A program made the position numbers and the translations under genes. A DNA stretch of 40,002 bases from a virus. The stretch spans positions 1 through 40,002 of the IMG/VR virus record IMGVR_UViG_3300026533_000010. One strand, 5' to 3'. This document shows, one piece after another, positions 1 to 40,002 of this stretch (position 1 is its first letter; each line of letters opens with the position of its first letter). The notes below the pieces were generated by a model. That model made no database searches, was not told the origin of the DNA, and saw only the letters and a list, made by a program, of their open reading frames with translations.

Positions 1-127
1 CCCTTATTTAATAGCTTTTTTTTGTTAGCCATATCTTTAAAATTGTTCATTATATTTCCTTAGTTATTTTCTCACAAAGTCTCATTATTTCATTTTGAGC
101 TTTGTAGTCTCTTGTATCAAATACACT
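1..127. repeat. 127-bp terminal direct repeat, left copy
   Basis: These bases are identical to the last 127 bases of the window. The copy holds the 3' end of parA and the start of its partner gene. Joining the two copies makes the partition operon continuous, so the repeat most likely reflects a circular assembly or a circularly permuted molecule and not a biological terminal repeat. A length of 127 equals a common maximum assembly k-mer. Confidence 0.95.
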
Positions 128-682
128 ATTTCCATCAAAACCACTATTCTCATACGAGGCTCTACGAGTCATTATCCCACCGAATAATATGTTACCATTG
201 ATTATAGGGTCTATATCATCTGTTATCTGCTTTGTAGACCTTAGAGGGTGTATCATAGTGGCTACTAAGTGTGTAGGTACTGCTTGCTCTCTAATAGTCT
301 CTATTTCACCCAAAGTATCTAAGAAGCTCATAAAAGCCTCAGCATCTTTATCACTGCGAGGATTAAACGGTACTACTAGCTGGTCACTGATAGATATTAC
401 AGCTCTAGTGAGGTCATCATCAAAAGCACCAGTATCTATAAGTAAAATACCCTCATAATCCATAGCCTCAGATAGCTCATCAGCACTATAAATAGCCTGA
501 CACTGTATGCCAGTAATACCCTTTTTTTGTCTCTTTACAAAAAAGTTAAATGACCCCTTGTTTTTATGGTCAAGGTCTAAAACTTTTACTTTGTGACCCT
601 CTTTTGATAGGCTCACGGCTAGGTTAGTACATAGGGTGCTTTTTGCTACACCACCCTTAATCATCGCTAAAGTTATTATCAT
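50..682 (-). CDS. parA: ParA-type partition ATPase (small, type Ib-like)
   Basis: This is a 210-residue ATPase of the ParA/MinD family, which segregates low-copy plasmids together with a centromere-binding partner. A deviant Walker A motif, KGGVAKST, lies at residues 9-16, with the signature lysine at 9 and the P-loop lysine at 14. A Walker B-like strand ending in LLIDTGA lies near residue 80. It lacks the N-terminal helix-turn-helix of type Ia ParA, and its length is typical of type Ib. The stop codon overlaps the ATG of the RHH partner (TAATG) across the circular junction, so the two are translationally coupled. The ribosome site is AAGGACAG. Partition genes point to an extrachromosomal prophage stage, although ParA-like ATPases are also found in lytic phages. 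Confidence 0.93.
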   Translation of the reverse strand: MIITLAMIKGGVAKSTLCTNLAVSLSKEGHKVKVLDLDHKNKGSFNFFVKRQKKGITGIQCQAIYSADELSEAMDYEGILLIDTGAFDDDLTRAVISISDQLVVPFNPRSDKDAEAFMSFLDTLGEIETIREQAVPTHLVATMIHPLRSTKQITDDIDPIINGNILFGGIMTRRASYENSGFDGNSVFDTRDYKAQNEIMRLCEKITKEI

Positions 683-747
683 ATTATCTGTCCTTTTAAT
701 GAAAAGTGTAGTATATCATAATATAACATATCATATTTAGTTTGTTT
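683..747 (-). promoter_or_regulatory. Promoter and possible operator of the parA operon
   Basis: On the minus strand an extended -10 element, TG-A-TATACT (hexamer at 710-715), lies about 28 bases upstream of the parA ATG. It sits within ATATTATGATATACTA, a 16-base string that is also found exactly upstream of the recT-like gene. A second TGATATG copy lies just upstream, so the area could be a repressor site. The -35 match is weak. The assignment is by eye. Confidence 0.55.
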
Positions 748-776
748 AAAAAAAGAGTGCCTACTATTGAGGCACT
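748..776 (-). terminator. Rho-independent terminator of the late operon
   Basis: On the minus strand AGTGCCT and AGGCACT form a perfect 7-bp stem around a 7-base loop, followed after one base by a run of seven T. The stop codon of the last late gene lies inside the loop. It separates the late structural operon from the parA promoter just downstream. Confidence 0.9.
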
Positions 777-1012
777 GCATCAGTAAATAGCCAACTACAG
801 TTAGCATCTGTAGAGTCACTGGCATTTTTGCATCTTCTAAGTAATACATTAGGCACACACTCACTATCTAATACCACTGGTACTAGCACTGGCTGGTTTT
901 TACAGCCTTGCTCACTAGCTACACTGTAATATGCTTTTTGTGTTGCTATACCACCAGCTATGAGCCATAGTATCAAGATACCAGCCAGTATAGTTATCTC
1001 ACCTTTTCTCAT
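764..1012 (-). CDS. Small membrane-anchored, cysteine-containing protein
   Basis: This 82-residue protein has one hydrophobic segment at about residues 7-25 followed by a polar domain with four cysteines (near 36, 52, 61 and 72). That suggests an N-in signal anchor with a periplasmic, disulfide-bonded domain. It is the last gene of the late operon and overlaps the preceding fibre-associated gene by four bases (ATGA). The position suits a lysis or superinfection role, but it matches no holin or spanin that I recognise. Function unknown. Confidence 0.7.
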   Translation of the reverse strand: MRKGEITILAGILILWLIAGGIATQKAYYSVASEQGCKNQPVLVPVVLDSECVPNVLLRRCKNASDSTDANCSWLFTDAVPQ

Positions 1013-1227
1013 TTTAAACCAGCCTCAAACTCTTCTCTTAGCTTTTTCTCTTTAAACTCTTGAAATGCTATCTCTTTTTTCTCTTTAGCTGTGAGAGGTT
1101 TAGGTGCTGTGAGTTTTTTCATTTCAGCATCTTTAATAGGAGTTAAACCCTCTTTGATAAACTTGTCTTGACTTCCATCTTTTGAGTAAGCATATACATT
1201 GTTATTTTCATCTTTAAAGTATTTCAT
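1009..1227 (-). CDS. Small tail fibre-associated protein, possible chaperone
   Basis: This is a 72-residue hydrophilic protein. It opens with YFKDENNNVYAY, a pattern common in small proteins encoded directly after phage tail fibre genes. The second half is rich in Lys and Glu and is probably an alpha helix. Such proteins are often called tail fibre assembly chaperones, although most are uncharacterised. It follows the fibre gene by ten bases. The call rests on the N-terminal pattern and the position. Confidence 0.7.
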   Translation of the reverse strand: MKYFKDENNNVYAYSKDGSQDKFIKEGLTPIKDAEMKKLTAPKPLTAKEKKEIAFQEFKEKKLREEFEAGLK

Positions 1228-1237
1228 ATTTTCCCTT

Positions 1238-4200
1238 TTATCTTAATTCAGCCCATTTATCAGGAAATGGAGAGCCACTAGTTTCAATTTTATATGTTTC
1301 TCCCACTGGTACTATTATTGATATTGTTTCGGTATCAGCCTGTGGTTGAGCAGTCCAACCAAACCCACCAACTTCTACAGAACCAACAATAAAATAACCA
1401 TTTTCAGAGTCACCATATCTACACCTTACAGATACTTGAATAGGCTTATTTGTAGAATTTGTATATGTAATGTTAAATGCTCTTGTACTTAATAAGTCTT
1501 GCCAAGTCTGCCCGTAGCCTAACCCACCCTCATTGCTTGCACTTACTGCTTTATCATAAGCATCTTTAACAGAATTTGCTGAGGCTGGTGCTGTAGTGTC
1601 TGTACTTGTTACAGAGTTTATTACAGTTTTACCATTTAGCTTAGAGCTATCACTAGCCTTTGCTGTTTTTCCTAAAAATCTTGCATCACTCTCAGTCTCA
1701 GTAAAATACCTTGTATCGTGAGTGTGTGAGTCATTTGCTACGACTACGGTTATCGTTACGTTTGCTGTACCATCAAAAGAGGTGCTACCACTACAATTAC
1801 CACCTAGAGAAATTGTACGAGCCGTAACGAGCTTTGTAGCACTTACAGCATTAGCACTTTTTCCTAAGTACCTACCATCACCAGTAGTTATATTTACTGC
1901 TGAGTTTGCACTTGTAGATGATTTAACACTAAATACTACAGCTGAGTCACCAGCTAGTTTAGCATATACAGCATTATGATTATGGTCTGAGCGACTTACT
2001 GCTGTACTTGTACCATTACCACCAAAAGCCTTATTTACAAGGTCAGTAGTAGTCCACTTAGCCTCAAAACTTGTAGAGCCATAAGAGCTTGATAAAAAGT
2101 TTCCACTAGCATCAGTTGTAACAAACTTACCAGCTGTAAGAGTTCCAGCCGTACCAACTTTTGAGGCTATTTCAGCTTTTAAATCACCCCAAGTCTGACC
2201 TGAGCCTTTTAGTGCTGTACCACCAGCTGTAGCTAAGAGTACATAATCATTAGTAGTTGATATTTTTTCAACTTTTGCACCTATCGCTGTATCTAGTGAT
2301 GTTTTTGTATAATATCTTGTATCGTGAGTGTGTGAGTCATTTGCTACAGTAATTGTCAAGGTGACATTAGCTGAGCCATCTAAAGTGACATTACCAGTAG
2401 TATCACCAGCAAGAGTAATTTTTCGTGCTGTAGTCCATTTATCGGCTGTTGCTGAGTGACCACCACTAATAGGTGCATAAAGTGAGTTAGCCTGACCTAG
2501 TGGCATAGCATCATCATTAGCTACTGCATTTTTAACTTTAAATATCTGAGTGTTAAGACCAGCAAGCTTAGCATATCTACCATCACCTTGAGACTTAGTG
2601 TAGTAAGTTGTAGGGTGGGTATGATTTGAGTAGGCTGGATTAGTACCACTACCAGTACCCTCAGTCTTAGCAAAAGCTTTATTAAAAGCACTTAGCTTAC
2701 TGAATTTTGTCTCTTTTTTCTCTATTTGAGTATTAGTTTTAGAGCTTGACCATAAAGTATTTGTATCTGTAGCACTATCTTTTATTAGTGAGGCTCTTAC
2801 CTCAGCATTAACACGAGCATTTGTATAGTATAAATTAGTGTCCTCAGCTATATCTTTTGTCTTGAGGATTAAAGCACCTATTTTTCCATTTACTGATAAT
2901 ACTGGTGCTGTAGTAGCCATTTCTACCCACTCAAGACCGTTAGTATCCCATATATAAGTATTACCGTTACCTTGACCATCATCATCAAGTACAATAGCCA
3001 TAAGTATCTCATTTGCTGAGTTATCATAATCTAGCATATCTTGATGAGTATCAAACTGTACCGTTTGAAGTCTTGCACCATCAGGTATCTGAGTTATAGG
3101 TATTTTAATATTTCCATCAAGAGTAGCTACACCACCAGCTACAGCTTTTTGAGAGTTGTCTATTTTTAGGTTAAACTTTGCATCTGTTTGACCTTTTGTA
3201 TAGTATCTCGTATCGTGGGTGTGTGAGTCATTTGTAACTACCACCGTAATAGTTATGTTTGCACTACCATCAAAAGAGGCACTACCAGTAGCACCACCAC
3301 TAAGAGCTATTTGTCTTGCTGTTTTAAGCTTTGTTGCACTTACAGCATTTTCACTCTTACCTAGATAAGTATTATGATTTTTTCCACTATCTTTTATATT
3401 ACCACTGGCATCAAGGCTCATAAAGTTATTTTCTACACCAGCTGGTAACTTATCAGCTTTTGCATCTAAGGCACTCTGTAGAGATACAATATCACTAATT
3501 TGATGAGTATGAGCCTTAGGCTGTAATGACCCTAGAGATATAATATTTCCGTTATGGTCTTGAGTGTAGATAATACCATCAGCCAAGTTAATAGCTATTT
3601 GACCCTTAGCTACTTGAGCTGGTGTAGGTGCTATGCCAGCTGTCTCGTTTGACTTAAATAGTATATTACCAGTGCTTGTAGTTCCAAAACTTCCAAAATC
3701 TACTACACCTAGAGAGTCTTTATCGTGAGTGTGATTTGAGGCACTTGCTCCTACATCAGCTGGTGTAAGTGCTATGTTATTTGAGAGGTTTTTACCATTA
3801 ATGGTACGAGTCTCGTCTACCATTGTAAACCAGTTTGTAAAGTTTCCAGTGTTTAAGTATCTTAGTGAGATTTTACCAGTAGTAGAAAAGAATAGCTGAG
3901 AGCCATTTACAAGACCATCTTTAATAGATACAAGCATCATACCAGCCTCACCACTAGGTTTCTCTGTAGATGAGGCTGGTATAGCAAATAAGCCACTAGA
4001 TAGATAAGTATCACACGAGCTACCAGTAGCACCGTTATAGGCTGTACGGTTAGGGTTTCCTTGAGTTATAAGGTTTCCGATACCCCCCAATTCTTCCCAG
4101 TTACTAGAGCTTAGTGCTGGGTCATTACCTATATTTGAGTCAATCTTAGATTTATGGATGTTTCCAGTTCTCTCTACTATAGACCCTTTTTTATAAGAGA

Positions 4201-4390
4201 GTGTACTATCCCACTCACCAGCACCGTTTTTTTGCATAAAAAGTATAGCATCAGTGTATCTATAAAAGAGGTCATTAAAAAACTCAGCAGGAGGGATTTC
4301 ACCAGCATTCCACCCCTCATCAGTCTTAGGCTGACTAGGCTCTACTCTTGTACTATCACGACCCCATAGTTTTACGACTGGATTTGACAT
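1238..4390 (-). CDS. Tail fibre protein with repeated HTH/RYY segments
   Basis: At 1050 residues this is the largest protein of the phage and the likely distal receptor-binding fibre. An N-terminal attachment region (about 1-110) is rich in Trp and Pro. A long repetitive shaft follows, with NDSHTHDTRY repeated three times and related THPTTYYTKSQ and SDHNHNAVYAKLAG units, each followed by runs such as SATKLxTARxIxLxG. The paired histidines resemble metal-binding sites that stabilise trimeric fibres. The C-terminal 90 residues are non-repetitive and probably form the tip. The ribosome site is TAAGGAC, ten bases before ATG. No intramolecular chaperone domain is evident. Confidence 0.88.
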   Translation of the reverse strand: MSNPVVKLWGRDSTRVEPSQPKTDEGWNAGEIPPAEFFNDLFYRYTDAILFMQKNGAGEWDSTLSYKKGSIVERTGNIHKSKIDSNIGNDPALSSSNWEELGGIGNLITQGNPNRTAYNGATGSSCDTYLSSGLFAIPASSTEKPSGEAGMMLVSIKDGLVNGSQLFFSTTGKISLRYLNTGNFTNWFTMVDETRTINGKNLSNNIALTPADVGASASNHTHDKDSLGVVDFGSFGTTSTGNILFKSNETAGIAPTPAQVAKGQIAINLADGIIYTQDHNGNIISLGSLQPKAHTHQISDIVSLQSALDAKADKLPAGVENNFMSLDASGNIKDSGKNHNTYLGKSENAVSATKLKTARQIALSGGATGSASFDGSANITITVVVTNDSHTHDTRYYTKGQTDAKFNLKIDNSQKAVAGGVATLDGNIKIPITQIPDGARLQTVQFDTHQDMLDYDNSANEILMAIVLDDDGQGNGNTYIWDTNGLEWVEMATTAPVLSVNGKIGALILKTKDIAEDTNLYYTNARVNAEVRASLIKDSATDTNTLWSSSKTNTQIEKKETKFSKLSAFNKAFAKTEGTGSGTNPAYSNHTHPTTYYTKSQGDGRYAKLAGLNTQIFKVKNAVANDDAMPLGQANSLYAPISGGHSATADKWTTARKITLAGDTTGNVTLDGSANVTLTITVANDSHTHDTRYYTKTSLDTAIGAKVEKISTTNDYVLLATAGGTALKGSGQTWGDLKAEIASKVGTAGTLTAGKFVTTDASGNFLSSSYGSTSFEAKWTTTDLVNKAFGGNGTSTAVSRSDHNHNAVYAKLAGDSAVVFSVKSSTSANSAVNITTGDGRYLGKSANAVSATKLVTARTISLGGNCSGSTSFDGTANVTITVVVANDSHTHDTRYFTETESDARFLGKTAKASDSSKLNGKTVINSVTSTDTTAPASANSVKDAYDKAVSASNEGGLGYGQTWQDLLSTRAFNITYTNSTNKPIQVSVRCRYGDSENGYFIVGSVEVGGFGWTAQPQADTETISIIVPVGETYKIETSGSPFPDKWAELR
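1711..3238 (-). repeat. Three dispersed ~30-bp repeats in the tail fibre gene
   Basis: Near-identical copies lie at about 1711-1740, 2317-2346 and 3209-3238. The first two are identical over 30 bases and the third differs at a few positions. They encode the NDSHTHDTRY unit of the fibre shaft and are flanked by more diverged repeats, so they could be sites for in-frame recombination within the fibre. Confidence 0.85.
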
Positions 4391-4448
4391 ATTTAAAGTC
4401 CTTATTTTTTTAGAGATATTATAACTAGAATTAGCACTCTATCTTTAG

Positions 4449-5972
4449 TTACTCTCTTATTGCTATGTAGGTATATTCTCCACCTAGCTCATTCATATCT
4501 GAGTCAGTTGTTAGTAATTTAAAACCATCAGCTGTAATCTCTACTTTTTCATCATCAAGTGCTGGTGCATCGCTATTCATTCTTATACTCATAGGGTACA
4601 TAGCACCCAGTAGGTCTTTAGAAAAGTATAACCAGTCTCCATTACTATCAGTTCTTTTTATCATTAGTACAGTAGGCTCAAAACCAGTAGTAAATACTGC
4701 TTGCTCAAGACCCTTAGATTTGTATATATCTATAATGCTATAAGCTTTATTTTGATTAAATATCCAGCCAAAATACTTTTTACCTTTTATATTAAAATCT
4801 CTTTTTACAGCCATACCAGCACTTAATAACTCTACATCAGGGTTTTTATTAGTAGTTGCTGGCTCATCACTATTTACTTTAAGTGTAAAGCCGTTTAGTG
4901 CATCACCTGACATAATAGTATCACTACCAGCCATACTCTTAGATATTATCAAAGAGGGTGCTATCTCAAAAGGTAATCTTATATGCTGTTCCTCTGAGCC
5001 TGAGCCAGTCCATTCAACTATACCAAAACCAGTTATATTATTAATTGCATACTCTGAGCTTAACATATCGCTAGACTGGGTTACCTCTCTTGTAGGTAAA
5101 GAGAGTGAGAAAAGCATATACTCATCATCTAGTTTGTTTGCATCAGCTGAGTCACTAATAATAACCGTATCACTCTCATATACATACTGCACACCTATAT
5201 CTCTTGAGGCATCTGTATCACTAAGGCTTATGGCATTTTGCTCACCCATTATAGATGATACAATCATATTTCCACCGTTACCAGTTACATTTTTAATGTA
5301 AGAGAGTCCATAAGTCATATCTACTGTAGTGGTTAGATTTGTGATTGAGCTTGTACCAGTGTATTTTTGAGTCTCTATAGCTGTTCTTAGGATTATATAA
5401 GGCACTATCCTTAGCTCCACCCCAAGAGGCTTAGCTATATACTTTTCAAGATATTCTTTAAATACTGGGTCATCTGCACCAAGTACCTCTAAGACTATTG
5501 TAGCTGGGTTATCACCAGCCTCATTACCCTCTCTATAGATACATTGAGTTTTAGTAATAGAGTTTACTGTAGCTATCACATCATCAGGAGTAACACGAGA
5601 TAGATTTGAAAATAGTTTTAAGTACAAAAGCTCTCTATACTCTTTATCATTTGCTAGAGCTAAGCCACTCTCTGTATATCCTATAAACTCACCACCATCT
5701 ACAGTACCAAAACGGTTACCAAAACCCTTACCAGTACCACCAAAAAAAGTAAAATATCTATCTAAATCACGAGTAAGTGGTCTCTCAAGACCAATTAAAA
5801 AACCAAGAGCATCTAGCTGAGTGCCTTGAGCTTTATCTAGTGAGTAGGCATCTATAAACTTATCAAAAGTCTCTATGAGTAGGTTATACTCATCTGAGTG
5901 TGCTGTCATCATTCCTAGTAGATTTTCTGACCCTTTAAACTGAGTTAAAACCTCATTTTGTGGTGAGTACAT
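4449..5972 (-). CDS. Baseplate wedge protein (DUF2612-like) with C-terminal receptor-binding-like module
   Basis: This is a 507-residue protein. The first 190 residues resemble the DUF2612 / Mu gp48 class of baseplate proteins that join the J-like wedge to the fibre, with a QGTQLDALGFLIGL core. The remainder differs: residues about 310-507 carry GFEPTVLMIKR and end in GGEYTYIAIRE, a module often seen at the C-terminus of phage receptor-binding proteins. It therefore looks like a fusion of a baseplate head with an adhesin-type domain. It lies between the fibre and J genes, which is the usual order. Confidence 0.78.
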   Translation of the reverse strand: MYSPQNEVLTQFKGSENLLGMMTAHSDEYNLLIETFDKFIDAYSLDKAQGTQLDALGFLIGLERPLTRDLDRYFTFFGGTGKGFGNRFGTVDGGEFIGYTESGLALANDKEYRELLYLKLFSNLSRVTPDDVIATVNSITKTQCIYREGNEAGDNPATIVLEVLGADDPVFKEYLEKYIAKPLGVELRIVPYIILRTAIETQKYTGTSSITNLTTTVDMTYGLSYIKNVTGNGGNMIVSSIMGEQNAISLSDTDASRDIGVQYVYESDTVIISDSADANKLDDEYMLFSLSLPTREVTQSSDMLSSEYAINNITGFGIVEWTGSGSEEQHIRLPFEIAPSLIISKSMAGSDTIMSGDALNGFTLKVNSDEPATTNKNPDVELLSAGMAVKRDFNIKGKKYFGWIFNQNKAYSIIDIYKSKGLEQAVFTTGFEPTVLMIKRTDSNGDWLYFSKDLLGAMYPMSIRMNSDAPALDDEKVEITADGFKLLTTDSDMNELGGEYTYIAIRE

Positions 5973-5973
5973 A

Positions 5974-7164
5974 TTACACCACCGTTATAGTAATACGAGT
6001 AGTATCAAATATAGACCTCTCTACATACTCTATAGCTATATCATCACTGGTAGTAGGTGTTGTAGCTTTGCCTTGATACAAGTGATTAACAGTACATTTA
6101 AGGGCATTGTTAATAGGAGTATATAGCATTGAGTTTATGACATCATCGCCCACACTTAACTCAAGATTAGCCCACTCTACAATACTTGTTTTTATTGCCT
6201 CTTCTTGAGCTGGTGAAATAGTGCTATTTTCCATAGATGATATTTCTATATCTAACCATATATCAATATTATCAGGTCTCTGAAAATTAATGTTATGTTT
6301 ATCACCGTTAATGTCAGGTACTTCTACACCAGTAGTACCATTTGTAGCTATACCAGCTGGCTTATGATACCAAATTATAGAGCCTATGTCCTCAGTAGCA
6401 CCACCAGCTATAATTACCATAAAACTCTTAGCTGTAATTATATGAGGTGGTACAGTATCAGTCATAGTGTCATTTTCTACCACTCTTGCATACGATACAC
6501 CATCTACATTAGCTAGAGCATCAGAGAGAGCATCAAAAGACCCTACCCCTTTTGCTGTAGAGTTCTCATATATCCTAGCTCTAAGACTAGCATCAGTCTC
6601 TCTTAATCTACCCTCTATAGCTTGCTCAGGATTTGTTACAGAGGCTAAGCCTGACACAGAGTCAATTATTTGATTAATAGTGTTTGCTGAGGCACTGATA
6701 GAGCCAAAATCTTCACTCTCTACAGCTAGTGTAGAAGTTCCACTAATTGCAATATCTCTAGTGGCTATACTATGCCACAGCTGAGCCGTTGAGTCTCTAA
6801 ATGTAGTACCACGAGGTATAATCGTGCCTACATCACCAGTCATCACCAGTGTAGCACTACTTTTTTTTGCTGGCTGTCTCTTTACACCAGCTAAAATAGC
6901 TAGATTATCAAGTGCCACACCAGTAGCATATCTAGCATCCAGTGTATGAGTAGCCTTTTCTGCTAATTCCCATAGATTAGAAATCTCAAGGCTCTCAGGT
7001 GCGATTATATTACCTAAAACACTAGCCTCATCAGTTCTAATATTATCACCTAAATACTGTCTATATTTTGCTTGTAAATCAGCAACTACCTCAGATAATC
7101 TCTTAGGGAAAAACCCATACTTTGTAAAACCTATTTGCCCTACTGGTGATACATTATCAGCCAT
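5974..7164 (-). CDS. Baseplate J-like wedge protein
   Basis: This 396-residue protein has the features of the baseplate J family (P2 gpJ, Mu gp47): an N-terminal region with LARYATGVALDNLA-type sequence, a beta-sandwich around residues 100-160 that includes PRGTTFRDS, and a C-terminal region with DITLEIS-like strands. J-like proteins form the wedge periphery around the central hub of contractile tails. It ends two bases before the next baseplate gene and follows the gp25-like gene. Confidence 0.88.
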   Translation of the reverse strand: MADNVSPVGQIGFTKYGFFPKRLSEVVADLQAKYRQYLGDNIRTDEASVLGNIIAPESLEISNLWELAEKATHTLDARYATGVALDNLAILAGVKRQPAKKSSATLVMTGDVGTIIPRGTTFRDSTAQLWHSIATRDIAISGTSTLAVESEDFGSISASANTINQIIDSVSGLASVTNPEQAIEGRLRETDASLRARIYENSTAKGVGSFDALSDALANVDGVSYARVVENDTMTDTVPPHIITAKSFMVIIAGGATEDIGSIIWYHKPAGIATNGTTGVEVPDINGDKHNINFQRPDNIDIWLDIEISSMENSTISPAQEEAIKTSIVEWANLELSVGDDVINSMLYTPINNALKCTVNHLYQGKATTPTTSDDIAIEYVERSIFDTTRITITVV

Positions 7165-7173
7165 CTTAACCCC

Positions 7174-7539
7174 TTATAATATTATTTCTATCTTATCATC
7201 AAAACTTGAGCCATCTATAGCTACAGCCTTAAAAGTTACAGTGAGAGTACGAGTGCGATTATCCAAAAATGTTCTAAATTCTGTAACACTTCTTATGAGT
7301 TTTTCACCATACACACTAGCTCTTATCAAATTAGACGAGTGAGCTAAGTTTGTTTTTTGACCTAAAATTGACTGCAAGTATGGCACACCTATAGTATTGT
7401 CTAGTTTCCACTCACCGTAAAATGTTTTTAATGCTATCTGTAGGCTTTGTCTAGCTGTATCACCAAGAGAATCAGTAAGCCATCCCCTAGCATCAGTTAT
7501 ATCTACATCACCATCATTATTAAGTCTTAAATCTCTCAT
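7174..7539 (-). CDS. gp25/gp46-like baseplate wedge protein
   Basis: This is a 121-residue protein of the T4 gp25 / Mu gp46 type, small wedge proteins that initiate sheath assembly in contractile tails. It has the typical opening of a short beta hairpin (DVDITDARGWL) followed by a helix (DTARQSLQIALKTFYGEW) and then a beta-rich half. The ribosome site is AGAGG. Its order, before J and after the spike, matches Mu-like baseplates. Confidence 0.82.
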   Translation of the reverse strand: MRDLRLNNDGDVDITDARGWLTDSLGDTARQSLQIALKTFYGEWKLDNTIGVPYLQSILGQKTNLAHSSNLIRASVYGEKLIRSVTEFRTFLDNRTRTLTVTFKAVAIDGSSFDDKIEIIL

Positions 7540-7576
7540 AGTGCCTCTTTTTTTATATAAAAAATTATATCATCTT

Positions 7577-7759
7577 TTATGGTATTGTTTTTATAATTGT
7601 TTTTGTCTCATCTTTATCTAAATCGCTATTGTCATCAGCTATCTTTTTCTGTTTATGGTTTCCATTATCTAAAACTGACCTTTGACCCACTTCCACTCTG
7701 ACCTCTAAAAAACTACACCCACTAAAAAACATAGCTATTACTATAATTAAATACTTCAT
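7577..7759 (-). CDS. Small lipoprotein in the baseplate cluster
   Basis: This 60-residue protein has a signal peptide and a lipobox FSGC with the modified cysteine at residue 15, followed by a charged, helix-poor tail. It lies between the spike and gp25-like genes. A short outer-membrane lipoprotein could be an o-spanin (Rz1-like), but no partner i-spanin is identifiable, so the role is unknown. Confidence 0.72.
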   Translation of the reverse strand: MKYLIIVIAMFFSGCSFLEVRVEVGQRSVLDNGNHKQKKIADDNSDLDKDETKTIIKTIP

Positions 7760-7772
7760 TTTATCCCTTTTT

Positions 7773-8570
7773 TTATGCTGTAGGTTTACCAGTTACACCA
7801 GTAATTACAAAACCACTATAACCGATAAGTGTACCACCTGATAAGTGTGTATGAGTTTTAAGGCTAGTTGTTCCAGCTGTTACATCGCCAGCAACTACTA
7901 CACTAGCACCAGTAATAGCACCAGTAGTTGTAAGAGTAGTGCTAGAAACAGAACCAGTAGCAACTATATTTCCTGTTACTTTTAAATTACCAGTCATTTC
8001 AAGGTCACCAGTGAGAGCTATCTTACCAGTGTTTATAGTCACATCGCCATCTTTTTTAATTTCTACTGTAGTCGAGCCTGAGTTTATGTTTATAGTTCCA
8101 TCTTGTTTAAGTTGAATATGAGTTACATTATCCTCTGAGCGAATAGCCATACCATCATCATCATAATCAGATATAACCCTCTTTTGATGAGTAAAGCCCA
8201 TTATAAGTACACAGTCTTGATAATCGTGCATCCTATTATCGTGAGGCATAGCTTGAGTACCCTCTACTACAAAAGTATCTATATTTCTTTGATTAAACAC
8301 GAGTAGACCAGTATCATCTTTTTCAATAGGCATAGTTATAGCTATTTTTCCACTAAAAGGCTGTACTACTGGTACACCCTCTATCTCAGGAATAGCAACA
8401 CCCTCTACCTCATCGCCCTCTGTTTTAACTCTCTCTATGAGTATTTGAACTTTTGCCAGCTGGGTATCTTTATCAAACTCTATGACCTTACAAGGTAGAG
8501 CTGTATTAATATTTGACTGAGAATATTTAAGAGCCTTATCTATGACTTGCTTTAATGTTAGTGTTTCCAT
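7773..8570 (-). CDS. Central baseplate spike (Gp138 N-type, gpV-like)
   Basis: This 265-residue protein starts with an OB-fold region like phage Gp138_N (about residues 10-120, with CKVIEFDKDTQLAKVQIL). A beta-helical stretch of repeating DG, TG and SG turns follows (about 140-235). Near the end lies LKTHTHLSGG, whose HxH motif is the iron-binding signature at the tips of contractile tail spikes. The product should be the trimeric membrane-piercing spike. It overlaps the hub gene upstream by 13 bases. Confidence 0.88.
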   Translation of the reverse strand: METLTLKQVIDKALKYSQSNINTALPCKVIEFDKDTQLAKVQILIERVKTEGDEVEGVAIPEIEGVPVVQPFSGKIAITMPIEKDDTGLLVFNQRNIDTFVVEGTQAMPHDNRMHDYQDCVLIMGFTHQKRVISDYDDDGMAIRSEDNVTHIQLKQDGTININSGSTTVEIKKDGDVTINTGKIALTGDLEMTGNLKVTGNIVATGSVSSTTLTTTGAITGASVVVAGDVTAGTTSLKTHTHLSGGTLIGYSGFVITGVTGKPTA

Positions 8571-9457
8571 TTCATCACCCCACCCCAGTATCTAGTTTTA
8601 CATTTTGCATACCAATCACTACCATTAGTATCACCTATAAAGTTAGTAGTTAAGATACCGTATCGACCATCTTTAAATAATTTCCTATCATAAAACCCAG
8701 CATTTGATACACCAAGACTATATGACTTAGACTCTATTTGCACACCCTTATTAGGTACGAGGTTAGGATTAAGTAGAGCTTGAAAATCTACACCTATCTC
8801 AGTTGAAGAGGGTATGCCTATTAGACCAGTGCTACTATTGAGTATTATTACATTCTTACCCTTAGGCTCATAATCGTGCTTATGTATCTCTACTTTGTCA
8901 TCATCTACATTTATTGTAAACCCACACTCTGTACCTAGTCTATCCAGTATGTCAAAAGTGTTACCTGATATAGTTTGACTTCTTATCCATTTCTTACACT
9001 CAGGTATCTTATCTACAAAACCAGTCTCTAAGTTAGTAATATCTTTTAAGAGCTTTTTAACAGCATCAGCTACACTCTCATCTTTATTTATTACAGTATT
9101 ACTAAAGCTTGACTTTGTTGAGGTTAGACCACTTGAGCTATTTATAGTGGTTATATGGTCAGGTGCTTGCTTTTCTGTTAATACACTTACTATTTCACCT
9201 TTGAATATTAATACCTTGTTATCTATGTATCCAGCACTAAACTCTATTTGCACACCTTTTGTACTAAAAAACTCTAGTGTGTCTTTGTTGAGGTTATATA
9301 TCTTTATTTCAGCTGTATTTATAGCTACACCTGACTTTTGAATATTAAACGATACTCTAAAGCCATCAGTACCATCATTTCTCATACCACCATCTATAGT
9401 AATTTTCTTACTGTCTTTTACACCTACTAGAGTACAAGTCCTACCATATAGAGCCAT
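8558..9457 (-). CDS. Baseplate hub protein (gp44/gpD-like)
   Basis: This 299-residue protein is the likely tail hub that carries the spike. An N-terminal beta domain (RVSFNIQKSG, INTAEIKIYNLNKDT) is followed by an internal region with ESVADAVKKLL and SGNTFDILDRLGTECGF, the helical segment typical of hub proteins related to T4 gp27. The C-terminal beta region ends in WYAKCKTRYW. Order and overlap with the spike gene support the call. Sequence identity to named hub families cannot be checked here. Confidence 0.75.
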   Translation of the reverse strand: MALYGRTCTLVGVKDSKKITIDGGMRNDGTDGFRVSFNIQKSGVAINTAEIKIYNLNKDTLEFFSTKGVQIEFSAGYIDNKVLIFKGEIVSVLTEKQAPDHITTINSSSGLTSTKSSFSNTVINKDESVADAVKKLLKDITNLETGFVDKIPECKKWIRSQTISGNTFDILDRLGTECGFTINVDDDKVEIHKHDYEPKGKNVIILNSSTGLIGIPSSTEIGVDFQALLNPNLVPNKGVQIESKSYSLGVSNAGFYDRKLFKDGRYGILTTNFIGDTNGSDWYAKCKTRYWGGVMKWKH

Positions 9458-9459
9458 AT

Positions 9460-9888
9460 CTATACCTCAGGGTAGTCAGTCACTACATAGACTTGTAAAG
9501 AGTCACCTAGCTCTTTAAAATGATTTGTTTCTATCTCAGGGTTAGCATTAACCCTTGAGCATAAAATAGCTGTCATAGTGAACTCGTATTGCTCTATAAG
9601 ATTTACACCCTCTGTTACTGGTATAGATGATATAAAAAGGTTATCTTTTTTAGGGTCTGCATAACTCTCTAATATATCCATAAAATAAGCATCAGCCTCA
9701 CCGTTCCATCTAAAAGTAAAAGTGACCTCTATTCCTTTTACGAATATTTGAGAAAAGTTATAAAAAGGATTAGACTCTGTAGGCAGTTTGTAAGATTTTA
9801 TAGTAGAGGATATATTTTCTGCTGTATTATCTATTATTAAATCACTGTAGGTATCATTTGCATTATGTACTTTATGTATTGTAGCCAT
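9460..9888 (-). CDS. Baseplate plug-like tail protein
   Basis: This is a 142-residue beta-rich protein with FTFRWNGEADAYFMDILES and EQYEFTMTAILCSR, a pattern found in small proteins between the Dit-like and hub genes of short contractile tails and often named baseplate plug. Its ATG overlaps the stop codon of the Dit-like gene. The name rests on position and general pattern. Confidence 0.55.
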   Translation of the reverse strand: MATIHKVHNANDTYSDLIIDNTAENISSTIKSYKLPTESNPFYNFSQIFVKGIEVTFTFRWNGEADAYFMDILESYADPKKDNLFISSIPVTEGVNLIEQYEFTMTAILCSRVNANPEIETNHFKELGDSLQVYVVTDYPEV

Positions 9889-10499
9889 TATCTAGTCCAA
9901 CTTTTAAAAATAGTGTCATTATATTCTACTGGTTTTTGACCTTGAGACTGGTTTTTAGAGGCTTTTTGAGAGGTTTTTTCTTCTTTTATTTTATTTGCTT
10001 GTATTTTCTCTTTTAGTGCTGATACAGTTCTAAACTCTTGAAAAACCATATCTACTATAAGTGTCTCTGAGCTGTCTTTATCAGATACAGTACCTATATC
10101 AGTAAGTACCATACTATCATAAACCTCAAATACTGTAACTATCCTCAGTGGCTCTCTTTTTTCAAGGACTTCTATTAATGCTTGCCACTCTATAGCTGAG
10201 TTATTTTCGCCTATTTTTCCTAAATCTCCACTTATAAGAGTTTTAGCTAAAGCACCACCGTAAAATATAGGTGTATTTGATTTTATTGCTCTTATATTAA
10301 GCTTGCGAGGCATCATTACAGAGTGGTCATTTACTATTGAGCCATCCTCTACTGGTATCTCAGTAAGTTTAATGCTCTTACTATGTTCCTCAGTAACAAA
10401 AGCATCAAAAGTAACACCACCATCACCTACGGTTAATGTCCTATTTAGTCCAAAAAATAGACTTACAGCTCCATCAGAGTATGAATTTCCAGTAGTCAT
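9888..10499 (-). CDS. Dit-like baseplate/tail protein
   Basis: This 203-residue protein has the pattern of Dit-like N-terminal domains: PVEDGSIVNDHSVMMPRKLN, then IEWQALIEVLEKREPLRIVT, then YDSMVLTDIG. These proteins form the ring between the tube and the hub. The C-terminal 50 residues are rich in Lys and Gln and are probably disordered. It follows the tape measure gene directly. Confidence 0.7.
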   Translation of the reverse strand: MTTGNSYSDGAVSLFFGLNRTLTVGDGGVTFDAFVTEEHSKSIKLTEIPVEDGSIVNDHSVMMPRKLNIRAIKSNTPIFYGGALAKTLISGDLGKIGENNSAIEWQALIEVLEKREPLRIVTVFEVYDSMVLTDIGTVSDKDSSETLIVDMVFQEFRTVSALKEKIQANKIKEEKTSQKASKNQSQGQKPVEYNDTIFKSWTR

Positions 10500-10508
10500 T
10501 TATAATCC

Positions 10509-12101
10509 TTATTGTACTGTAGGCGAATAGCCGTTTATAGTTTGATTATAATCAAACTGCATATTGCTTAACATTCTTTCGGGCATCAGCTGACCAGTAG
10601 AATTTATGTTTATAACTGGGTTATTGTTTTGAGTGACTGAGCTAGTGCTAGACTGATTTGTATGACCGATACTACTACTTGCTTTATCCTCACCAGTTAA
10701 AAAACCACCAAAAGGGTTTTTAATGTACTCACCTAGCCCTTTTATCGTTTTATCATCAACCGTGAAAAAATCTTTTATATCATTAAAAGGCTTTGATAAA
10801 TAATCACTAAGCTTTGTAAATTCTATTTTTGACCAGTCTATAAACTCTTTTATTGCCTCTTTTGCTTTAAACATAGCTGTAGCGACTAGAGTAGGGAATA
10901 AAGTAGGTGTAAAACCAAATACACCTACTGGATTATCTTTAGTCCATTTTGTAAGTTTAGCATACCCTGACCTTAATTTTTCCACCCATTCCTCACCTAT
11001 AATATCACCTATTACTGAGTTTTTACCTCTTAACATTCCGATAAAATCTTCTACTAAAAGACTAGCTACAGCTATTAAAGCACCAATAGCTATAGGTATC
11101 AACATCATTTTAATATTCATAGCCATAAAAGCCGTACCTACGGTTTTAGCCATCATTACAAGAGAGCCTAAAAATGATAAAAACTTGAGAGATAATATAG
11201 CTGTAAAAGCATATAGAGATAGCTTTAACACCCTCTCAAGACCACCAAAAGCATCTATGACTTTTGAGGCTATTTTAAGTAGCTCAAAAAACCACTTAAC
11301 CATAATTCCTATAGTATTTGCAAAAGCTTTGTAATACCTTACTGCATTTTCTGTAACTATTGCTTTGTTAATTTCCCACCACTTTAAAAGACCCTCTATA
11401 AGAGTATTCATTGAGGGTGCTAATTTACCCCAAACAAGTTGAGTGAATTGAGAAAAGGAATTTGTGAGCATATCCCAGCTCTGAGAGAATTTAGCTATAT
11501 TTTCAAGCTCTGAGGCTGGTACTGCTGAGCCGTACTGTTTCATAGCCAGCTCACCATCTTTAAAAGCCTGAGAGCCTTTACGAATCATAAACATCATTTC
11601 ACTAGCTGAGCCACCGAAAATCTGCTGAGCATACTCAGCTTGCCTAGTAGCATCAGTCATTTTAGAGAGTTTTTCTGTAGCCTCTTTCATTGTCTCGTAT
11701 GAGTCTCTGAGTTTACCATCAGCACCATAAGCTGAGATACCTAGCATACTAAAAGCCTCAAGAGCTGAGCCACCACCCTTAGAAATACCAGCTATATTAT
11801 TTCGTACTGACTCTAAAGCACCTGAGAGAGTGCTAGAGGCTATAGAGTTTTGAGCTGATACATATTCAAGAGCCTCAAGATTTTCTACAGCTGTACCAGT
11901 AGCACTAGATAGCTTGAGCATATCTACAGCACCCCTAGAGCTAGATAAAGTCATAGCTGTTATAGCTGTAGCTGAGGCTACCACTGTAGCACCTAAAGCA
12001 ATTAATGATTTATTTATCTCTTTTACTGACTCATCAAACTTTTTAAGCTCTTTTTCGTCAAACTCAAAACCAAGTAACAGCTGTAGTGACTCTACTATCA
12101 T
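10509..12101 (-). CDS. Tape measure protein
   Basis: At 530 residues this is a short tape measure. The N-terminal 240 residues are helical with coiled-coil heptads. Around residues 280-350 lies a hydrophobic region with two or three possible membrane segments, typical of tape measures. The C-terminus is polar (SSTSSVTQNNN). By the usual rule of about 0.15 nm per residue it predicts a tail of about 80 nm. Its ATG overlaps the stop codon of the frameshifted chaperone, the classic order. Confidence 0.88.
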   Translation of the reverse strand: MIVESLQLLLGFEFDEKELKKFDESVKEINKSLIALGATVVASATAITAMTLSSSRGAVDMLKLSSATGTAVENLEALEYVSAQNSIASSTLSGALESVRNNIAGISKGGGSALEAFSMLGISAYGADGKLRDSYETMKEATEKLSKMTDATRQAEYAQQIFGGSASEMMFMIRKGSQAFKDGELAMKQYGSAVPASELENIAKFSQSWDMLTNSFSQFTQLVWGKLAPSMNTLIEGLLKWWEINKAIVTENAVRYYKAFANTIGIMVKWFFELLKIASKVIDAFGGLERVLKLSLYAFTAILSLKFLSFLGSLVMMAKTVGTAFMAMNIKMMLIPIAIGALIAVASLLVEDFIGMLRGKNSVIGDIIGEEWVEKLRSGYAKLTKWTKDNPVGVFGFTPTLFPTLVATAMFKAKEAIKEFIDWSKIEFTKLSDYLSKPFNDIKDFFTVDDKTIKGLGEYIKNPFGGFLTGEDKASSSIGHTNQSSTSSVTQNNNPVININSTGQLMPERMLSNMQFDYNQTINGYSPTVQ

Positions 12102-12669
12102 TATTTTTCCTTATCTTGTAACTCTTGCTCTCTTGCCTCTTTAAAATCTAAAAATAGAGTCATTTCTTCAATATCGAGTATGCTATATACAGTCTGAGAC
12201 TCTAGTAAAGTGCATAATCCAGCATCAATAACTCTCCAAACTTGCATAATCAGTTCATCAGGTACTAAGACTTGAGTGACTGGAATTTCTCTACCATACT
12301 CGCCAGCTTTCCCTTTTTAAAAAGGTGACCATAATTAATCTTTACTAGCTCTAGTATAACCTCTATCATTTCTGAGAGGTTACCAGTGTAATCTACATCA
12401 GGGTTAAGCTTTTTATCATCCCTAAGTATTTTATAGTCTAAAAGCTCTACTATGACCTCATAGACCTTATCATCGCCCATAGCACCTACTATAGCCATAC
12501 CCATAGCACCAGCATCTTTAGTATCAGTGATACCGCCCTCTAAGTTTCCTATAGATTTTGCTATTTTTTGAAGTAGTTTAAAACTCTTCATCGCTGGTAG
12601 TAAATTTACTTGATACTGGTGCATTTCGCCCTCAGTGTCCTCAGCTGTAAACTGTATTGTTTCTAACAT
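12101..12669 (-). CDS. Frameshifted tail assembly chaperone (G-T type fusion)
   Basis: A -1 frameshift at 12307-12313 would join residues 1-121 of the chaperone to a 68-residue extension in the -1 frame, giving 189 residues. The extension begins AGEYGREIPVTQVLVPDEL and ends in a charged helix. Its stop codon overlaps the tape measure ATG (TAATG). The extension has no start codon of its own near its beginning and fills the gap before the tape measure gene completely. This is the arrangement of lambda gpG/gpGT and P2 gpE/E'. The two forms chaperone the tape measure and tube. Confidence 0.85.
12265..12669 (-). CDS. Tail assembly chaperone, unshifted form (gpG-like)
   Basis: This 134-residue protein is the short form of the tail chaperone pair. 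It starts with a beta-rich part (QFTAEDTEGEMHQYQV) and continues with helices. After residue 121 the reading frame continues for 13 residues when no frameshift occurs. It lies between the tube and tape measure genes and uses the AAGGACAG ribosome site. Confidence 0.82.
   Translation of the reverse strand: MLETIQFTAEDTEGEMHQYQVNLLPAMKSFKLLQKIAKSIGNLEGGITDTKDAGAMGMAIVGAMGDDKVYEVIVELLDYKILRDDKKLNPDVDYTGNLSEMIEVILELVKINYGHLFKKGKLASMVEKFQSLKS
12307..12313 (-). other. Programmed -1 frameshift site G GGA AAG
   Basis: On the minus strand the heptamer reads G GGA AAG in the chaperone frame, the same slippery sequence used by phage lambda for gpGT. Both tRNAs can re-pair as GGG and AAA after slipping. 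The overlapping A AAG GGA also fits the X XXY YYZ rule. The -1 frame is closed immediately upstream (TAA at the TTTAAA) and open downstream for 68 codons. Confidence 0.88.
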
Positions 12670-12787
12670 ATTAACTGTCCTTAATTTTGTATAGGTATAA
12701 ATACCTTAATGAGACTCTAACACGGACAGGTGTAGAGCCTTATTAAAGCATCTAGGCTACACCCTAAAAAGGGCATATTTCCTAGTA
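12670..12787 (-). promoter_or_regulatory. Structured gap between tube and chaperone genes
   Basis: The gap holds three hairpins: CCCT/AGGG at 12762-12773, a 10-bp stem with a 2-base bulge at 12729-12763, and AGGTAT/ATACCT at 12693-12706. None is followed by a T run, so a simple terminator is unlikely. Attenuation or RNA processing that lowers chaperone relative to tube expression is plausible. Confidence 0.5.
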
Positions 12788-13207
12788 TTAAGCATCAGCC
12801 TCAAAGACTGCTAAACGGTCAGTTTCCATAATCCATTCTCTAGCTGTAGCACCAGCACCGTAAGTAATTTCTGCTGTTTTTACTATCCAAGCTTGACTAG
12901 CTGTAGCTGTTAGACCAGTATCAGTAGACTTAATAACTACTGGCACTACACCAGCACCACTCTCTACATCAAGTAGGTGCAGTGTATTTAAAAAGGCATT
13001 ATCCTCACTTGTAGGTAAAAGTTTAAAAGATAATTTTCCACTTCTATCACTTGTTTGACTACGAGTAGAGTCACCATCAGCACCAACTGTCAAACTGAAC
13101 ATATCATTATTAAAAGAGGCTTTTGCTACATCATCACCAGTCCAAAAACCCTCTATAATACGACCACCAACGATAACACTTATATTTTTAAACGAAAAAG
13201 CTTTCAT
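12788..13207 (-). CDS. Tail tube protein (DUF3277-like)
   Basis: This is a 139-residue beta-rich protein with FSFKNISVIVGGRIIEGFWTGD-like strands, SLTVGADGDSTRSQTSDRSG and a C-terminal EWIMETDRLAVFEADA. These features and the place directly after the sheath match DUF3277 tail tube proteins of Mu-like and related myophages. Tube subunits stack as hexameric rings inside the sheath. Confidence 0.82.
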   Translation of the reverse strand: MKAFSFKNISVIVGGRIIEGFWTGDDVAKASFNNDMFSLTVGADGDSTRSQTSDRSGKLSFKLLPTSEDNAFLNTLHLLDVESGAGVVPVVIKSTDTGLTATASQAWIVKTAEITYGAGATAREWIMETDRLAVFEADA

Positions 13208-13220
13208 ATCTCATACTCCC

Positions 13221-14258
13221 TTATACACTTAATGTACCATCAATCACTACACGGTGTATAGCTCCTGACAGTCTAGCCGTAAATTTAACATCAGGTAGAG
13301 TACGATTTGTTCTCTCAATAATGCTAATATCAGCCACTTTAGGTACAGTAGTTCTACTTGACCCACTCTCTAGCTGGTTATCAGCCTCAGCTTTAAGAAG
13401 AGTAGCCATAAGCTCACCCTCTACACTTGCTACACCCTTATCAGTATAAGGTACTTTCTTTTCACTTACAAGTAAAGCATATACATTTTCTTGAATACGA
13501 GCTTTAAGGTAGTCAATTGTACGAATTACATCGACAAAGTCACCTGAGCTTGTAGTGCCGTTTTGAGTGATATTTACACCAGCAACATTATGATAAATAT
13601 TACAAGCTTTAGAAAAAGCTACGTCTCTTTCACCAGTTGAAATCTTAATAGCTGTAGAGCCGTTAATAGTTTTAAAAGCCCAAGTTATAGTACCAGCTTT
13701 ATGAGGTAGTAACTGACCAGCGATACCAGCATCTATACGGTCATCTGTATCAGTAGTATAAAAAAGCACAGTTCTTTTTTGAGAGGTACTATTTAAGATA
13801 TATGCTATGTCACTTGTAGAATTAGAGTCTAAAATACCAGCTGAACTATCTCTTAAAAAGAGTATCTTTTCTACACCTTGTATATAACTTGAGGCATCAA
13901 TCATATCTTTTTGAGCGATAGCATCAGCAAAACATACACCGTACCAGTCATCATCTTTTTGAGAAATTGCTATCATAGCATCAGCTACAGTTTGAGAGTT
14001 TACACTATCCCAAAAGCCTATCTTAATTCTAGCTGGTTTAATATCACCAGCAAAAGCTTGTACTGCTGACTTATACTCGTTTGTACTGCTATTAAAATCT
14101 ACTGTTACCTCTTCAAGACTACCATAAGTCTTTACCGTTGCTGTAGATAGCACTAGGCTTGAGCCTATTATCAGTAGTGTACCAAAACCAGCTCTAGTAA
14201 TTGAAGCATCACTTTTTGTAATCGTGACACTTACTATATCATCTATTTCTGAAGCCAT
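13221..14258 (-). CDS. Contractile tail sheath protein (DUF3383-like)
   Basis: This 345-residue protein resembles DUF3383 sheath proteins: an N-terminal segment with ITKSDASITRAGFGTLLIIG, a central domain with DDDWYGVCFADA, and a C-terminal part with TLPDVKFTARLSGAIHRV. It is shorter than T4 gp18 but normal for this family. It proves a contractile tail. Its order, followed by the tube gene, is standard. Confidence 0.88.
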   Translation of the reverse strand: MASEIDDIVSVTITKSDASITRAGFGTLLIIGSSLVLSTATVKTYGSLEEVTVDFNSSTNEYKSAVQAFAGDIKPARIKIGFWDSVNSQTVADAMIAISQKDDDWYGVCFADAIAQKDMIDASSYIQGVEKILFLRDSSAGILDSNSTSDIAYILNSTSQKRTVLFYTTDTDDRIDAGIAGQLLPHKAGTITWAFKTINGSTAIKISTGERDVAFSKACNIYHNVAGVNITQNGTTSSGDFVDVIRTIDYLKARIQENVYALLVSEKKVPYTDKGVASVEGELMATLLKAEADNQLESGSSRTTVPKVADISIIERTNRTLPDVKFTARLSGAIHRVVIDGTLSV

Positions 14259-14313
14259 TTAAAACCCCTTGTTTTTAATTTGTTAAATTATAGTGTATTT
14301 TTTGAGGTATGTT

Positions 14314-14892
14314 TTAGCTACGAGGTGGAATATACATTATTCCAGCCTCATCATCAAGTCTTGTAGATAGCTGTACTTCTTTAATAACTGGTAACACTTC
14401 TCGTAACCTCATCACACAGTTAAACTCTAAAGTTATTTGTCTTGCCTCTCTTACCTCAGCATCAGCCACACCACTTAAATCTACATTACCAGTAGTTTTA
14501 ACATAGCCTATACCGTAGTCATTTAATAGATAAACAAAACTGTCACTATTTGTAGACTGGTCTATAGTTCTCACTATATCATTAGAGCCATAGCCTAGAC
14601 TTGTAATCTCTACTCTAAATTGATAATAAGAGAGGTCATCAGCATTTACTGTACCAGCTGGCTCATCATAAGTACCTATCACTTGTAACTGGTCTCTATG
14701 ACCTATAGATATTATGTCTTTTACAAACCAATACCCATAAGGTAGTGCTGGTGCTGGTGAATTTTGATTAGCCTTAATAAAACCGTTATACATTGAGTAG
14801 CCGTATTTATCTTTTACTGCTGTTAGCCAGTCATATAGAAATTTATCTATATCTGCTAGTGTAGTGTATTTAGTCATCAGTCCATACCCCAT
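14314..14892 (-). CDS. Tail terminator/neck protein
   Basis: This 192-residue protein carries ADIDKFLYDWL near its start and a mixed alpha/beta core. It lies between the head closure and sheath genes, where tail terminators of myophages with DUF3383 sheaths are encoded. It overlaps the upstream gene by 23 bases. A start at the second Met (residue 6) is possible. The function is inferred from position and fold pattern. Confidence 0.6.
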   Translation of the reverse strand: MGYGLMTKYTTLADIDKFLYDWLTAVKDKYGYSMYNGFIKANQNSPAPALPYGYWFVKDIISIGHRDQLQVIGTYDEPAGTVNADDLSYYQFRVEITSLGYGSNDIVRTIDQSTNSDSFVYLLNDYGIGYVKTTGNVDLSGVADAEVREARQITLEFNCVMRLREVLPVIKEVQLSTRLDDEAGIMYIPPRS

Positions 14893-15325
14893 TTATATAC
14901 TGACCACCGTTTGAGTGAGGTGGTGGTGTAAGTGGCTCTAAGTCAGGCTGAGTCACAGTCTCTTGAGTTTCATTATTATATCCCTTAGAGTATAACTTGA
15001 GTACACTTTTCCAGTGTCCTGAGTCTTGTATATCATCATAAGGGTCTGAGGTCAATACCTTATACCTCTTACCTCTATATTCCACATCAGAGTCTACAAG
15101 TATCTCTACAGTGGTAAAGAGCTGTCTACTAGCCTCAGAGCGAATATTCTCAGGTAGTAGCTTTAGGTCTTTACCGCTTAGGTTTTGACACGAGCCACTT
15201 AATGTTATAGGTAGTGTAGTATCTGTTACATATTTACCCTCTACATAGCTACCAGTCTTAGGTATATATTTTATAGGGTAGTTACTCTTAAAAGTGCTGT
15301 TTATTAATCTATTAAAGTTAAACAT
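14870..15325 (-). CDS. Head closure/stopper-like protein
   Basis: This is a 151-residue protein with a beta-barrel pattern (VEYRGKRYKVLTSDPYDD) usual for head-closure proteins that seal the connector. The last 40 residues are rich in Pro, Asn and Gly and appear disordered. It lies in the connector gene row just after the HK97 gp10-like gene. Confidence 0.55.
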   Translation of the reverse strand: MFNFNRLINSTFKSNYPIKYIPKTGSYVEGKYVTDTTLPITLSGSCQNLSGKDLKLLPENIRSEASRQLFTTVEILVDSDVEYRGKRYKVLTSDPYDDIQDSGHWKSVLKLYSKGYNNETQETVTQPDLEPLTPPPHSNGGQYINGVWTDD

Positions 15326-15327
15326 TT

Positions 15328-15888
15328 TTAATCCTCATTGTCAGGGTTACCTTTTATTGTTTGAAAACCTATACTCTGTCGTAATTGTCCAGTATCTATT
15401 AACGGTGTAGAACTACCCTTAGCTTTAATCGTAGAGCTTTTATTAGGTTTCCAGTCATTCTTACGAAAAGATAGCACAGAGAGACCCTTAGCATACTCAC
15501 CCACCATATCTAGCACGGTCTTGCCATCTATCTCACCAGCTAGAGCTTTTTTAATCTGCTTACTGGCTACTTTATTGATTTTATCTATGTTATTAAATAT
15601 AGGGTCTCTCAGAAAAGACCTACGAGGTATGCCAGTTCTTGTACCGTACTCTTGAAAAGCACCGACTAGAGCTACAGTCATTGTACCGTTAGTATCTACG
15701 ACTATATTTCCATCTACATCACGGTACTCTTTACGGTCATTTTTATCTTTTAAGATACCTACCTTGACATAATATGACTCTATCTCTTTAATGGTATCTA
15801 ACTGGTGGTATAGGCTTGTATTTTTGAGAGCATCACGAAAACCCATAAAAGTCTGACCGTTTGATTTTATCTTTAAGTCAAAACCCAT
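15328..15888 (-). CDS. HK97 gp10-like tail completion protein
   Basis: This 186-residue protein carries FQEYGTRTGIPRRSFLR and, near the end, PLIDTGQLRQSI, which together mark the HK97 gp10 / Mu virion morphogenesis group of neck and tail completion proteins. An insertion around residues 45-75 (KNDRKEYRDVDGNI) is unusual in length. Its neighbours are connector genes. Confidence 0.78.
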   Translation of the reverse strand: MGFDLKIKSNGQTFMGFRDALKNTSLYHQLDTIKEIESYYVKVGILKDKNDRKEYRDVDGNIVVDTNGTMTVALVGAFQEYGTRTGIPRRSFLRDPIFNNIDKINKVASKQIKKALAGEIDGKTVLDMVGEYAKGLSVLSFRKNDWKPNKSSTIKAKGSSTPLIDTGQLRQSIGFQTIKGNPDNED

Positions 15889-16044
15889 CTAAAAACCTCT
15901 TGTTATCTCTTTGTGTTTTTGTTCTATTTCAAAACTCATCTGCACCTTGCATTGACTACAGTTTACATCGTACGACCTTATATTTCCTTTTGTTTGCAAA
16001 GTACACCCGCTAAAAAGAAAAACAAAGATTAATAGCAATCTCAT
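15889..16044 (-). CDS. Small lipoprotein in the connector cluster
   Basis: This 51-residue product begins MRLLLIFVFLFSGC, a signal peptide with lipobox LFSGC and the acylated cysteine at residue 14. Two further cysteines form a CSQC pair near residue 32. I prefer this start because its ATG overlaps the stop codon of the upstream gene (TAATG); a longer frame exists but would remove the lipoprotein N-terminus. It is the second lipoprotein inside the structural operon. Role unknown; exclusion or lysis are possibilities. Confidence 0.65.
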   Translation of the reverse strand: MRLLLIFVFLFSGCTLQTKGNIRSYDVNCSQCKVQMSFEIEQKHKEITRGF

Positions 16045-16418
16045 TAGATGATAGCACCTAAATAGCCACAAGTTCTAGCCATTTGAGCAAACATTTGACC
16101 GTATTTACTGGTATTGTAGAAATTATCGCTAAATGGTATATTGTATTTACTCTGAGTTTGAGCATAAGATACACTCGCACCACCTAAAGACTCACTTGTA
16201 GTATCTTTTATAGCTGTAGCATTATCACCAGTAGTCATAAACCATAGATAATGAGCTGTTAAGTAGCCTAGCACTGAGTTATACTTCTTTTCGTTACCTC
16301 CACAGCACCCCTTAGCAAATTTACACTGAGCCAGCATTACAGCCTCATCATATTGCCACTCAGATACATTAGCAAACTCAGGGTATCTCACCTTGAAATC
16401 ATCAAAACTCATAGCCAT
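16044..16418 (-). CDS. Head-tail connector (DUF4054-like)
   Basis: This 124-residue helical protein begins with SFDDFKVRYPEFANVSEWQ and ends with SKYGQMFAQMARTCG, a pattern typical of DUF4054 adaptor proteins that bind the portal. The helix-turn-helix layout of gp6-type adaptors is visible. It is coupled to the following lipoprotein gene by a TAATG overlap. Confidence 0.78.
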   Translation of the reverse strand: MAMSFDDFKVRYPEFANVSEWQYDEAVMLAQCKFAKGCCGGNEKKYNSVLGYLTAHYLWFMTTGDNATAIKDTTSESLGGASVSYAQTQSKYNIPFSDNFYNTSKYGQMFAQMARTCGYLGAII

Positions 16419-16420
16419 AT

Positions 16421-16681
16421 CTAACTCTTATTGTAAAAGAAATTTTTTAGAGTATCAGGAGTCATATTCATAGCCCAGTTATATTCAGTCTCAGCACCTT
16501 GATAGCTCTGAAATACACCTAAGCTTTTAACCATACCACCACTAAAAAGCTCAGCACTAAAACCGCCCATAACTTTCATTACTCTTACTGTTACCGTACC
16601 GTTTCTATCAAGCAATAATACATCGGAGTCATTTCTTATTGTATCTATTCTCTCTTTATTTCCATAAGCATTAAGTTTCAT
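16421..16681 (-). CDS. Unknown small protein before the connector genes
   Basis: This 86-residue protein opens with charged residues (KLNAYGNKERIDTIRND) followed by beta strands and a C-terminal helix. No family is recognised. It starts a connector block after a structured 88-base gap, with a GGGG-type ribosome site about six bases upstream. A virion or assembly role is inferred only from location. Confidence 0.65.
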   Translation of the reverse strand: MKLNAYGNKERIDTIRNDSDVLLLDRNGTVTVRVMKVMGGFSAELFSGGMVKSLGVFQSYQGAETEYNWAMNMTPDTLKNFFYNKS

Positions 16682-16769
16682 TTGCTACCCCTTAGTATTT
16701 TATAGACTGATTATCTCAATAATCACTATATAATTTACTATATAGTAAAGAGGCATAAGCCTCTAAACT
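16682..16769 (-). promoter_or_regulatory. Gap with three inverted repeats
   Basis: Three hairpins lie end to end: TGATTAT/ATAATCA around a 4-base loop at 16708-16725, the perfect 16-base palindrome at 16734-16749, and AGAGGC/GCCTCT around a 4-base loop at 16749-16764. A TATAAAAT string lies downstream on the minus strand. Processing, partial termination or an internal promoter before the connector block are all possible. Confidence 0.5.
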
Positions 16770-17282
16770 TTACTCGTTTTCTGCATCTATATAATCTTGT
16801 ATTTTTTTACTAAGACCTTTTTCTTTAATAGTTGCACCGTATTCAATACCGTAGTTATCAGCTATCTCTTTAAGCTCATCTAGGTCAGTAGGTAAACCGT
16901 AGTCATCAGCTATCTCTTTAAGCTCATCTAGGTCAGTAGGTAAACCGTAGTCATCAGCTATCTCTTTAAGCTCATCTAGGTCAGTAGGTAAACCGTAGTC
17001 ATCTGCATCAGTATCATCATCAGGGTTAATCCCAGTCTGACCATCTGCATTAGTTCCACCAGTATCACCAGCATTTGCTACATCAGAGTCAGTATCTTCT
17101 ACATCATCATCATCATATAAACCTACAAGCACTACACCCTTATCAACTGCATCAGCTAAAACTTTATTAGCTTTAAACTCAGCATTTGTAAGACCAGTAT
17201 CTCTAAACTCATCGTCTAGTAAGATTTTACCTATATAAAAAACACTCTTTTCTCTACCACTTTTTGCGAAAACATTACTCAT
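16770..17282 (-). CDS. Acidic repeat protein related to its upstream neighbour
   Basis: This is a 170-residue protein. Residues 1-55 are closely similar to the next gene upstream (177 residues), including the identical FKANKVLADAVDKGV. An Asp-rich linker follows, then three exact copies of a 16-residue unit (GLPTDLDELKEIADDY) and a final diverged copy. The repeats look like short helices and suit a flexible decoration or head fibre. The ribosome site is AAGGACAG. Confidence 0.72.
   Translation of the reverse strand: MSNVFAKSGREKSVFYIGKILLDDEFRDTGLTNAEFKANKVLADAVDKGVVLVGLYDDDDVEDTDSDVANAGDTGGTNADGQTGINPDDDTDADDYGLPTDLDELKEIADDYGLPTDLDELKEIADDYGLPTDLDELKEIADNYGIEYGATIKEKGLSKKIQDYIDAENE
16861..17004 (-). 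repeat. Three tandem 48-bp repeats
   Basis: Three units of 48 bases follow each other; the third differs only at its last base. A partial copy with one change flanks them. The unit length is a multiple of three, so the copy number can vary without breaking the reading frame of the acidic protein. Confidence 0.95.
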
Positions 17283-17293
17283 AATAACTGTCC

Positions 17294-17827
17294 TTATTCT
17301 TTAATTTCTAAGTGAAAATTAACTGGCTTACCGTTGTTTTTCACTATATAGTCATTCACACCTTTTTCAAGGCATCTATATCTATATTCATTATTTACAA
17401 ATTCACGGTTAAACTCAGCTGTTTTGTCTTTATCAAAAGTTACAGTAATTGATTTAAACCACTCATACTCTCTCTTTAATACAATATCAGTAGGGTAAGT
17501 TTTATCAGTCAGTTTAAGTGCCTTAAATGCAATAATAGCATCTATATCTTCACCTATTGAGCCATAAGGCTCTATTGCTGACTCTTTACTTCTATAACCA
17601 TAGGCTCTATTTCCATCAGCTCCTACAGTCATTGATAAGTTTACCATCATAGGAGTAACAGTACCCCCTACTTGAATAACACCCTTATCAACTGCATCAG
17701 CTAAAACTTTATTAGCTTTAAATTGAGAGGGTAGCATTTTAGTATTAATAAACTTTTCATTAAAATAAAGCTTACCTACTCTAAAATGCTCACCTTTTCT
17801 ATTACTTCTAGCAAATACAGTAGCCAT
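17294..17827 (-). CDS. Decoration-like protein sharing modules with both neighbours
   Basis: This 177-residue protein shares its N-terminal 55 residues with the acidic repeat protein downstream. Its C-terminal 115 residues (MTVGADGNRAYGYRSKES and on) resemble the 180-residue protein upstream. It lies immediately after the capsid gene group, so a capsid decoration or head fibre function is likely. It may be an intermediate of gene duplication and exchange. Confidence 0.7.
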   Translation of the reverse strand: MATVFARSNRKGEHFRVGKLYFNEKFINTKMLPSQFKANKVLADAVDKGVIQVGGTVTPMMVNLSMTVGADGNRAYGYRSKESAIEPYGSIGEDIDAIIAFKALKLTDKTYPTDIVLKREYEWFKSITVTFDKDKTAEFNREFVNNEYRYRCLEKGVNDYIVKNNGKPVNFHLEIKE

Positions 17828-17830
17828 AAT

Positions 17831-18373
17831 TTAAACCTTAGCTCTAATTGCTAGAGGTACTGATTTACCCTCATTCTCTAAGAAATATCGTCTTAGTTGC
17901 TGGTCATCAGTGTTTTGATAGCGATATTCATCACCTACAAGAGTTCTTTTAAGCTCAATAGTCTCATCTTTACCATCATAACTAAACTCAATCAAAAGAC
18001 TCTCAATCCAGTTATGCTGAGTTGTTAAGATAATTTCAGTTTTTTGATAAGTTGCTTTTAAAATTCTAAGAGCTAAGATAATTTCTTCACCATCTGAAAT
18101 ATCACCATAAGCATCAAGCTCTGACTCTTCACCTCTGTAACCATAAGCTACATTTCCATCAGTTCCTACAGTTAAGTCAAACTGAAAAGCCTCTAGCTCA
18201 GGTGCATTAGAGCTGTCTATATTTAGCCACCCATTATCTAAAGCACCAGTGTGAGCTATGCTTGAGAAAAACTCATCATAGCTCATAGCTGTTTCTTTAA
18301 AATCAACCCCTACAGCTTGCCAACCAAGCTGATAAGGTCTCTCTGACTCACCTCGCTGTAAGATGATACCCAT
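17831..18373 (-). CDS. Decoration-like protein with VGxDGNxAYGYR module
   Basis: This 180-residue protein lies directly after the major capsid gene, two bases away. The C-terminal part carries LTVGTDGNVAYGYRGEES followed by a beta-sandwich-like run of alternating hydrophobic strands (IILALRILKA, EIILTT, LLIEFSYDG). The same module appears in the next gene. It may be a surface or adhesion domain. Function inferred from position. Confidence 0.68.
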   Translation of the reverse strand: MGIILQRGESERPYQLGWQAVGVDFKETAMSYDEFFSSIAHTGALDNGWLNIDSSNAPELEAFQFDLTVGTDGNVAYGYRGEESELDAYGDISDGEEIILALRILKATYQKTEIILTTQHNWIESLLIEFSYDGKDETIELKRTLVGDEYRYQNTDDQQLRRYFLENEGKSVPLAIRAKV

Positions 18374-18375
18374 AA

Positions 18376-19284
18376 CTAGATACCATCAGTAAACGAAATA
18401 GAGTAAGGCTGGTGTACTGCTACCCCAGCTGTCTGTAAGTACATAGGTACTTTGTAGCTTAGGTTAATCTCTTGTACAGCTAATACTTGTAATTCCTCAG
18501 GAATCTCAAGAGTAAAGTTATCAGGTGATTTGTTTACTGTTACCATACGGTCAGTACCACCAGCACCAGCACCCTTACACTCAGCATACGATTTGAAAAC
18601 AACGTTTAAGTTCATTTCACAAAAAGTTGCTACAGTAGTATCAGTACCATCAGCCATACGAGTAGATTTGAGGATAGCAAGCTTACTAGCTGGTAACCAA
18701 ATTTCGTTAGCCTCAAAAACACCTTTAGTAAGGTCAATTTGAGCAACTACAGTAGCTTGTACATCATCGTACATTTGTTGAGCTGTAGTAGTAGGATTAT
18801 CCCAGTTACCAGTGATAGCACTACCAGCTGGAATATTAGGAGCATTGAAAAAACCTTGTAATTTATACTTTTCATCACCTGACCAGGCAATCATATTTAA
18901 CTTTTGCTCTATCGCTTTTTGTGAAGCCATAGCTCTACGAGACTCTAAATCAATATTAGCTAAAGCTGAGCTTTTCACTTCTTTTACTGAATAAGCAAAA
19001 GCATTTCCAAGCATAGCTACCTTAACTTGATATTCTTCCATCACAGAGTCAGCTATAGGTAAATCATCACTAGCTGTAGCGATAATTTTCGCCTCACCAG
19101 TCTCATCAAATTGTCTAAAAGTGATATATTCAGCACCAGCATCACCCTCATAAGAAATAGGAAAAGCCTCACGAGCATTTAGCTGAGGTCTCTTATAGTC
19201 GAAAAGTCTATCAGAGATTTGATTAAGTTGCTGGTCTAAAAATAGAGACTCTTGAGCATCTAAGTGTGTAATTATTTTTTGCAT
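18376..19284 (-). CDS. Major capsid protein (DUF2184-like)
   Basis: This 302-residue protein resembles DUF2184 capsid proteins of the HK97 fold: an N-terminal helical arm (LDQQLNQISDRLFDYKR), RMGITFRQFDE-like strands around residue 55, an SVKEVKSSALANIDLESRRA spine helix, ANEIWLPASKLAIL, and a C-terminal beta part with PMYLQTAGVAVHQP. The gene follows the protease and cement genes in the usual order. Confidence 0.88.
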   Translation of the reverse strand: MQKIITHLDAQESLFLDQQLNQISDRLFDYKRPQLNAREAFPISYEGDAGAEYITFRQFDETGEAKIIATASDDLPIADSVMEEYQVKVAMLGNAFAYSVKEVKSSALANIDLESRRAMASQKAIEQKLNMIAWSGDEKYKLQGFFNAPNIPAGSAITGNWDNPTTTAQQMYDDVQATVVAQIDLTKGVFEANEIWLPASKLAILKSTRMADGTDTTVATFCEMNLNVVFKSYAECKGAGAGGTDRMVTVNKSPDNFTLEIPEELQVLAVQEINLSYKVPMYLQTAGVAVHQPYSISFTDGI

Positions 19285-19299
19285 TTTATACCCCTTTAC

Positions 19300-19770
19300 T
19301 TACGGTAAGTTTATTGTAACTTGAGCTAATTCACCATCAGCACTACCAGTAGCCCAAACAGCACCAGTTAATTCTACAGCACCAGTAGTTCCACCAGCTG
19401 TAGCACTCGCACCCATTTGACCCTCTTTACCTGACTCATTGAGTACAAATACTTTTTCGCCAGCTTTAACAACACCTACAGCTCTTACAAGTATTCTACC
19501 TTGTCTAAGTACACCTACTGCATCATTAACATTATACTGAGTAGTACCACCGATACTATGACTCTTAGCTACTGCTACTGTAACACCAGCGATAACTTTA
19601 GTACCATCAGGTAAACCTACCTCTTGACCAGCATCATCATTTAAACATACTGCTACACCAAACGGTAAAGCTACTAAAGTGCTATGACTTACTATATTGT
19701 GACCCTGAGTGTCAGCTACTAAACCAGCATATCCTACTGGTGTGTACTGACCAAAATCTGTTTGTGGCAT
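19300..19770 (-). CDS. Capsid cement/decoration protein
   Basis: This 156-residue, Gly- and Val-rich beta protein resembles the structural cement proteins encoded just before DUF2184 capsid genes. It has GFAGLVAD-like sequence at the start and LRQGRILVRA in the middle. Such proteins bind the capsid surface at three-fold sites and stabilise the head. The ribosome site is AAGGGG, seven bases before ATG. Confidence 0.75.
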   Translation of the reverse strand: MPQTDFGQYTPVGYAGLVADTQGHNIVSHSTLVALPFGVAVCLNDDAGQEVGLPDGTKVIAGVTVAVAKSHSIGGTTQYNVNDAVGVLRQGRILVRAVGVVKAGEKVFVLNESGKEGQMGASATAGGTTGAVELTGAVWATGSADGELAQVTINLP

Positions 19771-19780
19771 TTTAAACCCC

Positions 19781-20833
19781 TTATCTTTTATCTTTTTGAG
19801 CTTGAATAAACTGCTCTCTTTTTGAGTCTACATTTAGACCACCACTAGCATCAGCATTTAAGCCACTGGCAATACTTCTACCAGCCACTAGCTTAACATT
19901 GTTATATGTTCTCTCTACCTCATCGTCTGAGAGAGAGTCAAGGTTAGTTACACCCTGAGATACTAAATACGACTCAAAACCATTTCGCTTAACTAAAGCA
20001 TCTACTCTAACACTGATAGCCTCATCACTAGCCTTAGCTTTTAGCTGAGTGATTTGCTCATCTTTTTTTTGTAACTCTATGCCAGCATCAGAGAGAGTCT
20101 TTAGACTGTTACTAGCCTCAGCCATCAGTGAGTCATTACGAGATTTTAAAGTCTCTAATAGTTCTACCAGTGGCTCAGCACTTACAGATAAATCATAATC
20201 TATACCATCAAAGTTATAAACTTTTTTTTCTGTATTTCTATTGAATAAGCCCATATTAACCCTCTCTTTATTTTTGCTTGTCGTTATTGTATCAGATTTT
20301 ATAACACCAGTTTTAGCATCAAAATTTAATTTACAGCTACCACCACAGCGACCCTTAGGTACAATCGCTAAATGATTTGCTATCATACCTACTTGCTCAT
20401 AGTGTCCTAGCTCATCGTTTTTAACTAACTCATTAAGACTGTAGCCCTCTGATAGCTCTACAGTACCAGCCTCTATCTGACTTATAACATCATCATCATA
20501 AACTATAATATCAGCTACTAGGTTATCATCAACTCTACGAGGGTTAATAACAGTACCTACAATATGCTCTTTATAGTTCACACCGTTTACCATTTCCTCA
20601 GGGTGAATATAAGTAAGAGGTGACCCATTTAGAGAGTCAAGGTGTGACTGGCTAAAAAGCTCATCGTGACCTCTATTCTCTATTCTGATACCATTAGGCT
20701 CACTAGCATCATTGTAGTCCAATATGCCTACCTTAGCTATGATAGAGTCAGTGAATTTAGTAAAACCATTAGCCTCAATAACATTCTTATCAGCTCTAAC
20801 TAGATATTTACCACCGTATGTAATTATTTCCAT
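19781..20833 (-). CDS. Prohead protease with scaffold domain (DUF2213-like)
   Basis: This 350-residue protein has an N-terminal DUF2213-type domain: LTYIHPEEMV, VELSEGYS and MIANHLAIVPKGRCG, the Ser and His expected of U9/U35-type prohead proteases. The rest (about 195-350) is a helical, coiled-coil-like scaffold segment (ELLETLKSRNDSLMAEASNS). One polypeptide therefore probably serves as maturation protease and scaffold. Confidence 0.82.
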   Translation of the reverse strand: MEIITYGGKYLVRADKNVIEANGFTKFTDSIIAKVGILDYNDASEPNGIRIENRGHDELFSQSHLDSLNGSPLTYIHPEEMVNGVNYKEHIVGTVINPRRVDDNLVADIIVYDDDVISQIEAGTVELSEGYSLNELVKNDELGHYEQVGMIANHLAIVPKGRCGGSCKLNFDAKTGVIKSDTITTSKNKERVNMGLFNRNTEKKVYNFDGIDYDLSVSAEPLVELLETLKSRNDSLMAEASNSLKTLSDAGIELQKKDEQITQLKAKASDEAISVRVDALVKRNGFESYLVSQGVTNLDSLSDDEVERTYNNVKLVAGRSIASGLNADASGGLNVDSKREQFIQAQKDKR

Positions 20834-20835
20834 AA

Positions 20836-21348
20836 TTAAGCCTTTTTACTATCCATTCTGCGACCACCAGTACGACTAGAGGCACTTAGTCCATCTTTAC
20901 GAGCCGAGTCCTCATATTCTAGTCTTTGCTCGTCTCTTATTTTTCTCTCAGAGTCCTCAAAAACTCTACGGGCTGTATCTTTTTCAGCACCTCTTAAAAT
21001 TCTATCATTCCAGCCTTTATAGTAGAAATCTACATACCAGCCCTCACCCTTTACAAAACCCATAACAACTTTAGCACCATCATAGCCATTATATGTAATT
21101 AATACTTGACCAGTTCCTATACTGCTACTATCTTTACGAGCTGAGTCATAATTCATAAGCTCTTGAAGTAGTGGTGTATCAGTAACTACACTACCCTCAG
21201 TATCGCCAAATAAAGCATTGTTATCGCCTATTACATACCAAGTGTTACCTCTTTTTTCATAAAATATATTTCCTAGTTTTACAAGCTTATCAGCATCTTT
21301 ACGACCTATAGCACCAGCTGAGAGGCTGGCTTTATCATATCGTTTCAT
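20836..21348 (-). CDS. Small modular head-region protein
   Basis: This 170-residue protein carries a module FYEKRGNTWYVIGD...TPLLQELMNYDS that is also present in the 668-residue protein upstream. It includes several short linkers of the type SARKDS or SERKIRD. The C-terminus is very basic and probably disordered. Its stop and start overlap with neighbours in the packaging-head operon. Function unknown; a minor virion component is likely. Confidence 0.68.
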   Translation of the reverse strand: MKRYDKASLSAGAIGRKDADKLVKLGNIFYEKRGNTWYVIGDNNALFGDTEGSVVTDTPLLQELMNYDSARKDSSSIGTGQVLITYNGYDGAKVVMGFVKGEGWYVDFYYKGWNDRILRGAEKDTARRVFEDSERKIRDEQRLEYEDSARKDGLSASSRTGGRRMDSKKA

Positions 21349-23354
21349 TACAGCTCTCTCATCATATTGTTAAGCTCTGAGTAGTTTAAATCGCCATCAG
21401 TCCAAGAGATACCATCAGGAGTAGCACCACTAAGACCAGCATAAGCTACAAAGTCTTTATATGTACCATTGTTAGCCTCAGCCATATACTCTTGAGCCAT
21501 TTGATATAGACCGTAATCGTTACCTATCCATAAAGCCACATTCCAAGTAGCACGGTTAGCCCAGCCATTGTACTCATCTTTTCTCTCTTCATCAGTACGG
21601 TCAGCTGAGTCATTACGATACTCTTGAAATTCTTGATTAAGTGAGTTATAGTCTAAATCAGGGTCAGTCCAGCTAACACCATCAGGTGTAGAGCCACTTA
21701 AACCAGCATAACCAATAAAGTCACGGTAAGTAGGGTTACTAGCACTCTTAGCATACTCTACGGCTGTTTGATAGATACCATAGTCATTAGCAATCCATAG
21801 AGAAACATTCCAGCTCTCATAGTTTTTGTGACCATTGTATGACTCATCAGCTCTAATAGCTTTAAATGTAGGCATTTTAGAGTCAAGATTTACTTTAGCA
21901 TCTTTATTCTCTTCTTTAGGTGCTGGTTTCTCTTCTTTTTTCTCTTTTTCTATAGGGTTACCATCTGCATCAAGCTCAGGCTCATCATCTTCTTTTTTGT
22001 CTGCTGGTTTTTCCTCAGCATCAAAACGACCACTATTTCTATATTTCTCTAGTGCCTCTTTTGCTGAGTTTAAATTACCAAAAGTTTTACTTTTTTCTAC
22101 CACAGCACCACCTTTACCATCTGTAACAACTACTTTTAGACCCTGACCTGACACATCGTGAATAGCAATCCATTTTCCAGTATCAGGCGATAATTTACCA
22201 GTTTCTAAATTTTGAGAATTAGATATACCATCAGCTCTCTCAGATAAATCTATATTATGTCTCTTAGCAAATAGCATAGCCTGAGGCTCTGAGTCAAACC
22301 GTTTCTCATAAGCATCTGTTTTAAGTAAGTATTGTTTACCATCTTGTTTAAGTGTATTCATTGTTTTTCCTTGAGTTTGTTTTGAGTCATAATTCATAAG
22401 CTCTTGTAGTAGTGGTGTCGAGGTAACTTCTTTACCTTTTTCATCAGAGAAAAATTTATCTTTATCTCCTATCTCATACCATTTACCGTTCACTTTTTCA
22501 TAAAATACACCACCAAGAGTAACCGTGCTTGCATCGCTACGAGCTGAGTCATATCCTACTAGGTCATACTGTAGTGCAATTCTTCTACCTAGAGTATCTG
22601 AGTCTTGTTTAGGTGTAAAACCATCGACCTCAGTAGAGCCATCAGGATTAAGTACATAATAATAATTTGCACTACTATCACTCTGCACTATTACTCTCAT
22701 ACCGTTTGACAATTTCTTATCAAAATCAGTTACAATAGTTTCACCACCTTGACCAGTAGCTCCACTATTCCAAGCTTGAATACTGTCTTTACGAGCATCA
22801 GCACGAGCTGAGTCATATCCTACTAGGTCATACTGTAGTGCAATTCTTCTACCTAGAGTATCTGAGTCTTGTTTAGGTGTAAAACCATCGACCTCAGTAG
22901 AGCCATCAGGGTTAAGTACATAGTAATAATTTGTACTACTATCACTCTGTACTATCACTCTCATACCGTTTGATAATTTCTTATCAAAATCAGTAGTTAT
23001 TTTCTCACCACCCATACCAGTAGCTCCACTATTCCAAGCTTGAATACTGTCTTTACGAGCATCATCCATCAGCTGACCTCTACTCAAATTCATAGGTGCT
23101 ATAATTCTTTGATACCAAGCATCTCTCTCTGAGCCTGAGAATTGAGTCATTAACTCTCTCTCAGCTTGCACATCGTATTTACCACGACCTACCTCATAGT
23201 GAATATTATTAAGCACATAAGCCATAGTAGCACTAGGGTTTTCTCTCACTGTAGCCTTAGCTATATCCTCTATTGTACTAACCATTCTAAAAGTGTCTAC
23301 TGCATCAGCACGACCTAGTGATTTTCGCTTGTTTTTATTACTAAATAAGCCCAT
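21348..23354 (-). CDS. Modular repeat protein of the head region
   Basis: This is a 668-residue mosaic. It contains two nearly identical 88-residue units (about residues 97-272) with ARKDSIQAWNSGATG and GFTPKQDSDTLGRRIALQYD, one FYEK...LQELMNYDS module shared with the next gene, a KEDDEPELDADGN acidic linker, and two C-terminal domains with W-NVxLWI-NDYG (one reading NRATWNVALW) that also occur in an early gene at 34399. Short RxDS or RKD linkers join the units. I know no characterised homologue. It could be a minor capsid, ejection or DNA-binding protein. Confidence 0.72.
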   Translation of the reverse strand: MGLFSNKNKRKSLGRADAVDTFRMVSTIEDIAKATVRENPSATMAYVLNNIHYEVGRGKYDVQAERELMTQFSGSERDAWYQRIIAPMNLSRGQLMDDARKDSIQAWNSGATGMGGEKITTDFDKKLSNGMRVIVQSDSSTNYYYVLNPDGSTEVDGFTPKQDSDTLGRRIALQYDLVGYDSARADARKDSIQAWNSGATGQGGETIVTDFDKKLSNGMRVIVQSDSSANYYYVLNPDGSTEVDGFTPKQDSDTLGRRIALQYDLVGYDSARSDASTVTLGGVFYEKVNGKWYEIGDKDKFFSDEKGKEVTSTPLLQELMNYDSKQTQGKTMNTLKQDGKQYLLKTDAYEKRFDSEPQAMLFAKRHNIDLSERADGISNSQNLETGKLSPDTGKWIAIHDVSGQGLKVVVTDGKGGAVVEKSKTFGNLNSAKEALEKYRNSGRFDAEEKPADKKEDDEPELDADGNPIEKEKKEEKPAPKEENKDAKVNLDSKMPTFKAIRADESYNGHKNYESWNVSLWIANDYGIYQTAVEYAKSASNPTYRDFIGYAGLSGSTPDGVSWTDPDLDYNSLNQEFQEYRNDSADRTDEERKDEYNGWANRATWNVALWIGNDYGLYQMAQEYMAEANNGTYKDFVAYAGLSGATPDGISWTDGDLNYSELNNMMREL
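22539..23066 (-). repeat. 264-bp tandem duplication within the modular protein gene
   Basis: Two copies, 22539-22802 and 22803-23066, are nearly identical with scattered synonymous and single changes. The unit encodes 88 residues in frame. The few differences suggest a fairly recent duplication or gene conversion. Confidence 0.92.
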
Positions 23355-23402
23355 TGTAACCCCTTGTAAGTTTTTTAATTACTGTATTATAGTTTAATTT
23401 TA

Positions 23403-24416
23403 CTATTCTGTTTTAGCTATAGCTTGATAATCCTCTATATCATCTAAATCAATTACAGAAATAGCCGTACATCTGCAATTTATAGGAGTTCCAGCCCATA
23501 TAGCACCACCGTAGTAGTCTATCTCTTTACCTCTATCACCAGTGACATTTTTAGTCTCAAAAGTACCGTTTTTTTGCTTGACATTTACCTGACCACTACA
23601 AGTAACAGCTATGTTATTCTCTTGTAACCACTCACGAGTAATTCCAGTCTTAGTAGGGTACATTTTACCATCATAAGCTCTATGCTGGCATCGGACACGT
23701 TCATCACCACTTGTAGACCACATAGATTTATCTATACCTAAGTCATTTTGTCTTGTTTTAGTTAGATTAGTGTTAAGGTTTCCTACCTCATTTCTAGCCC
23801 ACAGCTTAGCTTTTTTAACCACTTGCTCATTAGTCAAGTTTATAGTATTTCCACCAGCTATAGGGTCAAGCAATTTAGACTCTATCTCAGTGGCTCTAAG
23901 CCCACTCATATAGTCTCTAGTGATTTGCTCTCTGAGCTTTTCTACAGTATCTACAAGGTATCTATCAAGCACCTTATCATTAGAGGTAACCCAGCCACTC
24001 ACCAGCTCTTTACTAAACTCTGTTTGTGGTAAATAAAAGTCTACACCTAGCTCTTTATTTACACCCTCTGTAAACTTCTTAGTATTCCATTTCTCTATAT
24101 CCTCAGCAAACTGCTTGTACCAGCTCTTATAGCCCTTAGGTACTTTTACACTGTTTGCTAGAGAGTCAAAAAAGTTGTTTAGCTGGTCTATATAGCCATC
24201 AGTTCTATCTAGTGAGTCAGTACGAGGCATACGGTTAAGCTCACTTTGTACTAGGTCTCTGATTTGCTCAGTAATCTTGAGCATTTCTTCTCTGAGTACC
24301 TTGTTAAGTGACCTCTCTATGCCAGCTGGGTACTGGTCTTTGATTTTAATCTGCTTACGAGTAGTTTTACCATCATCATAGCACCCCTTACAGTAGCTCT
24401 TAAAATCAAAACTCAT
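23403..24416 (-). CDS. SPP1 gp7-like head morphogenesis protein
   Basis: This 337-residue protein has the pattern of the phage Mu F / SPP1 gp7 family: an N-terminal helical part, KKAKLWARNEVGNLNTNLTK, WSTSGDERVRCQHRAYDG and a C-terminal INCRCTAIS, with the Cys and His typical of this family. Such minor head proteins bind the portal and help DNA delivery. The start overlaps the portal stop by one base (TAATG). Confidence 0.85.
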   Translation of the reverse strand: MSFDFKSYCKGCYDDGKTTRKQIKIKDQYPAGIERSLNKVLREEMLKITEQIRDLVQSELNRMPRTDSLDRTDGYIDQLNNFFDSLANSVKVPKGYKSWYKQFAEDIEKWNTKKFTEGVNKELGVDFYLPQTEFSKELVSGWVTSNDKVLDRYLVDTVEKLREQITRDYMSGLRATEIESKLLDPIAGGNTINLTNEQVVKKAKLWARNEVGNLNTNLTKTRQNDLGIDKSMWSTSGDERVRCQHRAYDGKMYPTKTGITREWLQENNIAVTCSGQVNVKQKNGTFETKNVTGDRGKEIDYYGGAIWAGTPINCRCTAISVIDLDDIEDYQAIAKTE

Positions 24417-26314
24417 TATTTTCTCACTCTACCATAAGTACCGAGTTTTAAGCCCTTTTTAGCCCAGTTCTTGAGTGCATTTACTGTCTTAAAAGTGATA
24501 TACCCCTCTACAAGACCATCAGCTCTATCAGCATCCTCAGCATCATATTTAGCATCAATCTCAGCAATCAACTCTCTCTCTCTTCTTTTGTTATATTTCT
24601 CAGGATTATCTCTTTTATCATCAGATAACACCTTTTCTCTCATAGCTTTTTTTCCTACTCTTTTCGCCTCTGATTTATTTGAAGATATACCAAACTCATT
24701 TACACCGTGACTAGGGTCTGATACTTCCCAGTGCCACTCATTACCATATCTGTATAAATTTACACCATATCCACTAGCATACTCTATTCTTTCAAACTCA
24801 TCAGCATCTTTACGAGAATTATCTTTTTTAACACTCTCATCCTTAGGTGTAGCCTCTTTTTTAGGCTCTGTTACTGGTGCTGGCTTATCTTCTATAATCG
24901 TTTGAGGTGCTGGTGCTTGCTCAGGTGTATCACCAGCTTGCATACCAGCTATAAGCTCTTGAGCCTCATCAGGGTCAGGCAACTCATCATCAGCCTCTTT
25001 ATCTTCATCAAGATTTGTATAGTATTTGTTTTGCATAAGGTCTTTTCTGACTTCCTCAGGTGTGACTACACCCTCTCTGATATATGAGGCATCAGCACTA
25101 GCTAACTGAGATTTAACTTGAGCCAACTCTTGAGGGTTAAGCTGGAATAAGCTCGTAAATTCAAAGCCTATAACTCTTGATAATTTACCCTTATCATCTT
25201 TTTTATCAGCATCTTTTTTAGACTTCTTATCATCACTAGGTTTTTGAAATTTAAGCACTACACCCATAACCTCAAGTAACTGCTGTAGAGGCATAGTCAT
25301 TTCAGTCTCTTGATAAGCTAAAATCTTGTCATACCAGCTAAGAAGTAGCTCTTTTTGACCAGCATTAAGACCACCGTTATTACGACCTACTAGAATAAAC
25401 TCAGGTATATCAATAGCTGTAGCTAGATTTGTGAGCTGATTTTTCTGTATCTCTGAAATACCCCCAAACTGATAAGCTGTCCTCTCTTGTTTCATTTCAG
25501 AGTCTAGCAATACTGAGTTAGTGATACTCTTTTGCATATTGATATTAGAGTATAAGTTTGTTAATTCCTCACTACTCTCAGATAAGAGTAATTCAGTCAG
25601 GTTAGGTATGTAAATAGTGTCATATTTAGCCTCTGATACAAGTGTAGCTACACCAGCATCAAGCATCTGAGAGTTTTTGACTGTTTGTAGTGTACGGCTG
25701 ATAATACTAGCACCCCAGCCTCTATATCTTCTACTACTTCTTTGAGATACTTTGAGACCGTAAAACTTTAATAGTCTTGAGGTGTGTACTGTCTTATGTT
25801 TACCGTTAAGGGTACTGAATTGATATATCTCAGGCTTGCCATAGTCTTTACTCTCTATGTCATCATTCCAGCTCTTAGGGTGTATAGTCTTAGCATCAAG
25901 TACGATAAGATTTAACAACTCTTTAGCACTCTTATAGTCAAGTGGCTCATCAGGATTTTTACCATCATTTACTACCATCATAATAGCTGACCCACCGTAC
26001 AATCTAGCCCAAGTTAAAGCCTCTTTAAACTTACCTTGCACATCAAAATCAGTCATCATATCTTCTAGCTCTTCTACCTTTTTTGGCTCAAGAGCTGTAT
26101 CGTATGTAATCCACTTACGAGTCATTTCATAAGGCACTGTATCGCACATTTTACCTATAATCCAGTCACCCTCGTATAAATGCTCTAGGGTATTGTATGG
26201 CACTTTACCATTAGGAGTAAACTCAGCATACGACCCCTTATCTTTACCAGTACCTACACCAGTCACAGCATTTGACCAGCCATCTTTATTAAACTTTGCT
26301 TTTTTCTTAGCCAT
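24416..26314 (-). CDS. Portal protein (DUF1073-like) with C-terminal extension
   Basis: This is a 632-residue protein. Residues 1-370 match the DUF1073 portal type (IIGKMCDTVPYEMTRKWI, ARLYGGSAIMMVV, SRLLKFYGLKV, NNGGLNAGQKELLLSWYD). A long Lys/Asp-rich and Pro-rich linker follows (about 370-505). A separate C-terminal domain (about 510-632) carries YGNEWHWEVSDPSHGV and ends in a basic tail with GYITFKTVNALKNWAKKGL. Typical members of the family are shorter, so the C-terminus may be an added module. Confidence 0.87.
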   Translation of the reverse strand: MAKKKAKFNKDGWSNAVTGVGTGKDKGSYAEFTPNGKVPYNTLEHLYEGDWIIGKMCDTVPYEMTRKWITYDTALEPKKVEELEDMMTDFDVQGKFKEALTWARLYGGSAIMMVVNDGKNPDEPLDYKSAKELLNLIVLDAKTIHPKSWNDDIESKDYGKPEIYQFSTLNGKHKTVHTSRLLKFYGLKVSQRSSRRYRGWGASIISRTLQTVKNSQMLDAGVATLVSEAKYDTIYIPNLTELLLSESSEELTNLYSNINMQKSITNSVLLDSEMKQERTAYQFGGISEIQKNQLTNLATAIDIPEFILVGRNNGGLNAGQKELLLSWYDKILAYQETEMTMPLQQLLEVMGVVLKFQKPSDDKKSKKDADKKDDKGKLSRVIGFEFTSLFQLNPQELAQVKSQLASADASYIREGVVTPEEVRKDLMQNKYYTNLDEDKEADDELPDPDEAQELIAGMQAGDTPEQAPAPQTIIEDKPAPVTEPKKEATPKDESVKKDNSRKDADEFERIEYASGYGVNLYRYGNEWHWEVSDPSHGVNEFGISSNKSEAKRVGKKAMREKVLSDDKRDNPEKYNKRRERELIAEIDAKYDAEDADRADGLVEGYITFKTVNALKNWAKKGLKLGTYGRVRK

Positions 26315-26731
26315 CTATCTAACCTCTTTGTATTTTTTTTCTGCTACGAGCTTTGCTAACAATATTTCAAGGATTATACCTATAGGGTCAAGAGAGTGAG
26401 CCATAGACCTTATAGTGGTGCTATCCAAGTTTTTATCTGCTTGTATAGCCTCTAAAAGTTTTTCGGCTTTTTTCTCTAAATAAACCAAGTCAATACGGTC
26501 AGGGTACTGCTTAACATACTTTTTTGCTGTCCTTTTATCCATCGCTATTAGGATAAAAAGAGCATCTTCAAACTGGTCTATCTGAAAACTCTTAATAGCA
26601 TTTCGTATATGAGCAATACTCATATAAGGCTTGAGGGTTTTAGTCTCTTTAATCGCATAACACAGAGCCTCTGTATTAAAATTAAATGCCTCATTTACTA
26701 CATACCATTGAGTTAAGATTTGATTTTCCAT
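26315..26731 (-). CDS. Unknown helical protein between terminase and portal
   Basis: This 138-residue, strongly helical protein ends directly before the portal start. It has an EALCYAIKETKTLKPYMS segment and a Lys-rich C-terminus. Nothing in it names a family. A role in packaging or as a portal partner is inferred from position only. Confidence 0.62.
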   Translation of the reverse strand: MENQILTQWYVVNEAFNFNTEALCYAIKETKTLKPYMSIAHIRNAIKSFQIDQFEDALFILIAMDKRTAKKYVKQYPDRIDLVYLEKKAEKLLEAIQADKNLDSTTIRSMAHSLDPIGIILEILLAKLVAEKKYKEVR

Positions 26732-26743
26732 ACGATATTATAC

Positions 26744-28357
26744 CTACCTTTTAGAGAGAGCTTTTAAGCTAAAGCCAGCTGGATAAAAAGCATACACTAG
26801 ACCATCAGCGATATTAGGTGACTGTACCCCTCTCTTTTTCATAGCCTCTTTTTTCTCTATCTGTATCTTACCGTTTTCATTTATTGAGTAAGTAGGTGAC
26901 ACCAGCTCGCTCATCAGCTGGTCTATAAGCTTACTATCTTTTATTGCACTTAGCGAGATAAGCTCATCTAAATCATACTCTTTTTTCTTAGTATAATGCT
27001 CGTGGGTCTTGAGGAATCTTAATCGTAAGTCCCACCAAATATAAGCCCTCTCATTGATAAACATATCTTTCTTTTTTCGACCAGTTTTCTGAAATTGACC
27101 CTCACCAAGAGATTTACCCTTAATAGGTATCACTGCGACCCTTGCAAACTTACTATTTTTTCTCAGTGTTACAAAATCACTCTTAGCACCAGCTCCCATA
27201 CCAAAAGCATCATAATTAATCGTATCATACTTGTTTTCTATAGCCCAGTTCCATACCTTAGCTGAGCTTTGACCTATTGTAGAGCCTTTTCCTGACCACT
27301 GCTCCATATCTGTTACTACAGAGCCGTGTCGTGCCACTTTAGCATTTTTATCAGCACCATCATCAGCTATATCAAACCCTATAGTTTTTACACCAGTAGG
27401 CTCTATCTCTATAGCTAGTGCTGAGTTTATCCACTCAGGCTGAATTACTTGATTTTCTACTGACCCTGAGTAGTCTATTAGTACCTCTTGAGCGAAAGTA
27501 GCTGGGTCAAGTTTCGCCTCTTGAGCATCGTACCACTTTTTATCTTTTCGTGGGTCTTGATACCAGTGGAAAGTAAAGACTCTAAAGTGACCACCCATTC
27601 TCTTACGATAAAACAAATTCATACCATTAGGAGTAGATAGCCATATCTGACAGTCTGTATTCATTGACAAACTAGCCTCTACCTTGCTCGCACCCTCTAT
27701 AAAGGCACTCTCATCAAGGAAAAACACAGAACTACGACCACCACGACCAGCATTAGACCCACCCTGACCTACTATAGATGAGGCTGTAGAGTGATTAAGT
27801 AGTTTAGTGAATCTTCTCTCGTGTTTAGGCATCAGCTGAGGTGGTAGATTTGTGACTATAAAGTGCATACGTTCTAAGAGGCTATTCATATCACCAAGTC
27901 TATCAACTAGCTCAAGTTTGTTAGCACCCCAGCCTATAGCTATTGAGTAGTGAAATATATATAGCCATATACTAAAAGCACAGTTAAGCCAACTGAGACC
28001 CACATCACGGCATTTCTCTATAAGACCATCAGCTCTATCTATGTAACAGTCTTGTAGAAAAATGATATACTCTTCTTGTCTAGGAAACATCAGAAACGGT
28101 ATCTTTTTAGCACCTTGTCTACGAGGGTCATAGGTAAAGGCACAATCATTGATAAAAGCTACTGGGTTTCGTTTCCATATCCTCATAAGCTCGTGACCTT
28201 TTTCTGAATCATCACCCTCAAGTATCTGCTGTAATACCTCTCTACGGTCATACTCATCTATGATAATATCTTCTACAGTGCTGTTATAGTTTTTCCAGTC
28301 TATATCAGGCTTAGCTATGACCTCTAGGAAATCATCATACTCTGAGTCAGTCATCAT
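26744..28357 (-). CDS. terL: Terminase large subunit
   Basis: This 537-residue packaging motor has a Mu gp28-like Walker A region EKCRDVGLSW (about 114-123), Walker B VFFLDE (about 211-216), motif WLSTPNG (about 239-245) and an RNase H-like nuclease domain with GFDIADDG (about 337) and YDAFGMGAG (about 382). The P-loop lacks the usual GKT, which is normal for this subfamily. Its start overlaps the terS stop. Confidence 0.93.
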   Translation of the reverse strand: MMTDSEYDDFLEVIAKPDIDWKNYNSTVEDIIIDEYDRREVLQQILEGDDSEKGHELMRIWKRNPVAFINDCAFTYDPRRQGAKKIPFLMFPRQEEYIIFLQDCYIDRADGLIEKCRDVGLSWLNCAFSIWLYIFHYSIAIGWGANKLELVDRLGDMNSLLERMHFIVTNLPPQLMPKHERRFTKLLNHSTASSIVGQGGSNAGRGGRSSVFFLDESAFIEGASKVEASLSMNTDCQIWLSTPNGMNLFYRKRMGGHFRVFTFHWYQDPRKDKKWYDAQEAKLDPATFAQEVLIDYSGSVENQVIQPEWINSALAIEIEPTGVKTIGFDIADDGADKNAKVARHGSVVTDMEQWSGKGSTIGQSSAKVWNWAIENKYDTINYDAFGMGAGAKSDFVTLRKNSKFARVAVIPIKGKSLGEGQFQKTGRKKKDMFINERAYIWWDLRLRFLKTHEHYTKKKEYDLDELISLSAIKDSKLIDQLMSELVSPTYSINENGKIQIEKKEAMKKRGVQSPNIADGLVYAFYPAGFSLKALSKR

Positions 28358-29007
28358 ATTTCGCCTCGCCTCTTTTTCATAGCATTGTCATACCTTATCT
28401 GAGCTTGCTCACTATTCTCAGGTCTCTCACTCAAGACCTCAGATAATTGAGCTGGTGTATCTGTTTGTACTTCACTTGCTTGCTCAGCTGAGATATTGTT
28501 TTGAAGATTTACATTAACGGCTTGCTGAGAGTGTCTAGGTGTAAGGCTGAGGTTATCTGAGGCTGTTTGACCAGCTTTAGCCACATCATAGTAATCTTTA
28601 CCATTAAGAGCTATAGGCTCAATCCTTTCCATACCATCGCCAGCATTGACTTTAATATCTTTAGTTCCAGTATCGACTAGCTGATTTAATTTATGTAGTA
28701 TTTTATGGTTAAGAGAGAGGTGAGCATTTCTAGCTGACATTTCACTAAGAAAAGCCTCATTATATATGGCTTTTTCTGTTTCATTCATTGTGGCTTTTGT
28801 GGCTTTTATTTCATCTTGCTTTATAATAGTATCGACTTCATCATTTACGAGTGTGGCTATTGTGTCTTTTTGCACATCATACTTTTTGATGATTTGACCT
28901 ACGACTTTATTACCACAGCCCACCTCTAAAGCTATAGCTCTGTTACTCATTCCACCTTTTTTTACAAGAGCTATTATGAGGTCTATTTTATCTTGACTGA
29001 GTGCCAT
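28354..29007 (-). CDS. terS: Terminase small subunit
   Basis: This 217-residue protein has an N-terminal helix-turn-helix (MSNRAIALEVGCGNKVVGQI) that should bind pac DNA, a central helical oligomerisation region, and a Gln- and Ser-rich C-terminus. It precedes the large subunit directly. The ribosome site is TAAGGACAG. Confidence 0.82.
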   Translation of the reverse strand: MALSQDKIDLIIALVKKGGMSNRAIALEVGCGNKVVGQIIKKYDVQKDTIATLVNDEVDTIIKQDEIKATKATMNETEKAIYNEAFLSEMSARNAHLSLNHKILHKLNQLVDTGTKDIKVNAGDGMERIEPIALNGKDYYDVAKAGQTASDNLSLTPRHSQQAVNVNLQNNISAEQASEVQTDTPAQLSEVLSERPENSEQAQIRYDNAMKKRRGEI

Positions 29008-29027
29008 ATATTAACTGTCCTTAATAT

Positions 29028-29204
29028 CTATTTTTTAAACCCATCGGCTGTACTTGTAGCTGGTGCTGTAAAAACCCTAGTCATAGGCTCATAGCACTCA
29101 CTACAATACTGAGATATATCCCTATCAGCCATTAGTAATCTTTTCTCTACTTGCTGGTGATACTCACTACAGTCTTTATCCTCACACTGAAATAGATATA
29201 CCAT
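29028..29204 (-). CDS. FmdB-like zinc ribbon protein (58 residues)
   Basis: A short frame encodes MVYLFQCEDKDC at the start, with Cys at 7, 12, 34 and 37 (CSEC), then RVFTAPA. This resembles FmdB/CxxC-CxxC zinc ribbons often encoded next to terminase genes. The ATG follows the upstream stop codon directly (TAGATG). A DNA- or terminase-related role is possible but unproven. Confidence 0.75.
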   Translation of the reverse strand: MVYLFQCEDKDCSEYHQQVEKRLLMADRDISQYCSECYEPMTRVFTAPATSTADGFKK

Positions 29205-29465
29205 CTACTCAGCCTCTAAAATCTCATCTATAATAGGCTCTATCTCATCAGTGTCAGCCTCTAGTGCTGGATTAACAAAAGCATTTAAAGCATAGGCTGT
29301 AGAATCAAAAGCTATATCAGATACAGATACACCCTCTAGGTTACTACTCATATCGTACATAACAGCACCTATAACCTTAATCATATCCTGAGCCTCTAAA
29401 CCCTCACGGTTAATATTGATTTGCTCACCATCTATTGTAATTTCTACTTTTTTTATCACTGGCAT
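29205..29465 (-). CDS. Unknown acidic protein, first gene of the late operon
   Basis: This is an 86-residue protein with a beta hairpin (VEITIDGEQININREG), a helix and a very acidic C-terminus (EADTDEIEPIIDEILEAE). No family is recognised. It is preceded by AAAAGGACAG, six bases from ATG, and by a 172-bp gap that may carry the late promoter. A small regulatory or assembly factor is possible. Confidence 0.65.
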   Translation of the reverse strand: MPVIKKVEITIDGEQININREGLEAQDMIKVIGAVMYDMSSNLEGVSVSDIAFDSTAYALNAFVNPALEADTDEIEPIIDEILEAE

Positions 29466-29637
29466 TTTCTGTCCTTTTTTGTGAATTGTACCATATTTTT
29501 ATATAGTATTTTATATAGGCATTTCGGCTCGCCCATATTTAACATCTACTCTCAGAGTATATAAACTGTCAGTCTATGAGCTTGCTCATCGGAATTTTTT
29601 TATATAATAATCTCCACTCTCAAAAGTGTGATAACTT
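29466..29637 (-). promoter_or_regulatory. Candidate late promoter region between ssb and the late operon
   Basis: This AT-rich gap contains two inverted repeats: ATGAGC/GCTCAT around two bases at 29576-29589, and the 11-base ACTCT-C-AGAGT at 29548-29558. On the minus strand CTGACA lies between them, and TATAAAAT and TACAAT (29485-29490) lie nearer the gene. No clear -35/-10 pair at 17 bases is present, so a phage- or host-activated promoter is possible. Confidence 0.45.
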
Positions 29638-30141
29638 CTAGCCGTTTACATCAATTTCAGGCACTTCTTGACCCATACTAGGCTCGTGAGCTGTCTTTTG
29701 ATGTTCTTCTCTTAGTTCATTATTAGTCTTAGCTTGCTGGTTATTGTACTGAGGGTGAGGCTGAGGTATATTCTCGTGGTATACTGGTGCATTTTGACCA
29801 GTTTGACCACCAGCTGAGCCTTTTGTATCAAGCATCTGTAGACTTTCAATAGTTACAGAGTGCTTAGACTTCTTTTGACCATTGTTATCTACCCACTGCT
29901 CAAAAGTCAAACGACCCTCTACAAGTATCTTAGAGCCTTTTCTACAATACTGGTTAAGTATCTCTCCACTACGACCAAAAGCTGTTATATCTACATAACA
30001 AACCTCTTCTTTTTTCTCACCATTTGAGGTAAATTTACGGCTAGTGGCTATAGCTGTTTTACCTATAGCCATACCACCCTGAGTATATCTAAGCTCCACA
30101 TCACGAGTCATATTTCCTACTAAAATTATCTTGTTAAACAT
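29638..30141 (-). CDS. ssb: Single-stranded DNA-binding protein
   Basis: This 167-residue protein has an OB fold with FNKIILVGNMTRDVELRYT at the start and KGSKILVEGRLTFEQW in the middle, close in style to Campylobacterota SSB. The C-terminal 55 residues are Gln- and Pro-rich and end in PEIDVNG. The usual bacterial acidic tip ending in PF is missing, so contacts with host repair proteins may be lost. Confidence 0.92.
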   Translation of the reverse strand: MFNKIILVGNMTRDVELRYTQGGMAIGKTAIATSRKFTSNGEKKEEVCYVDITAFGRSGEILNQYCRKGSKILVEGRLTFEQWVDNNGQKKSKHSVTIESLQMLDTKGSAGGQTGQNAPVYHENIPQPHPQYNNQQAKTNNELREEHQKTAHEPSMGQEVPEIDVNG

Positions 30142-30142
30142 T

Positions 30143-30322
30143 TTATGCCCCTATTTTAAATTTAAAATATGCCGTTACTACTGCCGTTGTTACTGCCACT
30201 GTTAATAACATAGCTTTATATATGTCGAGCTTATATATTTTAGGCTTATGGTCTAAAAAGTATTTCACTTCTAGCTTTAGCTTTTCTATCTCTAAAATTT
30301 CTTTTTCATCTATTGTAGTCAC
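30143..30322 (-). CDS. Tiny membrane protein, paralogue 1 (GTG start)
   Basis: A 59-residue frame begins at a GTG whose first base is shared with the upstream stop (TAGTG), after a strong AAGGAG. Residues 1-18 (TTIDEKEILEIEKLKLE) are a charged amphipathic helix nearly identical to the product at 31749. A hydrophobic helix (about 40-53) follows. It is probably a single-span membrane protein with a cytoplasmic N-terminus. Confidence 0.72.
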   Translation of the reverse strand: MTTIDEKEILEIEKLKLEVKYFLDHKPKIYKLDIYKAMLLTVAVTTAVVTAYFKFKIGA

Positions 30323-30525
30323 TATAAATCTCCTTGTTTTATATTTGAGAATACAGCCATAGCATCATCACACTGTAGCTCTTTAGCCTTATCTGTAAGT
30401 GCTATATATAGCTTTCTTCTATCATCGCTGGGTATATCACTCATACTTACCTTTTCATTCATTGTAAGCACATCACCCATATCAGTATAAGCCTCTATGT
30501 CTCTTAAAAGTCTCTCAATTATCAT
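30322..30525 (-). CDS. Unknown small helical protein
   Basis: This is a 67-residue acidic protein with two predicted helices. Its start overlaps the end of the AcrVA2-like gene by four bases and its end overlaps the tiny membrane protein. The ribosome site is TAAGGAGACA. No family is recognised. Confidence 0.68.
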   Translation of the reverse strand: MIIERLLRDIEAYTDMGDVLTMNEKVSMSDIPSDDRRKLYIALTDKAKELQCDDAMAVFSNIKQGDL

Positions 30526-31406
30526 ATTATTGTCTCCTTAGTTACCCCTCTCATTAACTCAGCTCTACCCTTACCAACCCATTGAGGTTTTATGAATACT
30601 GGTCTAGTGAGCTTATCTTCTCTCTTACCGTACGGCTGGTCTCTAAAATGACCTCTTCTTATATGTAATTGCACTCCATCTTTAGAGGCATTATGTTTAT
30701 GCTTGCCAAGTAAAGCATACTCAGGCTGTATTAAACGAATTTGACTAACTCTATACTTAGGTACTCCTACAGTATTTCGTGCCTTAACAGTCCTTATATC
30801 GACTCTGTTTTTTTCTCTTTTGAATAGAGTCATATACATAATGATACTGAGTACCTTAAATGTTATATCTTCACTCATAGGTAAATATACTGTATTTGCT
30901 AAGGTATCATCTATAGTTAAATCTAAAGCCAATAGTATTAAGTACCAGTTATCTTTACCATCTTCTAACCGTATAACCAGCTGACCATTATACTTAGATA
31001 CAAAAGCTGTCTCATACTGACCAGCCCACTCAGCACCACTTATATCTATAGCAAAAGCATCATAGGGTAGTCTCACCTCATCGCCTAGCATCTTACCTAG
31101 ACTCTTTTTACTTATAGACTCATTCCAGTCATCAGAGTTTATCTTCACCAGCTGGTGACCACTATCAATAATCTCAAGTTTTTGCTCAAGCTCACTGTAA
31201 AATCTCATACGAGCAAAAGCCTCACCCTGATTTTCTATCATTTCTTTATTTCTATCAGAGCCTACGATACTATTTTCAAATACATCATTAAGCACCTCAG
31301 CTCTCTCTTTAGCACCCATACCTATTAATTGACCAAAACCATCTACATAGCCGTTGAGGTATATAGGGTGAATTTGAGCCTTATGTTTTGTTTTATATTT
31401 CTTCAT
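30522..31406 (-). CDS. AcrVA2-like protein with HIRRGHFR motif
   Basis: This is a 294-residue protein from the chosen start. It carries RLPYDAFAIDIS in the middle and HIRRGHFRDQPYG near the C-terminus, followed by FIKPQWVG. The same pattern (IRRGHW near the end and a VYVDISS strand) occurs in AcrVA2, an inhibitor of Cas12a, and in many phage proteins of unknown target. The start at 31406 has GGAGAG six bases upstream; an earlier ATG at 31436 has none. It overlaps the zinc protein gene by 14 bases. I infer family membership from motifs recalled from memory. Confidence 0.62.
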   Translation of the reverse strand: MKKYKTKHKAQIHPIYLNGYVDGFGQLIGMGAKERAEVLNDVFENSIVGSDRNKEMIENQGEAFARMRFYSELEQKLEIIDSGHQLVKINSDDWNESISKKSLGKMLGDEVRLPYDAFAIDISGAEWAGQYETAFVSKYNGQLVIRLEDGKDNWYLILLALDLTIDDTLANTVYLPMSEDITFKVLSIIMYMTLFKREKNRVDIRTVKARNTVGVPKYRVSQIRLIQPEYALLGKHKHNASKDGVQLHIRRGHFRDQPYGKREDKLTRPVFIKPQWVGKGRAELMRGVTKETII

Positions 31407-31608
31407 AAATTCTCTCCATATCTCTATACCCATCACCTGACCATATATTATATAATCTCGTTTTTGATAATCCTACGGTACACCCACAGCTTTTAGTTAC
31501 AGCATCTACCCTACACTCTTTAAGTGAGCCACACTTACACTTATATAGTGCATATCTCCTATTTTGACCAGCTTTTCTTTTTGTTCCTAAATCTTTTATA
31601 AAAATCAT
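31393..31608 (-). CDS. Small CxC zinc-binding protein, remnant of AP2/HNH-type phage protein
   Basis: This 71-residue protein has YALYKCKCGSLKECRVDAVT and SCGCTVGLSKTRLYNIW, the N-terminal signature of a common phage family (often AP2/HNH or other homing-type proteins). The long C-terminal part normally found after NIW is absent, replaced by 15 residues that also supply the ribosome site of the next gene. It could be a truncated mobile gene turned into a small regulator. Confidence 0.68.
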   Translation of the reverse strand: MIFIKDLGTKRKAGQNRRYALYKCKCGSLKECRVDAVTKSCGCTVGLSKTRLYNIWSGDGYRDMERIYEEI

Positions 31609-31721
31609 ATACTCCTACCTCGCCAAATAGATAATATTTTTCCTGCTTGACTTACACTTAAAAGAGGGTCAAGCATTAATATCATTTTCATAAATTCCCA
31701 ATCTAAACTACCTATTTTCAT
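31605..31721 (-). CDS. 38-residue peptide gene
   Basis: This short frame reads MKIGSLDWEFMKMILMLDPL then a polar end (WRGRSI). It has a strong TAAGGACAG site seven bases upstream and its TGA overlaps the next ATG (ATGA), so it is translated and coupled to the zinc protein gene. A hydrophobic helix-like centre is visible. Function unknown. Confidence 0.6.
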   Translation of the reverse strand: MKIGSLDWEFMKMILMLDPLLSVSQAGKILSIWRGRSI

Positions 31722-31748
31722 AATAACTGTCCTTATTATTTTTATACT

Positions 31749-31901
31749 CTAACTTGTAAAGTATCTTGTTACTAATACACTCACTGCTACAGTAGCTACC
31801 ATAGCTGAGTAAAACTTCAATATGAAAAGTCTAGGGCTTTGTCTTAGCTCTAGTTTTAACTTCTCTATCTCTAATATCTCTTTTTCGTCTACAGTAGTCA
31901 T
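31749..31901 (-). CDS. Tiny membrane protein, paralogue 2
   Basis: A 50-residue protein opens with MTTVDEKEILEIEKLKLEL and has a hydrophobic helix near residues 30-47. It is a clear paralogue of the product at 30143. Its ATG overlaps the upstream stop (TAATG). The pair flanks the AcrVA2-like and zinc protein genes. Confidence 0.72.
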   Translation of the reverse strand: MTTVDEKEILEIEKLKLELRQSPRLFILKFYSAMVATVAVSVLVTRYFTS

Positions 31902-32110
31902 TATGCACTCTCCTCATTCTCTTGAGCCTCAGCCAGCATACGAGCCTCTATCCACTCTTTCATAACCTTATTTACTAAAGCACTTTTTGTATAGCCCATA
32001 TCCTCAGATATAGTACCTATATGACCCAGTACATTAATCTCAAAACTTATGCTTGTTACCTTAACTGGTGACTTCTTTATGTTTATCTCTTTTATTTTTC
32101 TCTTACTCAT
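31901..32110 (-). CDS. Ribbon-helix-helix-like small protein
   Basis: This 69-residue protein has a basic N-terminus, a possible beta strand (KVTSISFEINVL) and two helices (YTKSALVNKVMKEWIEARM), which fits a ribbon-helix-helix DNA-binding protein. A strong GAGG site precedes it. It may regulate the early operon or act as an antitoxin-like factor. No toxin neighbour is evident. Confidence 0.6.
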   Translation of the reverse strand: MSKRKIKEINIKKSPVKVTSISFEINVLGHIGTISEDMGYTKSALVNKVMKEWIEARMLAEAQENEESA

Positions 32111-32126
32111 TATCTCTTACCTCTTT

Positions 32127-32951
32127 TTATAAAAATTTTTCTAATAACTTCATATCTATATCTCTTTTAATATCCCCATCTGACTTAAACTCTATAATAT
32201 CTGAACTACCTATTTTAAGCACAGTAATGCTTTTATTTTCTCTATAATAATTAAATGATTTAATTATATAGTTTACTATAGCTCTTTGCTCTATTCTTTT
32301 TGTAGATAACTTATCGTTAATTAACTTTTGTCTTAACTTCTTAGCTGAGTTACTATCTCTTAAACTCACATCAGATATTAACTCTCTAAAAAAGTCTACT
32401 GCTGACTTAAAATCTTGTCTTGAAAATAGTAATAACATTCCCCCAAGCTGAGAAGTTGTAATTATCTTTGTACCAGTATTCAAAAGGTGCATTGAAAAAT
32501 TAACTACTGCTGTTATTTCATTTTCGTATTCATTATGAAATCGAAGTATCTCATTAGGACTTATTTTAGTTCTATTTTTTTTCTCAAATTCTATCGAATA
32601 TACTCTTATTATAGAGGCTGTATGTCTTGAGTGTTTTATATTATTCATTGATAAAATATCACCAGCTGTTCTAGCTCTACCAGTATCAATAGTATTCATA
32701 GCTACTTTTGGTACACCAGTTACAAGCTCTACATCAATCGTAACACCTGACTTTACACAAGCCATAAGCCTATGCTGACCATCTAGTAGCTGATTATCAT
32801 CTGAAATTATAATTGCTTCTCCATTATAAACAAATAGCCCTTTTCTCATTTGAAAAGCTAAAGCATCTATAGCCTTTACACTGAATACTCTATTTATTCC
32901 ATTTCTACTTAAAATTTCTTCTGCTTCTTCTTTTGTTATTTTTCTTCTCAT
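32127..32951 (-). CDS. ParB/Srx-like phage protein with DGQHR motif
   Basis: This is a 274-residue protein with LLDGQHRLMACVKSG near residue 60 and VAMNTIDTGRARTAGDIL near residue 90. This pattern belongs to phage proteins with a ParB/sulfiredoxin-like N-terminal domain. The remainder is helical. It is not the partner of ParA, which is the RHH protein. A role near DNA recombination is suggested by its place just after the recT-like gene. The ribosome site is TAAGGACAG. Confidence 0.7.
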   Translation of the reverse strand: MRRKITKEEAEEILSRNGINRVFSVKAIDALAFQMRKGLFVYNGEAIIISDDNQLLDGQHRLMACVKSGVTIDVELVTGVPKVAMNTIDTGRARTAGDILSMNNIKHSRHTASIIRVYSIEFEKKNRTKISPNEILRFHNEYENEITAVVNFSMHLLNTGTKIITTSQLGGMLLLFSRQDFKSAVDFFRELISDVSLRDSNSAKKLRQKLINDKLSTKRIEQRAIVNYIIKSFNYYRENKSITVLKIGSSDIIEFKSDGDIKRDIDMKLLEKFL

Positions 32952-32968
32952 AATATCTGTCCTTATTA

Positions 32969-33775
32969 TTAAGCACTAAACTCAGCTAGTGTCTGTTTTT
33001 CTATCTCACTCATACCATCTATCGTATGGTTACTGTTTGTATATTTGCTACTCATACTCTTACTCTGAGCTTTTACACTCTCCTCTACTTCTACTGGTAT
33101 CTCAAACACCTCGCCAGTCTCACGGTCATAGTCAGGTACACTCTCTACCTCTTTAACTATCTCTTGAGTAGGTGGTGTCATATATACCTCTATAGCCTCA
33201 TCATTGTCAGTTTCGTTGTTTGTTTCCATACCTAGTAGTATCTGAGGTGCATAGTCACCTATCCAAAAGCTTACAGCTCTCTTTCTCAGCATCAGTCTAG
33301 GCATCGTATCGTACTTGCTAGATATAGGCTGACCGTTACGACCTACTGTTTTTCGCCAGCCCTCAGCTGTAGCCATCTTAATAGTAACAGTAATACCCTC
33401 AAGGGTCTCACCATCAGCTGTAATAGCATAAGCCGTACACTCTGTAGCATTTGCATCCTCACGGTATTTTAAATGACCTTTTATGATACCTGACTCATAG
33501 AGTCTAGCTAACTGGAATTTGACACTAAATGTAGGTCTACCGTGTATGATATTTATGTTTTGAGATACCTCAAGTACACTCAAATTCATTCTCTCAGCTA
33601 AGTCATAGCACAGCACAGCATTAGCTACACCTCTATCTTGACCAGTCAATAGCTCTTTAGGAAAAAAAGCACTCTGAGCCAGTAATCTAGCTCTCCTCTG
33701 AGATAAGTCAAACCTCTGTATCTCAAGCCCTAAGACTCTCTCTTGAGCCTCTACCATTATTAAATCTTTACTCAT
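32969..33775 (-). CDS. recT: RecT-family single-strand annealing protein
   Basis: This 268-residue protein has LARLYESGIIKG, WRKTVGRNGQPISSKYDTMPRLMLRKRAVSFWI and an N-terminal RRARLLAQSAFFPKELL. The MP-ML-KRA pattern fits the RecT family of annealing proteins. No RecE-like exonuclease is adjacent; RusA and SSB lie elsewhere in the early module. The operon starts at a promoter shared in sequence with parA. Confidence 0.78.
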   Translation of the reverse strand: MSKDLIMVEAQERVLGLEIQRFDLSQRRARLLAQSAFFPKELLTGQDRGVANAVLCYDLAERMNLSVLEVSQNINIIHGRPTFSVKFQLARLYESGIIKGHLKYREDANATECTAYAITADGETLEGITVTIKMATAEGWRKTVGRNGQPISSKYDTMPRLMLRKRAVSFWIGDYAPQILLGMETNNETDNDEAIEVYMTPPTQEIVKEVESVPDYDRETGEVFEIPVEVEESVKAQSKSMSSKYTNSNHTIDGMSEIEKQTLAEFSA

Positions 33776-33846
33776 AATATCTGTCCTTATTAAGATTAAA
33801 ACCTTAGTATATCATAATATGCTCTGATATATCATCACATAACATA
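33776..33846 (-). promoter_or_regulatory. Promoter and operator-like repeats before recT
   Basis: On the minus strand an extended -10 element, TG-A-TATACT (hexamer at 33806-33811), lies within ATATTATGATATACTA, identical to the parA promoter. Just upstream lies the palindrome TGATATATCA. The gap follows the stop of the secreted protein gene, so this is probably the start of a separate transcript. Confidence 0.55.
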
Positions 33847-34155
33847 CTATATTTCTTTACAGTAGAATTTTGTATGCTTAAAACCACCAGCTAGTACCGT
33901 TAAGGTCTCATCTGTATGTACTATTAGCTCATTATATATCTTTTTGTCCTCATCATCCATTATGTATCTATCTTTTTTATTGTTCCAAGTAAATACAGCA
34001 TCAGCAAGTATAAGGAATTGACCACCTCTAGCTATATATAGGTTAAATGGTATCGCTTTATTTTGCTCATATACTCTACACTCATACTTTGTCTCATATT
34101 TCATATCTGCTGTCAAACCAGCCACTAGAGCCAGTATCAATAATAACTTTTTCAT
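33847..34155 (-). CDS. Secreted small protein
   Basis: This 102-residue protein has a signal peptide (MKKLLLILALVAGLTAD) with likely cleavage after residue 16. The mature part has two cysteines (CRV, FYC) and several beta strands and is probably a periplasmic domain. Periplasmic phage proteins may block superinfection. No family is recognised. Confidence 0.7.
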   Translation of the reverse strand: MKKLLLILALVAGLTADMKYETKYECRVYEQNKAIPFNLYIARGGQFLILADAVFTWNNKKDRYIMDDEDKKIYNELIVHTDETLTVLAGGFKHTKFYCKEI

Positions 34156-34159
34156 AATC

Positions 34160-34399
34160 TCATTCCTTATCTAAATATTGCTCATATAATCTACGAGGCT
34201 TTACACCACCACCTAGCACACTGCTATCACCAGTGACATAAACCAAACCATCATCAGGCTTTAAGTACCGTACTGAGTCTCTATGAGACTCGTGTATCTT
34301 TTGTATAGTGGTCTTATGAGGTGTAATCTCACTACCATTAAAACCGTGTATCACTTGAGTTACATATAACCCATCCTCTCTCATTTCATATACTAGCAT
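34160..34399 (-). CDS. Unknown small protein
   Basis: This is a 79-residue protein with a beta-rich start (DGLYVTQVIHGFNG) and a Gly-rich turn (VLGGGVKPRR). Its ATG overlaps the upstream stop (TGATG). No family recognised. Confidence 0.62.
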   Translation of the reverse strand: MLVYEMREDGLYVTQVIHGFNGSEITPHKTTIQKIHESHRDSVRYLKPDDGLVYVTGDSSVLGGGVKPRRLYEQYLDKE

Positions 34400-34668
34400 C
34401 AGTCCACACCCCCCAGCTCACATATCACTGTATTTAGCTGAGTATGGTCTAAGTCCTCACTATCCCATAAATAACCATCAGGAGTCTTAGCCTGAGTATT
34501 TAGCTTTTGCTTGTTTCTCAGCCACCCTATATAGCTGGGTATTCTATCTCTATCTATCTCAAAGAGACAGTAAGCACAAACACCCTTATACAGTGTCTCA
34601 TCGTTTGCCAGCCATAAAGCTACATTCCAAGTAGCTCTATTTGTATAACCGTTATATGTATCACTCAT
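34399..34668 (-). CDS. DUF7249-like domain protein
   Basis: This 89-residue protein consists of the domain with NRATWNVALWLANDETLY and TPDGYLWDSEDLD. The same domain appears twice at the C-terminus of the 668-residue structural-region protein. The ribosome site is TAAGGA. Because it stands alone in the early region, it may be a small regulatory or binding domain used in two contexts. Confidence 0.72.
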   Translation of the reverse strand: MSDTYNGYTNRATWNVALWLANDETLYKGVCAYCLFEIDRDRIPSYIGWLRNKQKLNTQAKTPDGYLWDSEDLDHTQLNTVICELGGVD

Positions 34669-34672
34669 AATA

Positions 34673-34891
34673 TTAATCCTTATTCCATTTAGCTCTAAGT
34701 TCTAGCTCTTTTGCTCTTACTTTATCCACTTCATCACCCTCAAGGTCACAAAATAGAGTATAAAACTCATCAGGTAAACCACTAGCTGACTCATTCAGCT
34801 CGTAGTCAGTACCTATCTCATCATCAAACCACTTATTAAACTCTTTGATTTGACTACCAGTGTAATCATCCTCAGTCTCATAATATTCCAT
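34673..34891 (-). CDS. Unknown small acidic protein
   Basis: This 72-residue acidic protein starts MEYYETEDDYTG. I choose this start because GAGGG lies eight bases upstream and the upstream stop codon is one base away; an earlier in-frame ATG would overlap that gene by 53 bases. The C-terminal half is helical. No family recognised. Confidence 0.62.
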   Translation of the reverse strand: MEYYETEDDYTGSQIKEFNKWFDDEIGTDYELNESASGLPDEFYTLFCDLEGDEVDKVRAKELELRAKWNKD

Positions 34892-34892
34892 C

Positions 34893-35207
34893 TTAATACC
34901 CTCTACATTCATCATAGTTAGCACCAGCATATCTCTCACGGTCATCTAACTCATCATTATTAGCTTGAATAAGCACCCCTACTTCCATAGTAAAAGGTAT
35001 CTCGCACTGTATTACTCTTACTGCATACACTGGGTCAATACCGTATTTATGAGCTAAAGAAGTACCAAGAGCCTCAAGCTCTTGCTCTGTAGGTGATTTA
35101 TCACCTAAAAGCTTTTTAATCTCATTAACTAGCTCAGCCTGAGCCAACTCAATCTCTCTACCTATTTGCTCGTGCTGAGCAATTAATTTATCTAAATTCT
35201 TAATCAT
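34893..35207 (-). CDS. Unknown early protein
   Basis: This 104-residue protein begins with a long coiled-coil-like helix (LIAQHEQIGREIELAQAELV) and continues with a mixed half that ends YDECRGY. AGAGGG precedes the start. It is the second gene of the early operon that begins at 35511. Confidence 0.62.
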   Translation of the reverse strand: MIKNLDKLIAQHEQIGREIELAQAELVNEIKKLLGDKSPTEQELEALGTSLAHKYGIDPVYAVRVIQCEIPFTMEVGVLIQANNDELDDRERYAGANYDECRGY

Positions 35208-35211
35208 AATC

Positions 35212-35511
35212 TTACCCTCTCTCTCTGTTTATTGTCTCTAGTATAAGAGTTACACCGTATAGTGTTTGTCTCTCAGGCTCAAATTTCGCTAGGTCTGTTT
35301 GTACTTGAAAAATAACAGCATCAGCTACCGTATCAGCTTTACCTTTTTTCCAGTCCATCATCTGTAGCTCTCTTGATAAGTTCTCAGGTAGATAATCTAC
35401 CACTCTCTCATCACCTAGTAGCTCATACTCTAACCAGCTATCTATATGGTTACTGGCAAGCTCACAGCCCATCAAAAACTCAGTTTGTGAATATTCTGTA
35501 AATTCATTCAT
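35212..35511 (-). CDS. Unknown early protein, first gene of its operon
   Basis: This 99-residue acidic helical protein (EFTEYSQTEFLMGCELASNH) has AAGGAA before its start. It is the first leftward gene after a 263-bp gap that also holds the promoter of the divergent plus-strand gene. No family recognised. Confidence 0.62.
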   Translation of the reverse strand: MNEFTEYSQTEFLMGCELASNHIDSWLEYELLGDERVVDYLPENLSRELQMMDWKKGKADTVADAVIFQVQTDLAKFEPERQTLYGVTLILETINRERG

Positions 35512-35774
35512 AATATCATTCCTTAATATATGTTATCAGTAGCTCTAAAGCTACTCAGTCACACACACGAGGTATCAGCTACTACTTAGACTGGCTGATA
35601 TTGATTTTACCCTTAGTCTCAAGTGAGGGTTAAAAAGTCAAAAAACTCGTTAGCTACTTGCTAACTTGAACTGACAGTATGACACGGAAAAGCTTAACAA
35701 CTTCTTAATAACAATTAACTTTAGTAGTATGTTTGTGATATAATACATCATAACATATCAGATAAGGACTTAAA
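35512..35774. promoter_or_regulatory. Divergent control region
   Basis: On the plus strand an extended -10, TG-A-TATAAT (hexamer at 35739-35744), drives the plus-strand gene; TGATAT-like repeats follow to the AAGGAC ribosome site. Leftward, toward the operon at 35511, there is a 7-bp hairpin AGTAGCT/AGCTACT near the gene. Two more hairpins lie between: a TTTTACCCT/AGGGTTAAAA pair with one bulged base, and GTTAGC/GCTAAC. These could terminate or insulate the divergent transcripts. The leftward promoter itself is not clear. Confidence 0.55.
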
Positions 35775-36413
35775 ATGAAGTGGACTAAAGAGACAATAGC
35801 ACTAGAGGCTAAGAAGTATTTGACTAGGACTGACTTTTCAAAAGGTAGTAATGTAGCCTACAAAAAGGCACTTGAGCTAGATATACTGGATAATGTTTGT
35901 AGACATATTAGGCTAGGTAGTCATCAAGAGTGGACTAAAGAGAGTATATTACTATATGCCAGCCACTATGAGTATTTAAGCGATTTTAGAAGAGATTATC
36001 CTACAGCTCTTGCTAAATCAGTGCAACTAGGAATAAGAGACCAAATAAAACTTAAACAAGCTGGAAAAGGTGCTGTATTAGACACTATTTATATATTTAA
36101 ACAACTTGACTCTAAGCCATACAAGGGGTGTGAGTTATTTAAAATAGGTGTAAGCTCATCTAAGAGAAGAGTAGAGGGTAGAAAAGAGGAACTAGAGAAA
36201 AAAAACAAGATAAAGTTAGAAATTATAACCAGCTGTATAGTTGGTAAAAATGCACCTAAATTAGAAGTTATACTTTTACAGCTAGGTGTAAAAGGTAAAG
36301 AATATAATATATACGGTGGGTCTGAGTTTAGGTATTTATCTCTTAATGAATTAGATAAAGCACTAGAAATAATAACCCTATTTAAAAAAATAGGTGATAT
36401 TTTATCTAAGTGA
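35775..36413 (+). CDS. GIY-YIG superfamily (T5orf172-like) protein with two N-terminal repeats
   Basis: This is the only plus-strand gene. The 212-residue protein has two N-terminal repeats of about 40 residues (WTKETIALEAKKYLTRTDF and WTKESILLYASHYEYLSDF) like those attached to phage homing nucleases. A C-terminal domain then has DTIYIFKQLDSKPYKGCELFKIGVSS and R at the expected site, a GIY-YIG-like core with IYI and FKIG. It may be a homing endonuclease or a DNA-binding regulator. The ATG is preceded by TAAGGAC. Confidence 0.7.
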   Translation: MKWTKETIALEAKKYLTRTDFSKGSNVAYKKALELDILDNVCRHIRLGSHQEWTKESILLYASHYEYLSDFRRDYPTALAKSVQLGIRDQIKLKQAGKGAVLDTIYIFKQLDSKPYKGCELFKIGVSSSKRRVEGRKEELEKKNKIKLEIITSCIVGKNAPKLEVILLQLGVKGKEYNIYGGSEFRYLSLNELDKALEIITLFKKIGDILSK

Positions 36414-36636
36414 CTTTTGCTACAGCTGGTGCATCATTATTATAGTGTTCTATAGGTACATTTAAGTAGACTGTCTCACCTATAGCTGTATAAAAGTGAG
36501 CTTTTTTCTTACCCTCTAGTACCCAAATACAGTGAAGTGCATCATCTAATTTACCCATTATCTGAGCTTGCATACTTCCATTGAGCCAAACTCTCAGCTG
36601 ATTATCTATCGTGTAGTTTGTTTTTGTAATTGTCAT
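36406..36636 (-). CDS. Unknown small protein
   Basis: This 76-residue protein is beta-rich (YTIDNQLRVWLNGSMQAQI, ETVYLNVPIEHY). It converges with the plus-strand gene and overlaps its end by eight bases. AGGAT precedes the start. No family is recognised. Confidence 0.6.
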   Translation of the reverse strand: MTITKTNYTIDNQLRVWLNGSMQAQIMGKLDDALHCIWVLEGKKKAHFYTAIGETVYLNVPIEHYNNDAPAVAKVT

Positions 36637-36639
36637 TAT

Positions 36640-37131
36640 TTATCCTATAGGTAGTGTCATAGTTCTTTCTAGCACAAAATCACTAAATTTATATGCCCTT
36701 GCTTTCTCATCATAATCTATATTTTTCTCACCGTAGTCTTGTAGGTCTATCAGCTCATTTAACATACCTAAGTGTATTTTCTTATTCTTTATCTCGTGAT
36801 ACTGACCGAATAGAGCTAAGCCAAGAGAAAATACATTAACTTTAGTTTCTGTATCTATAGGCTCAATACCCATAGCTTTATTATAATCTTGATTTGCTAA
36901 ATGCTGAGCTTGAGTGTTTAAGTCTAGTGCCTTTTGCTGAGAGTCTATAGTAAATCTTCTTATTATAAATCCTGACTTCATACATAAAGCTCTTGCCAGC
37001 TCTACATCACGGCTCTTATCCTCTTTATCAGTATTTTGTATTCTATCCCATAGGTAAGTAAATCCCACCAGTATAAGACTCAATTCTCTTATAATTTGAG
37101 GGTCTTGTTTTCTTTTATTTTTTTTGCTCAT
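36640..37131 (-). CDS. Unknown helical early protein
   Basis: This 163-residue, largely helical protein has a basic start (MSKKNKRKQDP). I cannot assign a family. It follows the GGDEF gene and uses the TAAGGACAG ribosome site. One weakly hydrophobic stretch (ELSLILVGFTYLW) could associate with the membrane. Confidence 0.65.
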   Translation of the reverse strand: MSKKNKRKQDPQIIRELSLILVGFTYLWDRIQNTDKEDKSRDVELARALCMKSGFIIRRFTIDSQQKALDLNTQAQHLANQDYNKAMGIEPIDTETKVNVFSLGLALFGQYHEIKNKKIHLGMLNELIDLQDYGEKNIDYDEKARAYKFSDFVLERTMTLPIG

Positions 37132-37150
37132 AATAACTGTCCTTATCGGC

Positions 37151-37642
37151 TTATCTTCTACGGTCTTGCTTATCTAAATAATACAGTGCTTTTCTCTCTC
37201 TGAGTAGTGTATCTGTAGCACTAAATAGCTTATCTTTTGTATCATAATCTGCTGAGCATTTAGTAGCTACAGTAAACCTATCAGAGTCACAGTGTAGGTC
37301 TCCTGAGTGGTATCCCTTACTAAATTCAAACAATATAGCAAACTCATCACCACCTATTCTATACAGCATATCATTATCGCCAGTAGGGTTACAGTCTATT
37401 ATTTCTTTTACTGACTCTACTATGAGCTTATCGCCAGCTATATACCCATCTTCAAAGTTTACATTGTGTAGCTGGTTAATATCTATGATAATTAAATAAA
37501 AGCTTGCTTTATTCATATAGAGTATATTTATATCATTCTCAAAATCTTTTCTCATCTTGAGACCAGTAAGCTCATCTAGCCTATAATACTCTACTAAATT
37601 TCTAAGTCTTATTATCTCTTGTTTATATGCTAAATCTGACAT
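37151..37642 (-). CDS. GGDEF domain protein (probable diguanylate cyclase)
   Basis: This 163-residue GGDEF protein should make cyclic di-GMP from two GTP if active. DELTGL lies at 23-28, the metal-binding Asp at 54 in IIIDIN, Asn62 and Asp71 of the GTP site, and an intact RIGGDEF at 95-101. The RxxD inhibitory site five residues upstream is absent. The GH of the NDxxGH motif reads GY and the C-terminal AKxxGRN is degenerate. A short N-terminal helix precedes the domain, and no sensor is present. Its start overlaps the stop of a membrane peptide (TAATG). Confidence 0.85.
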   Translation of the reverse strand: MSDLAYKQEIIRLRNLVEYYRLDELTGLKMRKDFENDINILYMNKASFYLIIIDINQLHNVNFEDGYIAGDKLIVESVKEIIDCNPTGDNDMLYRIGGDEFAILFEFSKGYHSGDLHCDSDRFTVATKCSADYDTKDKLFSATDTLLRERKALYYLDKQDRRR

Positions 37643-37779
37643 TACATAAAGTCCAGCTTGTAACCGTTCTCTTTTAATCGCTTAGAGACTCTGTATCGCT
37701 TTTTTATCTTGCTGACCAGTACAAGTATTAGTATATAGGCGATAACGATACCTACCACTATTAAAGTTAGATTTAACAT
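37642..37779 (-). CDS. 45-residue membrane peptide coupled to the GGDEF gene
   Basis: This short frame begins MLNLTLIVVGIVIAYILIL, a single transmembrane helix, followed by a basic tail (KIKKRYRVSKRLKENGYKL). AAGGA lies seven bases upstream. Its stop shares a base with the GGDEF start, so expression is linked. It may anchor the cyclase or tune it at the membrane; no domain shows this directly. Confidence 0.72.
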   Translation of the reverse strand: MLNLTLIVVGIVIAYILILVLVSKIKKRYRVSKRLKENGYKLDFM

Positions 37780-37788
37780 ATATTTTCC

Positions 37789-37980
37789 TTATGTTATAAG
37801 TTTACCCTGATTAGGGTTTAATAAACTTTTCTTTTTTTCAGCACTTACCCAGTCAGAGAGTAGGGAATTAATAACCTTACTCAGAGATAAGCTGTAGTGA
37901 CCTCTTGCATAAGTCTTAGCCTCGTTCCAAGTTACCTCATCGACTACCAGTGACCTAGTTATATCATTGTTTTTTTTCAT
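37789..37980 (-). CDS. Ribbon-helix-helix regulator
   Basis: This 63-residue protein has a start typical of RHH proteins: a strand (RSLVVDEVTW), then helix EAKTYARGH, then a second helix SLSKVINSLLSDWV. It lies directly behind a strong promoter with inverted repeats, as expected for a self-regulated repressor. It heads the operon that contains the membrane peptide and the GGDEF gene. Confidence 0.72.
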   Translation of the reverse strand: MKKNNDITRSLVVDEVTWNEAKTYARGHYSLSLSKVINSLLSDWVSAEKKKSLLNPNQGKLIT

Positions 37981-38076
37981 TTCATACTGTCCTATTTTTT
38001 ATATAAAGGATTATATAGTAATTTAGCATATACAGCAAATTATAAGAGCTGTTTGCTATATACATCATATTTAAAG
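37981..38076 (-). promoter_or_regulatory. Sigma70-type promoter with operator-like repeats
   Basis: On the minus strand TTGCTG (38033-38038) and TATAAT (38010-38015) are 17 bases apart, a near-consensus promoter. AGCAAA and TTTGCT arms (38034-38039 and 38052-38057) overlap the -35, and a related ATATGCTAAA lies in the spacer. The RHH product just downstream is the natural candidate to bind here. Confidence 0.75.
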
Positions 38077-38223
38077 TTATTCATCTAGCTTAGCCTCATC
38101 ACGGTCAATATCACCCTTATCTGCTAGGTGGTTTTGATAATCCTCATACTCTTGCTCTCTATCTGTATCATCTGTATTCTCATCTACTTGTTTATCTAAG
38201 TAGTCATCGTATTCAAAACTCAT
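38077..38223 (-). CDS. 48-residue acidic protein
   Basis: This frame encodes MSFEYDDYLDKQVDEN at the start and is strongly acidic throughout (about 19 Asp/Glu), ending DEAKLDE. Its ATG overlaps the stop of the upstream gene (TAATG). Small acidic phage proteins can mimic DNA or bind host enzymes, but no function is shown. Confidence 0.62.
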   Translation of the reverse strand: MSFEYDDYLDKQVDENTDDTDREQEYEDYQNHLADKGDIDRDEAKLDE

Positions 38224-38435
38224 TATTTTATACCTCTAACTTTATACTCTACTGCTATCTCATCATCAGTAAAAGTAAACACTAGCTCACCTTTTACTTT
38301 TGAATAGTTCTTATCTCTAAGCTTATTCATTCTATTTTCTAACTCTTTTTGATACTCATAGTAGTTTATATTATTACTTTTACATATTGAAGTAATAATA
38401 TACTCAGTCATTATCTCGCTACTTGTTATATTCAT
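38223..38435 (-). CDS. Unknown small protein after the structured non-coding region
   Basis: This 70-residue protein has a helical start (SEIMTEYIITSICKSNN) and a beta-rich end (ELVFTFTDDEIAVEYKVRG). TAAGGAC precedes its ATG by ten bases. It is the first coding sequence after 632 non-coding bases, and a transcript starting near 39035 would carry that region as a 600-base leader. Confidence 0.65.
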   Translation of the reverse strand: MNITSSEIMTEYIITSICKSNNINYYEYQKELENRMNKLRDKNYSKVKGELVFTFTDDEIAVEYKVRGIK

Positions 38436-39040
38436 ATTTAAAGTCCTTATGTTATTCTCTTAAATTGTTATCAAATATTCGCTGAGCTGGCTAGTAGTGG
38501 GGTAAAACCACCCACCAGTCTATCAAACACCTCTTCACAGTACATTTAATAGCCTCACTCTATAATAGGCACGACCCTAAAAGTGAGCATTATTCCTAGT
38601 ACGACCTCTATGTATGCCTCTAGTGTCTCTGACCACAACTTAATATCGGACTTTACAAGACTTGAATAACGAGTGGTTAATATAGTAACCCCATTTCGTA
38701 ATTTTATTTTTAAGACTACGGCTTTTTAATTCCATTGTAGAATAACTGATTTATATTTCTCAAGCCCAGTCAGACTATAAAACGGCTTAACAGTGATAAA
38801 TTTAAGTGGTTATTTTTTTGTTGAAGTTGATATTTTTATTGAAGAATAATTGAGAGTGACCCTACCAAAAGACACTCATAATTATTCTCGCTTAGCACTA
38901 CCTCTAATTAAAGAAGTAGGACTTAGTGCCTTTTGGTAGGGCTAAGCGAAAATATTAACAAAACTAAGTTTAAAAATCTCAATATTAGTCAAACCCTCTT
39001 ACGAGGGCGAAGCTTTAAAGCTAGACTTGATATTGAGTGA
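38436..39040 (-). ncRNA. Large structured non-coding region, candidate RNA or origin
   Basis: No convincing gene lies in this stretch. The minus strand can fold into a three-way junction (39037-38978) made of an 8-bp outer stem, a 4-bp hairpin and CCCTC-GTAA-GAGGG with a GNRA loop. Next come a 9-bp stem (38941-38949 with 38888-38896) enclosing an 8-bp hairpin (38912-38919/38898-38905), and a 13-bp hairpin (38844-38887) whose 14-base loop is complementary over 12 bases to 38930-38941. Weaker stems continue to about 38490. Possible identities are a ROOL/GOLLD-like phage RNA, a replication primer RNA, or a regulatory leader. Confidence 0.65.
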
Positions 39041-39041
39041 C

Positions 39042-39070
39042 ATTATAACAAGTTTTTTATTAAAAGTCTA
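39042..39070 (-). promoter_or_regulatory. Promoter reading into the structured region
   Basis: On the minus strand TAGACT (39065-39070) and TATAAT (39042-39047) are 17 bases apart, and TG precedes the -10 by one base. The predicted start near 39035 coincides with the first base pairs of the three-way junction, which supports an RNA beginning there. The -35 overlaps the 3' end of the rusA gene. Confidence 0.65.
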
Positions 39071-39451
39071 CTTTTCCTCTATAAGCACTATAACCTCATC
39101 AATTTCTTGACCAGTATGTTTAGCTACTTGTAAAAAAGTTATCTGTTTGTCATTGACATATACTACACCCTCAAGAGCATCAAATAGTAGCTTGAGAATT
39201 GCATCTATATCAGGCTCTTTTTTCTTAGACTTGATACATAGGTCTATTTTCATTGATAAGCGACCCTCTAGCCTCTTATTAGCCTTTTGCCTTATACATT
39301 CCATCTGTATTAGCTTTGTAGACTCTCTACCCCCCTTAGTTTTAATTATAGAGGCTTTTCCAGTGGTCTTATTAATCACTGGCATATAGAGTTTGTTTAA
39401 AAGGGTAGGTAACTCTTTGAGCTGTAGTAATACTCGCTTATTCTTTTGCAT
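39068..39451 (-). CDS. rusA: RusA-type Holliday junction resolvase
   Basis: This is a 127-residue protein of the RusA family, which cuts four-way junctions with metal-dependent catalysis. Acidic residues lie at 81, 83, 91 and 101 in EPDIDAILKLLFDALEGVVYVNDKQI-type order (shown in two parts: PDIDAILK and DALEGVVYVND), with the conserved Lys at 87. The Asn usually found after the second Asp is Ala. It overlaps the gene upstream by 14 bases. Confidence 0.88.
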   Translation of the reverse strand: MQKNKRVLLQLKELPTLLNKLYMPVINKTTGKASIIKTKGGRESTKLIQMECIRQKANKRLEGRLSMKIDLCIKSKKKEPDIDAILKLLFDALEGVVYVNDKQITFLQVAKHTGQEIDEVIVLIEEK

Positions 39452-39644
39452 CTATCTCATCTAGGTCAATCTTTAAACCCTCTAAGCTCATCATCTTAAC
39501 ACCATCATCAAAACCACTCACCATAAGCTCTATCATAATTCTCTTGTTTTCTTTTTGCTGGTCATTCTCTATAGGGTGATTAGCCATAAGTAGGTCTAGG
39601 TATAGTCTGTAATCGTGGATATTCTCTATGCTTACTATTTTCAT
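39438..39644 (-). CDS. Unknown small protein between partition and rusA genes
   Basis: This 68-residue acidic helical protein begins MKIVSIENIHDYRLYLDLL. Its ATG overlaps the stop of the RHH partner gene (TAATG), and its own end overlaps rusA. No family recognised; co-translation suggests it belongs to the partition operon. Confidence 0.65.
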   Translation of the reverse strand: MKIVSIENIHDYRLYLDLLMANHPIENDQQKENKRIMIELMVSGFDDGVKMMSLEGLKIDLDEIDAKE

Positions 39645-39925
39645 TAGTCTTTATATCCCATAAGTTCACTGGTAGTTATAGTTCTTTTCTCTTTTTCTTC
39701 TCTCAATAGCCCTAGAGCATACTTGAGTATCTTACCACGAGGCACATCAGGAAAATGATATTTAAGCTGGGTTAATAGCTCCATATCATCAGCATCAAAA
39801 TAGATACTAATTTGTGACCCTTTTCGTACTTCCATAGCATTAGGCTCTACCCTCTTTTGAGTAGCACCAGCACCACCCTTATTTAATAGCTTTTTTTTGT
39901 TAGCCATATCTTTAAAATTGTTCAT
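39644..39925 (-). CDS. RHH centromere-binding partner of ParA (ParB/ParG-like)
   Basis: This 93-residue protein has a basic, flexible N-terminus (KKKLLNKGGAGATQKR) and a C-terminal ribbon-helix-helix-like part (QISIYFDADDMELLTQLKYH, RGKILKYALGLL). Small RHH partners with a flexible basic arm are typical of type Ib partition, and the arm can stimulate the ATPase. The ATG overlaps the parA stop across the window ends. A second Met at residue 7 is an alternative start. Confidence 0.75.
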   Translation of the reverse strand: MNNFKDMANKKKLLNKGGAGATQKRVEPNAMEVRKGSQISIYFDADDMELLTQLKYHFPDVPRGKILKYALGLLREEKEKRTITTSELMGYKD

Positions 39926-40002
39926 TATATTTCCTTAGTTATTTTCTCACAAAGTCTCATTATTTCATTTTGAGCTTTGTAGTCTCTTGTATCAAATACA
40001 CT
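39876..40002. repeat. 127-bp terminal direct repeat, right copy
   Basis: This is identical to bases 1-127 and marks the point where the circle was opened. It includes the first codons of the RHH partner gene and the 3' end of parA. Confidence 0.95.

Follow-up and report, generated by a model that had tools for sequence, protein, structure and literature searches.

What is encoded in a gene-free stretch of 632 bp in a phage genome with few other gaps? The window, the whole stretch of DNA analysed here (40,002 nucleotides; positions 1 to 40,002 of IMG/VR record IMGVR_UViG_3300026533_000010), carries the gene set of a contractile-tailed phage, with tail sheath, baseplate, capsid, portal and terminase recognised in PHROGs and Pfam scans. 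Bases 1-127 recur exactly at 39876-40002; this 127-bp terminal direct repeat indicates a complete circular assembly, with a unique genome length of 39,875 bp. The preliminary description had called positions 38436-39067 gene-free in a phage otherwise poor in gaps, and this stands in outline: the stretch contains no ORF of at least 50 aa and is the largest gap in the genome, followed by gaps of 263 and 242 nt. Searches of the gap returned no tRNA and no Rfam match, either at the gathering score or at E 10, and its coding potential and codon statistics are close to the shuffled level. A 70-aa ORF of unknown function lies directly downstream (38223-38435, minus strand). The second-largest gap, 35512-35774 (263 nt), contains palindromes.

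Partition genes beside the gap

Upstream of the gap, across the circle junction, lies a gene for a ParA-family partition ATPase (phrog_164; 50-682, minus strand). It joins across the terminal repeat to the gene of a small protein (39644-39925, minus strand) with no HMM match, for which single-sequence prediction gives a strand-helix-helix fold (pLDDT 68) and which is probably a ribbon-helix-helix partner of ParA. Just upstream of the gap is a RusA-like Holliday junction resolvase gene (39068-39451, minus strand). PHROGs and Pfam scans, covering all but some small ORFs, detected neither an integrase nor a recognised replication initiator or Rep in this phage or in the second carrier of the element described below. 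Structural genes together with ParA and, within the reach of these scans, no integrase are the gene content of a phage-plasmid. The presence of ParA and the strand-helix-helix protein, with no integrase and no recognised initiator, suggests a plasmid-type prophage.

Plasmids of Nitrosophilus and Campylobacter are among the top matches of ParA (30-33% amino acid identity), and one Nitratifractor metagenome-assembled genome holds a related terminase (40%); these matches give a weak hint of a host among the Campylobacterota. Elsewhere in the window, a 163-aa GGDEF-domain protein (PF00990; 37151-37642) has an intact RIGGDEF motif and no other visible domain, and a phrog_871 domain occurs in both a virion-region protein (21348-23354) and a small early protein (34399-34668). 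Three adjacent genes at 16770-18373 resemble diverged copies; two share LTVGxDGNxAYGYR and one has in-frame repeats.

A conserved two-state element and its promoter

The structured part of the gap is compact. In 140-nt windows, against a genome background with a mean z of -0.5 (sd 1.2), a zone at about 38796-39030 reaches z-scores of -5.5 on the minus strand and -5.1 on the plus strand, whereas 38446-38795 stays at the level of shuffled DNA, with z of about 0. For the 203-nt 5' part z is -5.8 (200 shuffles), compared with -3.3 for the whole 632 nt. Strong structure is limited to the first 195 nt or so of the minus strand (39037-38843), and the remaining 400 nt or so are unremarkable; the distal gene-free part (38436-38842, minus strand; 407 nt) has no surplus structure and little conservation. 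To describe the 632 nt as one ornate RNA was thus an overstatement. Both strands fold about equally, so folding gives no direction. Fold outliers also occur within coding regions on the minus strand, at 34721-34860 (z about -5.1) and 18201-18340 (z about -4.3).

Read on the minus strand, the structured part begins with a segment that folds as a three-way junction (38978-39037), comprising P1 and two hairpins, one of them CCCUC-GUAA-GAGGG. It is followed by an unpaired stretch, UUAAA-YUUAGUUUUGUUAAUAUUUUC (38949-38978), and by a core of three inverted repeats that overlap and compete for the same strands, the most informative trait of the region and one that the preliminary description does not mention. 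Helix A (38889-38948) pairs CGCUUAG (38948-38942) with CUAAGCG (38895-38889), and helix B (38898-38919) pairs CUACUUC (38919-38913) with GAGGUAG (38904-38898). Hairpin C (38843-38888) is composed of AGAAUAAUU/AAUUAUUCU, an internal loop, GAGUG/CACUC and the 14-nt loop UCUUUUGGUAGGGU (38872-38859). The anti-loop CCCUACCAAAAG (38930-38941) is the perfect complement of loop positions 38871-38860 of hairpin C, with which it could form a kissing or pseudoknot contact or a long duplex. In the alternative state (38860-38941), 38941-38925 pairs with 38876-38860 as a 17-bp duplex, at the expense of both hairpin C and helix A.

A second carrier was found by scanning 2.9 million IMG/VR viral contigs for the inverted-repeat DNA pattern CCCTACCAAAAG-N50-80-CTTTTGGTAGGG, which yielded one contig, L313/G399, of 32,452 bp. 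L313 matches 38843-38976 with 74% identity over 134 query positions (E 4.5e-13). The element again occupies the largest gap (782 nt), about 1.6 kb downstream of parA and in the same direction, compared with about 1.0 kb downstream and co-directional in the window. Upstream of it lie ParA, a small ORF of RHH-like type and, within the par operon, a nuclease gene of Holliday-junction/VRR type; in the window, the RusA-like gene precedes the gap. The two phages share ParA (30% amino acid identity), SSB (59%) and small proteins but differ in the PHROG families of terminase, portal and capsid, which indicates that the element moves together with the par/early module. G399 is possibly a fragment. After its element, a small ORF (G399 18157-18387; L313 4643-4873) has an internal MNITS start like that of the 70-aa window ORF (MNITSSEI...), of which it is possibly a homologue. 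A gene related to the 16770-18373 set also lies beside the element in G399.

Other searches gave no further carrier. BLAST of the element in phage and plasmid records returned nothing, and a DNA search of 397 Campylobacterota genomes returned short chance matches only. In sets of 397 and 175 genomes the covariance model R1 had no match, a result that lacked a positive control and so is not evidence of absence; its matches in L265 (E 0.05) and L034 (E 0.2) lack the anti-loop and were rejected as chance. The 17-mer pattern alone gave four matches, all unrelated. Relatives sought through the terminase, RusA, portal, ParB-like and RecT proteins were distant phages only (best about 44% amino acid identity), in which the element is absent by blastn. 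Two sequences are therefore known to carry the element, and covariation rests on one comparison.

That comparison supports a conserved structured nucleic acid with compensatory changes, in partial agreement with the structured RNA of the preliminary description. The alignment was guided by hand, with two Ns inserted into L313 for alignment A8 (one for alignment A7) to keep the helix register; the pair counts depend on it, although the pairs are plain to see in the raw sequences. Over 136 core positions, all 23 scored pairs of helices A, B and C are standard in both sequences; seven are changed on both sides, none on one side, and none is broken. Three of 500 shuffles do equally well, and sliding partners gives 0-2; with two sequences and a hand-guided alignment containing inserted Ns, such shuffle numbers are indicative. 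Helix A becomes CUAAUAG/CUAUUAG in L313, with three of seven pairs changed on both sides. Helix B becomes CUACACU/AGUGUAG; its four scored pairs are invariant, and by hand alignment three further pairs are doubly changed. In hairpin C, GAGUG/CACUC is replaced by GUUGC/GCAAC (four of five pairs changed on both sides) around an invariant 14-nt loop. The 12-nt hairpin-loop sequence and its complement, the anti-loop, are invariant between the phages. The 17-bp duplex holds in both at all 17 pairs, with four of the five variable pairs changed on both sides, at a level equalled in 26 of 500 shuffles. Constrained folding gives the two states -39.6 and -39.9 kcal/mol in the window, where they are predicted to be nearly isoenergetic, and -35.3 and -39.6 kcal/mol in L313. 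It is close to certain that a conserved structured element exists, and its character as a conserved, compensated, two-state structure is almost certainly real.

Conservation is uneven outside the core. The unpaired stretch at 38949-38978 is nearly invariant in the alignment, and the short block AAUAACCACUUAAAUUUA just past the core (38797-38816) is 85% identical to L313 over 20 nt. The three-way junction form is not conserved; L313 has one 8-bp hairpin at the same place. The GNRA loop of the junction, earlier taken to support the minus-strand direction, is accordingly a weak argument, since the homologue has a plain hairpin and the strands fold equally.

The promoter also bears on direction. 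The previously noted minus-strand promoter with 17-bp spacing (39042-39070) is real as a pattern: TAGACT as the -35 (39070-39065), which the RusA-like gene overlaps with its stop codon, a 17-bp spacer and the extended -10 TGTTATAAT (39050-39042), in which the hexamer itself occupies 39047-39042. Genome-wide, two sites combine a perfect TATAAT with an upstream TG and a -35 matching at least 4/6; this is one, and the other precedes the sole large plus-strand gene (35775-36413; phrog_20046 match). The expected transcript start, 39036-39034, falls 1-3 nt from the first paired base of the three-way junction, close to it and not, as first described, exactly on it. An extended -10, TGATATACT, one of five TGNTATAMT sites in G399, sits at G399:19079 on the minus strand, at the upstream end of the element. 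Its presence at the same place in the homologue makes minus-strand transcription of the element likely. No minus-strand terminator was found, and no terminator-like site follows either fold state. Plus-strand promoter patterns over the element are weak and no commoner than chance, and none makes a convincing antisense promoter; TATTTT on the plus strand of the 38797-38816 block is possibly a weak -10 of a putative antisense RNA.

Possible functions of the element

The linkage to par, the lack of a recognised Rep or integrase and the likeness to mycobacteriophage origins discussed below lead us to propose a par-linked RNA-based prophage origin or copy-control RNA, to which we assign an even chance. 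In such a mechanism, a minus-strand RNA would begin at 39036-39034 and fold into the conserved switch of about 136 nt. In one state, helices A and B and hairpin C would form, and the 14-nt loop could contact the complementary anti-loop; in the other, the anti-loop and loop strands would form the 17-bp duplex, dismantling A and C. The transcript would then cross the gene-free distal part, with the fold deciding whether the RNA primes or permits initiation, and the element may spare the virus a dedicated start protein when it replicates as a plasmid. We infer transcription, its strand, priming, copy control and any antisense partner. Several points weigh against an RNA origin: only two sequences carry the element, the distal 400 nt or so, where a priming site would lie, are barely conserved, a small Rep may be hidden among the many unknown ORFs, neither a convincing antisense promoter nor a terminator was found, and the placement relative to parA differs from that in mycobacteriophages. 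The wider claim, that outside Actinobacteria a new RNA family alone both starts and controls how plasmid-type prophages replicate, through a two-state switch with a 12-nt loop and anti-loop, and is exchanged between virion types together with partition genes, is tentative and falls somewhat short of even.

The main rival, which we consider rather unlikely, is that the element forms a structured leader for the early genes downstream (38435 onward), which the promoter would drive and whose translation, stability or elongation the switch would control. The promoter aims at co-directional genes, and in both phages the element lies between par/nuclease and DNA-metabolism genes; however, the core ends 407 nt (window) or roughly 520-570 nt (L313) short of the next gene, and the next genes of the two phages are not clearly homologous. 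Classical attenuation is unlikely because no terminator-like site follows either state, and an attenuator was rejected on finding no terminator. The missing minus-strand terminator also counts against a stand-alone trans-acting RNA (an sRNA, decoy or anti-defence RNA) merely beside par, as does a par linkage kept through a change of head module, which suggests a role in maintenance; its own promoter, the z of -5.8 for the local fold and the invariant accessible UUGG loop would suit such an RNA, which we nonetheless judge improbable.

The element could instead act as single- or double-stranded DNA (an origin, primosome site or centromere), given the about equal folding of both strands and an invariant 12-bp inverted repeat that could be a protein site. 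This is quite improbable: the flanking helices covary, as a double-stranded site would have no need to, the conserved promoter favours a minus-strand RNA, and so, weakly, do three G-U versus no A-C among the helix pairs. There are no iterons or other direct repeats, on which ground an iteron origin was rejected. The window gap contains 0 epsilonproteobacterial DnaA boxes and neither element shows a cluster of them, so that a DnaA-box origin was set aside; single TTCAC cores occur near their expected number. The chance of a decayed gene with fortuitous palindromes is very small. A 56-codon open stretch (38558-38725) is slightly more coding-like than shuffles, but most of it has no start codon and it has no family match, and the helices are conserved and compensated in the second phage. 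For the core, a pseudogene is refuted by the homologue match (E 4.5e-13) and the compensated helices, again with no family match.

How replication starts in Rep-less plasmid-type prophages is largely an open question. A compact, conserved two-state RNA next to par in an unrelated group of phages, whose loop and anti-loop strands are defined, opens the idea of an RNA origin to testing by compensatory mutations, and the pairing-pattern search offers a handle for finding such origins, as neither Rfam nor BLAST against phage and plasmid records picks this one up.

Comparison with known systems

The suggested kinship to ROOL, GOLLD, HEARO or OLE finds no support, as the Rfam covariance search gave no match even at E 10. 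The element shares with these RNAs a place in a noncoding region of a phage or mobile element, whereas its structured part is about 195 nt. Its setting among partition genes and its conserved switch in pairing suggest a role in replication or copy control and speak against a large ornate RNA.

In the copy-control leader of I-complex plasmids (IncI-alpha/IncB), as far as titles cited within PMC10724649 describe it, a loop pseudoknot and competing structures occur. Similarly, the UUGG hairpin loop here has its complement in another segment of its own RNA, and structures compete; unlike what those titles describe, the complementarity is 12 nt, no rep gene is recognised downstream and Rfam gives no match. 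In ColE1 RNA II/RNA I, a structured promoter-proximal part with competing pairings precedes a long untranslated downstream part, and the fold of RNA II decides priming and hence initiation of replication. The element resembles RNA II in this layout; however, it has no Rfam match to RNA I or RNA II, and an antisense RNA, a priming site and Pol I priming are putative here.

The closest setting is that of mycobacteriophages with par but no integrase and no RepA, in which prophage replication depends on, and needs no more than, an ORF-less, RNA-expressing region of about 600 bp (PMC7157519). Such non-RepA par-linked origins, known from RedRock, Alma, Gladiator, LadyBird and Et2Brutus, express a noncoding RNA thought to prime or permit initiation, directly upstream of parA and in the opposite direction (PMC7157519). 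Deletion of the region in Alma and LadyBird is reported to leave plaques normal and to abolish stable lysogeny. Likewise, the gaps here are ORF-less, par-linked and of similar size (632 and 782 nt), near ParA-type genes with no Rep or integrase and with a predicted transcript of their own. The hosts and sequences are unrelated, however, no switch fold is reported in the mycobacteriophages, and the element lies about 1.0 or about 1.6 kb downstream of parA and co-directional with it. The three mycobacteriophage origins compared have no invariant complementary blocks of at least 7 nt among them and share no motif with the element, which also has no match in the phage collection. The RNA-based prophage origins that we found described, called the first by their authors (PMC7157519), come from mycobacteriophages only. 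The likeness of the element to these origins, to ColE1 and to the I-complex leader is best read as resemblance in kind, not membership.
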